A stretch of DNA of 48,852 bases, taken from the IMG/VR virus record IMGVR_UViG_3300025652_000119, positions 1 through 48,852 of that record. One strand, 5' to 3'. The position numbers were made by a program, and so were the translations under genes. Source of the stretch: a virus. Shown here piece by piece: positions 1-48,852 of this stretch. How positions within the stretch are numbered: the first letter of the stretch is position 1; each line of letters opens with the position of its first letter. Under the pieces are notes generated by a model that was not told the DNA's origin, searched no databases, and was given only the letters and a program-made list of their open reading frames with translations.

Positions 1-1882
1 TTTTAGCTCCGTACTGTGGAGAGTCAACATCGTATGTACCAGTTTCGTAAAATGTAATACCACCCCCTGAAGAATCATCTCCGCTTTGAGCATCTATTGA
101 AAGCCAATTATTGCTTGTATCTCCTGTTCCTCCAAGCCTTAAGTTGCCTTCAATTGTTTTATCCCCTGATGTTAGAGCTGTAGCAGTACTTGCATTACCA
201 GTAACATTACCAGTAAGAGTTGCGTTAAGTGTATTAGCAACAGTAGTATTACCACTACTATCAAATGTTATACATGTAGTTCCGTCATCATCTTTAATGT
301 CGTTACCCTTAACAGTTAAATCACCTTCTATAGATAAATTACCTGAACTATTTATACTTCCTAATAGACCTACACTATTAACAGAAGAGCCACTTGAACC
401 TGCTGCAGAAGAAGTAAATATTACACTACCGCCATCAGCACTACCAGTACTTGCACCTCCTTGCAATAGCAAACTACCGCCTGGCTTGTTAGTTCCTCCA
501 CCAGTACCTGCTTGCACATAAAGCCTACCTCCATCACTATCTGAGTGTGCAACTCTTGTTACGTAGTGTGAATCTCCATCATCTCCTCCTAAACCTAAAT
601 TACCATCTATAATTTTATCTCCTGCCGTTAAACTAACTGCAGTAGTTGCTGCTATACCTAAAGCGTCTATATCTCCTTTTGTTTGGTCGGCAGTAGCACC
701 ATCTTCTACATTAATTATTGTACGAAGATTAGCTGCAGATATTTCTTCTACTACACCTGCACCTGCAGAATCTCTACCTAGAACTACGTTAGTAGCTGAT
801 ACGTTTTGCATCTTGGCATATGTAACAGCATCGTTAGCTATTGTAGTTGCTCTATTGCTAGAGGTTACATCTCCTGTTAAATTACCTATATTATCTACAG
901 TTCCTGATTCTCCTGTAGTATCTATATCTCCATTGACAGCTATAGTAATACCTCCGTTAGCATTAGTTATAGTTAAACCATTACCTTGTGTAAGTGTAGC
1001 TGCTGTAGGGCCGTCTGTACCACCAATTAACAGTTGTCCATTTGTAGACATTGTAACAGCAAATAGTGCATCTGTACCTGAATCTTGTGTTATTATAACA
1101 GCTTTATCTGCAAAATTTGTAGCGTTTGTTCCCCCACTAGCAACACTTAAAGTAGACGATAACCCAGCAGCAGTTCCAGTTATATTGCTAGAAGTAAGAG
1201 CTACTGTACCTGTTGCATCAGGTAACGTATAGGTTCTATTTGCACCTAATGCACCAAGTGTAAACTTACCATAGTTAGTACCATGATCTGAATCTTCGTA
1301 TATTCTAAAATCGGGTGCGTCAGTATCAGATTTAAAACTAATTGTTTGACTATTTATTTCAAATGTTTGGATAGTTGTACCTTGACCGATAAAAAAACCT
1401 TGAGCATTATCAATCCGAAACTCGTTACTATCCATATCTAATGTTCTATTTGCATCAGCAGTTAAATCAGTGTTAGCTATGTTAGTGTTTGTATCAGCTG
1501 TCATGTCATCTACTACTAAATCTATAGTACCATCTGCATCTTGATACGTAGCAGTTACTCTAGTCTCTGTGTTAGAAGAAAACATTGCGCCAACAAGATC
1601 TTGAACTTGCTCTGCAGTTAAAGGTGTTCCTCCAATGTCTGTTAACACTTGAGCTCCTGTTCTATATTTTACTATATTACTAGAGTCTATTGTAAGAAAC
1701 TTATCAGGATCAGTGGCGTCATTCTGCAGACCTTCTATTTTTACAGGATCTGTAGAATCTTTAACATGAAGCTTATGGGTAGGAACTTTTACTCCGACAC
1801 CCACTCTAAATTGAGTAAACATGTCGGAGGACTTAAGCTTAACCTGCTTCCAAAAAGATATTATAGAAGATTTTATTGCCAT
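1..1882 (-). CDS. Tail fibre-like structural protein, 3' end cut by window edge
   Basis: An open frame runs from an ATG at 1882 to the left edge, giving at least 627 residues without a stop. The product is rich in Gly, Thr, Ser and Asn. It contains phrases common in marine phage tail fibres, such as NVEDGATADQT, TLPDATGTVALT and a YAKMQNVSATNVVLGRDS stretch. Two similar segments (GDKIIDGNLGLGG and GDKTIEGNLRLGG) suggest an internal repeat of a beta-rich unit. The likely role is a virion fibre for host adsorption. It starts two bases after the stop of the upstream 106-residue gene, so the two are co-transcribed. The C-terminus, where receptor-binding and chaperone domains usually lie, is outside the window. 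The fibre call rests on sequence style, not on a named domain. Confidence 0.75.
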   Translation of the reverse strand, partial: MAIKSSIISFWKQVKLKSSDMFTQFRVGVGVKVPTHKLHVKDSTDPVKIEGLQNDATDPDKFLTIDSSNIVKYRTGAQVLTDIGGTPLTAEQVQDLVGAMFSSNTETRVTATYQDADGTIDLVVDDMTADTNTNIANTDLTADANRTLDMDSNEFRIDNAQGFFIGQGTTIQTFEINSQTISFKSDTDAPDFRIYEDSDHGTNYGKFTLGALGANRTYTLPDATGTVALTSSNITGTAAGLSSTLSVASGGTNATNFADKAVIITQDSGTDALFAVTMSTNGQLLIGGTDGPTAATLTQGNGLTITNANGGITIAVNGDIDTTGESGTVDNIGNLTGDVTSSNRATTIANDAVTYAKMQNVSATNVVLGRDSAGAGVVEEISAANLRTIINVEDGATADQTKGDIDALGIAATTAVSLTAGDKIIDGNLGLGGDDGDSHYVTRVAHSDSDGGRLYVQAGTGGGTNKPGGSLLLQGGASTGSADGGSVIFTSSAAGSSGSSVNSVGLLGSINSSGNLSIEGDLTVKGNDIKDDDGTTCITFDSSGNTTVANTLNATLTGNVTGNASTATALTSGDKTIEGNLRLGGTGDTSNNWLSIDAQSGDDSSGGGITFYETGTYDVDSPQYGAK

Positions 1883-1884
1883 AC

Positions 1885-2205
1885 TTAGTAGCCTCCTCCA
1901 GATCTAGAAGTATTACTAGAAGTACTACTAGGGGAAGCAATAGTGTTGCTAATATTAGGCGTAGTAGATCTTCCACTAGAAGACCTTCTAGTAGTATTTT
2001 CTGAACGGCTATACGTAGAATTATTAGCCCTTGCTACAGTTCTATGTGCGTCTTTAACTTCTATTAAAACATACAGGCTTGATTTTTCACCATTAATTGT
2101 ATGAGCTTTATATCCTTTAGAAGCAGTTTTCATTAAATAAAAACCATTTTGTTTGTTAACCATAAAGTGGTGCCCTTCAGGTGCGTATACTTTTTTTTGT
2201 GCCAT
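1885..2205 (-). CDS. Small hypothetical protein with Ser/Thr/Arg-rich tail
   Basis: This is a 106-residue protein not matched to a family. Residues 1-55 look folded (KKVYAPEGHHFMVN, GYKAHTINGEKSSLYVLIEV). The second half is low complexity, rich in Ser, Thr, Asn and Arg, ending in SGGGY. It lies two bases downstream of the IHF-like gene and directly upstream of the partial tail fibre, so it is probably a virion or assembly protein of the tail. The disordered tail could be a flexible linker or an assembly tag; that is inference. Confidence 0.55.
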   Translation of the reverse strand: MAQKKVYAPEGHHFMVNKQNGFYLMKTASKGYKAHTINGEKSSLYVLIEVKDAHRTVARANNSTYSRSENTTRRSSSGRSTTPNISNTIASPSSTSSNTSRSGGGY

Positions 2206-2207
2206 AA

Positions 2208-2672
2208 TTACATAAAATAATCTAATTGTCTATCTTTATCTTTTAATATACTAGCTAGTGTTCTAGTATTAGTTCTTGTAGGGATAAAAGAATAGGCAGT
2301 TATATTTTTAACTATTCCTTTAGTCCAATAAAATCTATACTTATACCCACCAGTGTGATCATTAAGATGATAAATACGCTTACCCAACTTCTTGCTTGCC
2401 GCCCAATCTATCTTTAATTTATTTTTATCATCATATTTCATTTTAGACTTTTTTACTTTTAGTGTTCCTAATCTGTAAGGAAGTCTAATTTCTTCTGAGT
2501 TTATTAATATTTCATCTATTAATAATTTATTAAATTCGTCGCATATTTTTCTAAATAATTTTCTATCTACTTGTAATTCTTTTATAACTTCTTTAGTATA
2601 ATATTTATAAATTTCATTTGATCCGTAATCTTTTGTATAATTCCCTTTACCTCTTTTTACTGTTTCAAACAT
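2208..2672 (-). CDS. IHF-like structural-module protein (crAss-like type)
   Basis: The 154-residue basic protein has the pattern FNKLLIDEILINSEEIRLP followed by YRLGTLKVKK, then a lysine-rich segment and an aromatic block (GGYKYRFYWTKG, AYSFIPTRTNTRTLA). This layout resembles proteins annotated as integration host factor-like in the structural block of crAss-like and other Bacteroidetes phages. The helix pair followed by LGTLKVKK recalls the HU/IHF arm region, although the canonical HU beta-arm is not complete. It may bind DNA or sit in the virion connector. Its stop overlaps the start of the next gene upstream by one base, so the pair is translationally coupled. The family match is from memory of sequence style. 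Confidence 0.5.
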   Translation of the reverse strand: MFETVKRGKGNYTKDYGSNEIYKYYTKEVIKELQVDRKLFRKICDEFNKLLIDEILINSEEIRLPYRLGTLKVKKSKMKYDDKNKLKIDWAASKKLGKRIYHLNDHTGGYKYRFYWTKGIVKNITAYSFIPTRTNTRTLASILKDKDRQLDYFM

Positions 2673-3367
2673 TATTTTTGTTGATTAGGTTGCATGTCTG
2701 ATTTAGAATTATTAGAACTGTCAGTTAAAGTTTCTATAAAAGGTTTCATGTTTTGAGATAACATAGCTTGTTTTATCATATCTAACATAGATGTAGATAA
2801 AGGGTAATCATGTATATCAGGATCGTACGCAGGAGTATTATCTCCGCCCATATAATTAGATATATCTCTAGGGTTTTGCCAAACACCTTCTACTTTTATA
2901 AAGTTTATAAACTCTATGTCAGGGCCAATTATATAAATGTAACTATCAAGAATAAATGCAAATTGCATTTTTTTAGTATATCTATTAGACCCTGCCCAAG
3001 GCACTCTATTATAGGGTATAACGTGAAAGTTTACAGATAATATTCCTGACGGCCCAACAGCTGTTATTAAATCTGAATGCGCAGTTTCTATAGCATTAGG
3101 TATTTTATCTACAGATCTTAAAATATTACCATCCATAGATACTCCAGCAGTAGCTGCAGGAACAGAAACTAAAGATAGTGCAGGTATGACTTGCTTAATA
3201 TTATCAGAAACACTTCTTCTTTTATTTATGTCTTGACGTATAAACTGAGCTCTAAGACTGTCTATCTGAAACTCAATTTGTCTGTCAGAAATAATCTCAT
3301 CATCAGATTGTTGTCCTCCTCTAATAAGGTTTTTAATATCGTATACTATTTCTTTTATTGTTGCCAT
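2672..3367 (-). CDS. Tail stabilisation / ring-like structural protein (crAss-like type)
   Basis: A 231-residue protein. Its N-terminus (IVYDIKNLIRGGQQSDDEIIS, RQIEFQIDSLRAQFIRQDIN) and middle (YNRVPWAGSNRYTKKMQFAF, then SYIYIIGP) match the style of a conserved structural protein of crAss-like phages annotated as tail stabilisation or connector ring protein. It would join the head vertex to the short tail. The last 30 residues are Asn/Ser/Gln-rich and probably disordered. It sits in a small cluster with the IHF-like gene and the tail fibre, more than 25 kb from the rest of the head-tail genes. In relatives these genes are often closer, so the lysis and adsorption blocks appear to lie between them here. 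Confidence 0.6.
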   Translation of the reverse strand: MATIKEIVYDIKNLIRGGQQSDDEIISDRQIEFQIDSLRAQFIRQDINKRRSVSDNIKQVIPALSLVSVPAATAGVSMDGNILRSVDKIPNAIETAHSDLITAVGPSGILSVNFHVIPYNRVPWAGSNRYTKKMQFAFILDSYIYIIGPDIEFINFIKVEGVWQNPRDISNYMGGDNTPAYDPDIHDYPLSTSMLDMIKQAMLSQNMKPFIETLTDSSNNSKSDMQPNQQK

Positions 3368-4531
3368 CTACTTTAAATTAACTTGTAAATATCCTTCACA
3401 TCCTTTTTCTTTGTTCCATATATAAGCTTGTGCTTCTCTTGGAGCGCTATAACCTTTACTCTTATGCCATGCATCGTTTGTACATATACTAGGAAGGAAT
3501 CTAACCTTTACTCCTTGGTACGTGTTGACAATTTCTCTGTGGAGATGTCCGCAGTGGACTTCTCTATTTGGGCATGCCGCAAACATGAGCGGTTGTTCTG
3601 TTGCCATAAGAAGGGGCATGTCTGCCGTTTTCTCTTTATCCCCATGCGTGAACATAAGCATATTCTTTCCGTATCGGTAGTATTTTCTTGACTCATAACT
3701 ATTATCTACTGTCACTGCACTATAGTCTTTATACCAAGACTCTATTACTTCTCCTATATAAAACATGCGCTCAAAGTCGTGGTTACCTTGTACTACTATA
3801 ACATCTACTGGTGCAAATGCTGATAAGTAATCTATAGCAACAACTAACAATTTCCAATACCCTCTAAAAGTTTGTTGCCATTCTTCAGCGTCATGCTGTG
3901 GCGTACCTTTAGTAGTAGCTCTACTAAACCCTTCCGAGTTTAATCCATCGTTACCAATAGGTAGGATGAATTTTTCTATATTTAATCCTTCAGCTTTTCT
4001 ATGCAATTCTTTAATGGTGTTTAAAAAATCTCTATTAGCTTGGGCTTGCGATATAGTTCCTATCTTACCATAATGAAAATCAGGTAAAGATATTTCGTAC
4101 GCTACAAGAGATCCTACTTTAAAATTATAGACAGGGTCTATAGCTTGTGGGATATACTCTTTCATTTCTTCAAAGAACTTCTTTTTAAATTCAGTTAGAT
4201 TTCCTTTGTCTTCTTTAGTTACAATAGAAAATCTGTATTCTCCTGAACCAGATTGCCAGTGCTTAACTGACTGTACATCTTTTTTATCAATCCCTCTTTC
4301 TTTTAGATGTAAATCAAGTTCGGGCATCATTGCTGCAGTAACTTCTCCTACTTCTTCTGTAGTATTAATGTTAGAGTTATTCTCTACCCATTTGTATCCT
4401 CCTGCATAATTTCTTAATCCTTTAAGGCATTTATAGATATTACTTTTATCTATACCTAAAGCTTGAGCTGCCTCAAACCCGCTTGAGAATTCATCTATAA
4501 GATTTCCTTCTCGATCATACTGCTGTATCAT
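3368..4531 (-). CDS. NUMOD-type DNA-binding domain fused to metallophosphoesterase
   Basis: Residues 1-50 (QYDREGNLIDEF, GFEAAQALGIDKSNIYKCL, YAGGYKW) fit the NUMOD1-like helix-turn-helix repeat usually found at the ends of homing endonucleases. Residues 140-350 carry the calcineurin-like metallophosphoesterase motifs: D151-F-H153, GND at 193-195, GNHD at 249-252, HGD at 296-298 and GHLH at 328-331. The enzyme probably cleaves phosphodiesters in nucleic acid (Mre11/SbcD-like) or dephosphorylates a nucleotide. No homing nuclease domain is present. Its start overlaps the end of the holin gene by four bases (ATGA), placing it in the late operon between lysis and tail genes. The catalytic set looks complete; the substrate is unknown. 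Confidence 0.75.
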   Translation of the reverse strand: MIQQYDREGNLIDEFSSGFEAAQALGIDKSNIYKCLKGLRNYAGGYKWVENNSNINTTEEVGEVTAAMMPELDLHLKERGIDKKDVQSVKHWQSGSGEYRFSIVTKEDKGNLTEFKKKFFEEMKEYIPQAIDPVYNFKVGSLVAYEISLPDFHYGKIGTISQAQANRDFLNTIKELHRKAEGLNIEKFILPIGNDGLNSEGFSRATTKGTPQHDAEEWQQTFRGYWKLLVVAIDYLSAFAPVDVIVVQGNHDFERMFYIGEVIESWYKDYSAVTVDNSYESRKYYRYGKNMLMFTHGDKEKTADMPLLMATEQPLMFAACPNREVHCGHLHREIVNTYQGVKVRFLPSICTNDAWHKSKGYSAPREAQAYIWNKEKGCEGYLQVNLK

Positions 4532-4914
4532 TTCTTTTTTATTTTCTCAATACTGCGGCCTGCGAAATATGCTCCATAGACTGTTATCAAAAGTGTTTGA
4601 TAAATTGGTATATAACTTTCATCTATAGAAAAATTTCCGACATTACCATGAAATATTGACAAAATTACAAAAATAAATGTTAAGAATAGACATATCACAG
4701 GACGAATGTTCTTAGACAGCCAATTGTCAGACTTCATATCGGCTTCCCATCGCCTTGTAACTTGCTCCTGAGCCTGCGACTCAGCCTGCATAAGAACTTC
4801 CTGTATCTTTCTTTGAGCTTCTAACTTTTCTTCTTTAGACGTGGTTAAGTTATCAAGCACATCACCGACTTGCTTAACTACTCCTCCACCTAAAAAGTTT
4901 AATAACTTACTCAT
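4528..4914 (-). CDS. Putative holin (3TM GTA-type)
   Basis: The 128-residue protein has an amphipathic N-terminal helix (LLNFLGGGVVKQVGDVLDNL), a charged coiled segment (residues 26-60) ending at RRWEADMKSD, then two strong hydrophobic segments (about 72-88 and 105-118) and a basic end EKIKKK. The RWxxDxxSDNWLSKNIRP element before the first membrane segment is typical of the GTA holin family. The product would sit in the inner membrane and release the endolysin. It overlaps the M15 endolysin gene upstream and the phosphoesterase gene downstream by four bases each, which is normal for a lysis pair. Confidence 0.75.
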   Translation of the reverse strand: MSKLLNFLGGGVVKQVGDVLDNLTTSKEEKLEAQRKIQEVLMQAESQAQEQVTRRWEADMKSDNWLSKNIRPVICLFLTFIFVILSIFHGNVGNFSIDESYIPIYQTLLITVYGAYFAGRSIEKIKKK

Positions 4915-5366
4915 ACGTCTGCGTATCTATATTTAGTATCTCCATCCTCATTTTTATAGGCCTCGAGTACTTGCTTTCTATTATCTTTAGCTTTTAAAGA
5001 TATATGTATCCAAGCAAAATCAAACTCATTAATCATCTGGTCAAACTCTAAACCTGAATCTAAAATCCACTCATAGATAAGTTCGTTCATCATCTTCCCC
5101 ATCTGCCAAAACTGGATGTCCAATGCCTCACCTTTGCAATGCTGCGAAGAAACGCTGCCCCCAATAGCACGATTGAGCGACGGGTTGCGATAACCACTAC
5201 TGATCCTGATAGGACCAATAGAGTCACGAAGAGGTTGTAAAAGATTGTCCACAAGATGCTGCATATTTTGTAAGTGCTTTTTAGTCGGCTCATTATCTAT
5301 CCCTAATCTTTTAGCTGTGTTGCTGTGAGTTATTTCAGACAACGCAAAGTTTTTACTTAATTTCAT
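4911..5366 (-). CDS. M15 family peptidase endolysin
   Basis: The 151-residue enzyme carries the M15 peptidase zinc site: SSGYRNPSLNRAIGG at 56-70, SQH76CKGEALD83I, and WIH121I, so H76, D83 and H121 are the expected zinc ligands. Members of this family cut D-Ala-D-Ala or L-Ala-D-Glu links in peptidoglycan peptides, and phage versions act as endolysins. There is no signal peptide, so export to the periplasm should depend on the adjacent holin. The length is normal for a single-domain phage M15 enzyme. It overlaps the holin by four bases and shares one base with the membrane coiled-coil gene upstream. Confidence 0.88.
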   Translation of the reverse strand: MKLSKNFALSEITHSNTAKRLGIDNEPTKKHLQNMQHLVDNLLQPLRDSIGPIRISSGYRNPSLNRAIGGSVSSQHCKGEALDIQFWQMGKMMNELIYEWILDSGLEFDQMINEFDFAWIHISLKAKDNRKQVLEAYKNEDGDTKYRYADV

Positions 5367-5692
5367 TATTCAGTTTTTGCTTGTTTAATTTCTAAATCCT
5401 TAACTACCTTACGTAGATAGTCCACTTCTTTTTGTAGGTAGTGTATTTTTAAATCCTGCTTAGCGTCATCAGGTAAAGCACCCATTTCACCTCTAGGCCA
5501 CTTAACTCTAAACTCGTGGTTAAGTTCTACGTTATCTTGCATACGTACAATATCTAACTGTAGCTGATCAATCTCTGCAGTAAGAGTAAACCATATGCCT
5601 GCAAGAGAAACTATACCAGCTACAATACCAATTAGACTTTTTACATCTAACTGTACTTTAGAGTTTTCGTTTATATCAATACTCTCTTCCAT
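5366..5692 (-). CDS. Membrane-anchored coiled-coil protein (spanin-like candidate, paralogue A)
   Basis: The 108-residue protein has a hydrophilic N-terminus, one membrane segment at about 19-39 (IGIVAGIVSLAGIWFTL) and a long heptad-like C-terminal helix rich in charged residues (YLQKEVDYLRKVVKDLEIK). It is a paralogue of the protein at 6645-6923: both have VQxxxKxLxGI before the membrane segment and WFTLxAxI after it. In a lysis cassette next to an endolysin this topology suits an inner-membrane spanin or a lysis regulator. No outer-membrane lipoprotein partner with a clear lipobox is seen, so the spanin idea is tentative. Confidence 0.6.
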   Translation of the reverse strand: MEESIDINENSKVQLDVKSLIGIVAGIVSLAGIWFTLTAEIDQLQLDIVRMQDNVELNHEFRVKWPRGEMGALPDDAKQDLKIHYLQKEVDYLRKVVKDLEIKQAKTE

Positions 5693-6284
5693 TGAAGTAT
5701 ATCTTTTTACGTGTTATACCGTCACTAGCTATGTATATACCTTTAGTTGGCGTTACTACTCTACCTAATATATCGTAATATGTAGTAGGCGTAAAAGGTT
5801 TAGTATCAAGTTCTGCTACAGATAACTCAAACGATTCAAGGTTTTGTTCAAAGTATGTAGAGTCTGTACAACCACAGTCGTGTACTACAACACTAGCTGA
5901 AGGATGTGTATACCCTAAAGTAAGAGCACTATCTAAGTCAGGGTAATCTATTATATACATAACAGCACCACCCCAAGCATCACCATTAAAGTCACGCATT
6001 AGTACTCTGTATTGTTTAGGTAAATAAACAATTTGATCTACTGTAGTTGTACCATTAAATATAACTGTATCTAAAGCACAGTTACCTATAGACCAAAACA
6101 TACCGTCCATCATGTCTGACTCTGTTACTACAATCTTTTTATAGTTGTCAAAGTTTTGAGCTGTAGAACTAAAAGATAAAAATATAAAACCTATTATATA
6201 CATAGCTACCATAAGAAACCAAAACATTATTAATGCAATGCTTGACTTATGAAATCTTTTTAAATTTAATTTTAATTTGGTCAT
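5676..6284 (-). CDS. Exported protein with T9SS-like C-terminal sorting tail
   Basis: The 202-residue protein has a hydrophobic segment at 17-38 ending in SSTAQ, consistent with a signal peptide (an internal Met at 20 could be the true start). The body contains RDFNGDAWGGA, similar to the DxxGDxWxGA motif of Bacteroidetes surface proteins, and a CGC pair at 137-139. The end (YYDILGRVVTPTKGIYIA, then RKKIYFN) closely resembles the type A sorting domain of the type IX secretion system (LYDxxGRxV...KGIYI...KKIxx). If functional, the protein would be exported through the host T9SS to the cell surface. Its start shares a base with the stop of the thioredoxin-like gene. The role in the phage cycle is unknown. 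Confidence 0.6.
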   Translation of the reverse strand: MTKLKLNLKRFHKSSIALIMFWFLMVAMYIIGFIFLSFSSTAQNFDNYKKIVVTESDMMDGMFWSIGNCALDTVIFNGTTTVDQIVYLPKQYRVLMRDFNGDAWGGAVMYIIDYPDLDSALTLGYTHPSASVVVHDCGCTDSTYFEQNLESFELSVAELDTKPFTPTTYYDILGRVVTPTKGIYIASDGITRKKIYFNGREY

Positions 6285-6652
6285 TACTGAAATTTACTTA
6301 GGGTTATATTATCAATTGCTTTTTGTACTTTCTTTTTAGTTGCAACAAGTTGCATCATTATGTTAGGATTAAACCTCTCTTGTTCTACACCGTTGTCAAA
6401 TATTATAACTGTAGGTATAGCTGTTACTTTGTATTTTTTTTGAACGTCAGCTCCTTTAACTATACATACTCTATATGACTCGCAATCTTTTAACGAGGGT
6501 AAAAAATCAACTTGATTACCTGCGTTCCACTCAGCCCAGAACTCAATTACCACTGTTCCTTTTGCAGTTTTAGAATCAAATGAGCTAGAACTAACAAACT
6601 CTTGAGCTGAAAGACTTAACGTTAGCAAAGATAAAATCAATAATTTATTCAT
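6284..6652 (-). CDS. Exported thioredoxin-fold protein lacking the CXXC redox site
   Basis: The 122-residue protein starts with a signal peptide (MNKLLILSLLTLSLSAQ) and then reads as a thioredoxin fold: VVIEFWAEW at 34-42, the cis-proline region VTAIPTVIIFDNG with P80, and a C-terminal helix. At the active site, where thioredoxins have WCGPC, it has W42-N-A-G-N, so both catalytic cysteines are replaced by asparagine. Only C57 and C63 remain, away from the active loop. It cannot act as a normal disulfide oxidoreductase. A periplasmic binding or chaperone role is more likely, by analogy with thioredoxin used as a structural cofactor. It overlaps the membrane coiled-coil gene upstream by eight bases. 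Confidence 0.75.
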   Translation of the reverse strand: MNKLLILSLLTLSLSAQEFVSSSSFDSKTAKGTVVIEFWAEWNAGNQVDFLPSLKDCESYRVCIVKGADVQKKYKVTAIPTVIIFDNGVEQERFNPNIMMQLVATKKKVQKAIDNITLSKFQ

Positions 6653-6923
6653 ATAACTTCTCTTTAATTGCTTTTAGATCGTCTTTAATCTCTTTTACAT
6701 CCTCCTGTGTAGACATAATAGTTTGACGAATTAGCTGATCCTTCATATCAAACTCCATACGAGTTATTTCTGGATCTTGAGGCTCAGGCAATAACTTTGC
6801 TTCTGCTATGTCTGCTTGAAGCGTAAACCACATACCGACTAATGTAGCGATTAAAAATGCAATACCTCCTAGAGTTTTTAAACTAATTTGTACTGCTGTA
6901 TCTTCACTAAGTTCTTTTGCCAT
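6645..6923 (-). CDS. Membrane-anchored coiled-coil protein (paralogue B)
   Basis: The 92-residue protein has one membrane segment at about 17-34 (GGIAFLIATLVGMWFTL) and a charged helical C-terminus (STQEDVKEIKDDLKAIKEKL) likely to form a coiled coil. It matches the protein at 5366-5692 in layout and in the WFTLxAxI stretch, so the two probably arose by duplication. They flank the pair of exported genes for the thioredoxin-like and T9SS-like proteins. Possible roles are inner-membrane spanin subunit, holin antagonist or anchor for the exported proteins; none can be chosen from sequence. Confidence 0.6.
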   Translation of the reverse strand: MAKELSEDTAVQISLKTLGGIAFLIATLVGMWFTLQADIAEAKLLPEPQDPEITRMEFDMKDQLIRQTIMSTQEDVKEIKDDLKAIKEKLYE

Positions 6924-6925
6924 AG

Positions 6926-7984
6926 TTAAAATATTAAATAATTTATTCCTGTTTTTAATTCATAAGAAGGCATACCCCAAAATTTTAAGTGCTTACCTTC
7001 AACAAACAAACTAAGGTGTCTGTTTAAGTTTACACCAAATATTAAACCAGTATCCCATTCTGACTGTGCACTTCTTTGATAAGAAAAATCTGTTAAACCT
7101 TTATGTAAAGGATATAAAGATCCCCAAGCGTGAAGCCAATAAGTATCTCTGTATAAGTAGTAATCTAAACCTAACACTGCAGACACTTCTTGTTGCAGCC
7201 CTATATCTTTTAAAACGCTTTCATTGTAATTAGTAACTAGCTCTCCAAAATGATACTTGTAAAACTCGTTATCACTTGCAGCTAGCCATTCTATTTCTCC
7301 AGCGTCTTCATCAAACCTTAACCAAACACCATCGTTAAATCTAAAATAGTTTTGGCTTATAGCAAAATCTTCCCATTCTATATCTACATCTTCGATAGGA
7401 TTAAATCCATAGACAGGATGAGAACGATGGGCTACGCCAAAAGTAAAGTCTAAACCACCAAAACTTTTGCGTAACCTAACCTCGCCCAAAGAATACTTTA
7501 AATCTATTAATTCATTATTAACATAGTTAGCCTTAGCTGTATACATGTTAGATATGTATCGTACATTATATTCTTGTTGAGCTACTTCTAATCCATTGTT
7601 TCTTACAAAAGAATATTGAAATAAATACTCAAGACCAGGTGCGTTAGATATAGTAGCATAGTCAGTTGCCTGATGCTCGTTACCTGTATAGAAATTGTTT
7701 TGTTTAATTTGATAGTCGAATCTTGCTATCTTTCGTATACCTAATGTAAGAATAACATTTGGTGCGTACTGTGGTGTAAGTTCTACTAACTCTCCATCTA
7801 CAAAGTTAGGAACAAAGTCATAAGGATTGTCAGGCTCTGTACCCTGAACCATAAAACTAGGAGCTCCTATCTGTGGGGTGTTAGTAGTGTAGCTAGCGTA
7901 AAATGTAGCAAACCTTAAAAGGTTTAACTGCGCTGTAGCAGTTAACGATGTTAAAGTTAATAGTATGAATAATAATTTTTTCAT
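6926..7984 (-). CDS. Phage-encoded outer-membrane beta-barrel-like protein
   Basis: The 352-residue protein has a clear signal peptide (MKKLLFILLTLTSLTATAQ) and a body of alternating polar and aromatic residues with many Tyr, Phe and Trp (YNVRYISNMYTAKANYV, FGVAHRSHPVYGFNP, LFVEGKHLKFWGMPSYELKT). It ends in GINYLIF, a terminal aromatic strand as used by the Bam machinery to recognise outer-membrane barrels. It is therefore likely placed in the host outer membrane. It overlaps the small holin-like gene by four bases and lies in the lysis cassette. Possible roles include superinfection exclusion, receptor masking, or helping outer-membrane breakage. I do not recognise a named family. Confidence 0.6.
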   Translation of the reverse strand: MKKLLFILLTLTSLTATAQLNLLRFATFYASYTTNTPQIGAPSFMVQGTEPDNPYDFVPNFVDGELVELTPQYAPNVILTLGIRKIARFDYQIKQNNFYTGNEHQATDYATISNAPGLEYLFQYSFVRNNGLEVAQQEYNVRYISNMYTAKANYVNNELIDLKYSLGEVRLRKSFGGLDFTFGVAHRSHPVYGFNPIEDVDIEWEDFAISQNYFRFNDGVWLRFDEDAGEIEWLAASDNEFYKYHFGELVTNYNESVLKDIGLQQEVSAVLGLDYYLYRDTYWLHAWGSLYPLHKGLTDFSYQRSAQSEWDTGLIFGVNLNRHLSLFVEGKHLKFWGMPSYELKTGINYLIF

Positions 7985-8193
7985 TTCTTAGCAAATTTTT
8001 CTAGACCTGATATACCAAAAGAACCAAGTACTACCCACACAAATGAATCATATACAAACTCGTTTATCACAAGGTCTGTACCAACCCATCCTGTAACTAG
8101 ATCAGCTACCATTATAAGGCACATTATAGCAAATGCTATAAAGCCTACTATAGCTTTTTCGTTCCAGTTGTTGTCGTTTTTAAAGATTTCCAT
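7981..8193 (-). CDS. Small two-helix membrane protein, second holin candidate
   Basis: The 70-residue protein has two hydrophobic segments (about 15-36, IVGFIAFAIMCLIMVADLVTG, and 48-62, FVWVVLGSFGISGLE) with a short polar loop and a basic tail KFAKK. Size and topology fit a small class II holin or antiholin. Its start codon overlaps the stop of the lysine-rich 44-residue gene (TAATG), and its stop overlaps the start of the outer-membrane protein gene. The cassette thus encodes two holin-like proteins about 3 kb apart; one may be an antiholin. Confidence 0.55.
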   Translation of the reverse strand: MEIFKNDNNWNEKAIVGFIAFAIMCLIMVADLVTGWVGTDLVINEFVYDSFVWVVLGSFGISGLEKFAKK

Positions 8194-8327
8194 TAATACT
8201 TTTTCTTTACCATTTTCTTTTTAACAACCTTAGCTCCTTTTTTAGCGTAGCCCATTTTGTTACGAACTGCTTTAGGTAGTTTACCTAAGCTCTTTTTTTT
8301 CTTTGGAGATACTTTCTTTAATGCCAT
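8193..8327 (-). CDS. Very basic 44-residue peptide
   Basis: A tiny gene beginning ATG at 8327 encodes 44 residues, about 40 percent Lys (MALKKVSPKKKKSLGKL, then KGAKVVKKKMVKKKY). Its stop overlaps the start of the next gene as TAATG, which supports translation by coupling. It overlaps the preceding 52-residue gene by 47 bases in another frame. The composition suggests nucleic-acid or membrane-phospholipid binding, for example a DNA-condensing virion peptide or a lytic peptide. No family is recognised. Confidence 0.5.
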   Translation of the reverse strand: MALKKVSPKKKKSLGKLPKAVRNKMGYAKKGAKVVKKKMVKKKY

Positions 8328-8439
8328 TTTTTTCTAATTTAGATTTATTAATTATTTTCTTATTTTTTCTAACTTTGGAAGACGTTTGCTCCCAAATTTC
8401 ATCAGGCGATAAGACAGACCATTTATAATTTTTACTCAT
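8281..8439 (-). CDS. Small hypothetical protein, 52 residues
   Basis: A short frame with ATG at 8439 encodes 52 residues: an N-terminal part with two Trp residues (YKWSVLSPDEIWEQ) followed by a lysine-rich helical tail. It begins two bases after the stop of the structural gene at 8442-8948 and overlaps the next small gene. The tight spacing supports it as real. The N-terminal phrase resembles short phage proteins of unknown function. Confidence 0.45.
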   Translation of the reverse strand: MSKNYKWSVLSPDEIWEQTSSKVRKNKKIINKSKLEKNGIKESISKEKKELR

Positions 8440-8441
8440 TT

Positions 8442-8948
8442 TTATAATCTTTGTAAACCAATTCTAATTGTTAAAGCTGCAGCTGTATATGAAGGAGTAC
8501 CGTCAGTATGACCAAATATATATAAAGAAGTTCCGTTATCTGCAGGTTGAACTACTAAATCAATTCCAGTAACAGTAGCAATTGTTGAAGTAGCTAAAGC
8601 AACATAAGAAGCTGCAGGAATTTCTACTTCTCCCAATATAGTTTGATTCTCTGCATGAGTATTATTTTCTGCTGCACCTGAAGCAGCTGTAGCTATAGAT
8701 TGATCTGTAAAAAATAATGAACCTACAATACTTTGAGCATCATCATCTATAACTGTTATAGATTTTATTAAAGCTCCTCTTCCTGCTACAACAGCATTAG
8801 GAAGTTCAGTTGAAGCAAACCAAACATCATTTGCAGAAAATGTTTCTGCTGCTACAGTTGGCTGCAAAGTAAGAACAACAAACTCTTGATTACTAAGTTT
8901 ATTTTCTACTCTTGATAGCCCTTGGGCTAAATCTCTCGTTCTATCCAT
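8442..8948 (-). CDS. Putative virion protein, beta-rich
   Basis: The 168-residue protein starts with a short charged helix (RTRDLAQGLSRVENKL) and continues as a beta-rich domain: GRGALIKSITVIDDDAQSI, VGSLFFTD, then ATVTGIDLVVQPAD and a closing TIRIGLQRL. This pattern of N-terminal helix plus beta-sandwich resembles small structural proteins in marine phages, and in tone the protein at 28684-29403. A decoration, fibre-adaptor or tail-tip role is plausible. It is the last gene of the adsorption block before the lysis cassette. Confidence 0.5.
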   Translation of the reverse strand: MDRTRDLAQGLSRVENKLSNQEFVVLTLQPTVAAETFSANDVWFASTELPNAVVAGRGALIKSITVIDDDAQSIVGSLFFTDQSIATAASGAAENNTHAENQTILGEVEIPAASYVALATSTIATVTGIDLVVQPADNGTSLYIFGHTDGTPSYTAAALTIRIGLQRL

Positions 8949-8959
8949 TTTATTTTATT

Positions 8960-9277
8960 TTAACATGTTTTACAATTACACAGATCTATAAGCTTTTGTT
9001 TATACATATCTGTTTTAGTTTTATTTATACCTTTTAAAGACTCTACATAAGATTTATATATTGTATATAGTTTTATAGCTTTTGTAGTTTCTTTATTATT
9101 GCAGTCACCTAGATCTATAGATAATATAGCATTTTCTGCGCAATTATGTAAATCTAACTCTATGCAACTGCCATCATCTATTTCAGCAGCAGAGTTGTAG
9201 TTTCCTGAATTAACATCTGTACACCCTGGAGTATTTAATGAAATAGTAAATGCGTGTACTTTTTTTAAATTTGGCAT
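8960..9277 (-). CDS. Small cysteine-containing protein with one GCxD...DDGSC repeat
   Basis: The 105-residue protein carries GCTDVNSGNYNSAAEIDDGSC at about 18-38, with cysteines at both ends. This is one copy of the repeat type (GCxDxxAxNYNxxAxxDDGSC) common in marine Bacteroidetes secreted proteins and also present in the giant fibre encoded just upstream. The C-terminal half is a helix (ETTKAIKLYTIYKSYVESL) ending in a CNCKTC cluster. It starts one base after the stop of the giant gene, so it may be a partner or chaperone-like subunit of that fibre. No signal peptide is evident. Confidence 0.55.
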   Translation of the reverse strand: MPNLKKVHAFTISLNTPGCTDVNSGNYNSAAEIDDGSCIELDLHNCAENAILSIDLGDCNNKETTKAIKLYTIYKSYVESLKGINKTKTDMYKQKLIDLCNCKTC

Positions 9278-9278
9278 C

Positions 9279-12200
9279 TTAAAAATATTTTTTAGTTATT
9301 AAATCTCCAAATTCTCCTATAAGTTTTATCTCTAATGGAGCATTTAAATTTCCTGGGTTTATATATTCCATTGCAATTTTTACATCTTTTGTTATTGTAA
9401 AAGAGTCTGAGAAAATACTTTTAGCAAACATAGTATTAAGAGTGGCTAAAACTTTATTGTTATCTATATCTATAACACGAACCTTAACTCCTGAATACTC
9501 TAAAAGAGAGTTAGAAGAAGTGGCTGCTTGAACAGTTATAGTTGTATGGTCTTTTGTATCTTCTTTTACATACACCGTACAATTTTCAGTGGTAAGTAAT
9601 GAGTTGTTTTCAACACACCCAATACTACAATTTGAATTTAAACTTAGCAAAATAGATCCTGTGTCATTGTACCCAAACCCGTGGTAGATAGAATGATAAA
9701 CAGTGTTGTTTGGTCTTATAATTTCCAAATCTGCATGAGCCCATATATTAGACTTTTCTACCCCTAAAGGTAAAAACCATAAACACTTGCTTCCTACAAT
9801 ATTATTAATACTAACAACACTAGTTAAAGCTCCTACTGTTTCATGATATTGACTAGCTGCAGGAGAAACTTGTAAAACATTTTGATCTGAATCGTAAATA
9901 ATCCAATTAAGTTTTTGTAAATCTTCCGCAGAAACTCCATTAGTATATATAACAGTTTTAATTTTCCAACCTGTTACTACAGGGTCTACTGGATTTACTG
10001 GGTCTACAGGGTTTGGATCTATAGGGTCTCCATCACACTCAAACCCTTCTTCAGCATATGTACAAGAACCATCATCGTATATAGCGTTTGAATCATAGTT
10101 ACATGCAGCAGTATCCATACATCCTTGACAACTATCAAATTCACAGGTACCATTGTCATCTGTAGCTAATGGGTTGTAATTACAAGCGCCAGGAGATGTA
10201 CACCCATATATAGGAACATAGTAATTACATTGATTATTATTATCTTCTATGTAACAACAAGCTGTATTGTCGTCAGGAATTCCAAAATAATTAACTGCAG
10301 ATTGATCAGTACAAACTTTTATTGGATTTGAACAATCAGTTTCTACTGTACCTCCTATAACTCCAGTACATAAATAATTACAGTTAGCATTATTTTCACT
10401 ACAAGTTTCACACTCTTCTAAACTATCTGGATTAGAATAATTATTAGCTGCAGGATCGCAACATTTAGTTTCGTACCCACCTGGGCAAGGAAGAACAGGA
10501 CAGTCTTCACAAATATTACTATTACAAGTAAAATCAGGATTAGTTCCATTTAATATTCCTTCATGTAGTGAAGGAGCAACTGAAGCTGAAGTTCCATTGT
10601 CTGTTGTGTATTGCATATAATTTGGAGCACATTCACTACAGCATACTTCAGTTAAGTCAGGCTCTGGAGTTATAAACTCAGACAAATCAATAACTACTTC
10701 TTGAGTAGTTCCATCGTTATTTTTAACAGGAATAAGTTCATATACTTGAGGAGCACTTATACTACTACCTCCTACAAGATCTAAAATTACTCCTGACTCG
10801 TACGGAGAACCTGAAATTAAAGTTTGAGTAATTCTTAAATCTTTATCGTATACTACTTCTGCTATTGGACTTAAAGCATTTTCAATATAACTTTTTATAG
10901 TACCATCTTCAGGAATAGCAAGTGTGTATTTAACTATCCTTTGTATTTCTGGATACCTTCCAAATAAATTAGAAGCATCGTAAGTTGTTAAATCTAAATC
11001 TTCTTTTAATGTAAAATAAAATTTTGGACTGTAGTACAATGTACTGTTAGTAGGTAACTGTAAAAAATCTACGCTTGATGTTTTTGGAGTTAAATTTATA
11101 TTAGAAATTTGGATAGAATTATCTCCTTCTCCAATTCTGTAATGATAGTATCCTGGCTGTGTTATGTCTACGTTTCTTACATTATAGATAGCTCCTCCAC
11201 TAGGCTCTGCACTAAAGTTGTAATGTATTTCTCCATTTTTTTGTGCGTTAGTAGTAAATATTTTAGGAAAGTCTTTACTAACTTTTTGCACTCTATTGCT
11301 AAAAGAAACATTATTAATTTGATCTAAATTAGTAGGGTCAGCTTCGCTACAACTCCCATCTTCTAAACATGCAGGCCAATTGTCTGGCAACGTAAGGTCT
11401 AAATTATCATAAAAAAATGAATCCTTGCTTATACTAAATATAGGTATTCCGTTTTCAGGATACACTGCAGGTAGAGATACAAGCGAGTGCGTAAAATTAA
11501 CACTACTATTAACTTCTCCATCTTTATCTGGTTCTACATCATAAACTGGAGGTACATAAGTTTCGTACTCACAACATCCAATACAAGGAACTGTATAAGT
11601 AGGACTGTAATTTAAAGCGTCTTCATCTATACATCCTACACAAGAATTAAAATCAGGGTCATTTACGTCAGTAAAACAATTATCACACTCATCTTCAATA
11701 GTTAGTGTAGTGCTTAAAGGTACACACTCATTTAAACATTGATCAAAATGATTGCCAGAACAACATCCGTTTCCATCTGGCCCTTCACAAGTTCCACATT
11801 CAGTTTCAGGTCCTTGACCGCAACCACATCCTTCATCTATTTCAGGACAAATGTTTTCTTCTAATATGTAAGTTTGTGTGCAATAACAATATTTGTATCC
11901 TGGACAAGGATTGTTTGGTAATTGCCCAGGCCCATTAGGAACTCCGTGACAATCTAAACATTCATTGTTACCGCAACAAACTCCGCATTGATCTTCTCCA
12001 TCCGAACAAAAATCAGGATCATCAAATCCTCCAAGTCTACATTCTCCACATTCGTCATACTCTCCAGCACAATCGTCAGAAGTATCTCCTCCTGTAAAAC
12101 TATAACCTGGTTGAGGAGATAAACTACCATCGTCATTTACTACAGGACAAAGCTGTACTGCAGGAGCAACTCCTAACCCATCCCCGTCACTATCTATGTA

Positions 12201-15200
12201 TTGAGACATAGGCATATTATTACAATCACAAGCGTCATCAACATTTACTTGACCTGTACAACCACAATAAAGTCCATGCAATTGTTCTGAAGTTTCTCCC
12301 TCACAGTTACAAGGTTTTTCAAGATTTTGTTGCAAAATTCCTCCCATATACACTTTTTCTATAGGATCACCATTACAATCACAGTGAGTTCCTACAGGAA
12401 GATCTCCTTCACAACTACAATATTTTCCATCCCAATATTGAGGACTTGTAGAGTTTTGATACTCAGAAAGACTATCGCTAGGTATTACAGCAGCACCTGA
12501 ACAATCACAATAACCTTCTTCTAATCCTTCTTGTAAAAATGTAGCTTGGCCACATGTTCCACAATAATTAGGTAAAAGCGCATTATCACAATCACATCCG
12601 CTAAAAGGGTAGCTACATAAAGAGTCGTCTTGTACCCAATACCCTTGTCCAGAAGGAGTGGGAGTTCCAGGACTTACAAAATTACATGCACTTGAGTTTC
12701 CACAATAACTATAACTACATCTAGAGTTGTCTTCAACACTAAATCCAAAAACAGGTTCTTCATAATTAGAAGCTTCAGTGTCTGCACAAACCCCACAAGT
12801 TGATCCAGGGTCAGGAATTTCAGATGCATTTTCTTCTGTGCCTGCTACAAAATTTGTTGCATAACATTCTGAACACTGAGGTTCTATACTTTCTCCACAA
12901 TCACATTCTACAAAACCTTCTGAAGTGCTGTCTGCTACTGCACCTGTCCCTCCAATTGCTTCAGGTCCGTTATTTGCAGGGCTAACACATCTTGATGGTA
13001 TCGTAGCATTACTTATATAATTACAGTTTTCTAATCCTATACTATTGTATTCATCCATACATCCTGTAACCCCAGAGTATGTAATACTAGTTGCAGTAAA
13101 ATTAAATCCTGAAACATTTGAAGAAATATCAGGTCCTTTAATTGTAATTTGATCTCTTGTAATATTGTTATCTTGTTGAACATCATTTTTATATGATGTC
13201 CAAGCACTTTCTGCGTCACTAGACGAAGAGTAACTCATAGAAAAAATATCTTTGTAAGATACATCTCCTGCGTTTATAGCAAATAAAGCGTAGTAAGTGT
13301 TATTATAATTTAAAGGATTTACTATTACACCTAAAGAAGGATATTCATTTTCCCCATTAGCTCCTGCATAATCTGAAGATACTATTTTTCTAGCTGATAT
13401 ATATATACCATAATCTTTTGCTACAAAAATATTATCAATACTAACGGTACTAATATCAGATAATTCTGAATCTACTGAATTTGCTATAGTAAACCTTGGA
13501 TCAAAACTGTCAGAAAATTGAGTAGGCAACCCTTCTCCTTGCGTGTCTGGAAAAGGGTCTACATGTTTAACAACTGCTTGAGTCAAAGTACTTTCTAAAT
13601 TTAATAAATTAACTTGCATTAAATAATCACGTACTCTTCCGTAATCGCTACTTTGATTAGTACCTAAAATATATAATGTAAATCCTATAGGATCATAAAT
13701 TAATTTTTTAGGCATTACCTTTGTAAAATTGTAATCTCCTGCTCCTTCTAAATTACTAGCTCTTTGATAGTAAGTAGATAAAGCGTCACAATTTATTAAT
13801 GTTAATTCTCCTAACTCTTTATCAATACTATATACTAAAATATAGTTATCTCCTTGACCTAAATTTATAACAAAAGTTACTGAAGTATTTTGTAAGTCAG
13901 AGTAAGAACTAAAAGTTATATTATTAATTTGCTCTGTAGATAAATTTTCAAAAGAGTTGTTATAAAGTTCTGCTGTTTGTAAATCTGATAATATATATAC
14001 AAGATGAGTCGAGCTAAATTCTATATTAGAATTAGGAAAGTCCCAATTGTTTCCATCATATAATTTTTTTATATAATAAGCATTAAAATTAGTATCTAGT
14101 TTATTAAATCTTAATGCAACTTTACCAAATTCATTAAGCTCTAGATTTATAATCCAATAACTATTTTCTGTTATTTGAATTTCTCCAAAACCATTTGCTA
14201 AATAACTAGTATCAGTGCAATTTAAATTTGATACACTTAAAGTACTAGTAGGGTGCGCAGATAATTGATAGTTATTTGAAAAAGCTGTCGAGTACTGAGT
14301 GCAAGTTAAATTAACTGTTCTATCAGTTGGCTTTGAAGGAAAACTAAAAACGTAGTAATGATTTGTAACGCTATCAGTTCTACCAAATTCTCCTGGCCAT
14401 AAACCACGATTATTTACTCCTACTATAGAAGGAGTTATAAAAGGTTTAGCTCCTGTGTTATGATCTGGGTAAACTCTATTTTCTACAGTATAGTTTAAGG
14501 CCGCATCAAAATATTTAATAGCAATAGTTTCAGCGTTAGATCCATTTGAATCTAATGATACATCATCTTTAGTAGTTCCAATGTAAATACCTGAAGTGTC
14601 TGAGTTAGGGACTATACTATATTTATGATATTGATTTTCAGAACTAGCGTCTACTTTAGATAAAGTTTTTACAAAATGAACAATAGGAGTATCTGCAAAA
14701 TTAGTTATAGTATGTGACCCAAAACTATTTCCAGATTTTATTCTGCTTAAGGTACTACCAAAATATCCTGGACTCGCAGGAGAATATTTTAAAGCTGGTG
14801 ATGAAGTTACTTGCGCTAAAGTTGACGGCAATTCTATTATAGGAGTAGAAGTAGTAGTTTCATTAATCCACGATTGAATATAAGATACTTCAGGGGATTC
14901 TGCATTTACATTAAAAGTGTTAGTATTAAAGACAATTTTAGGAACCTTAGAATCACTTATATAGTAAGTAGGAATATCTTGAGAAGTATGTATTGTTATT
15001 GCTGAAGTAGGCACAGTCTCTTCTGCGCTTCTAACCTTATGTCTTCCTTTTTCTAACCAATTATCAAGTTCTATGTTTGAAGACATAGAAGGTAAAAAGT
15101 CAAAATTAGTAGATGTAGTTTTAACAAAAGCTTTTGTAAAACTTGCAAATTGACTTACAGTAACAGACAATCCTGGCTCAATTATTTTTATATATTCATT

Positions 15201-18008
15201 TGAATTGTGAGAAAAGAAATACATAGCACCATCATGCCCTCTATCTACTCTAGTTAAATCTCCTGCAAACGGATTTTCTATCATTACAGCGCTATTAGCA
15301 ATAGGCAAACTGTCTTCATCTGTTTGCCCTAAAGCTACAGAACTAACATCGTAGATACAAATGTATTTTAAATCAGTGGTTTTAGATTTAACAATTGTAT
15401 ATAAATAATTATCATTTTCAGTAAATTGCATAGATACAGGCATATACCCTTTTTCTGTAGCTACATTTTCGTTTGAAATGTCTCCCCCAGGTACAGGCAA
15501 ATAAACACCGTTATCAGTTAGTGGTAAAAATTGCCCATACTCGTTCATGTACATTAATGCAAATCCATGTAAAACTGCATAAGCCATTACATAACAACCT
15601 ATAGTGTCTGCAGGTTGATCTGGCATTACTACAAAAGGATTTTGATTTGTATTTCCCATATCAGTTCCAGCAATAGATTTTTTCTTAAAACTAATTGCTG
15701 CAGGACAATAAGATAGTAATTTAAATAGCTCATCGTCTTTAGAAGTATCAACAACAATTGAAGCTTCTGCTGCTGATAAAGTTGTAGGGTCTTCGATAGA
15801 ATAATCTGTAGATGCTACAAAACCATAAGAACCTCCTGTTTCTGTGTTGTTTTCCCATCCGCTACCAGCAAGTCTTATAATACCATATTGAGAAATATCA
15901 TTAGGAGTATTAAAATCAAATCCTTTTATATACATAGTTGTAGGCATAGAAAAAGTATCTGATTGAGTTATAGGCATGTAATAATGATTTCCATTAACTT
16001 TACCATAAACAGCAGTTCTATTAAAAGGAAGAAGTTCATTGTTTTCTGTCTGCGAATGTCCAGCGTTAAATGAGTACCGCCCAAAAATATTATCTGTAGC
16101 AAATCTAGAGTTTCCTTCTGGAGATGTAATATCTACTACTGGTAAATTCATAAATTGACTTGTAAATAAATCAAATACAATGTAACTACCTTGCCAATAT
16201 TTAGAATTAGTAGAAGTATCTACATATTTAAAATCTCCAATTCCATCATTGCTAATACTAGCGCTAGGAATATTTTCTCCTGTAATTGGAAAATCTGCAT
16301 AAATATTACTGTGCATAGGAGGTGCAGATTGTATAATAGGTATAATTTTAGAAGTTCTAAGCTTTTGATTAGGATTAGTTCCAGGAGAAAGATTACTATA
16401 TGTAGTTGCTGAAAAAGTAGCAAAAGAACTTTCTAGCGGATTACATATGTCTATTTCTAGACCATTAACTGTACTAATACTAGTGTCTTTAGTAGTTAAT
16501 GGCCAATACCATTCAGATATATTACCTCCTGCAGCAGTATGTAAAGATTTAAATTTTTCTAAAACATTGTATCCGTTTTTAGAAACATCTTCATTAGTCA
16601 TGTATTGATCAATTCCTCCTTCAGGCTCAAGACTAAATCTTTTTGATCCTAAACTACCGTTTTGTAAATCAGCATCACCAGATACATCTTCAAGCATCCA
16701 TTTAGAATAATCAAAAAAATCTGGGTAAACAGAAAAACTGCTTTGGACCGCTACTACTTCTGCAGTACTTCCAAAAGATCCGTTTGAATTAACAACATTA
16801 CCTAATCCATTTTCAGGATTATTACAATCATAAATTTTTTCTAAGTCTGAATTGTAGTTAGGTATATTATGATCAAAAGATAAAAAAGCTATTTCTCTAG
16901 GATTATAAAATAAAATGCTAGAAACTTTTATTGGTGCTGTTAAAGCATACGAAGATTCTAAAAACCCAGGGTGCGCAGTATTAGATACAGTAATAGAATA
17001 TAAGTTACTAGTAGATAATTTTTGCATTCCTTCATTTGATTCGCCTATAGGTACAGGAGTATTTTTTTGTACATTTATAGCAGCTGTAGCTTCTTGTTCT
17101 AAGAATTTATTACCATTTTTTATAATGTTACCATACCTATCAGATAAATTAAAATATCCAACATTATTTTTATACACAACACATTCTACATTACCAAAGT
17201 TATCAGTTATAAGTAAAGATTCTGTAAAATACATAGTTCCATCACTTAATGCTTTGTTAGGAATAAAAGAAGCTTCATTATTACCTATTTCAAATGTTTG
17301 TTCATTAAAAACACCTTCAAATTGTTGTCTTAAGTTATAGTAAATTTCTCCTATACTTATATCTACTGCTCCTCCAAAAAAACTAGAACTTGTAGGAATG
17401 TAATTTACTTCTAATCCTCTAGAAACGTCAGAATATAATACTCTAGGATTTTGTTTAAAATTAAATACAGCTTCTCCTGAATTTTTATTTGCTTGTGGAT
17501 CGTAGTTAACCGCGCTTACATTTGTCACACCATATCTAACAGGAGCTGCTGTGCTTGGGCTACCGTATTTAGAAAAAGTTTGACTTTTTAATTTTGAATT
17601 TTTAACTAATCCATTATCATTTATAATTCCTTTTTTATCTGTAATTAAATTATTATAAAGAATATAATCTCTAGATATAAATTTTGAATCTAAGTTTAAA
17701 CCCAACTGCTTACCTATTTTTTCAATAGTTTTAGCTAAAACATTAACTTCTGTTTTTTTAATTTTAGCAAGTTTTATATCTGAAACCTCCTTGCCTACTT
17801 TAGTAAAATGTAAATCTAAGTTTCCTTTACATTTAAAAGTTGGAGAGTATATAGTATTAAAAAATAAAGCCCATTGATTTAAAGCGTTATCTATAATTAT
17901 ATTATTACTTTTTGAAACTGCAACTTTTAAAGTAATTTTAGCAGTGTTCCCTGCTTTAGCTTTAGAAATAGCGTCAAGAAGTTCTTTATTATAATTTAGC
18001 TTTGACAT
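9279..18008 (-). CDS. Giant cysteine-rich fibre / adhesin, 2909 residues
   Basis: One frame encodes 2909 residues. Residues 1-1640 are mostly beta-rich without obvious repeats. About 1645-2140 is a cysteine-rich array with motifs such as DECGECRLGGFDDPDFC, DQCGVCCGNNECLDCHG and the calcium-binding-like YIDSDGDGLGVA. After a beta-rich spacer comes a second array (about 2455-2660) with ACNYNPLATDDNGTC and ACNYDSNAIYDDGSC, then a PVDPVNPVDPV linker and a C-terminal beta domain. Such cysteine repeats are typical of marine Bacteroidetes surface proteins sorted by T9SS. Here they lie in a virion adsorption block with no signal peptide. The likely role is a long receptor-binding fibre. Disulfides would form after lysis or outside the cell. 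Confidence 0.7.
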   Translation of the reverse strand: MSKLNYNKELLDAISKAKAGNTAKITLKVAVSKSNNIIIDNALNQWALFFNTIYSPTFKCKGNLDLHFTKVGKEVSDIKLAKIKKTEVNVLAKTIEKIGKQLGLNLDSKFISRDYILYNNLITDKKGIINDNGLVKNSKLKSQTFSKYGSPSTAAPVRYGVTNVSAVNYDPQANKNSGEAVFNFKQNPRVLYSDVSRGLEVNYIPTSSSFFGGAVDISIGEIYYNLRQQFEGVFNEQTFEIGNNEASFIPNKALSDGTMYFTESLLITDNFGNVECVVYKNNVGYFNLSDRYGNIIKNGNKFLEQEATAAINVQKNTPVPIGESNEGMQKLSTSNLYSITVSNTAHPGFLESSYALTAPIKVSSILFYNPREIAFLSFDHNIPNYNSDLEKIYDCNNPENGLGNVVNSNGSFGSTAEVVAVQSSFSVYPDFFDYSKWMLEDVSGDADLQNGSLGSKRFSLEPEGGIDQYMTNEDVSKNGYNVLEKFKSLHTAAGGNISEWYWPLTTKDTSISTVNGLEIDICNPLESSFATFSATTYSNLSPGTNPNQKLRTSKIIPIIQSAPPMHSNIYADFPITGENIPSASISNDGIGDFKYVDTSTNSKYWQGSYIVFDLFTSQFMNLPVVDITSPEGNSRFATDNIFGRYSFNAGHSQTENNELLPFNRTAVYGKVNGNHYYMPITQSDTFSMPTTMYIKGFDFNTPNDISQYGIIRLAGSGWENNTETGGSYGFVASTDYSIEDPTTLSAAEASIVVDTSKDDELFKLLSYCPAAISFKKKSIAGTDMGNTNQNPFVVMPDQPADTIGCYVMAYAVLHGFALMYMNEYGQFLPLTDNGVYLPVPGGDISNENVATEKGYMPVSMQFTENDNYLYTIVKSKTTDLKYICIYDVSSVALGQTDEDSLPIANSAVMIENPFAGDLTRVDRGHDGAMYFFSHNSNEYIKIIEPGLSVTVSQFASFTKAFVKTTSTNFDFLPSMSSNIELDNWLEKGRHKVRSAEETVPTSAITIHTSQDIPTYYISDSKVPKIVFNTNTFNVNAESPEVSYIQSWINETTTSTPIIELPSTLAQVTSSPALKYSPASPGYFGSTLSRIKSGNSFGSHTITNFADTPIVHFVKTLSKVDASSENQYHKYSIVPNSDTSGIYIGTTKDDVSLDSNGSNAETIAIKYFDAALNYTVENRVYPDHNTGAKPFITPSIVGVNNRGLWPGEFGRTDSVTNHYYVFSFPSKPTDRTVNLTCTQYSTAFSNNYQLSAHPTSTLSVSNLNCTDTSYLANGFGEIQITENSYWIINLELNEFGKVALRFNKLDTNFNAYYIKKLYDGNNWDFPNSNIEFSSTHLVYILSDLQTAELYNNSFENLSTEQINNITFSSYSDLQNTSVTFVINLGQGDNYILVYSIDKELGELTLINCDALSTYYQRASNLEGAGDYNFTKVMPKKLIYDPIGFTLYILGTNQSSDYGRVRDYLMQVNLLNLESTLTQAVVKHVDPFPDTQGEGLPTQFSDSFDPRFTIANSVDSELSDISTVSIDNIFVAKDYGIYISARKIVSSDYAGANGENEYPSLGVIVNPLNYNNTYYALFAINAGDVSYKDIFSMSYSSSSDAESAWTSYKNDVQQDNNITRDQITIKGPDISSNVSGFNFTATSITYSGVTGCMDEYNSIGLENCNYISNATIPSRCVSPANNGPEAIGGTGAVADSTSEGFVECDCGESIEPQCSECYATNFVAGTEENASEIPDPGSTCGVCADTEASNYEEPVFGFSVEDNSRCSYSYCGNSSACNFVSPGTPTPSGQGYWVQDDSLCSYPFSGCDCDNALLPNYCGTCGQATFLQEGLEEGYCDCSGAAVIPSDSLSEYQNSTSPQYWDGKYCSCEGDLPVGTHCDCNGDPIEKVYMGGILQQNLEKPCNCEGETSEQLHGLYCGCTGQVNVDDACDCNNMPMSQYIDSDGDGLGVAPAVQLCPVVNDDGSLSPQPGYSFTGGDTSDDCAGEYDECGECRLGGFDDPDFCSDGEDQCGVCCGNNECLDCHGVPNGPGQLPNNPCPGYKYCYCTQTYILEENICPEIDEGCGCGQGPETECGTCEGPDGNGCCSGNHFDQCLNECVPLSTTLTIEDECDNCFTDVNDPDFNSCVGCIDEDALNYSPTYTVPCIGCCEYETYVPPVYDVEPDKDGEVNSSVNFTHSLVSLPAVYPENGIPIFSISKDSFFYDNLDLTLPDNWPACLEDGSCSEADPTNLDQINNVSFSNRVQKVSKDFPKIFTTNAQKNGEIHYNFSAEPSGGAIYNVRNVDITQPGYYHYRIGEGDNSIQISNINLTPKTSSVDFLQLPTNSTLYYSPKFYFTLKEDLDLTTYDASNLFGRYPEIQRIVKYTLAIPEDGTIKSYIENALSPIAEVVYDKDLRITQTLISGSPYESGVILDLVGGSSISAPQVYELIPVKNNDGTTQEVVIDLSEFITPEPDLTEVCCSECAPNYMQYTTDNGTSASVAPSLHEGILNGTNPDFTCNSNICEDCPVLPCPGGYETKCCDPAANNYSNPDSLEECETCSENNANCNYLCTGVIGGTVETDCSNPIKVCTDQSAVNYFGIPDDNTACCYIEDNNNQCNYYVPIYGCTSPGACNYNPLATDDNGTCEFDSCQGCMDTAACNYDSNAIYDDGSCTYAEEGFECDGDPIDPNPVDPVNPVDPVVTGWKIKTVIYTNGVSAEDLQKLNWIIYDSDQNVLQVSPAASQYHETVGALTSVVSINNIVGSKCLWFLPLGVEKSNIWAHADLEIIRPNNTVYHSIYHGFGYNDTGSILLSLNSNCSIGCVENNSLLTTENCTVYVKEDTKDHTTITVQAATSSNSLLEYSGVKVRVIDIDNNKVLATLNTMFAKSIFSDSFTITKDVKIAMEYINPGNLNAPLEIKLIGEFGDLITKKYF

Positions 18009-18017
18009 AGTTTTATA

Positions 18018-19556
18018 TTATTTTAAAGGTATTATTTGTAACGCGTATACATTAATATCTGTAACAGCAGTAGCTGCTTTTACATCTGCACTAATTGTTA
18101 TTTTTGAATCCCAATTTATTTCTAAAGAATTTGTTAAGCTTGTAGTAGTATCATCTTCACCTATCATACAAAAACCAAATGCCATTGTTTTAGCAGTGTT
18201 TGAATGTAACACTGTAACTTCGTGGTGTATAAATTTGCCACTAGGAGCTGTTGTTCCTGTAGCGCTAGACTCTATAACTTGTGTCCCTCCTACACCAATA
18301 GCCACTGTTTTTGTATTACCTGTTGCTTGAGCAAAACAATGCGATATAACTTTAAATCCTGTACCTATCGGGTATTCTCTTAAATCAACATCTATAGACA
18401 TAACTGACTCATAAGCACCTGTAGTAGTTGCTCTTTCTCCTGAATTTATATCACTAGTTACAAAAGTTTTAATTCCTGAAGTAGTGTCAGACCCTGAAGA
18501 AATGTTACTTTCTAAATACCATGTTTTTTCTGAATCACAATACAACTTAACAGAAGAAGCATTTGAATTTAAAAGAAAAGTTCTAGCTCCTTCTATAGTA
18601 TCTCCACCTTGAGCTACTAACGTAATGTTATTTTTTAAAGAATTACCATACTCATCTTTAATTAAGTATTTAGTAATTTTAGGATTAGAAAGTCTTCCTA
18701 TTGTTGGTAAAATAAGTTCAACACTATTTTTTCTACAGTCAACTCCTACTATACCTTTTTCAGATTCTAACAAAGCATGCTTTGAAGTTACTACAATAGT
18801 TCTATTATATTCACTTCCAGCTTCTAATGCACCTTTATAAGAATTAGGAGTTAGCGCAGAAGTTTCAGAAATTAGTTCTTCTGTTTCTTTGCTAGTAGCT
18901 ATTTTTAGTATACCTGGCGAGTCTTGAGTTGCTGTTATTACATTAGTATTAATTATTGCAAACTGATGTCCTACAGCTCCGTGTCTTCCTCCTTTAGAAT
19001 CTTCAACACATATAATAATATCTCCCTTCTGAATTTCTGGGCCATCTATTGCAAAAACAGATTGGTCGCTTTGAACTATAAAAGAATCTCCTGCAACAGC
19101 TGTAGGATAACCATCATCTGCTTTTAATTTAGTAATAACTTTAAGAACTTTTTTAAGCTCATTATCTATAAAATTTCTATCTACTAACTCATTAGAACTA
19201 AAATTACTAGGACTAGATCTATAAGATATAGGTCCAGTTAATTGTGTAGTGCCATCATTTTTAAGTACATTATGCAAGCTAGTATCTACATATCTTTTAG
19301 TAGATAAATGATTTGAGTTTATAGGGTCTTTCCCCATAACAGGACTTTCAAATTTAGCATGAGCTTTTTGCATTACATCTTTATTAATTTTAGATGATAA
19401 GCTTGTAAATTGAGAAGATAGATTTTTTACAGAAGAACTTAATCCTTGAAGCAAAGATTCTTTTGTTATATTTTTTGTAACCCCATTTTGCACAATAGTT
19501 AATAAATCTGATTTAGTGCTAAAACTTGATTTAGGTAAGTCTTTTATTTTTGTCAT
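18018..19556 (-). CDS. Tail fibre / baseplate-like structural protein
   Basis: The 512-residue protein has an N-terminal helical region (SSVKNLSSQFTSLSSKINKD) and the sequence HLSTKRYVD at 83-91, a motif seen in many marine phage fibre proteins. The middle has a GDTIEGARTFLLNS segment, similar to T4-like and cyanophage baseplate or fibre proteins where a carbohydrate-like or knob domain meets a smooth loop. The end is a beta-rich domain (TVAIGVGGTQVIES, INVYALQIIPLK) like the trimeric heads of structural proteins. It probably forms a trimer that joins the giant protein encoded immediately downstream to the tail. Confidence 0.6.
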   Translation of the reverse strand: MTKIKDLPKSSFSTKSDLLTIVQNGVTKNITKESLLQGLSSSVKNLSSQFTSLSSKINKDVMQKAHAKFESPVMGKDPINSNHLSTKRYVDTSLHNVLKNDGTTQLTGPISYRSSPSNFSSNELVDRNFIDNELKKVLKVITKLKADDGYPTAVAGDSFIVQSDQSVFAIDGPEIQKGDIIICVEDSKGGRHGAVGHQFAIINTNVITATQDSPGILKIATSKETEELISETSALTPNSYKGALEAGSEYNRTIVVTSKHALLESEKGIVGVDCRKNSVELILPTIGRLSNPKITKYLIKDEYGNSLKNNITLVAQGGDTIEGARTFLLNSNASSVKLYCDSEKTWYLESNISSGSDTTSGIKTFVTSDINSGERATTTGAYESVMSIDVDLREYPIGTGFKVISHCFAQATGNTKTVAIGVGGTQVIESSATGTTAPSGKFIHHEVTVLHSNTAKTMAFGFCMIGEDDTTTSLTNSLEINWDSKITISADVKAATAVTDINVYALQIIPLK

Positions 19557-19566
19557 AATTATTTTT

Positions 19567-20352
19567 TTATAGTTCTAAAGCGTCGCCAGATTCTAACGTA
19601 AGAGTTGAAGAATCTCCAGTTATTACGTTTTGATATTGTGTAGGTTCTATTTCAGATGTTGAGTAATTAAATTTAAGCTCTATACTAATAAGATTTAAAA
19701 TATTATCATAGTAATTAAATTCTTCATTAGTTATTTCAGGACAATTGTAGCTAGAGATTCCTCCTAAAACTTCATTCTGAGATAGAGTAAGTCCTTGTCC
19801 TGTGCACTTTATAGATTGCCCATTATACATATCTCCTACGTTAGAAAATGTAAAAGTTATTTTATGAGTTCCTTGCGCACAGCTATTAGAAGAAAACTCA
19901 GCTTTAATACCAGAGTCGCTATTATTATATAAAGAAGAATAGCTGTTGCCAGAATCTATTGCCATTTGAAGCCAAGACAAACAAACAGCATTATCATCTG
20001 AAGTAAGTGCTTGCCCAGTTGAAGGGTTTATACTACTTCTAACTTTAGCTATTGGAACAAACGTATTATTTTTATTTCTAATGTGTATATAACTTTCTAC
20101 AATATCGCTATAAATATCTAAATTACAATTTTCATTTAAATAAAATGTAACAGGAGTTGGGTCTTGACTAGAAGATTGAGAACAATCTTTAATTTTAGTT
20201 TCTAAAATTTCTAGCCAATACGACACAGCTGATATTTTTTTAGATAAATTTTTATCTATATTAGAATTTGAAAAAGAGTCAAACATTTTAGAAGAATACG
20301 TTTGGTATTCTTCTTTTGCTTGTTGTAATTTTAAATATAATATATTAGCCAT
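19567..20352 (-). CDS. Hypothetical structural-block protein, 261 residues
   Basis: No family is recognised. Residues 1-55 are helical with charged repeats (LQQAKEEYQTYSSKMFDSF, YWLEILETKIKD); the rest is Ser/Asn-rich and beta-like, with scattered cysteines. It sits between the 1642-residue protease-domain protein and the tail-fibre protein with gaps of about ten bases, so it belongs to the same late transcript. A connector or fibre-attachment role is guessed from position only. Confidence 0.5.
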   Translation of the reverse strand: MANILYLKLQQAKEEYQTYSSKMFDSFSNSNIDKNLSKKISAVSYWLEILETKIKDCSQSSSQDPTPVTFYLNENCNLDIYSDIVESYIHIRNKNNTFVPIAKVRSSINPSTGQALTSDDNAVCLSWLQMAIDSGNSYSSLYNNSDSGIKAEFSSNSCAQGTHKITFTFSNVGDMYNGQSIKCTGQGLTLSQNEVLGGISSYNCPEITNEEFNYYDNILNLISIELKFNYSTSEIEPTQYQNVITGDSSTLTLESGDALEL

Positions 20353-20360
20353 AGTGTTTA

Positions 20361-23300
20361 TTATTTTGCAAAACTAACAATTTTTGTTAAATTTTTATGT
20401 AATTTTTCAAACTTTTTAGAAGCTTTTTGTTTTTCGTCTTCCGTAATTTGAGTAGGGTTATAATAATATACCTTAGTAGTAGTTTCTAAATAATTAGAAT
20501 ATAACTGACCTTCGTACTCATAAAAATTTCCATAAAGTATAGTTTCTCCCTCAGAAGTAAATAAATTTCCAGCAGTCGAGCTAGTACCTAACCACAAAGA
20601 AGCGTGAACGTTGTTTCCTAAATCAGAACATATTTCTAATGTAGTTTCATTTCCTGAAGCATCGCAATACAAATTAGTATTTGCTGTTGTTACTATGTAA
20701 TTACAAATGCTATTGTCTGGTTTAAAATAACATCCGTGTAATAAATTTTGAGGACATCTTATTTTAGGACCAAAACTGTTATCTGAAGTTGGTAGAAATT
20801 GAGTATCTATATTTTGAGTTTGAATACTGTTGCATCCTTCAGAGTCTACACATATAGTTATTGGAGTGCTCTCTAAACAATGCCCATTATCACAACTAGT
20901 TGTATTAGATGTATCAAAGAAAGAATCGTAAAAGTCAAAGTTTAATCCTCCTTCGTCAATATATTCTTGAGGATTTTCTGCTTTTAACAAACAATATTCT
21001 ATATGATTTGCAAATGAGTTTTCTTCTGTATAACTAGCCCTTACATTATTTTCTATTCCAAAGTTTCTAATAGCTTGAAGATTTCCTACATTGTTTTCTA
21101 TAAAAGCTCTAGCTTTAAATATTTGCCCAGGAGTCATTGCAGTTCTCCCAAGGTGCAGTCCTCCAGTAGCTCCAGGAACACTTTTCCAATGATCACTTGA
21201 ACATCCCCAACGATTGTTTTTAGTATTTATTAATACAAAACAAGTGTCATCAATGTCTTCTAAAAAAGCTACATCTATAAGATAAGCGTTTAGCCCATAT
21301 CTCATAGTATTATTTAATATTCCAACGTTTATATCTCCTATTGAAGGTGAATGCCTATTTAATAAAGTTTGGGGTTCTCCATTTGCATCTAATACTGTAT
21401 TTCCATAAAAAACTGAAAAATCACTTAAAATAGGATCTACCATTCCTGCACTTCTAAATATTGTAAGATCAGAAGATTTAAATAAATTTAGTCTAAGAGG
21501 GTTATAATAAGGAGAAGCCAAATCTGTGCTACCAAAAGTATATTTAACATATTCTAATTGAGTACTAGTCTTTCTTCCTCCTGAGTCTGTGTATTGAAGT
21601 GTAGGTAAATCATCTTCACCGTTCCAAAAATAAAGACTATTAAATAAATCAGATTCTATTACATGTGTAAGATCAGCACTAGGTATATAATCTAACCCTG
21701 AAAAACTAAAACTAGTGTTTGGGCTAGCTGCGTGCTCATCTGCAAAATTTTGCCAGTCAGGTTTAAATTTTTTATATGCACTTCCGTGAGGATTTATTCC
21801 AACATAAGCAGAACCAAAAGGAGCCATCATATAATGTATAGGATCTGTAGAAGTGTAAGTATCTGTAGAGTATCCTCCAGGAAAAGGTTTATATCCTATA
21901 GGGTAATTTTGAAAAAAATGCCCTTTAGAGTGAGGGTAAGCTAACGCAGAAAGATGAGAATTATGTATTTGATGTCCATTAAACGAACACCCAAAAGACG
22001 GATAAAGTTTTTTTCTATAACTGGATTCACCTCTAACAAATGTATTAATTGGATAACTATTTAAAGAACTATTTATTTGAATGTTATTAGATGGATCTAC
22101 ATACATACTGCTATTATTCCAAGACTCAATTGGAAATCCTGCAGCACCTTCATTATAATTAAAGCCAGACTTTTCTGTATTAGCACCTGCTACATCTTTA
22201 GTAGGATGATCTTTTAAAAAACTATGAGATTGTATTTTATATAATATTTGAGCATCTTCGTTAAGCAAGCTATTAGCATTAGCTTCATTTTCTACCCAAT
22301 CAGCCCCTGACTGCCCTTCACCAGGTCTAGCGTAAATTTGACTAGCAGTACCTCCATAAGCAAATGGACTAATGTTACCCTGCACTTCAGGAATAAATCC
22401 TGTTCTACTAGCATTTATAGGAGTGTAGGTTCTTTCTACGCCGTCAATCCATACAGTTTGTTCTGCGTATAAACAAGGGCATAGAGGATCTCCGTTTGCA
22501 TCAAACTCATCATACAATTTAGATACTGGCCAATTTTCTGGATAAGCTCTATTTTTAGGATCTCTCCAATTTATGTTTGCAAACCATACAGGGTCAAAAA
22601 TATCAGAAGGTTCATATAGGCCTGTACTCTCATTTAGTACTGGGATACAAAAAGGAACTCTGTTTGTTATTTGAGGGCCTTTCCTGTTTGCAGGTAAAAC
22701 TTCTATACCTCCAGTTACAGGGGGTAGTTCTTCTTCTACTATTTGTGCGCTAGGAACATGAACAGTTCTTACAAGATAACCAAAAGCAGCATTATGTGCA
22801 CTCCCACCAACGTCTGATGGGAGAGCGTAAGACGCAGTAGCTCCATCAGGCCTTGAAACCATCCTATTGTCTGTACACCAATAATAAGGAGCAACACTTC
22901 CTTCTCCGTTATCTCTAAACCAAAAAGCGTTAACTCCTTCAGGAGTATACCCTAATTGATAAACTCCTGTAGTTCCAACTTCAGAACAACTTCCTCTCAT
23001 ATAGTAAAAAGTGTTTTTTTTAATCCCCCAATTTAAAGAAAGATTTCCAAAACCGTCTGGGTCTGGGTTAGGTGCTGCATTGCTTAATAGATAAGCATCA
23101 TTGTCTTTATAAAAAATATTTCTAAATGTTTGGTAATCTGCTTGTGAAGGAAGAAACCAATCATTAAATCCATGGTAAGAACCACTACCTGGAAATTGAC
23201 CATTTTTAACTAAAGGTATTGACGGGGCATTATATTGCATAGAATCTGAAAGTATAAGAACATTATTTCCTGATTTCTTAATAGCATATCCTCCTAGTTC

Positions 23301-25289
23301 AGGATAATTACATGCACGTATAGTGTCATAATTAAATTCTCCCTCATTAATATCATTTATAAGATTAATATTTTCTATAGTAAGGTCTCCTTCTTCTTCT
23401 TGAACTCCTCCTACAGCACCTCCTCCCCAAACAAAATCTCTTGTTGTTGTAAGCATACCATCTATTAAATCTGTTGTAGGATTTACAACAAACTCTGGTT
23501 TACCTCCTGACTCAATATTAACATTATTACCATTATCATCTAATAGTATATAGCTATCTCCCCATAAAGAGTCTAGCCCTAAACACATAGCTAAATAATT
23601 ATTTAAAACTGTTTTCCATTTTAGTTGGCTTTTAAGCGCACTTTCAGAAGTATTCTGTATTACCCCTACAAAAGAATCTGCAATAGCAGAATGAAAATGT
23701 GAAGGATAATTGTGATCAAAATAAAAATCATATACAGAAGATCCTGTATTAAAATTAATTTTTCTTTCGTAATTATTTGTTAGGTGTTTAGGTAATGTAT
23801 TAAACATCATTTCTAAATACCCTTGCTCATCTGCAGGCAAATCTTTATAACTTTTAAGAAGACTAACAGTTTCTCCATCTTCGTTGTACCCAGTTTCAGT
23901 GTATTCAAATGGAGGTATATTAGAATCTGCATTTGAGTACCAAGATTTTTTAGTATTAATAAATGGTAAAAACTTACCTTTAGGGTCAGTTTCCATTATA
24001 CTTGTAAAATTTATTGAACTATTAGGACTAGTATTATAACCCTGATGTCCAAAATGAAAAGCGTGATAGCATCCTAAAGTATGCCCTAATTCATGAAACA
24101 TGGTAGCCGCAACATCTCTTCTGTCTTGAGTACCTCCATTTGATAGTTCAGCTTTACTCCCATTAGTATTCATATGCCACCCATTTCTTGAAATAGTAAG
24201 CAATGGACTATCAAGTTGATTAGAAACAGGGAACGAAGCTTGAGAACCTGAGCTACCATAAAACATAAAATAATGCATAGCTGGTATCATTCTGGCCATA
24301 TTTGTTCCTTCGCTGTTAAATAAATTTTTTAATATACCTGAATTAGGATAATTTATTTGCCTATGTAATACAGGTCCTTGAGAAAGTAACGTGTCATTAT
24401 GATTTATGCTATAAACATCATAGACTTCTCCATCACTAAATGTTTGATAACAATCGTACGCATTTAAATTACTTACATCTAAACTAGCAAGTGAAGCGTT
24501 TCGTAATCTCATTACAGTTCCGTAAGGTCCGCATGTAAAACTACCTACCCTATCTTCAGTGAGATTTGCTATACTTCTACGGCGAGTAGCCATATAATTT
24601 TTTCTTTCAAAAGCCTCAAGAAAAGTTGTGTTGTTTAAAGTGTGATCTGACCAATCTCCTGGCAACTCTTCTCCAGTTCTCATATTTAAAACATCTCCAC
24701 TTGTTATAGAAGGAATTGATATAAAAGCTATAGTGTTATCAGTAATATTATCTGTAAAAGGTTTTGCTACTTGGAAAAGAGGATTAAACATGTGTTTAGG
24801 AACTGTAGGCATTAGTCTTAATCTAATACCTGAATCAATTCCGTGATTAACATCATTTTGTGCAGCAACATATGCTCCCCCTGATCTAGGTGTGCCATTA
24901 TTATAAGTTTCAGATTCTGATGGAACATAATCGTAAGTACCTGCTAACATTTCGTTAACCCAATCAATTAATTGACTATATTCTGCATCAGTATAATCTG
25001 TGTGCGCCATATAACTGTCTCCTATCCAAATCATAACAGGAAGATAAATAAGTTCATCTTCTGTATAAGTAATATAAGGTGGAGTTGCGTTTCTTGCAGA
25101 TTTTTTTATATTATAATTAACAAGCTGTTTTTGTATAGATTTTTGAATTTCTATCTGAGCAGCTATTGTTAAATTTGTAGGAATTCTTTCGCTTTCATCT
25201 ATTAAACACCCTTTATCACTAAAAGTATTGCTATCTTCTTTATAGTTTTGATAAAAATTCTTTGAAAATAAATTATTTGAATCAGACAT
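20361..25289 (-). CDS. 1642-residue virion protein with metzincin protease motif and C-type-lectin-like domain
   Basis: Around residues 396-408 the protein has HELGHTLGCYH, the full HExxHxxGxxH zinc site of metzincins, followed some 30 residues later by SIMET, a plausible Met-turn; the M43 (pappalysin/cytophagalysin) family is the closest in style. About residues 670-845 contain HGFNDWFLPSQADY and end AFGYLVRTVHV, matching the DUF1566 form of the C-type lectin fold. A cysteine-rich segment lies near 1465-1560. There is no signal peptide, and neighbours are virion genes, so it probably acts from the particle. It may digest surface protein or bind receptors during adsorption. It overlaps the upstream gene by eight bases. 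Confidence 0.7.
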   Translation of the reverse strand: MSDSNNLFSKNFYQNYKEDSNTFSDKGCLIDESERIPTNLTIAAQIEIQKSIQKQLVNYNIKKSARNATPPYITYTEDELIYLPVMIWIGDSYMAHTDYTDAEYSQLIDWVNEMLAGTYDYVPSESETYNNGTPRSGGAYVAAQNDVNHGIDSGIRLRLMPTVPKHMFNPLFQVAKPFTDNITDNTIAFISIPSITSGDVLNMRTGEELPGDWSDHTLNNTTFLEAFERKNYMATRRRSIANLTEDRVGSFTCGPYGTVMRLRNASLASLDVSNLNAYDCYQTFSDGEVYDVYSINHNDTLLSQGPVLHRQINYPNSGILKNLFNSEGTNMARMIPAMHYFMFYGSSGSQASFPVSNQLDSPLLTISRNGWHMNTNGSKAELSNGGTQDRRDVAATMFHELGHTLGCYHAFHFGHQGYNTSPNSSINFTSIMETDPKGKFLPFINTKKSWYSNADSNIPPFEYTETGYNEDGETVSLLKSYKDLPADEQGYLEMMFNTLPKHLTNNYERKINFNTGSSVYDFYFDHNYPSHFHSAIADSFVGVIQNTSESALKSQLKWKTVLNNYLAMCLGLDSLWGDSYILLDDNGNNVNIESGGKPEFVVNPTTDLIDGMLTTTRDFVWGGGAVGGVQEEEGDLTIENINLINDINEGEFNYDTIRACNYPELGGYAIKKSGNNVLILSDSMQYNAPSIPLVKNGQFPGSGSYHGFNDWFLPSQADYQTFRNIFYKDNDAYLLSNAAPNPDPDGFGNLSLNWGIKKNTFYYMRGSCSEVGTTGVYQLGYTPEGVNAFWFRDNGEGSVAPYYWCTDNRMVSRPDGATASYALPSDVGGSAHNAAFGYLVRTVHVPSAQIVEEELPPVTGGIEVLPANRKGPQITNRVPFCIPVLNESTGLYEPSDIFDPVWFANINWRDPKNRAYPENWPVSKLYDEFDANGDPLCPCLYAEQTVWIDGVERTYTPINASRTGFIPEVQGNISPFAYGGTASQIYARPGEGQSGADWVENEANANSLLNEDAQILYKIQSHSFLKDHPTKDVAGANTEKSGFNYNEGAAGFPIESWNNSSMYVDPSNNIQINSSLNSYPINTFVRGESSYRKKLYPSFGCSFNGHQIHNSHLSALAYPHSKGHFFQNYPIGYKPFPGGYSTDTYTSTDPIHYMMAPFGSAYVGINPHGSAYKKFKPDWQNFADEHAASPNTSFSFSGLDYIPSADLTHVIESDLFNSLYFWNGEDDLPTLQYTDSGGRKTSTQLEYVKYTFGSTDLASPYYNPLRLNLFKSSDLTIFRSAGMVDPILSDFSVFYGNTVLDANGEPQTLLNRHSPSIGDINVGILNNTMRYGLNAYLIDVAFLEDIDDTCFVLINTKNNRWGCSSDHWKSVPGATGGLHLGRTAMTPGQIFKARAFIENNVGNLQAIRNFGIENNVRASYTEENSFANHIEYCLLKAENPQEYIDEGGLNFDFYDSFFDTSNTTSCDNGHCLESTPITICVDSEGCNSIQTQNIDTQFLPTSDNSFGPKIRCPQNLLHGCYFKPDNSICNYIVTTANTNLYCDASGNETTLEICSDLGNNVHASLWLGTSSTAGNLFTSEGETILYGNFYEYEGQLYSNYLETTTKVYYYNPTQITEDEKQKASKKFEKLHKNLTKIVSFAK

Positions 25290-26667
25290 TGTTTAATGAA
25301 TTATTTAAGTTATTTACTATAAGTTCAAAATCTAAAATAGCTTGTGTAGGCACTAAATATGTTTCTAAATAATTAATCCAATCAGAAGTATTACCGCTCT
25401 GAGTATTTTGTATTTCAGAATAAGTTGTAGTGTATATATTAGTACAAGAAGGTAGAGTTCCAAACCCGTATGTCGGATCTGTAATAGTAATGCTTTCTGC
25501 AAAATTATGTAAAGAGTGTAATATAAAAGGATTTAAATTAAAATCAATAGGAGTATTAAAAAGCTGTTTTACAAAACTAATGTCGCTTTCAACTAAAGAA
25601 GGACTAACGTTTGTTGGAAATATACTTGAAAAGCTAGGAGGCTCAAATAAATACAAAGGATCATAGCAAATATAATCAGTGGTTAGTAAAGAATCAGAAC
25701 AATCTGAATCAGTTCTTTTATTTAAAACATCTTGTAAACTTACAGAAAGTAAATTTTCTGAAGATTTACAATTACCTTGTCCATTTAAATAAAAACAATC
25801 ACCTTCAATTTGACAATAGTTTAAATCATAATTAAAAAAATATCCAGAACCATCAGAATAACTTATAGTAGTATTTCTTTGCATTACACCTAGTGATGTA
25901 ACTAAACCTTTTAATAAACTAGAAATAAGTGATTCAGATAAATAATTATGTGTTGCAGATGCATACTCATGAAGATGCGGGTGATCTGTTAGCTCGTAAC
26001 TATAAGTGTCTGTTGGATACGCGTTAAAATTTGGAAAAGCCCAATAAGGAATAGTAATTCCAAATAAATTTAGTTTGTCTAATAATTGTGCGCTTATAGG
26101 ATTTTCAGCGCTGTAAGGAATTTCTATTGATTCTTTTCCTAAAGCATCTAAACCTTTTAAAGAATTTACAATATAAACGTTTAAATATTTTGTAGTATCC
26201 CAAGCTATTGCATTCTTAAAATACTCTAAAGTCATAGCTTTAGTAGCTTTACCGTTAGCATCTTCTGTAAAATAATGTAACCCATCTCTTACATATGAAA
26301 CTAGATTGTCTCCTCTTCTTTGATCAGGTATAGAATTTCCTTGAATTATATTTACTCCTGGAGTAGCTAAAACCGCACCTTGAGGATCGTTTTCTGCTAA
26401 CTCTAAAAGTATATTAAGATTAGTGTTAAAAAAATTTGACATAGCCCTATGAGCCATACTAGGTGTGTTTGGGTTAGGCCCAACAAGTCCTGGAGACTCT
26501 ATATAATGATATATAATTTTTATCCGTTTAAATTCATTTGCCCCAATTGGCTCAGCAGCCATAACTGCTTCATAAAATAATTTTAAATACTGCGCAGAAC
26601 TTTCATACGATTGTCTAAGCAATACTTGAGATGTATCAAAAGGTATGTTTTTAACAGTATTAGGCAT
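25282..26667 (-). CDS. Hypothetical virion protein, 461 residues
   Basis: I do not recognise a family. The sequence is rich in Asn, Ser and Tyr and has a cysteine cluster in the middle (NYCQIEGDCFYLNGQGNC), which recalls single disulfide-rich repeats. The last 20 residues are Asn and Leu rich. It overlaps both neighbours by eight bases and is therefore coupled in translation with the 1642-residue protein gene. Its position suggests a tail or adsorption subunit. Confidence 0.5.
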   Translation of the reverse strand: MPNTVKNIPFDTSQVLLRQSYESSAQYLKLFYEAVMAAEPIGANEFKRIKIIYHYIESPGLVGPNPNTPSMAHRAMSNFFNTNLNILLELAENDPQGAVLATPGVNIIQGNSIPDQRRGDNLVSYVRDGLHYFTEDANGKATKAMTLEYFKNAIAWDTTKYLNVYIVNSLKGLDALGKESIEIPYSAENPISAQLLDKLNLFGITIPYWAFPNFNAYPTDTYSYELTDHPHLHEYASATHNYLSESLISSLLKGLVTSLGVMQRNTTISYSDGSGYFFNYDLNYCQIEGDCFYLNGQGNCKSSENLLSVSLQDVLNKRTDSDCSDSLLTTDYICYDPLYLFEPPSFSSIFPTNVSPSLVESDISFVKQLFNTPIDFNLNPFILHSLHNFAESITITDPTYGFGTLPSCTNIYTTTYSEIQNTQSGNTSDWINYLETYLVPTQAILDFELIVNNLNNSLNNV

Positions 26668-27310
26668 TCTTTAAAGTATGTAATAAAGCATTATACAAAG
26701 CTGCGTCTGCAATATCTTCATCATCACAATCTTCGCACCGTAAATCTATTTGAGTTAAAAAACTATTTATTCTGTGCTCTATATTGCACACTGAGTTATG
26801 TTTAAAAGTATTATGTATTCCTGTTTCTGTATAACCTACATTATCTCCCGTTCCTGGGCTTAATATTGTTGCATGTATGTAATACACATGATCAGGTATA
26901 GAAGTCCATTCTGTTAAGTTATTTAAAACAAAGTCTTTTTCTACAGTAGTTAAACCTAAAGAAATCCAACTAGTCTCTATAGCACTATAAAAATCTAAAT
27001 ACAATTGAGAAAATGGAATAGATATTTTTAAGTTTTTAATGTCAAAGCTTTCTTGAAAATTACTATAATCAGCTTGATCACTGTTATATAACAATAAAGG
27101 ATTTATTGTTTTTGTCTCTCCTTCACTATTTATAATTAAAGGAATAAAAGGTTGTACAGCTATTTGAAGTACTTTCCCTTGAGAGGACATAGATTGTAAT
27201 CCCCAGCCCCCAGGGTTAGAAACAGAATTATATAATCCTGAGTTCTCAATCATAACTAAATTAGCGCAATCTGCAGATGTGGTTACATCTAGTTTTAATT
27301 CAAAAGCCAT
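26660..27310 (-). CDS. Hypothetical virion protein, 216 residues
   Basis: The first gene after a strong terminator on this strand. It opens with MAFELKLDVTTSADCANLVM, and phrases such as SDQADYSNFQESFDIKNLKI suggest a beta-rich structural domain of the type found in phage tail proteins. An acidic cluster with two cysteines (RCEDCDDEDIADAAL) lies near the end. No promoter fitting TTG-N19-TAnnTTTG is seen in the 65 bases upstream, so transcription probably reads through the terminator. Confidence 0.5.
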   Translation of the reverse strand: MAFELKLDVTTSADCANLVMIENSGLYNSVSNPGGWGLQSMSSQGKVLQIAVQPFIPLIINSEGETKTINPLLLYNSDQADYSNFQESFDIKNLKISIPFSQLYLDFYSAIETSWISLGLTTVEKDFVLNNLTEWTSIPDHVYYIHATILSPGTGDNVGYTETGIHNTFKHNSVCNIEHRINSFLTQIDLRCEDCDDEDIADAALYNALLHTLKNA

Positions 27311-27324
27311 AGGTAAAAATTAAA

Positions 27325-27354
27325 AAAGGACAGACAGATGTCTGCCTGCCCTTT
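27325..27354 (-). terminator. Intrinsic terminator after major structural gene
   Basis: A 30-base inverted repeat pairs almost end to end. The two imperfect positions are A-C mismatches on the plus strand but G-U pairs on the minus strand, and a T-rich tract follows on the minus strand. It is therefore a minus-strand terminator lying 21 bases past the stop of the 27376-28647 gene. Confidence 0.8.
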
Positions 27355-27375
27355 AATTATTTAATAAATTATTTA

Positions 27376-28647
27376 TTAATCGCTAGCTAATGCAGTACCT
27401 GCACCTGTTGCGCTATTAAATAAATCTTCAAAATCTGCCGCATTACCTGCAGAAGCAGCTTCAAAAGCTACAACGATAGTACCTTTAACTTTACCACCAT
27501 TATTAATTGCGTGCGGTTGATTGGAGCCAGAAAGAGCATATTCGATAACCATTACATCGTAATCTGTACCGTCTTTTGCTTGTAAATCAGCAAAAGATTG
27601 TGCGCTAGGGAATCCAGTGCCTGTAAAAGAAGCTCCGCCTGGAGTGTCTTGAGATAATCCAAACCATTCCATATCTGCAATAGCTTCGCCGTTAGTGTTA
27701 CCTTTAGCTGGAGCTGTACTTGTGTCGGAAGTAGTAGATCCCCATCCATCTAATTGGAATTCAAAAGAAACTACGTGGTAAGGATATAAACCTACCTTGT
27801 GATATGCAGCTAAAGCTGTTAATTTAATACCACAATCAGCAGCTTCAACAACTGCAGCTGTAAGAGTTTTAGAATCTGCAGCTGTAGCTCCTGCTTCTTG
27901 AGAAGGCATGTCTAAAGTAATGTTATTACCGTTAACTGCTGCAACTTTGTATACAGGAACGCCTGCACCACTAGTTTGACGTAAGTACATACCTACAGCT
28001 ACACCGTGAGATGCAGAAGCAACAACTTGATCAGAACCTCTTGTCCAAGCAAGAGTTGAAGATCCAGAAGTATCTGCTTCAGTAGTAGCTGCTGAAAAAC
28101 GTTGAACTGAAATTTTAGCTCTGTTAGGCCCTATTGTAGAACCATCAGCAAATTTCATTTTACCCATTTTTTGAGCAATACCATTTGCAATTTCAATTTG
28201 AGTTGCATTTGCATCAGATACAAACTCAAAAAAGTATTGATCTTTTTGTTTAGAGTAAAGCTCTGTGTCATTAGTAAATTGTAATCGTAAAGTGTAACGA
28301 TTAGAGTTTATTGCTTCAATAGAGTTTCCATTGTTAACATCAGTGTAACCAATGTTAGAAATTTGAAAAGCTTCTGATGTTGAGTCTGCTATTGCCTTAA
28401 CTCGTACTATATCATCAAAGTCAAGAAGAGGTGTAGAACGAATACTACCATCTTGATGAGGCTGTACAATTCTAAATTTGTCTCCTGATGCTAATGCGGT
28501 AGCAGCTAGTAAAGTACCAAACTCATCAGCTACACCAAACTCACCTGCACCTGCTGTCGCTGATGATGCTAAATCTGCTAAAGTTTCACTAGAGCCACTA
28601 TCGTAGTCTCCAATGAATACGTGAAAATTATGTCCGTAAATTGCCAT
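27376..28647 (-). CDS. Major structural protein, possibly tail tube or sheath-like
   Basis: The 423-residue protein is rich in Ala, Gly, Ser and Thr, with sections AIYGHNFHVFIGDYDSG, ALASGDKFRIVQPHQDGSIR and a C-terminal VKGTIVVAFEAASAGNAA. There are no hydrophobic or coiled segments. The composition and the dedicated terminator directly downstream suggest an abundant virion protein. It lies after the head-completion genes, where major tail or decoration genes sit. Crass-like phages are short-tailed, so calling it a tail tube would be unsafe; a main tail, neck or head decoration protein are all possible. Confidence 0.55.
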   Translation of the reverse strand: MAIYGHNFHVFIGDYDSGSSETLADLASSATAGAGEFGVADEFGTLLAATALASGDKFRIVQPHQDGSIRSTPLLDFDDIVRVKAIADSTSEAFQISNIGYTDVNNGNSIEAINSNRYTLRLQFTNDTELYSKQKDQYFFEFVSDANATQIEIANGIAQKMGKMKFADGSTIGPNRAKISVQRFSAATTEADTSGSSTLAWTRGSDQVVASASHGVAVGMYLRQTSGAGVPVYKVAAVNGNNITLDMPSQEAGATAADSKTLTAAVVEAADCGIKLTALAAYHKVGLYPYHVVSFEFQLDGWGSTTSDTSTAPAKGNTNGEAIADMEWFGLSQDTPGGASFTGTGFPSAQSFADLQAKDGTDYDVMVIEYALSGSNQPHAINNGGKVKGTIVVAFEAASAGNAADFEDLFNSATGAGTALASD

Positions 28648-28683
28648 TTGTTGTCTATTTTAAAAATTAATTAATTGTTGTTA

Positions 28684-29403
28684 TTATACGTATAAAAATG
28701 TCATAATAACTTTAATAGTTGTTGCTGCTGTTGCCAGATCAGCTCCTTGAGCTCTAAAGTTAACATGAATATCTCTCGCAGCTGCGCTATATAAAGCTCC
28801 TGCTACAGTAAGTGCTTCAGAGGTTGCTGGTCCACCTAATGGGCCTATACCTGCAGTTGCAAAATGATTTGCAGCATGTCCATGAGAATTTTCAATAACA
28901 TATAAAGGAACATTCGCTGTCCAAGTTACTGCTGCTCCACCATCGTCACATAAAGCTGTTAAATCCAATAACTGATTGCCAGAAGCAGCTGTACCGATTT
29001 CAATATCAAAATCGTTTCCAGAACTTCCTCCAGTTACAATGTTTCCAGCTGGAATACATATAACATCTTTAATAATTGTACCAGCTGGTTGTGATATAGC
29101 TGGTACCGCATAATCTGTATCGTCTGTTACCGCAATTGTAGCTGATGTTGCTGTTGCTGAGGATATTTTAAATGCTCCATCAGCACCAATAGAAACACCA
29201 CCAGTTAAGATGTGTGCATCTGTTGTTGCATCACCAACTGTTAAATTGCTGACAATAGACTGAGCATTTGTATCAGACGAACTGATATAATCTCCCGCAA
29301 GATCATTAAAATCCTGTGCTCGAACGGGAGTATTACCAACTAGTCCTCCTTTATTTTTAGAAGGAGCAACGTTAGCGTTTGTTATTTTTGCTGTTCTTGC
29401 CAT
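28684..29403 (-). CDS. Structural protein, decoration or fibre-like
   Basis: The 239-residue protein has an N-terminal region with VGNTPVRAQDFNDLAGDY, a phrase seen near the start of many marine phage fibre-like proteins, then beta-rich segments (TSATIAVTDDTDYAVPA, DIEIGTAASGNQLLDLTALC) and a final TIKVIMTFLYV. It is Ala/Thr rich and lacks membrane segments. It is preceded by the ring-like protein and followed by the major structural protein. A minor virion protein is the best guess. Confidence 0.5.
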   Translation of the reverse strand: MARTAKITNANVAPSKNKGGLVGNTPVRAQDFNDLAGDYISSSDTNAQSIVSNLTVGDATTDAHILTGGVSIGADGAFKISSATATSATIAVTDDTDYAVPAISQPAGTIIKDVICIPAGNIVTGGSSGNDFDIEIGTAASGNQLLDLTALCDDGGAAVTWTANVPLYVIENSHGHAANHFATAGIGPLGGPATSEALTVAGALYSAAARDIHVNFRAQGADLATAATTIKVIMTFLYV

Positions 29404-29408
29404 TTTAT

Positions 29409-30092
29409 TTATTCTATTTCGTTAAGTTCTATTTTACTTGATTGGTATCGTGGTTGCTCTACATTCTCTAAAGCATCTACAACAGCCATTCTTACGATTT
29501 CCTTATGCGTATGTTCTGCTAGAGAACAATCTACATCAGGCTCTATAAGCAGAGGATTTTTAATATATCTTAAATGATATTCGCTAACAATTTGATTGTC
29601 TCCGCATATCAATTCAAAATTATTGTCAAATCCTTTTCCTCCAAAATCTAATCTATAAACTGTATGTTTATTAGGTTTATTAAAAGGGTCGTCTATAATT
29701 TTATTATACCTATCGTGAGTTATTGGTTTTACACCAACTCTAGTAGATCCTGATTGTTCTACTGTTTGAACATTAGCTTCTTCATTTATTGCATGTCTGT
29801 AATCTTCAGGCAACGCAACAAATTGGCCGTTAGGTTTATTGTGTGCTTGATCTACAGCAGAAGGAACAATTACAGCATTACTTATTAATGTTCTTAAATC
29901 GTCTCTACGCTTTTGATCTTCTTCAAAATTTGTACGTCTAGTGTTATTTCCAAATGCACGTTTAGATATAAACTTCTCTTGAGATATATTCAAAAAAGAA
30001 TCTATCTCTTCTTCAAGGAAAGAAGGGGCATCAAAAGAGTCCCCTTTATCCATTAGAAGTTTAAATTCAGCATGCATTTCTATTCTAGTCAT
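29409..30092 (-). CDS. Connector / ring-like structural protein (crAss-like type)
   Basis: The 227-residue protein carries LEEEIDSFLNISQEKFISKR, then EEDQKRRDDLRTLI, the motif YRHAINEEANVQ, YHLRYIKNP and a close HTHKEIVRMAVVDALENVEQ, PRYQ. This string of motifs is the same as in a conserved structural protein of crAss-like and other Bacteroidetes podoviruses, generally taken as a head-tail connector. It lies two bases downstream of the 289-residue gene, in the usual place between the capsid gene and tail genes. Confidence in the family is good; its exact ring position is not known. Confidence 0.7.
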   Translation of the reverse strand: MTRIEMHAEFKLLMDKGDSFDAPSFLEEEIDSFLNISQEKFISKRAFGNNTRRTNFEEDQKRRDDLRTLISNAVIVPSAVDQAHNKPNGQFVALPEDYRHAINEEANVQTVEQSGSTRVGVKPITHDRYNKIIDDPFNKPNKHTVYRLDFGGKGFDNNFELICGDNQIVSEYHLRYIKNPLLIEPDVDCSLAEHTHKEIVRMAVVDALENVEQPRYQSSKIELNEIE

Positions 30093-30093
30093 A

Positions 30094-30963
30094 CTATTTT
30101 GCTATAGACATTTTTCCTTTTAAATCTAAATATACTTCCTGATTATCAGGATTTTGTAAATACTCAATAGCTTGCTCAAGTGTGTATCCTACAACATCTC
30201 CACCAGGAAGTTGATACTTAGTACCATTCTTCACAAGAACTCTTGATGATATACAATCATCAATAAATGCTCTCATTTTAAATGTAGGATCTTCTACAGT
30301 ATTAATAAACGTTTGAGGATCTTCTGTTACAATCTTATCAAGTTGAGACTCAATAAAATCTACAGAAGCTGTATCTCCAGCACGTTTACCCATTACTTTA
30401 AGAACATCTGCCATTTCTGTTGTTGACATATTACTAAACACTTTGTAAGCTCTTCGCTTAAGTTTAGATTTTTTATTTTCCATTTTAGCTTCTTGCTCAA
30501 CTGAAGTCATCACGTATTCTGCAAAAGGAGTGTCAAAACGCTCCATTTCAGAATTAGCAACTCTTTGGTGAGCTTTTAAAACTAAATATTTTACTTCGTC
30601 TTCTGGGCTATTAGTATCTAATGAGATACCTTCTGAAGGAACATCTATTTTAAACATAGTCCAATAATCTCTATTGTACTTTGATAATGTTCCAGGAGAC
30701 ATATGCATCTTTCTTTCAAGACGTTTTTCGTCTGCTTCTGTTAACCCAGTATTAAGAATTCCAGTTCCCTTTGTTGCTTGAACGGTTAATCTTTCAAAAC
30801 ATTTAGAATAACGGAGGCTCCCGTCGTGATCGTCGGGAAGCCATCCGTGCTTCTTTATAGGTTTTAAAGTAACCTTAGTAGTATCAATAACACTTTCTCT
30901 CTCCACTTGAACAGCTTCTACTACTGCCGAAACAGTTTCTTTTTTAGCTATCTTTTTTGCCAT
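30094..30963 (-). CDS. Conserved structural-module protein next to capsid gene
   Basis: The 289-residue protein has a disordered basic N-terminus (AKKIAKKE), a central mainly helical part (MHMSPGTLSKYNRDYW, LVLKAHQRVANSEMERF, MSTTEMADVLKVMG) and ends with a short acidic part. Proteins of this kind occupy the place after the major capsid gene in crAss-like genomes and have no fixed function. A role in capsid assembly or as packaged cargo can be proposed from location. The gap to the capsid gene is 40 bases and shows no promoter. Confidence 0.55.
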   Translation of the reverse strand: MAKKIAKKETVSAVVEAVQVERESVIDTTKVTLKPIKKHGWLPDDHDGSLRYSKCFERLTVQATKGTGILNTGLTEADEKRLERKMHMSPGTLSKYNRDYWTMFKIDVPSEGISLDTNSPEDEVKYLVLKAHQRVANSEMERFDTPFAEYVMTSVEQEAKMENKKSKLKRRAYKVFSNMSTTEMADVLKVMGKRAGDTASVDFIESQLDKIVTEDPQTFINTVEDPTFKMRAFIDDCISSRVLVKNGTKYQLPGGDVVGYTLEQAIEYLQNPDNQEVYLDLKGKMSIAK

Positions 30964-31003
30964 CTTCTTATGTGCTTATATTAATTTAATTATTACTAAT
31001 TTA

Positions 31004-32455
31004 TCAAACAGTTGATGAGTAAATCAATTCTGCACAAGACATTGGGTTTTGAATTAAAACACCTTGTTGCGCTTGAGCAAATAATTGATAACCATCTACA
31101 GGAGATGAAGAACCTGATGAGAACGATGTGTTTGGTCCTAACGGTGAAGTTGAACCAGCAACGTGCCACATTAATTCTTTACGTCCTTTAGGGTATACTC
31201 GACGGATGTTGTTTTCTCCACCTGAAGTACCCATGTTTAGAATAGTGTAACGGTAAGACTCAGTGTATCCACCTTTTGGGTGCGGCACACGGTTACGAAT
31301 CTCATCATCATATAATGGTAAGTGAACTAGAGTAAACTTGATACCTTGTGGTCCCATGTATTCTCTGTACTGACCTTGGAATCCTAGATTTTGTCCATCA
31401 CCAGAAATTCTTTTAGAATCTAATGGTTGGAATCTAGCAGCGTGGTTTTCAAGAGCTCTATGGAATTGTACCATACCTCTTTCACCTGTAAACGCTACAA
31501 AGTTACGTTGATCTTCTGGAAGTAAGTTAATTGAAAGGTTCAATAACACATCTTCTAAATAGTCAATTGTAAAGTCTGTATAGTGGAATTTGTAAGATGG
31601 AGAGATTTGCTCACGTAAACCTGCACCTTCAACGATAGCAGATCCAGAGTCACCCATCATAGCATAAGCTCCATTAACTTGTTTGTTAGATTTAGAGAAC
31701 CAAAGCATACGCTCTTTTTCTTTCATCCACTGACACATAAATTCGTATTCAGCATACTGAGTCCAAATCTTAGTAGATTTGTTAGACTTAGGGTCTAGCA
31801 TCTCAATAACTAAAGGACGTTGGTGCATGTTTCCAGGCACAGTGTAAGTCTTAGATAAGAAAGACATTGCATTACGCATTTTAAACGGAGAACTATAATG
31901 AGTTTCACCGTAAGTTCTGTTTAAAGTTCTTTCTTGTGGAGAGTACTCCTTACTTGCTCTAGATCCTGCTGCAATTAAGCTTGGAGGAATAAAGTCTGCA
32001 GGATTAGAAGTCATCAAAGTACAAGGGTAAACAAAGGAAGCTCCTTCCATAAAAGGCTCTTGCATCACACGAACAGCAGTTTCACCGTCATCTAAAACTA
32101 GTTTATCAGACATAGCGAAATATTTTTCTGCCATTTTAATATTTACGATAGCACCGAATTGCCCAGGCTTAGCTGCTAAACCTGCATCTGAACTACCTTG
32201 TATAACCACGGCTTTCTCATCGTCACCTTTTAGGTACCATTCAAAGTCGTTATCTGTGTCAAGCTCTTGCTCTCCACCTCCAACAGATAGGAAGTAATCC
32301 ATACCTGCATATTGATTCATACCAAATACTCTACTAATGATATTTGATACCAGTGTAGGTTCGGCTGCGAATACGCTTCCTAGGTGGTTCTCAGTTGTTA
32401 AGCCAGACCAGCTTTTAGGAGCGTACAATTGTAATGAACTAATTGTGTTTGCCAT
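31004..32455 (-). CDS. Major capsid protein (HK97 fold, crAss-like type)
   Basis: The 483-residue protein resembles crAss-like major capsid proteins in length and in segments such as LLPEDQRNFVAFTGERG, QFHRALENHAARF, YREYMGPQGIKFTLVHLPLYDD, and PKGGYTESYRYTILNMG. These proteins adopt the HK97 fold and form the icosahedral shell. The gene lies directly downstream of the scaffold-like gene and its promoter, as expected for a high-output head gene. Codons with C and G in the third position are more common here than in neighbouring fibre genes, matching high expression. Confidence 0.82.
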   Translation of the reverse strand: MANTISSLQLYAPKSWSGLTTENHLGSVFAAEPTLVSNIISRVFGMNQYAGMDYFLSVGGGEQELDTDNDFEWYLKGDDEKAVVIQGSSDAGLAAKPGQFGAIVNIKMAEKYFAMSDKLVLDDGETAVRVMQEPFMEGASFVYPCTLMTSNPADFIPPSLIAAGSRASKEYSPQERTLNRTYGETHYSSPFKMRNAMSFLSKTYTVPGNMHQRPLVIEMLDPKSNKSTKIWTQYAEYEFMCQWMKEKERMLWFSKSNKQVNGAYAMMGDSGSAIVEGAGLREQISPSYKFHYTDFTIDYLEDVLLNLSINLLPEDQRNFVAFTGERGMVQFHRALENHAARFQPLDSKRISGDGQNLGFQGQYREYMGPQGIKFTLVHLPLYDDEIRNRVPHPKGGYTESYRYTILNMGTSGGENNIRRVYPKGRKELMWHVAGSTSPLGPNTSFSSGSSSPVDGYQLFAQAQQGVLIQNPMSCAELIYSSTV

Positions 32456-32500
32456 TTTTAATTAATTTAATTATTACTTGTTGTTTATATAAATAGCTCC

Positions 32501-33652
32501 TTATCGCAGAGATTTTCTCATAGTGTCAAAATTAACAGCTTTAGAGGTACCTCTACTTGGTCTGGAACCAGTTTTTTTCGTACTCTTTATTGCGTTAGCC
32601 AACTTACGAGTTGATTTAGTAGTTGACTGACGTTCAAATGCTGAAAAATCCCACTTTAGGACTGTAGCTAAATATGCTATTTTTAAATCAAACTCAGGAT
32701 CTTTTTCTCTCATTCTCATGATTTCATTTTTTCCGTTTTTGTCTAACTTAGTTATACCTTTATATAGATTAGTTTTGTCTTTTGGAGACAATGCAAATCC
32801 AGGTAAAATTTCTTCTTTCTTTCCAATATGATCATTTAAGTCTTCAAGCCATTGTTCATGTGCTTGGATTCTTTGTTTTTGATCTTCTTTTTGTTTTTGA
32901 ATCAAGTGAGTTTTTTCAGCTTTTTGTATCTCTTTTAAAGATGCTAAAGCTTCCTCAGCTTCTTCTTTCAAAACCCCAGAATCTTCGTATCTATTTAGCT
33001 TTCTAGTAATTCTCTCTTCAGACCAACCACTTTTAACTAATAGATCTCTTACTAACATTTTCTGCATAGAAACATTACTTTCTAAACTTTCTTCTGCTAT
33101 AGATTCGTAAGACTGCTCGCTTGCGCTAGCATTAATTAAATCATATATGTTTACACCTGCTTCATAATTATCTAAAAGATATTTAATCTCTTCAGGCATA
33201 TTATCTTTATATTCAGTTACTTTTTCGTCAATAGTATTTTGAACTTTATCTAGTAACCATTCTTCGTTATCCTCAAACTCTTCATCGTTAAAGTCTATTA
33301 ACCCTTTATCTCTTTGCATTTCTGCAAAAATTCTAAGTGGGTTATCTCCTTCTTCTTCTGTAGACTCTTCAGTTTCGCTAGCTTCAATTGTTTCAGAAAC
33401 TTCTTCCTCTTTATCTGCTGAAGTATTTTCTGTTTCAATTGCATTTTTATCTTCTAGCTCTTCTACGTTTGTTTCTGGAATTTCATCAACTTCTAGTATT
33501 TTTAATTCAGGATTAAAAATACTAGGCTCTTCTGCCACTTCTAGTTCTGCTCCCTCAGCTTTTGGCTGATCTTCTTTCTTCTCTGGACTAGTAGTTAGAT
33601 TATCTAACACACTTAAGTCCAATCCATCTAAAATGTTGTCTTCTATTGCCAT
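32501..33652 (-). CDS. Putative scaffolding protein
   Basis: The 383-residue protein has a very acidic, low-complexity N-terminal third (EETVE, ETEESTEEEGDN), a helical middle with long charged coils (AEEALASLKEIQKAEKTHLI, KQKEDQKQRIQAHEQW) and a basic tail (STRKLANAIKSTKKTGSRP). Phage scaffolding proteins have such an acidic and helical body and a basic end that contacts the capsid shell. It is preceded by a promoter 22 bases upstream and followed by the major capsid gene. No protease motif was found. Confidence 0.65.
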   Translation of the reverse strand: MAIEDNILDGLDLSVLDNLTTSPEKKEDQPKAEGAELEVAEEPSIFNPELKILEVDEIPETNVEELEDKNAIETENTSADKEEEVSETIEASETEESTEEEGDNPLRIFAEMQRDKGLIDFNDEEFEDNEEWLLDKVQNTIDEKVTEYKDNMPEEIKYLLDNYEAGVNIYDLINASASEQSYESIAEESLESNVSMQKMLVRDLLVKSGWSEERITRKLNRYEDSGVLKEEAEEALASLKEIQKAEKTHLIQKQKEDQKQRIQAHEQWLEDLNDHIGKKEEILPGFALSPKDKTNLYKGITKLDKNGKNEIMRMREKDPEFDLKIAYLATVLKWDFSAFERQSTTKSTRKLANAIKSTKKTGSRPSRGTSKAVNFDTMRKSLR

Positions 33653-33673
33653 AGAGTTTTATTTATTAAGTGA

Positions 33674-33703
33674 CAAAAATAATTATTTTAAGTTAGTATA
33701 CAA
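33674..33703 (-). promoter_or_regulatory. Bacteroidetes-type promoter before scaffold and capsid genes
   Basis: On the minus strand TTG (33703-33701), 19 bases, then TATTTTTG (33681-33674) fit TTG-N19-TAnnTTTG, the Bacteroidetes vegetative promoter form. The scaffold ATG lies 22 bases downstream. It shares its -33/-7 form and spacing with the promoter at 37087-37116. Confidence 0.75.
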
Positions 33704-33724
33704 CACTTTGTCACTACAGTGTTG
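33701..33724 (-). promoter_or_regulatory. Stem-loop overlapping the -33 element
   Basis: CAACACT (33701-33707) pairs perfectly with AGTGTTG (33718-33724) around a ten-base loop. It lies after the portal stop codon and includes the TTG of the promoter. It could be a weak terminator for the portal transcript or an operator; no T tract follows at once. Confidence 0.5.
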
Positions 33725-33742
33725 GTTAAATTATTTTGTTTT

Positions 33743-33754
33743 TATAGCTAAAAC
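33743..33754 (-). repeat. Upstream 12-base element GTTTTAGCTATA, copy 1
   Basis: The minus-strand sequence GTTTTAGCTATA lies 39 bases upstream of the TTG of the scaffold promoter. The same 12 bases lie 38 bases upstream of the other late promoter (37155-37166). Identical spacing suggests a binding site for a phage activator of late transcription. Confidence 0.5.
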
Positions 33755-33767
33755 ATAATTTATAAGA

Positions 33768-36227
33768 TTATACTTTTTTGTTTTGTTTCGCTATTTTTGC
33801 TTTTTCTATCCTTTCTTTGGATGCTAACTGCTCTCTTTCTAGTTGCATTTTCTCTTGTTGTAGCTGAGCGTCTTGAGCTACCTTAGCTCTTTCGATGTCT
33901 AATTTAGCTAGATCTACACTATCTCTAACACCGTTATCATTCATATCTTGATCAACAGATTTTCCTAAAAGATTCATTTGTGCAATACGCACTTTAGTTT
34001 GGTTATCCTCAGTATTTCTTTGATCTTCTCTATTTTCTTTTTCTTGATCCAGCTGTAGTTTAGCTTGCTCAAGTTGCATTTTTTGAGCTTCTACTTCTTG
34101 TTGTTGCTGCATTTGCATTTCTTGCATTTGCATTTGTTGCTGCTGTTGTTGCTCAACTCTTTGCTGGGCTTCTTTTTCAGAACGTTTAAGATTTGTTCGT
34201 AAATCTGATATAGAGCTTGCGTTATATATTTGTACCACATCTGATAATGTCATTTGTTCGTTCTGAAGCGCGGCATGCGTTAATTGTTTAAGTGCTTCGA
34301 TTGCCATATTATCTTTAGCAGAATTAGATATAAATAATCCATACTCTGATTGTGAGAATTGATCTCCATTTAATTTAAAGAATACGTTTGCTAAATCATC
34401 TGTCATGTACTGAATTCTTTTAGAATTTCCTTTGTACACATCTCTAGACACATTTAATAAAGTTTCTAAAACTCTAGTTTTAGTTTGATTATGAACTTCA
34501 AACCATTTTTCTGTAATATGCGAAGATTGCACTACAGCTCGCTGTGCATTACCTACTTGTTCAGAATTAGATATTGCTCCCATTCTTTGAGGAGTTACAC
34601 CAGATAATGTATATATTTTTTGTTCTACAAAATCTAATAACTGTACGTGTTGTTGTATATAATTACCAGTTTCCATATCTAACACTTTATTTTGTGTAGA
34701 TATATTACCAGCAAGTTTACCAGTAGATTGTCCTTTCTTACCTTCGTTAAAAGAATCTACAAAACCAAACTTCATTGATTGTGCATAGTACATCCACTTT
34801 TCTACTTCCCATCCATCGGGAATTAGTGATAAGTCTATTAAAGATATTTTACCTTGGTTAGATGCTATAGAAAGTTCTAATCTATACCACATAGTAATGT
34901 ACATGTACACCCAAGGAACTAGTCTATCCATAAGAGATACAGACTGAGCGTTGTTTGCGTTGTATATTGTTCCAACATACCCAGAACTACATAAAGATAA
35001 ATTATCCATATGTCTAAATTGTTGAGGTCTAACTCTAATGTTTATAAAAGTGTCTTCACCAATTTTAGTTCCTTCCCAGTATTCGTTAACCCACATGTAC
35101 TCTATAGATTCTCCAATACTGTCATTTATTTTATAAGTTTCTCCTACGATAGTTTCTTGTGGAATACCTTGCTCATCAATGTAAGTTAATCTTCCTATCT
35201 TACGCATAGATTTCCAAACTACTTTAGTAACTCTAATGTTACCGTCTTGATCGTAGTAATTAAATATATTTGAGTCTCCTTCAGTTCCTTCTCTATTTTG
35301 TATAAAAAGTTTTTCTTGATTAGGAAAATTTAAAAGACTTTTACTATCTACAGAACCTTTATGCCCTTGTTCTTTTTCTAGTTTATCTATTTGTGCTGCA
35401 GTAAGATCTTCGTAGTAATTATCAATAACTGTATTTATAGACATAAATGTGTCTTCTACGATAACATCAGCATTATCTACATAGTCTTCATTATGCGGTA
35501 ATAGAACATAAAACTCTAAAGGATTTACTCTTCTTACAGTAGGTTCATTAGAAACTTCTTCTACACAGTAGATTTCTTCTCCCACTAGCAATGCATCTTC
35601 CCAACCTTTAGCAAACTTTACTTTTAATTTTTGTTCTCTTTCAAGATAGTTTAAAAGTTTGTTTGCAGTAGATTCATTCATATCTTGAAAATCGTAATCA
35701 AAATACTTTTGAACTCTTTTTAATTCTTCAGGAATGTTTGCTTGAGCTTGCTGCATAAACTGTTGAGCTTCTTCTTGTGACGAAGGTTGCCCCATAGATT
35801 GCATCATTTGCTCTGTAGACTGCTGTATAAGCTGTTGAAATATACCTACAACTTGTTTCTTTTTTTCTTCTTCTTTAGAAGATATAGATTCTTCGTTTAT
35901 AGATCTAACTACATAAGAAAAAGCTCTTTTGGCTTCTTCTCCAAAAAGTAAATTAAATATAGGAGATACTACGTCATAGTACTGCAGCGTAGCAGGAAGC
36001 TCTAAAGAACCTCCTAACCCTAAAGGGTCTGTAACGTATTCTAGATCTTTCTTGTCGAATTTACCATTATAAAGATCGTAGTTCCGCTTCTTTTTAAAGC
36101 GAGAACTACGTCTTGTATTATCATAAATACCTACTAAGCCTAATCCAGCTTCTATACATTCTTCTCCCCACTTCTGAGTCTTTTTTCTACGACTCAGTTT
36201 TTGTCTAGGAAAATCTAATTTAGGCAT
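33768..36227 (-). CDS. Portal protein
   Basis: The 819-residue protein lies in the position of a portal and resembles crAss-like portals. It has a structured body up to about 650 residues (phrases such as TRRSSRFKKKRNYDLYNGKFD, PTVRRVNPLEFYVL, VEKWMYYAQSMKFGF, ITEKWFEVHNQTKTRVLETL) and a very long Gln/Glu/Lys-rich helical C-terminus (MQMQEMQMQQQQEVEAQKMQ, then a further charged coil). The C-terminal coil corresponds to a portal barrel extending into the capsid. Upstream lie two decoration-like genes and the terminase. There is no protease or Mu-gpF fusion. Confidence 0.8.
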   Translation of the reverse strand: MPKLDFPRQKLSRRKKTQKWGEECIEAGLGLVGIYDNTRRSSRFKKKRNYDLYNGKFDKKDLEYVTDPLGLGGSLELPATLQYYDVVSPIFNLLFGEEAKRAFSYVVRSINEESISSKEEEKKKQVVGIFQQLIQQSTEQMMQSMGQPSSQEEAQQFMQQAQANIPEELKRVQKYFDYDFQDMNESTANKLLNYLEREQKLKVKFAKGWEDALLVGEEIYCVEEVSNEPTVRRVNPLEFYVLLPHNEDYVDNADVIVEDTFMSINTVIDNYYEDLTAAQIDKLEKEQGHKGSVDSKSLLNFPNQEKLFIQNREGTEGDSNIFNYYDQDGNIRVTKVVWKSMRKIGRLTYIDEQGIPQETIVGETYKINDSIGESIEYMWVNEYWEGTKIGEDTFINIRVRPQQFRHMDNLSLCSSGYVGTIYNANNAQSVSLMDRLVPWVYMYITMWYRLELSIASNQGKISLIDLSLIPDGWEVEKWMYYAQSMKFGFVDSFNEGKKGQSTGKLAGNISTQNKVLDMETGNYIQQHVQLLDFVEQKIYTLSGVTPQRMGAISNSEQVGNAQRAVVQSSHITEKWFEVHNQTKTRVLETLLNVSRDVYKGNSKRIQYMTDDLANVFFKLNGDQFSQSEYGLFISNSAKDNMAIEALKQLTHAALQNEQMTLSDVVQIYNASSISDLRTNLKRSEKEAQQRVEQQQQQQMQMQEMQMQQQQEVEAQKMQLEQAKLQLDQEKENREDQRNTEDNQTKVRIAQMNLLGKSVDQDMNDNGVRDSVDLAKLDIERAKVAQDAQLQQEKMQLEREQLASKERIEKAKIAKQNKKV

Positions 36228-36236
36228 AAATTATGT

Positions 36237-36611
36237 TTAGGCTACTTCTAGAATAAGATATTCTACTAAAGGAGTATTGGCAGATGATTTTACATGTACA
36301 GTTGTATTGTCTGCAGACGGGAAGAAGCAGAATTCACCTGCGTCTAGCGTTGCAAAAATAGCGTTACCGTCATCTTCAATAATAATTTTATCTGTAGCGT
36401 CTAAGTTTTTAATGTAAACGTATGCTTTTTTGTTTGTACCTGATAAAGCTTCTACTGCAATACCCATTCGAGTTACTGAAGTTTTTACTACTGTAAGACC
36501 TTGACGGTTATCACCATCAATTGTTAAAGCTTTAGTCACGGTTTTTGATATATTAACACTATCAAATAAATCATTACTTGATATGCTAAAGGTTGCGTTT
36601 AAAGTTGCCAT
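36237..36611 (-). CDS. Small decoration-like beta protein, paralogue 1
   Basis: The 124-residue protein begins ATLNATFSISSNDLFDSVN and has the plan: beta strands, KKAYVYIKNLDATDKIIIE, LDAGEFCFFPS, VEYLILE. It is a clear paralogue of the next gene upstream (36630-37052), sharing the SxxDLF start, AY(V/L)Y(I/M)KNL, GEF(C/L)F(F/I)P and VEYI/LxxE segments. The plan suits a virion surface beta-sandwich that coats a head or forms a fibre head. It ends ten bases before the portal ATG. Confidence 0.55.
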   Translation of the reverse strand: MATLNATFSISSNDLFDSVNISKTVTKALTIDGDNRQGLTVVKTSVTRMGIAVEALSGTNKKAYVYIKNLDATDKIIIEDDGNAIFATLDAGEFCFFPSADNTTVHVKSSANTPLVEYLILEVA

Positions 36612-36629
36612 ATTTTTATTTGTTTAAGA

Positions 36630-37052
36630 TTAACCTGCTGCTTTTTCCATTAAGATGTATTCAACTGTAGGGTTACCTGCAGCTGGCTCTAAATCTATAG
36701 ACTCGCAATTTGCTAAAGGAATAAATAAAAATTCTCCAGGCCCTAAAACTGCAAACCAGTCGTTTGATGTAGAGTCTGCAGTTACATCAGCTCCACCTGC
36801 ACGTCTAGATACTTCTACGTACTCACCTGATGTATTACTTAAATTTTTCATGTATAAATAAGCTTTGTCTCCATCGCCTTCTATTTCTTTTACATGTATG
36901 CTGTCTTCTGTCCCATTTCCTGTTAGGTATAATTTACCTATAACTTGGGAATCTCCCGCAGGAGATAGTGAGTCTGTTTCTGTAAAACTAACTGTTTGCT
37001 TTGCAAACAAGTCAGTACTAGAAAGACTCAGGGTTACATTTACTGTTGCCAT
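36630..37052 (-). CDS. Small decoration-like beta protein, paralogue 2
   Basis: The 140-residue protein is like the 124-residue neighbour but has an added acidic insert in the middle (RRAGGADVTADSTSNDW). Shared features include the SSTDLF start, KAYLYMKNLSNT, LGPGEFLFIPLANC and TVEYILMEKA. It is the first gene after a promoter and an AATTCGCGAATT palindrome, so it is likely made in large amount. A head decoration or head fibre role is inferred. Confidence 0.55.
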   Translation of the reverse strand: MATVNVTLSLSSTDLFAKQTVSFTETDSLSPAGDSQVIGKLYLTGNGTEDSIHVKEIEGDGDKAYLYMKNLSNTSGEYVEVSRRAGGADVTADSTSNDWFAVLGPGEFLFIPLANCESIDLEPAAGNPTVEYILMEKAAG

Positions 37053-37068
37053 ATTAATATTTTTTTAA

Positions 37069-37080
37069 AATTCGCGAATT
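37069..37080. promoter_or_regulatory. Palindrome at the predicted transcription start
   Basis: AATTCGCGAATT is a perfect 12-base palindrome between the -7 element (37087-37094) and the ATG at 37052, at about the place where transcription should start. It could be an operator or a 5' leader hairpin. Confidence 0.4.
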
Positions 37081-37086
37081 AAAAAA

Positions 37087-37116
37087 CAAAAGTAATAATT
37101 TAATGTTATCAAACAA
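37087..37116 (-). promoter_or_regulatory. Bacteroidetes-type promoter before decoration and portal genes
   Basis: On the minus strand TTG (37116-37114), 19 bases, then TACTTTTG (37094-37087) fit TTG-N19-TAnnTTTG. The first downstream ATG is 35 bases away. Spacing equals that of the scaffold promoter at 33674-33703. Confidence 0.72.
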
Positions 37117-37121
37117 ATAAT

Positions 37122-37139
37122 AATCTATAAAATTAGATT
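37122..37139 (-). terminator. Weak hairpin after terminase gene
   Basis: AATCTA (37122-37127) pairs with TAGATT (37134-37139) around six bases, 20 bases after the terminase stop and just upstream of the promoter TTG. It is AT-only apart from one G-C pair and so would be weak; it parallels the stem-loop at 33701-33724. Confidence 0.4.
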
Positions 37140-37154
37140 TTTAGTTTTTGATTT

Positions 37155-37166
37155 TATAGCTAAAAC
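37155..37166 (-). repeat. Upstream 12-base element GTTTTAGCTATA, copy 2
   Basis: Second copy of the element at 33743-33754, overlapping the terminase stop codon (TTTTAG) and lying 38 bases upstream of the TTG of the promoter. The match of both sequence and distance supports a regulatory role. Confidence 0.5.
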
Positions 37167-39277
37167 CTTGTTTTTCTTTTTGAAAATAAAGATTTACTCC
37201 AAAAACTTTGGTCGTATATAGTAGTAACTTTAGTTTCTTTAGCTACTTTTATTTTTTTCACTTCTTGTAAATGATACACAACCATCATAAATGCCATAAC
37301 CCTATCAAAGTTTCCTGTATCATTATAAGCTATTAGTTCTTTTAATAAAGGTATACTTCGTATTTTATGTAAATTTAATAATCCTTCTGTACCGTAATCT
37401 TCTAACAACCACATTTTAATTAGTTCTTCTCCATAGTCTTTTAAAGGTTTAGACATATGCATACCTTTACCTCTATTTACTCTACTATTCTGAACAACAT
37501 CTTTTATAATTTCTGGTTGATCAAGTAAAAGATGCGTTTGGTTTTTATACTCTAAATACTGATACATACCTTTACGTTCGTTTTCGTACAAGCATTTAGC
37601 GTTATAAAACAAAAGCAATCTTCTAACTTTCTCGTAATATTGATTAGCAGTGTCTGGTCTACCAGTGTATTCTGCCACAATACGATTTGTAAGTTTGTTT
37701 ATAATAATAGTAGATCCTAAAGAAGATGTAGTAGAATCATCATGATCGTAAGGATCTGTACCTGCAAGATACATACCATAAGGTATTTTTCCTTCACTAT
37801 CTTCATAAGGCATTTCGTATATCACTACACATCCAGCTAAATCATCACTACCTCTAAGTGGAAAATCTACAATAGGAGATAATTTAGCATTTGGTTTCCA
37901 TGCTATTTTGTTACTCTCTGATTCTACATAAAGATCTCCTACGTAATCATGATTTCTTTCTTTATTAGTGGCTTCTAATTCTGCTAGCCTAGATAACAAA
38001 TCTGCTACAGGAAACAAGTTACCTGTGCGCGTAAGGAATACTTCTGAAGGCACAAGAGGTCTGTTTTGTAGTTCTGCATCTAAAGCACTTCTAGAGTTTT
38101 TACTTTTCTTTAGTTTTTCTCTAAACTCGTCTAAATATTCTTTTGCAGGCTGTTCTTGTGTGTTTCCATTATTATCTTTAAATTGATTTAACCCTCTGTA
38201 AGCAGGTACAAAATAAGATATTTTACCTTTATCTTCCCACTCATCATTAAAAGAAATCATATCGTAAACATCTGGATTGTAAAACATATCTCTTGCATCT
38301 ACAGTACCTCCACCTTCCATATCACCACCTGTACCCAAGTACATACAGCTTCCAAACTTGTATGCACCGTTTTTCATACATTCTACAGATGCTTCGTGCG
38401 AGGCTTTAAGATTGCTAAACATACCAATCTCCTCCATCACCATTACAGCAGGACGAGTACCATTGGCAGCAAATGCATTGTCTTTAAAGGTACGATGCTT
38501 AATCTTAGATTTACTACCCATAACTTTCCAGGTACCACCAAGTTTCTTTTTATATTCTGCAATAACTTCTTTCCCAGAGTACCAACTACCGCTGTACTGC
38601 TTAGAGAAAGGAGAGGGAAAAAATTTGTCTCCAAGTTCAATACCGCCAGGTAAATTATCCAATCCAAATTGTGTCTTTTTTAATATATCTCCTGAGTATT
38701 TAGCATCCCCTGCTCCTGCTACAATTTCTGTAGAAGGAGGGTTACCAATATCTTCAGGTTTATATGATTTTGCTCCATCAAATACAAACTCGTGCCCAAT
38801 AACTCCTCCTGCAACAGAATAAGATTTACCAAACCCACGACTCCCCATCATCATAAAATTTTTAGCTTCATTCTCCCAAAGAGGTGCTCCCATATTCTTT
38901 TTATGTGTTCTGCGCATGTATTCTGCTGCAGGCACATAATTTGGCTTATCTATAAAATCTCTGTTACATGTAAACTCTTTATCATCTTCAAACCCAGAAA
39001 AACCCCTAGCCTCACACCAGTTGTAAAAAAACTCCCACTCAAGATCTCTAAGAAATGGTTTACCAGGAGTTTTAGTTTTAGAATGTGCAGTTTTGTTTAA
39101 TAAAATTGTCCAGAAGTTTACATAAAAATATAAATTACCTGGCATCCATACACCGCTAACCCAATACCCTTCAATACACCTTTTCTTTTCTTCTCGCCAA
39201 AATAATAAGTATTCTTCGCTTGCAGGATGAAATTGAGGTATCTCTTTAAGTAAAAAAGCAGCTTTGTTAACAATCAT
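37160..39277 (-). CDS. terL: Terminase large subunit
   Basis: The 705-residue protein has the Walker A motif GSRGFGKS (145-152), the Walker B stretch VMVMEEIG (278-285) and a nuclease-type segment AGTDPYDHDDSTTSSLG near 510. The N-terminus EYLLFWREEKKRCIEGYWV, VWMPGNLYFYVNF is typical of crAss-like terminases. The enzyme cuts and pumps DNA into the prohead through the portal. Size is normal. Its start overlaps the end of the putative small terminase gene by four bases. Its stop lies inside the GTTTTAGCTATA element that precedes the next promoter. Confidence 0.9.
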   Translation of the reverse strand: MIVNKAAFLLKEIPQFHPASEEYLLFWREEKKRCIEGYWVSGVWMPGNLYFYVNFWTILLNKTAHSKTKTPGKPFLRDLEWEFFYNWCEARGFSGFEDDKEFTCNRDFIDKPNYVPAAEYMRRTHKKNMGAPLWENEAKNFMMMGSRGFGKSYSVAGGVIGHEFVFDGAKSYKPEDIGNPPSTEIVAGAGDAKYSGDILKKTQFGLDNLPGGIELGDKFFPSPFSKQYSGSWYSGKEVIAEYKKKLGGTWKVMGSKSKIKHRTFKDNAFAANGTRPAVMVMEEIGMFSNLKASHEASVECMKNGAYKFGSCMYLGTGGDMEGGGTVDARDMFYNPDVYDMISFNDEWEDKGKISYFVPAYRGLNQFKDNNGNTQEQPAKEYLDEFREKLKKSKNSRSALDAELQNRPLVPSEVFLTRTGNLFPVADLLSRLAELEATNKERNHDYVGDLYVESESNKIAWKPNAKLSPIVDFPLRGSDDLAGCVVIYEMPYEDSEGKIPYGMYLAGTDPYDHDDSTTSSLGSTIIINKLTNRIVAEYTGRPDTANQYYEKVRRLLLFYNAKCLYENERKGMYQYLEYKNQTHLLLDQPEIIKDVVQNSRVNRGKGMHMSKPLKDYGEELIKMWLLEDYGTEGLLNLHKIRSIPLLKELIAYNDTGNFDRVMAFMMVVYHLQEVKKIKVAKETKVTTIYDQSFWSKSLFSKRKTRF

Positions 39278-39795
39278 ATTAATCCTTTTTCAGAAGCCGA
39301 CTCTTCACCTCCACCTTTAGTAGAGCCTTCGTTAGTTTCTTTATCAACTAGTTTTAAAAGACGTTCATAGTCTTCAAAAAGTTTAACATTAGTTTTAAGA
39401 AGCCCTTCTATTGTATCTGCATTTTCTTCGTATGTAAGCAGATCTAAATATCTTGTTTTTTCGTCCATCTTTTTATTCCAAACTAAAAGTTGCCTTTTAG
39501 CAGGAGTTATAAGAGATGACTCGTAAAACTGCATTGCTTCTTTGTATTTATCCCAATCAAACTTTACATCTTTAAGAAAATCCTTACTAATTATATCTTT
39601 TCTTGTAGGAAAAGATATGTTAGCAAATTTAGAATCAGGATCTACCAAAAGCGCAATAGCCCACATTATCTGTGAGCTTTTGCTTTTTGTTTTGCTTTTA
39701 TCTTCTCTATAGATAGAAGCAAACTCTTGGGGGATTTGTAATTGTGGGTGTAATTTCCAAAAGTTTTTGTCAATGTCAAATCCTTCTAGTATCAT
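39274..39795 (-). CDS. Putative terminase small subunit
   Basis: The 173-residue mainly helical protein (PTRKDIISKDFLKDVKFDWDK, LTYEENADTIEGLLKTNVKL) has a disordered Gly/Glu/Ser tail. It lies directly upstream of and overlaps terL by four bases, the usual position of a small terminase. No clear helix-turn-helix motif is visible. The call comes mostly from place and size; crAss-like phages lack a well-recognised small subunit. Confidence 0.45.
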   Translation of the reverse strand: MILEGFDIDKNFWKLHPQLQIPQEFASIYREDKSKTKSKSSQIMWAIALLVDPDSKFANISFPTRKDIISKDFLKDVKFDWDKYKEAMQFYESSLITPAKRQLLVWNKKMDEKTRYLDLLTYEENADTIEGLLKTNVKLFEDYERLLKLVDKETNEGSTKGGGEESASEKGLI

Positions 39796-40091
39796 TTTAC
39801 AATACCTAATACATCAAACATATTCATTTGGAAATACTCTATCTCGTCTATCATAACCATAAAGCCTTGGCCTTTAGGTATTACAGTGTCTCCAATTTTT
39901 ACATTTTTAACCTCTTGGCTAACTGCTACAACTTTAGCATGCCCGTCTCTTTTACTTTCCTCTTCTTTTAACATTTGTTGAGATTTAATAATCCCACTTT
40001 TTGTCTCTTTCTCTACTGAAGGCATTTCCACTACAATGTGGTTTCCTAAAGGTTCGTATTTAATCATGTTTACCATTTGTTTAGTGGACAA
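39792..40091 (-). CDS. GroES-like co-chaperonin (Cpn10)
   Basis: The 99-residue protein matches the Cpn10 plan: YEPLGNHIVVEMP, the mobile-loop region KETKSGIIKSQQ, GHAKVVAVSQ, VKIGDTVIPKG and a C-terminal EIEYFQMNMFDVLGIV. Such phage proteins (T4 gp31 type) replace host GroES on GroEL to fold the phage capsid protein. The loop has SGII in place of the GGIVL-type host loop. An internal Met at residue 6 may be the real start, reducing overlap with the upstream gene from 22 to 7 bases. The gene overlaps the putative small terminase by four bases, inside the packaging operon. Confidence 0.75.
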   Translation of the reverse strand: MSTKQMVNMIKYEPLGNHIVVEMPSVEKETKSGIIKSQQMLKEEESKRDGHAKVVAVSQEVKNVKIGDTVIPKGQGFMVMIDEIEYFQMNMFDVLGIVK

Positions 40092-40321
40092 TGTGATTTC
40101 ATTGACCTTGTTTTAGCAACTAACGGACACCCGCATTTTGCACACTTACTTTTAACGTTAAATTCGCATTCCCCGCATATAGCAACTCTTGCTTTTGCAA
40201 TTTGCTCTACATGTTCGTTAGGAAATACTACATTCTTCCATCCATCAAATATTTCGCTAACTTTTGCAGCTGCAGAAGTAACTAAATCTTTGTTTGTTTT
40301 AGGATTTTTCTTTTTTTCCAT
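40070..40321 (-). CDS. Zinc-ribbon protein, 83 residues
   Basis: The protein has cysteines at 49, 52, 60, 63, 65 and 78 (ICGECEFNVKSKCAKCGCPL, then SHCPLNKW), a zinc-ribbon family common in phages of Bacteroidetes. The first 45 residues are helical. It overlaps the co-chaperonin gene by up to 22 bases. No function is established; nucleic-acid or protein contact through zinc is usual. Confidence 0.6.
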   Translation of the reverse strand: MEKKKNPKTNKDLVTSAAAKVSEIFDGWKNVVFPNEHVEQIAKARVAICGECEFNVKSKCAKCGCPLVAKTRSMKSHCPLNKW

Positions 40322-40505
40322 TTTTATAATATTTAAATCTGTTCTTTTTTACTGCGAACATTCCTATGTGTTTAGCTCGCACTGTTTCAAAATTACCTTG
40401 CTCTATAGTGTCTTTTAAAAGTTTAAATTGAGATTTTACTATTAGATCAATCTTAAACTCACTAATACTATATTTTTTAGCTAGTTTCTTTATTATTTTG
40501 TCCAC
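40299..40505 (-). CDS. Short HU/IHF-like DNA-binding protein
   Basis: The 68-residue protein reads YSISEFKIDLIVKSQFKLL, then GNFETVRAKHIGMFAVKKNR. This helix pair followed by a G-x-F-x-V strand matches the core of HU/IHF proteins, but the chain ends where the DNA-grasping arms would begin. It is common in Bacteroidetes phage genomes. It is rich in Lys and likely binds DNA as a dimer. It overlaps both neighbours by 13-23 bases. Confidence 0.5.
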   Translation of the reverse strand: MDKIIKKLAKKYSISEFKIDLIVKSQFKLLKDTIEQGNFETVRAKHIGMFAVKKNRFKYYKNGKKEKS

Positions 40506-40840
40506 GATAACTTATAAGTTATTTCTATTCCTTCAGTTGTAATACTTTTTAAAATACTAGGATTTATAGCTTTGTCAATAATCATTTTCTTTTTTCGTAA
40601 CATAGTAATATGATTATTAAAAGAAGCTTCAGACATGTTTATTTGTTTTCTAACTAACTTTCTTACAGGAGTAGAAAATAAAGTTTTATCTATATTTTTA
40701 TTTTCTTTGTTAGATTGCCATATAGCTAGAAAGCTAGAAAGTACTTCAATCTCTTTATCCTTTAGTTTTAGTATAGGATTAAGAATTTGTAAATACGCCT
40801 TCATAGATTTTGGTATGTCAGATTTAATAGGTATTATCAT
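40493..40840 (-). CDS. Winged-helix type DNA-binding protein
   Basis: The 115-residue protein has a helical N-terminus (PKSMKAYLQILNPILKLKDK) and a winged-helix-like core (STPVRKLVRKQINMSEASFNNHITMLRKKKMI), in which the SEASFNNHITMLRKK helix looks like a recognition helix. Proteins of this type occur in many crAss-like genomes and are taken to be replication or transcription factors. It is a candidate regulator of late genes, an inference from place. Confidence 0.55.
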   Translation of the reverse strand: MIIPIKSDIPKSMKAYLQILNPILKLKDKEIEVLSSFLAIWQSNKENKNIDKTLFSTPVRKLVRKQINMSEASFNNHITMLRKKKMIIDKAINPSILKSITTEGIEITYKLSWTK

Positions 40841-41103
40841 AATTCTATTTCAGGAAATAAAACATCTGCTTTGTTTTTATCAATAACAGAGATAGATGCT
40901 TTAACATATCTTGCTACATCGCGTGCTTCTAATCTTTCTTCTTGATTAGAATCTATTCCTAACTTTGATTGCGCTTTAGCATTCATATGAAGTAGTTTAT
41001 CTATTTGGTATAAATTAGTGTACTTTTCTAAACAATTAGAACATAGTTTAGAATTTAAAGAAAACTTAAAATGTTTTCTCACTGCTTTTTCAATAACGTC
41101 CAT
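40837..41103 (-). CDS. Hypothetical protein, 88 residues
   Basis: Unrecognised. It is helical and charged with a CSNC pair near 21-24 and an ARDVARYVKASISVIDKN segment. It overlaps the winged-helix gene by four bases, so the two are translated together. Nothing indicates a membrane or catalytic role. Confidence 0.5.
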   Translation of the reverse strand: MDVIEKAVRKHFKFSLNSKLCSNCLEKYTNLYQIDKLLHMNAKAQSKLGIDSNQEERLEARDVARYVKASISVIDKNKADVLFPEIEL

Positions 41104-41105
41104 AT

Positions 41106-41324
41106 TTAAGAATATCTATTACTGTTAAATTTACCAGCTATAGTACCGTTAGGCTTTTTAATAATACCTCCAAAGCCTCCGCCTTTAACTCGTATCTCTT
41201 TCATATATTTATCGCAACAAATTGCTTCAGGACATACAACTTCTCCGTCCACTATTTTCATAGTATGAGTTCCAAGCTCTAAGTCTTTATTACAATCTGT
41301 ATCAACGCATTCAAATCTTGTCAT
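41106..41324 (-). CDS. Small zinc-ribbon-like protein, 72 residues
   Basis: Cysteines at 6, 11, 31, 36 and 37 (FECVDTDC, VVCPEAICC) suggest a zinc-binding ribbon; the tail GGGFGGIIKKPNGTI is flexible. Short proteins with this plan are frequent in Bacteroidetes phages. It lies two bases upstream of the 88-residue gene. Confidence 0.5.
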   Translation of the reverse strand: MTRFECVDTDCNKDLELGTHTMKIVDGEVVCPEAICCDKYMKEIRVKGGGFGGIIKKPNGTIAGKFNSNRYS

Positions 41325-41342
41325 GCGACAAATATAATAAAA

Positions 41343-42083
41343 TTAATTATAATCTAACATATCTTGCACTTCTTTTCTGTAGTCAGCGCACTTTATAAGC
41401 TTATACGTGTCATTTTTTTCATTGAACCATACAATAAAACAATCTTTTATTTTAAGATCTGTTTCGTGCTCTATGATGTATTTGTATGTAGATAATTGTA
41501 GGGAGTAAGTGTTGAATTCACACTCGTCTAGGTGGGAAACAGGTTCAAGCATTTTATTCTTAAACTTGCTTTTGTAATTTAGCTTTTTGTTAGTCTTCCA
41601 GTCAAATATAACTAGAGCATCAAGCGTGTTAGAGTAATATAACTGATCAACCATACCGCATAGTCCAAGTTTTTCTGAGCCAACACATAGCTCTGAACTT
41701 ATAGGTACAAGATTGTCTTTTGATTCTTCGTAGAATTTTAAAAAGTGGGATTCGATAGTATCATATGCACTCATATCTATATCGAAGTCATATATTGTAT
41801 TAGGTAATATTTTATTATTAATGTAATTTTCAGCGTATGCATGAAACTTACTTCCTTTATTACATGCGCGTAAACTAATAGAATCCCACTTATCTAAAAT
41901 TTCTTGTCTTGTTTTACCTTCTTTGTTAGCAGTTTTATCTGCCCAGAACTCTTTTAGAAAAGGTTTTTTAAACTTGCTTATAAACGTGGTAACTGACGTA
42001 AGAGGTTTACCATTTAATGTATAGGTGTGCCCTTCTTCTGTAAATATAACGTTGTTAAACTTGTTCAGCTCCTTGAATATCAT
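41343..42083 (-). CDS. PD-(D/E)XK nuclease (RecB/Cas4-like)
   Basis: The 246-residue protein has the PD-(D/E)XK set: GSKFHAYAE (77-85), SELC with E131, MVDQLYY with D146, IFDWKTN with D161 and K163, and SLQLSTYKY with Q196 and Y200. This is the layout of RecB-type and phage exonucleases that degrade or resect double-stranded DNA. A replication, recombination or host-DNA degradation role is likely. It overlaps the MazG-like gene by 29 bases. Confidence 0.82.
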   Translation of the reverse strand: MIFKELNKFNNVIFTEEGHTYTLNGKPLTSVTTFISKFKKPFLKEFWADKTANKEGKTRQEILDKWDSISLRACNKGSKFHAYAENYINNKILPNTIYDFDIDMSAYDTIESHFLKFYEESKDNLVPISSELCVGSEKLGLCGMVDQLYYSNTLDALVIFDWKTNKKLNYKSKFKNKMLEPVSHLDECEFNTYSLQLSTYKYIIEHETDLKIKDCFIVWFNEKNDTYKLIKCADYRKEVQDMLDYN

Positions 42084-42264
42084 TTTCTTCTTCTTCGATT
42101 AGTTTTTCTAAATATACAGCTAAATCCATTGCTTCTTCTTGTGCATGTTTTAGCCATTGCAATTTAGTTAAATCTTTTCGATCCATTGTTGTCTTGTACT
42201 TCTTTTTTCCTAACTCAGCTCTTTGAGTTATCTTAGTACAAACCTTATATTCTATTGTACTCAT
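42055..42264 (-). CDS. MazG-like / dATP-dGTP pyrophosphohydrolase-like small protein
   Basis: The 69-residue protein has GKKKYKTTMDRKDLTKLQWL, then HAQEEAMDLAVYLEKLIEEE. The EExMDxAxYL core with an upstream KY...DR loop is seen in small phage MazG-like or dNTP pyrophosphatase-related proteins, in which the acidic residues bind magnesium. A role in altering the nucleotide pool is possible. Its ATG overlaps the stop of the upstream 55-residue gene as ATGA. Confidence 0.55.
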   Translation of the reverse strand: MSTIEYKVCTKITQRAELGKKKYKTTMDRKDLTKLQWLKHAQEEAMDLAVYLEKLIEEEENDIQGAEQV

Positions 42265-42428
42265 GATCCGCAGTTTTCACAATCTGGGTTATCAATACTG
42301 CAGGCTTCTGGTTGCTCTGCTTCTTCAAGATCTACAATCCAACTATCAAAAGTGTTGTTTTTTGATTCATCTGATTTTTTAATCGAGTCCTTTATAAACT
42401 CATCGTCAAAAATCTTTTTTTCTGCCAT
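42261..42428 (-). CDS. Small acidic protein, first gene of the leftward operon
   Basis: An ATG at 42428 opens a 55-residue frame (AEKKIFDDEFIKDSIKKSD, SWIVDLEEAEQPEACSID) ending in a CxxxxxxCENC cluster. Its stop overlaps the ATG of the MazG-like gene. The leader ATTAAATATTTATACT is AT-rich as in Bacteroidetes. It is acidic and small; an early inhibitor or a regulator could look like this, but nothing specific is known. Confidence 0.55.
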   Translation of the reverse strand: MAEKKIFDDEFIKDSIKKSDESKNNTFDSWIVDLEEAEQPEACSIDNPDCENCGS

Positions 42429-42472
42429 AGTATAAATATTTAATTGTTAAAAGAAAAGTGGCCAAAAGAAAA

Positions 42473-42619
42473 CCAAATTGAAACGCCACTAAATTTCAAT
42501 TGGGAAAGTCATTGCTGGTACAACTTTCAAACATCACTGCGAGGATAGGAGTTACCTGGTCCAACAGTCGTCCGCTATTTGTTTATCCTTTCGGTGGGTG
42601 ACTGAAGTTTTATTCTCGC
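42473..42619 (+). ncRNA. Candidate structured RNA in the divergent intergenic region
   Basis: Four helices can be drawn by eye. CCAA/TTGAAA (42473-42483, one bulged A) pairs with TTTCAATTGG (42494-42503). GAAAGT (42504-42509) pairs with ACTTTC (42523-42528). GCGAGGATA (42539-42547) pairs with TATTCTCGC (42611-42619), enclosing AGTTACC (42550-42556) paired with GGTGACT (42597-42603). The last two helices each have a G-U pair on the plus strand that would be A-C on the minus strand, so plus is favoured. AGGATA can instead pair with TATCCT (42584-42589), giving two exclusive folds. No gene lies in 42429-42875. It may be a leader, a small RNA or part of a replication origin. Confidence 0.45.
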
Positions 42620-42655
42620 GAAGGCAAACGTACAAAAAAAATTTTTATAAAAAAA

Positions 42656-42682
42656 AGATCCCCCTTATAAAAAGAGGGATCT
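42656..42682 (-). terminator. Minus-strand intrinsic terminator-like hairpin
   Basis: An 11-pair stem (42656-42666 with 42672-42682) has one imperfect pair that is G-U on the minus strand, and is followed on that strand by eight T bases. It would stop leftward transcription arriving from the right, shielding the divergent region. The plus side has no T tract. The flanks are extremely A/T rich. Confidence 0.65.
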
Positions 42683-42812
42683 AAACCAAAAAACAAATCA
42701 ATCGAAAACAATCAATCGAAAAAACACAGTGGCAATATACAATTTTATTTTTTTAAAAAAAAATTATCTATGGAAATGATGGAGTGTACCACTTAATTAA
42801 CAGCACCCCTTC

Positions 42813-42821
42813 TATCTTTTG
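42813..42821 (+). promoter_or_regulatory. Possible -7 promoter element for the isolated early gene
   Basis: TATCTTTTG fits TAN3TTTG, the flavobacterial -7 form, and would give a leader of about 45 bases to the ATG at 42876. No exact TTG lies 17-23 bases upstream (TTA is present), so the -33 half is poor. Confidence 0.4.
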
Positions 42822-42875
42822 CGGGCTAACACCCCCACAGTTGCAAATTACAAATTAATCCCTAAAACAAGTTTT

Positions 42876-43217
42876 ATGTCTCAATTTACAATTTACAAAA
42901 CTTCGGTTTCCCCTAAAGGAAACACCACAGTTGTCCTTATGGCCAACTCTACTGTTACCTTTGGAAACTTGCGCCTACAGTCGGTTGTCATGGACAACGC
43001 GTTCTGTTGGCACACTTTCCGCGGAAACCTCGAACAGTCGTTTACTCAACTCCAATCACAGAATGCTGTGATTGAAGTTGATTCACCACTAATTTCCGTC
43101 GCTGACGCTGACGGAAAAGGTGGTGGTAAACTCCTGCTCACACCTAACTCACACCTAAAGGTGTTCGTTAACGGTGAAGAGCAAACGATTGCAGTCGCTA
43201 GCGCTCCTGCATCGTAA
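42876..43217 (+). CDS. Isolated, distinctively coded 113-residue protein
   Basis: The ATG at 42876 follows an A-rich leader and begins MSQFTIYKTSVSPKGNTT. A longer frame from a TTG at 42819 exists but that TTG is in the probable promoter. The product is beta-like with Ser, Thr, Val and Asn, a GKGGGK loop and no cysteine cluster (one Cys). Codons are unusually rich in third-position C (TTC, GCC, ACC, GTC, CGC), unlike flanking genes, suggesting very high expression or recent transfer. It stands alone between a promoter and a strong terminator. A single-stranded DNA-binding or host-takeover protein would fit, but no family is recognised. Confidence 0.7.
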   Translation: MSQFTIYKTSVSPKGNTTVVLMANSTVTFGNLRLQSVVMDNAFCWHTFRGNLEQSFTQLQSQNAVIEVDSPLISVADADGKGGGKLLLTPNSHLKVFVNGEEQTIAVASAPAS

Positions 43218-43221
43218 TAAC

Positions 43222-43250
43222 AGAGCCCTAACGGGCTCTTTATTTTTTTG
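43222..43250 (+). terminator. Strong intrinsic terminator
   Basis: AGAGCCC (43222-43228) pairs perfectly with GGGCTCT (43233-43239) around TAAC, followed by TTATTTTTTT. It lies four bases after the stop of the 113-residue gene. Confidence 0.9.
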
Positions 43251-43400
43251 GTTGATCTCTTTTGACTACGATACGTTCATTGACGTGTTCCTGTTCAAAA
43301 GCCCACATATTCTCTTATAGTTCACTATCGTTCTAACCTAGTGCATTATAATATATAGCTAAAACAACAAATTAACAAATAAACACAAAAACAACAAATT

Positions 43401-43769
43401 ATGCGAAACACTAAAAACCAAGAAATCTACAATGTTGTAGAGAAAATCTCAAAAAGCCCAGAATTTACATCAATAAGATACAATTCTCACGATGATCCAT
43501 CAGAAATCATCAATCTATTAAGACAACATGTATCTACATTACTAGGTGTAATTCACAACCAAAATCAAGACTACAAAGAATTGAGAGAAGTAACTAACAT
43601 GTTACAAAAAATCGAAAAGGCTAAGGCAAGATTTGTAGAAAGAGCAATAGACTCTACTACAAAAGAAGATTACCACGATATTATGCCTTATGGCTTAAGA
43701 AATAGAGACATAGTAAAAATAGAAAGTAAATCTTCTAGAAAAGTAGGTAAAATAGATTTAGATAGCTAA
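43401..43769 (+). CDS. Hypothetical protein, 122 residues
   Basis: The ATG follows a long A/C-rich leader (ACAAAAACAACAAATT) typical of Bacteroidetes starts. The protein is helical and charged (EIINLLRQHVSTLLGVIHNQ, LREVTNMLQKIEKAKARFVE) with a basic tail. It is the first of four overlapping small genes before the non-coding region. The 150 bases between it and the terminator upstream hold no clear promoter. Confidence 0.6.
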   Translation: MRNTKNQEIYNVVEKISKSPEFTSIRYNSHDDPSEIINLLRQHVSTLLGVIHNQNQDYKELREVTNMLQKIEKAKARFVERAIDSTTKEDYHDIMPYGLRNRDIVKIESKSSRKVGKIDLDS

Positions 43770-43897
43770 TGTTCTTTGAAGATGCACAATTTGCTTGGGA
43801 CTTATACAATATAAGTCCTGAGCTAACGTGTACTTGTGATGAAGTACACACTTGCCAACAATGTCATGAAGAAACTAAAAAAGAAACCAAGATATAA
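43769..43897 (+). CDS. Tiny cysteine-rich protein, 42 residues
   Basis: The ATG at 43769 overlaps the preceding stop as TAATG. The 42-residue product has ELTCTCDEVHTCQQCHEE, a CxC...CxxCH set suited to bind one zinc ion. It overlaps the next small frame by 32 bases. The coupling and the cysteine arrangement support it as real. Confidence 0.5.
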   Translation: MFFEDAQFAWDLYNISPELTCTCDEVHTCQQCHEETKKETKI

Positions 43898-44042
43898 CAT
43901 AGACTCAGTAAATAAACTCATTAAAGACTTTAAACTAAAAAGTAAAACAAATCCATTTAGAAATTATGAAAAAACTAACAACTCCAGAGAAAATCCAAGA
44001 ACAGATCTTAAAGACATTCCAAGAAAAGAAAGAGCATTTTAA
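43866..44042 (+). CDS. Small basic protein, 58 residues
   Basis: From an ATG at 43866 a frame encodes KKLKKKPRYNIDSVNKLI and a Lys/Asn/Arg-rich tail. An in-frame ATG at 43836 is also possible but lies deeper inside the preceding gene. It overlaps the next gene by 77 bases in another frame, more than normal here, so it is either a real overlapping gene or a decayed one. Confidence 0.4.
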   Translation: MKKLKKKPRYNIDSVNKLIKDFKLKSKTNPFRNYEKTNNSRENPRTDLKDIPRKERAF

Positions 44043-44382
44043 AGGTAAAATACCTCAAAAGCTAAAAGATATACCAAAGAAATTTCTACAGCCTTCTTAT
44101 ATGAAGCAGGTTAGAGATTATGAAACAGGTGGATGGAAGAAAGAAAGAGTAGAGAATATACATTGGACTAAAGCTCGTACTAAAATATCAAATAGTAAAA
44201 GAACAACTAGAAACACACCAAAGTTTGATACTAATCTAGATGTTACTATTGAACCACGTCAAGAGCGTGTAGATATTAAAGATATTGAGATGACAATTAG
44301 TTTGCCATCTAACATGACTGCAAAAGCTTTTATAGATTTTGTAGCTATGATAAAGAAATCAGGGGCTAAGTATAGCCTCTGA
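43966..44382 (+). CDS. Hypothetical protein, 138 residues
   Basis: The 138-residue protein is basic in its first half (KIQEQILKTFQEKKEHFKG, KLKDIPKKFLQPSYMKQ) and has a beta/helix C-terminal unit (VDIKDIEMTISLPSNMTAKA, FIDFVAMIKKSG). No family is known. It is the last gene before the 660-base non-coding region. The first predicted RNA helix starts four bases after its stop. Confidence 0.55.
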   Translation: MKKLTTPEKIQEQILKTFQEKKEHFKGKIPQKLKDIPKKFLQPSYMKQVRDYETGGWKKERVENIHWTKARTKISNSKRTTRNTPKFDTNLDVTIEPRQERVDIKDIEMTISLPSNMTAKAFIDFVAMIKKSGAKYSL

Positions 44383-44385
44383 TAG

Positions 44386-44585
44386 TGCCTGAGAAAGTGC
44401 GTAACATAGCACGTTGAGTAACTGACGAGTTGCTATTATGTAGTCCTGTTGCACGGCAGGCAAATATAACAAACAAGAAGTAACGGTGCGGCAAAAGGGG
44501 ATGTACCTTTCGTTCACGTTGAGGTTTTGCATGCTAGCTGCATATAATATTAAGCCCAAGAAGTGGGTCCCCTCCTTGTTTGTTT
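44386..44585 (+). ncRNA. Candidate structured non-coding RNA upstream of tRNA-like array
   Basis: No gene is seen between 44383 and 45041. Several helices can be drawn: TGCCTG (44386-44391) with CAGGCA (44457-44462) enclosing GTGC/GCAC (44397-44412), and GCAAAA (44491-44496) with TTTTGC (44525-44530). Together with the three tRNA-like elements it may form one RNA of about 600 bases. Large phage RNAs such as GOLLD and ROOL are known to lie by tRNA genes, but I cannot match either. Confidence 0.35.
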
Positions 44586-44587
44586 AC

Positions 44588-44662
44588 AAAGTACATGGTG
44601 CAAGAACATTTACTATAAAAACAATAGGTTCTTGGCAGGTTCGATTCCTGCATACTTTACCA
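44588..44662 (+). ncRNA. tRNA-like element 1
   Basis: AAAGTAC (44588-44594) pairs, except its last base, with ATACTTT (44652-44658), followed by ACCA. A perfect T arm lies at 44635-44651 (GCAGG-TTCGATT-CCTGC). Between them ATGGTG is followed by CAAGAAC, which pairs perfectly with GTTCTTG just before the T arm. This long stem replaces the D and anticodon arms. A cloverleaf of 75 bases can be forced, but it lacks U33 and a D-loop GG. Confidence 0.6.
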
Positions 44663-44718
44663 CTAGAAAGGTCGTGATATTCGACGTAATCCTAAGCAAG
44701 ATGACAAAAGGCTTAACT

Positions 44719-44772
44719 AAAGCATATGGTACTAGTGCACTAGTGTAGGTTCGATTCCTACATGCTTTACCA
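44719..44772 (+). ncRNA. tRNA-like element 2 (54 bases)
   Basis: AAAGCAT (44719-44725) pairs perfectly with ATGCTTT (44762-44768), then ACCA. The T arm GTAGG-TTCGATT-CCTAC is at 44745-44761. The entire interior is ATGGT plus the hairpin ACTAG-TGCA-CTAGT. At 54 bases it is too short for an anticodon arm, so it is a minimal acceptor plus T-arm mimic. Confidence 0.65.
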
Positions 44773-44900
44773 ATAGTAGTGAGTTTGTAGTACCTGAAAA
44801 AGCAATAACCGTTGAATACGTAATAGACACGGCCAAAGGCAGCTTGGAGGTAAACAACTTTGCAACAAACAATCAGCAATGAGAGTTGCTACTATATTAT

Positions 44901-44985
44901 AAAGCAAATGGTTAGAAGAATGAATAAATACTCACAGTAGTCCCTTTATATACTTTTGCAGGTTCGATTCCTGCGTGCTTTACTA
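44901..44985 (+). ncRNA. tRNA-like element 3
   Basis: AAAGCAA (44901-44907) pairs at six of seven positions with GTGCTTT (44975-44981), followed by ACTA instead of ACCA. The T arm is GCAGG-TTCGATT-CCTGC (44958-44974). ATGGTT follows the acceptor strand. The 46-base centre contains ATAAA/TTTAT and AGAAG/CTTTT pairings but no canonical anticodon stem with a seven-base loop. Confidence 0.55.
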
Positions 44986-45041
44986 TGCATAAGCATAAAC
45001 AACAACACAATTATTTATTAATCAGTTAAAAAAACAAAAAA

Positions 45042-45731
45042 ATGGCTGAAACAACTCAAACAACAACAGTAGCTCAAGAAGTTACAAATGCAACACCAGT
45101 AAAAATTCATGGTATTGTCCCAACAGTAAACCCAAATGTATTCCAACTAATTTTACGTTCGGAAAACGAAAAGCCTTCGGCAGCAGGTAGCGGACCAGAA
45201 GGATTCTCTATGTTTATGAGTACATACTCACAAAACAACGTAGAAAAAAGAGTTAAATATCATGCAGTAGATGCTAACTTCCTAGAAGGTTATAATCTTG
45301 CAGACGTAACTCGTGGAGCTGATGGTAAAGTACAATCTGTAGACTTAAACAATGTTGACCCTGTGTCAGGTGAAATGATTAGTGGTGCAATAGAATTAAG
45401 TAGTTTAAAAAGAGTTAAGGACATTAAAAATCCTTTAAATGGTAATTCTATTTTACCTGAAACATTACCTGAACACAAACTTGTTCTTACAGAGACTTTT
45501 GTACAAAAGTTTAACAAAGACAAGAATGATATGATTACTTGGAGTCAAAAGCCTAAGCAGAATCCTTCTACTAAGGAAACACTATGTAATCAAGGTAAAC
45601 CAATTTATAGAAATGTGGATCTTACATTTGACACGGAAAAGCAAGATGTATACATCAAACATGATGGTACAGAGCCTGCAAGTGTAAATGCAGATCCTTT
45701 TAGTACTACTTCAGATGGATTAATGGGGTAG
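45042..45731 (+). CDS. Replication-module protein, possible ssDNA-binding protein
   Basis: The 229-residue protein begins AETTQTTTVAQEVTNATPVK and has a beta-rich middle (HGIVPTVNPNVFQLILRSEN, VEKRVKYHAVDANF) and a flexible acidic C-terminus ending DPFSTTSDGLMG. It is followed by its own terminator and precedes the polymerase genes, where phage single-stranded DNA-binding proteins often lie. The OB fold is not proven from sequence. It starts 57 bases after the third tRNA-like element, behind an A-rich leader. Confidence 0.5.
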   Translation: MAETTQTTTVAQEVTNATPVKIHGIVPTVNPNVFQLILRSENEKPSAAGSGPEGFSMFMSTYSQNNVEKRVKYHAVDANFLEGYNLADVTRGADGKVQSVDLNNVDPVSGEMISGAIELSSLKRVKDIKNPLNGNSILPETLPEHKLVLTETFVQKFNKDKNDMITWSQKPKQNPSTKETLCNQGKPIYRNVDLTFDTEKQDVYIKHDGTEPASVNADPFSTTSDGLMG

Positions 45732-45742
45732 TTTGCAACGAT

Positions 45743-45770
45743 AGACGGAGAGAGTAATATCTCTCTGTCT
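45743..45770 (+). terminator. Intrinsic terminator after the 229-residue gene
   Basis: AGACGGAGAGA (45743-45753) pairs with TCTCTCTGTCT (45760-45770), 11 pairs including one G-U, with a six-base loop, followed by TTCTT. The G-U pair marks the plus strand as the transcript. Confidence 0.72.
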
Positions 45771-45787
45771 TTCTTAAACAATAAGTT

Positions 45788-45994
45788 ATGACAAAAAGAA
45801 CAGTAAATATTTCAATAGATGAGCTTACATCATTAAAAGCTCACACTGATGATGAAGGTAACATTGAAAACTTTGACAAGTTTATAGAATGCCAATCACA
45901 TTTTAGTGATGTTATATTATCAGATGCAGAAACAAGTAACATTAACAAATTTTATAACCAAACAGTAAATCAATCTAAACAAGAGAACTCATGA
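45788..45994 (+). CDS. Small acidic protein, 68 residues
   Basis: The 68-residue protein (RTVNISIDELTSLKAHTDDE, NFDKFIECQSHFSDV) is acidic and has no known family. It ends in an Asn/Gln/Ser tail. Its stop overlaps the ATG of the next gene (ATGA). It is the first of a tight run of genes leading to the polymerase. Confidence 0.5.
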   Translation: MTKRTVNISIDELTSLKAHTDDEGNIENFDKFIECQSHFSDVILSDAETSNINKFYNQTVNQSKQENS

Positions 45995-46251
45995 ACATTT
46001 TATTATTAAGTTTATTCATCCTCGCAGTAGCAACTATTATTAATATGGTTAGCTTAGGAAAATCAGTTAAAAGAACAAGATTGTTAGAACAAAATATTAC
46101 TAACTTACAATCTGCAGAGTTCTATTTTAAAACACGTTTAAGTAAATTAGAACAAGATGTACTTGATTGTACAACTATTGTTAATAAGCCTAAAGCTAAA
46201 CGTGGTAGACCTAGAAAATCTAAAGCTGTAGTACATGAGCTCGGAAACTAG
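45991..46251 (+). CDS. Membrane-anchored coiled-coil protein with AT-hook
   Basis: The 86-residue protein starts with a membrane segment (NILLLSLFILAVATIINMV), continues as a coiled coil (TRLLEQNITNLQSAEFYF, TRLSKLEQDVLDC) and ends with KPKAKRGRPRKSK, containing R71-G-R-P-R-K76, the classic AT-hook core that grips the minor groove of AT-rich DNA. It could tether phage DNA or the replisome to the inner membrane if the C-terminus faces the cytoplasm. It is upstream of the polymerase and overlaps both neighbours. Confidence 0.62.
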   Translation: MNILLLSLFILAVATIINMVSLGKSVKRTRLLEQNITNLQSAEFYFKTRLSKLEQDVLDCTTIVNKPKAKRGRPRKSKAVVHELGN

Positions 46252-46597
46252 AAAGGAGTTTATAATTCGTATGATTATGTTAATCAACGAGTTACCAGAA
46301 GAAAAGAAGCGCGATCAATTTGCGCTTCTAAACTTCTTGGAGTTCCAATTAAAATCTCGAGATCATTTGTTTGTTGAAGAATTTATCACTAATCTTACAG
46401 CTAAAATTAATCGTAACGAAGTATTTTATGGGCAAGCACACATTAAAAGAATTGTTCTTTCGGTCATCGAAAAGTTTGGAGCAGAGAGTGAATATAATTT
46501 CAAGGTTCCAGACTATTACGAAAAGCTCCTGCAACAAGATTTGGGCAGCGAGACAAATAGAGCTACTATTGAGAAAATTAAACAAGAAACTAAATGA
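46235..46597 (+). CDS. Hypothetical helical protein, 120 residues
   Basis: The 120-residue protein is helical and charged (EFIIRMIMLINELPEEKK, LLNFLEFQLKSRDHLFVEEF, QAHIKRIVLSVIEKFGAE). It overlaps the AT-hook gene by 17 bases and shares an ATGA overlap with the polymerase gene. Close coupling to the polymerase suggests a replisome accessory; no family was recognised. Confidence 0.5.
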   Translation: MSSETRKEFIIRMIMLINELPEEKKRDQFALLNFLEFQLKSRDHLFVEEFITNLTAKINRNEVFYGQAHIKRIVLSVIEKFGAESEYNFKVPDYYEKLLQQDLGSETNRATIEKIKQETK

Positions 46598-48474
46598 TAC
46601 AGTTCGTAGGAAATCCAAAACTCCTTGATTGCTGTGAAACCACTAACAACATTTGGCCTGTAGTAGAATATTGCAAAACTAAGAAAGTTATTGCAGTGGA
46701 TACAGAAACTACAGGCTTATCCCATACGTCAAGTGACATGATTATGTTACAAATAGGTGATAAAGATCGTCAGTTTGTAATAGACACAAGATATGTTGAC
46801 GTAAAGCCACTAAGAATAATATTAGAAGATAGTAATATATTAAAGATACTACACAATGTTAAGTTTGACTATAAGTTTCTTATGAAACATAATATTAGAC
46901 TTAATAATGTGTGGGATACTATGCTAACTTCACAAGTTATACATTGTGGTAAGGATATGAGACACAGTTTAAACTCTGTGCTTAGTAGAGAACTAGAGAT
47001 TGAGATGGACAAAACTGTTCGTCTTAATTTCCTACTAAAAGGTAGTGATGAATTTACAGAATCAGAGATAATATACGGTGCTAAAGATGTAGAACATCTT
47101 GTGCAACTATATGAAAAACAGCTTACTAAGGCTCAAAGTCTTGATGTATTACCAACAGTTCAACTAGAGAATAATGCAGCACTAGCGTACGCAGATATTG
47201 AGTACAATGGTATTGCACTAGATGTAAAAGGTTGGAATAAATTGACAGACAAAGCTACGCGTAAGGTTAAATCTATGGAACTTGTATTAGATGCATACAT
47301 AGAATCTAACGCAGCACTTAATAAGTTTGTAAGTTCTTATATCCAAGGAGACTTATTTATAAGCACTGAAGAAATAAGAAAGGTGAATGTTAAATGGAGC
47401 TCACCAAAGCAAGTACTAGATGTATTTAAAACATATGGACTTAAGGTAGAAGATGTAAACGGTAAGAACTTACACGTTTATAGTAAAGATCCTTTTGTCA
47501 AAACATATATTAAATACAAAGAACAAGCTAAACTATCTACAAGTTATGGAACTAAGTTCCTAGACAATGTAGATGATGACGGCAGAATTCGTACTAGCTT
47601 TAAACAAATACTAAATACAGGTAGAGTTGCATCAGGTAAGCCTAACATGCAACAGATACCTGCAGATAACGACTATCGTAACTGCTTTATAAGCGGATTA
47701 CCTGGTTGGGTGTTTGTATCAGGTGACTACAGCTCGCAAGAGTTGTGTATTATAGCCACAGGGAGTAAAGATCCCGTGTGGATTAAAGCACTAGAAGAAG
47801 GTAAAGACCTTCATAGTGTGTGCGCAGATTTAGTTTATGGTAGAGAGTGGTATGAAGCCGCTGAAGAAAACTGTGCTTATTTTGTAGGCGATGCCAAACA
47901 AAAATGTAATTGCAAAGAACATAAAAGACTGCGTACAAATGTAAAAAGTATAAACTTCGGTTTAGCCTATGGTATGGGGCCACACAAACTAGCTGACACA
48001 TTGCTTATCAGTATTAAAGAAGCAGAAAGATTAATTCAGAAATACTTTACAGCATTTCCTGCAATTAAAAACTTTCTAGAGTCTCTTGGTAATTATGGTA
48101 AGTGGAACGGATATATTAGAACATATGCACCGTACAGACGTATCAGATGGTTTGAAGAGTGGCAGGGTATAAATACAGACAAAGCTATGCTAGGTAAGAT
48201 AGAGCGTGCAAGCAAGAACACACCAATTCAAGGTAGTGGTGCTGACATGTGTAAATCTGCACTAGTTATTGTACGTAATTATATCCATGATAACAAATTA
48301 CCTGTTAAACTAGTGATGACAGTTCATGATCAAATTGACACTATAGTACACGAAAGTTATAAAGACGAGTGGTGTACTAAACTTCAAGAGCTTATGGAAC
48401 AATCAACACTAGATATTATACCATCAGGGCTACTAAAAGCAGAGACAGAAATATCAACAGTATGGAAAAAGTAA
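46594..48474 (+). CDS. Family A DNA polymerase with 3'-5' exonuclease
   Basis: The 626-residue protein has an exonuclease domain with DTETT (D36, E38), HNVKFDYKFL and YGAKDVEHL, and a polymerase domain with motif A DYSSQEL (D378), motif B KSINFGLAYG (451-460) and motif C VHDQID (H578-D579-Q580). It lacks the 5'-3' exonuclease domain of bacterial Pol I, as in T7-like and some crAss-like enzymes. Motif C normally ends in HDE; here Q replaces E. It should be the main replicative polymerase. It is preceded and followed by overlapping small genes. Confidence 0.92.
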   Translation: MIQFVGNPKLLDCCETTNNIWPVVEYCKTKKVIAVDTETTGLSHTSSDMIMLQIGDKDRQFVIDTRYVDVKPLRIILEDSNILKILHNVKFDYKFLMKHNIRLNNVWDTMLTSQVIHCGKDMRHSLNSVLSRELEIEMDKTVRLNFLLKGSDEFTESEIIYGAKDVEHLVQLYEKQLTKAQSLDVLPTVQLENNAALAYADIEYNGIALDVKGWNKLTDKATRKVKSMELVLDAYIESNAALNKFVSSYIQGDLFISTEEIRKVNVKWSSPKQVLDVFKTYGLKVEDVNGKNLHVYSKDPFVKTYIKYKEQAKLSTSYGTKFLDNVDDDGRIRTSFKQILNTGRVASGKPNMQQIPADNDYRNCFISGLPGWVFVSGDYSSQELCIIATGSKDPVWIKALEEGKDLHSVCADLVYGREWYEAAEENCAYFVGDAKQKCNCKEHKRLRTNVKSINFGLAYGMGPHKLADTLLISIKEAERLIQKYFTAFPAIKNFLESLGNYGKWNGYIRTYAPYRRIRWFEEWQGINTDKAMLGKIERASKNTPIQGSGADMCKSALVIVRNYIHDNKLPVKLVMTVHDQIDTIVHESYKDEWCTKLQELMEQSTLDIIPSGLLKAETEISTVWKK

Positions 48475-48749
48475 AAGACACAGCAGGAAATGAGTTAAAT
48501 CCAGGTGATCATGTTGTAGTACAAGGATGGAAAGGATTAGAGGTAGCTAAAATAAGAAGATTTACATCATCATGTATGTTATGTGATTACACATTTGTAA
48601 ATCATATTGGAGATCGAATACCAAGTAGGTTACAACCTTATTTACCTAATCATCCTAATACAGCAATTAATGACAAGTATCCTGATAGAATGATTAAAGT
48701 GCTTAAAATAACTCAACAGCAGTATGACAACTTCCAGCAGAACCTCTAG
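48462..48749 (+). CDS. Small protein of the replication module, 95 residues
   Basis: The 95-residue protein begins MEKVKDTAGNELNPGDHVVVQ and continues GWKGLEVAKIRRFTSSCMLCDY. It has the beta-barrel-like feel of KOW or SH3-type nucleic-acid-binding proteins. It overlaps the polymerase end by 13 bases and the helicase start by 26. A link to replication is based on position. Confidence 0.5.
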   Translation: MEKVKDTAGNELNPGDHVVVQGWKGLEVAKIRRFTSSCMLCDYTFVNHIGDRIPSRLQPYLPNHPNTAINDKYPDRMIKVLKITQQQYDNFQQNL

Positions 48750-48852
48750 GCAAATAGAGATAGTTCAAAAGTTTGCTGATAACAAAGGTAGAGGTACATT
48801 ACTAGCAGCTACAGGCTTTGGTAAGACTTACACAGCAATCATGGTTATACTA
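48724..48852 (+). CDS. SF2 helicase, N-terminus only (cut by window edge)
   Basis: The ATG at 48724 opens a frame of 43 residues before the edge: TSRQIEIVQKFADNKGRG, then LLAATGFGKTYTAIMVIL. ATGFGKT (29-35) is a Walker A motif preceded by a Q-containing N-terminal helix, as in SF2 helicases of the UvsW/ResIII type. It probably unwinds DNA in replication or recombination. The rest lies outside the window. Confidence 0.7.
   Translation, partial: MTTSSRTSRQIEIVQKFADNKGRGTLLAATGFGKTYTAIMVIL

Follow-up and report, generated by a model that had tools for sequence, protein, structure and literature searches.

How can three short elements that begin and end like tRNAs, but lack a decoding half, have arisen and been kept in a phage genome? 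They lie in a 659-base gap between two ORFs of a 48,852-base virus record, which we analyzed in its entirety (hereafter the window) and which encodes a portal of the crAss-like type (phrog_6547) and a DNA polymerase. A first-pass annotation, made from the sequence alone, had described them as selected tRNA mimics rather than products of random decay, and had suggested that they could recruit a tRNA-processing enzyme, serve as excised processing signals, or act as decoys for tRNA-targeting defence systems. We examined the three elements and found them exactly at the positions and with the lengths given by that annotation (Table 1). Each has an acceptor helix of 6, 7 and 6 bp, respectively, with a mismatch at the T-arm end in the first (C/A) and the third (A/G), a shared ATGGT after the 5′ acceptor strand, and a perfect 5-bp T stem with the loop TTCGATT. 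The window contains three exact copies of GGTTCGATTCCT, all of which are located here. None of the interiors has a normal anticodon loop, and the interior stem of the third element (AGAAG/CTTTT) is weak.

Table 1. Coordinates of the tRNA-like elements (TLS) and of other features mentioned in the text
Feature	Record	Coordinates	Strand	Length	Composition or remark
ORF before the gap	window	43966-44382
Conserved non-coding stretch	window	44391-44466			AGTGCGTAACATAGCACGTTGAGTAACTGACGAGTTGCTATTATGTAGTCC...
Non-coding module with long closing helix	window	44468-44584
TLS 1	window	44588-44662	+	75 nt	acceptor AAAGTAC/ATACTTT; ATGGTG linker; interior 7-bp stem CAAGAAC/GTTCTTG; T arm 44635-44651; 3′ ACCA
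TLS 2	window	44719-44772	+	54 nt	acceptor AAAGCAT/ATGCTTT; interior hairpin ACTAG-TGCA-CTAGT; T arm 44745-44761; 3′ ACCA
TLS 3	window	44901-44985	+	85 nt	acceptor AAAGCAA/GTGCTTT; 50-nt linker and interior; T arm 44958-44974; 3′ ACTA
Hairpin directly after TLS 3	window	44984-44997	+		TATGC-ATAA-GCATA
Gene downstream of TLS 3	window	45042-45731	+	229 aa	no Pfam or PHROG family
DNA polymerase	window	46594-48474
ORF with NUMOD/I-HmuI-like domains	window	3368-4531	-
Divergent T arm	L007	3570-3970			CGTGG-TTCGATT-CCACG-TCACTCC-ACTA
TLS at gp53 start, Indlulamithi	NC_048824.1	40963-41008			annotated gp53 start at 40980
TLS in annotated gp49, Predator	NC_011039.1	39207-39250
Gap beside the TROVE gene, crAss001	MH675552.1	95964-96870		900 nt
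T arms, Streptococcus phage Javan87	MK448833.1	about 13950-14120			second: AGGGACA-ACGGTTGTAA-GTCGG-TTCGATT-CCGAC-TGTTCCT
TLS followed by a hairpin	G016	2537, 2889, 4523 and 6010

To test if known RNA families could account for these elements, we searched the window with ARAGORN, which called no tRNA or tmRNA, and with Rfam, which gave nothing at gathering score. With permissive settings, Rfam yielded a sub-threshold tRNA match to the middle element only (22.5 bits, cut-off 29), and matches to Plastid-ycf2 on the opposite strand were taken as an artefact, since that family resembles an antisense tRNA end. A nucleotide search with the leader revealed no similarity to named phages. In contrast, a covariance model built from 20 minimal elements of other phages, from which the elements of the window had been left out, found TLS 2 at 42.1 bits (E = 1.5e-8) and gave weak matches to TLS 1 (18.5 bits, by its T arm) and TLS 3 (21.1 bits). 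The minimum free energy fold of TLS 2 showed the acceptor and T helices, whereas the spacers between the three elements gave only weak z-scores for structure.

Next, we sought relatives of the 229-aa protein encoded downstream by protein homology, and therefore without reference to the RNA, and found that most of their genes carry such an element at or near the same place. TLS 3, for example, is present before the homologous genes in the loci L005, L006, L008, L011 and others. Close relatives have the interior stem of the first element with a compensatory change, as CAAGAAC/GTTCTTG becomes CAAGCAC/GTGCTTG, and one has CAATAATA/TGTTATTG around a longer insert. Noticeably, more distant relatives (30-35% protein identity) carry a 46-nt form with no interior, which in L032 and L034 reads AAAGCAT-ATGGTACAAGT-GCAGG-TTCGATT-CCTGC-ATGCTTT-ACTA, while L027 has GAAGCAT/GTGCTTC and L026, before another ORF, has GAGTG/CACTC. 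In L007 the T arm before the same gene is different and its 5′ partner could not be placed with confidence, so divergent is the element, whose interior may be about 260 nt. The replaced decoding half of the first-pass annotation is thus an optional insert into a minimal acceptor-T minihelix. The conserved non-coding stretch listed in Table 1 is shared with divergent relatives, including L005 and L034, and several further non-coding modules with long closing helices lie around the TLS.

To test if these elements form a class, we searched for ATGGTA, GTTCGANTC and ACTA at set distances without asking for any pairing, which gave 73 loci in IMG/VR and 36 in one genome each for 84,980 bacterial and archaeal species. 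A full T stem and at least 6 of 7 acceptor pairs were found at 55 of 74 viral sites and at 1 of 36 cellular ones, the latter being a 5.8-kb contig whose TLS and flanks match the phage locus L311. The acceptors are diverse, including TGTCAC/GTGACA, AGCATA/TATGCT, CGCTCT/AGAGCG, ACCCGT/ACGGGT and GGTCAG/CTGACC. Pair counting on an alignment of the elements looked overwhelming but is circular, because its rows had been chosen for pairing, and we rely instead on the pattern test and on the shuffled-upstream null described below. When the covariance model was run over 12 bacterial genomes (about 57 Mb, best 150 candidates each), its only strong hit was that phage contig, at 48 bits, and the next best scored 25 bits. 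No convincing TLS was found in the named relatives crAss001, phi14:2 and Fpv1, and hits in marine virus AG-345-E02 and Lactococcus WRP3 were apparently coding sequence and a normal tRNA, respectively. These results indicated that the window's elements belong to a very well supported family of D-arm-less, anticodon-less tRNA-like elements in phages, with an acceptor helix, a roughly 11-nt linker carrying [T/C]GGT, a perfect T arm and a 3′ end R-C-N-A that is rarely CCA, into which hairpins of various sizes are inserted at the anticodon position. We found no description of such elements in open papers, although an earlier description in journals outside these cannot be excluded.

We then determined where the elements lie relative to genes. 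In 51 distinct cases the median distance from the TLS to the next same-strand start codon is 34 nt, and 47 lie within 120 nt 5′ of a same-strand ORF, against 21.5% of random ORF-free segments. Several phages carry more than one copy, each between genes. A blastn search with TLS sequences led to cultured phages, among which Mycobacterium phage Indlulamithi, on the host M. smegmatis mc2 155, has 13 TLS in its gp40-gp57 region, one in every gap of 85 nt or more plus one at the gp52-gp53 junction. Eleven of the 13 start 5-13 nt after the stop codon, and most end 31-43 nt before the next start. Of 14 T arms in that stretch, 13 have an acceptor and a GG linker, against 0.42 expected when the upstream sequence is shuffled, and none lies on the other strand. 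Predator has 6 such elements in 50 kb, at least 5 of which fill successive intergenic gaps, one metagenomic contig stretch has 11 in 11.6 kb, and units between successive genes of one operon were also seen in L418, L422 and L431. Over 63 distinct elements of this actinophage-like set, 48 of 62 start 4-13 nt after a stop codon, with modes of 9 and 8 nt, against 7.7% of control positions, whereas in the crAss-like set only 8 of 56 follow a stop codon as closely. These counts ignore relatedness between phages, and most contigs are metagenomic, with hosts that are not established.

In the actinophage-like set, the acceptor plus T stem is 11 or 12 bp in 62 of 63 elements (the search required at least 11), compared with 11-13 bp in the crAss-like set. 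The linker is usually 11 nt (42 of 63), and the search required GG followed by T or C near its start. The 3′ end was not used to find the actinophage-like set and is therefore informative: position 73 is A or G in 58 of 63, position 74 is C in 58 of 63, and position 75 is G in 44 and C in only 2. So the RNA keeps the R-C of RCCA but rarely the second C. In the crAss-like set the commonest 3′ end is ACTA, partly because the search pattern asked for it. Energy folding of TLS 1 and several of the 46-nt forms in isolation preferred another pairing, UGGU with ACUA or ACCA, over the acceptor helix, but that pairing is broken when the 3′ end is ACAA or ACGA, whereas the acceptor helix is kept with many different base pairs.

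A unit that keeps what RNase P and RNase Z read, drops what translation reads, and sits between stop and start codons is best explained as a cis-acting processing signal, which among the roles offered by the first-pass annotation fits best. Each element folds in the transcript into the top half of a tRNA, an acceptor helix stacked on the T arm, and we infer, without RNA data to show cleavage, that the GG of the linker stands in for the D-loop GG that docks on the T loop, and that RNase P of the host would cut at the 5′ side and RNase Z or other 3′-processing nucleases at the 3′ side. This would separate the upstream RNA, a gene or a non-coding stretch, from the downstream message, which then begins with a short leader carrying its own ribosome site, and the interior, not being needed for recognition, is free to vary or be absent. 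The parts kept are those of the RNase P model substrate, acceptor stem, T stem and T loop, and RNase P is known to cut phage M3 and C4 RNAs, T4 gene 32 mRNA and operon mRNAs (PMC11143913). The absence of CCA fits RNase Z, which appears to be blocked by CCA in many bacteria, but RNase P prefers CCA over UAA at the 3′ end of a T4 dimeric precursor (PMC11143913), so 3′ cutting and CCA addition may come first. In the window, TLS 1 and 2 would separate non-coding stretches, not genes, which counts against this reading, and TLS 3 would define the 5′ end of the message for the 229-aa protein. On balance, this enzymatic mechanism is more likely than not, and it is somewhat more likely than not that diverse tailed phages (crAss-like phages, phages of Mycobacterium and perhaps of Streptococcus) use a natural 44-46-nt half-tRNA as a genome-wide punctuation system, in which host tRNA-maturation enzymes cut polycistronic transcripts into single-gene messages. 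If cleavage is confirmed, phages would have a further general way to process transcripts beside RNase III and RNase E sites, nature would supply minimal substrates for RNase P and RNase Z, and tRNA punctuation would be shown outside organelles.

Among the closest known systems is the tRNA punctuation of mitochondrial transcripts, where RNase P and RNase Z excise tRNAs between mRNAs. As there, tRNA-shaped units lie between genes of a polycistronic transcript, just after one gene and before the next, but the phage unit is not a decoding tRNA, lacks the D and anticodon arms and usually CCA, and is in a DNA phage. The RNase P model substrate AT1 (McClain, Guerrier-Takada and Altman 1987, described in PMC11143913) is synthetic and joins the parts directly, whereas the phage element is natural, has a roughly 11-nt GG linker and usually lacks CCA. 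The mascRNA-menRNA family, in which RNase P cleavage of a small tRNA-like unit makes the MALAT1 3′ end, gave weak Rfam matches to two Indlulamithi TLS (22-23 bits, cut-off 42.5 for RF01684), but it is an animal RNA and probably keeps D-like and anticodon-like stems. The tRNA-like domain of tmRNA also has an acceptor and T arm, with a D loop that lacks a stable D stem, but the TLS have no mRNA-like domain or tag frame, ARAGORN found no tmRNA, and Rfam tmRNA stayed below its cut-off. Unlike the tRNA-like structures of RNA viruses, which are 3′-terminal in an RNA genome, the TLS are internal and intergenic in DNA phage contigs.

ALTERNATIVES. We also considered whether the TLS are released and act in trans as small RNAs, as decoys or inhibitors for tRNA-targeting defences, RNase P or tRNA-modifying enzymes, since they keep the acceptor and T arm that some tRNA-targeting nucleases bind. 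This is unlikely, as the copies sit one per intergenic gap at near-fixed distance to stop and start codons, which a trans role does not require, and, with the anticodon loop absent and C rare at position 75, neither anticodon nucleases nor CCA-specific nucleases have their target. About equally doubtful is a role in translation, in which a structure just after the stop codon or before the start codon controls termination, readthrough or re-initiation. The gap of 8-9 nt usual in actinophages is probably close to the spacing of readthrough stimulators, but in the crAss-like set the gap varies widely, TLS 1-3 do not closely follow an ORF, and downstream genes in G042 (another of the phage records) and Indlulamithi show their own purine-rich ribosome sites. 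Moreover, any stable hairpin would serve, so the tRNA-specific T loop, GG linker and 3′ R-C would not need to be kept.

Much less likely still is that the TLS are phage Y RNAs of the YrlA type, which tether Ro60 to nucleases. YrlA RNAs carry a tRNA-like domain (PMC7790460), with other sequence at the anticodon position, and also occur in phages; in crAss001, the gap beside the Ro60 (TROVE) gene holds tRNA-like RNAs, one matched by Rfam tRNA over 144 nt, which are likely Y RNAs. However, no TROVE gene was found in 45 TLS-bearing records, several of which are fragments, while the crAss001 control was positive; the TLS have no D arm and gave no Rfam match to a Y RNA family, and the 46-nt form has no room for a Ro60-binding arm. 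These are therefore not YrlA RNAs in their usual setting. Similar T arms also occur in tRNAs and in attachment sites, for example attL of phage phiv205-1, but an origin as decayed tRNA genes or attachment-site fragments is effectively refuted, since both acceptor strands change together across many elements, several phages carry many copies, and decay would not leave an 11-nt linker in so many elements. Neither a canonical tRNA call in the window or in relatives nor homologues that are truncated tRNA remains were seen, which supports the view of the first-pass annotation that these are selected mimics.

Because standard tRNA finders and Rfam miss these elements, phage annotation overlooks them and sometimes places start codons upstream of or inside them. 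The annotated start of Indlulamithi gp53 lies inside a TLS, and a Predator TLS lies inside annotated gp49, and both starts are probably placed too far upstream. Streptococcus phage Javan87 has two T arms in the gap before the terminase small subunit gene, the second of which looks like a TLS. The hairpin directly after TLS 3, also seen as TATGC-GTAA-GCATA in L006, is not a general feature of the class, as a hairpin followed 22 of 52 TLS against 17.4 expected, which is not significant. Nevertheless, in the crAss-like phage G016 each of the four TLS in Table 1 is followed by a hairpin with a changing stem (stems GACCCG/CGGGTC, GAGCC/GGCTC and GAGTC/GACTC occur in this phage) and a similar ACCAC loop, then a CACAAA tail. 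Apart from the TLS, one ORF of the window joins NUMOD/I-HmuI-like domains with a calcineurin-like phosphoesterase domain.
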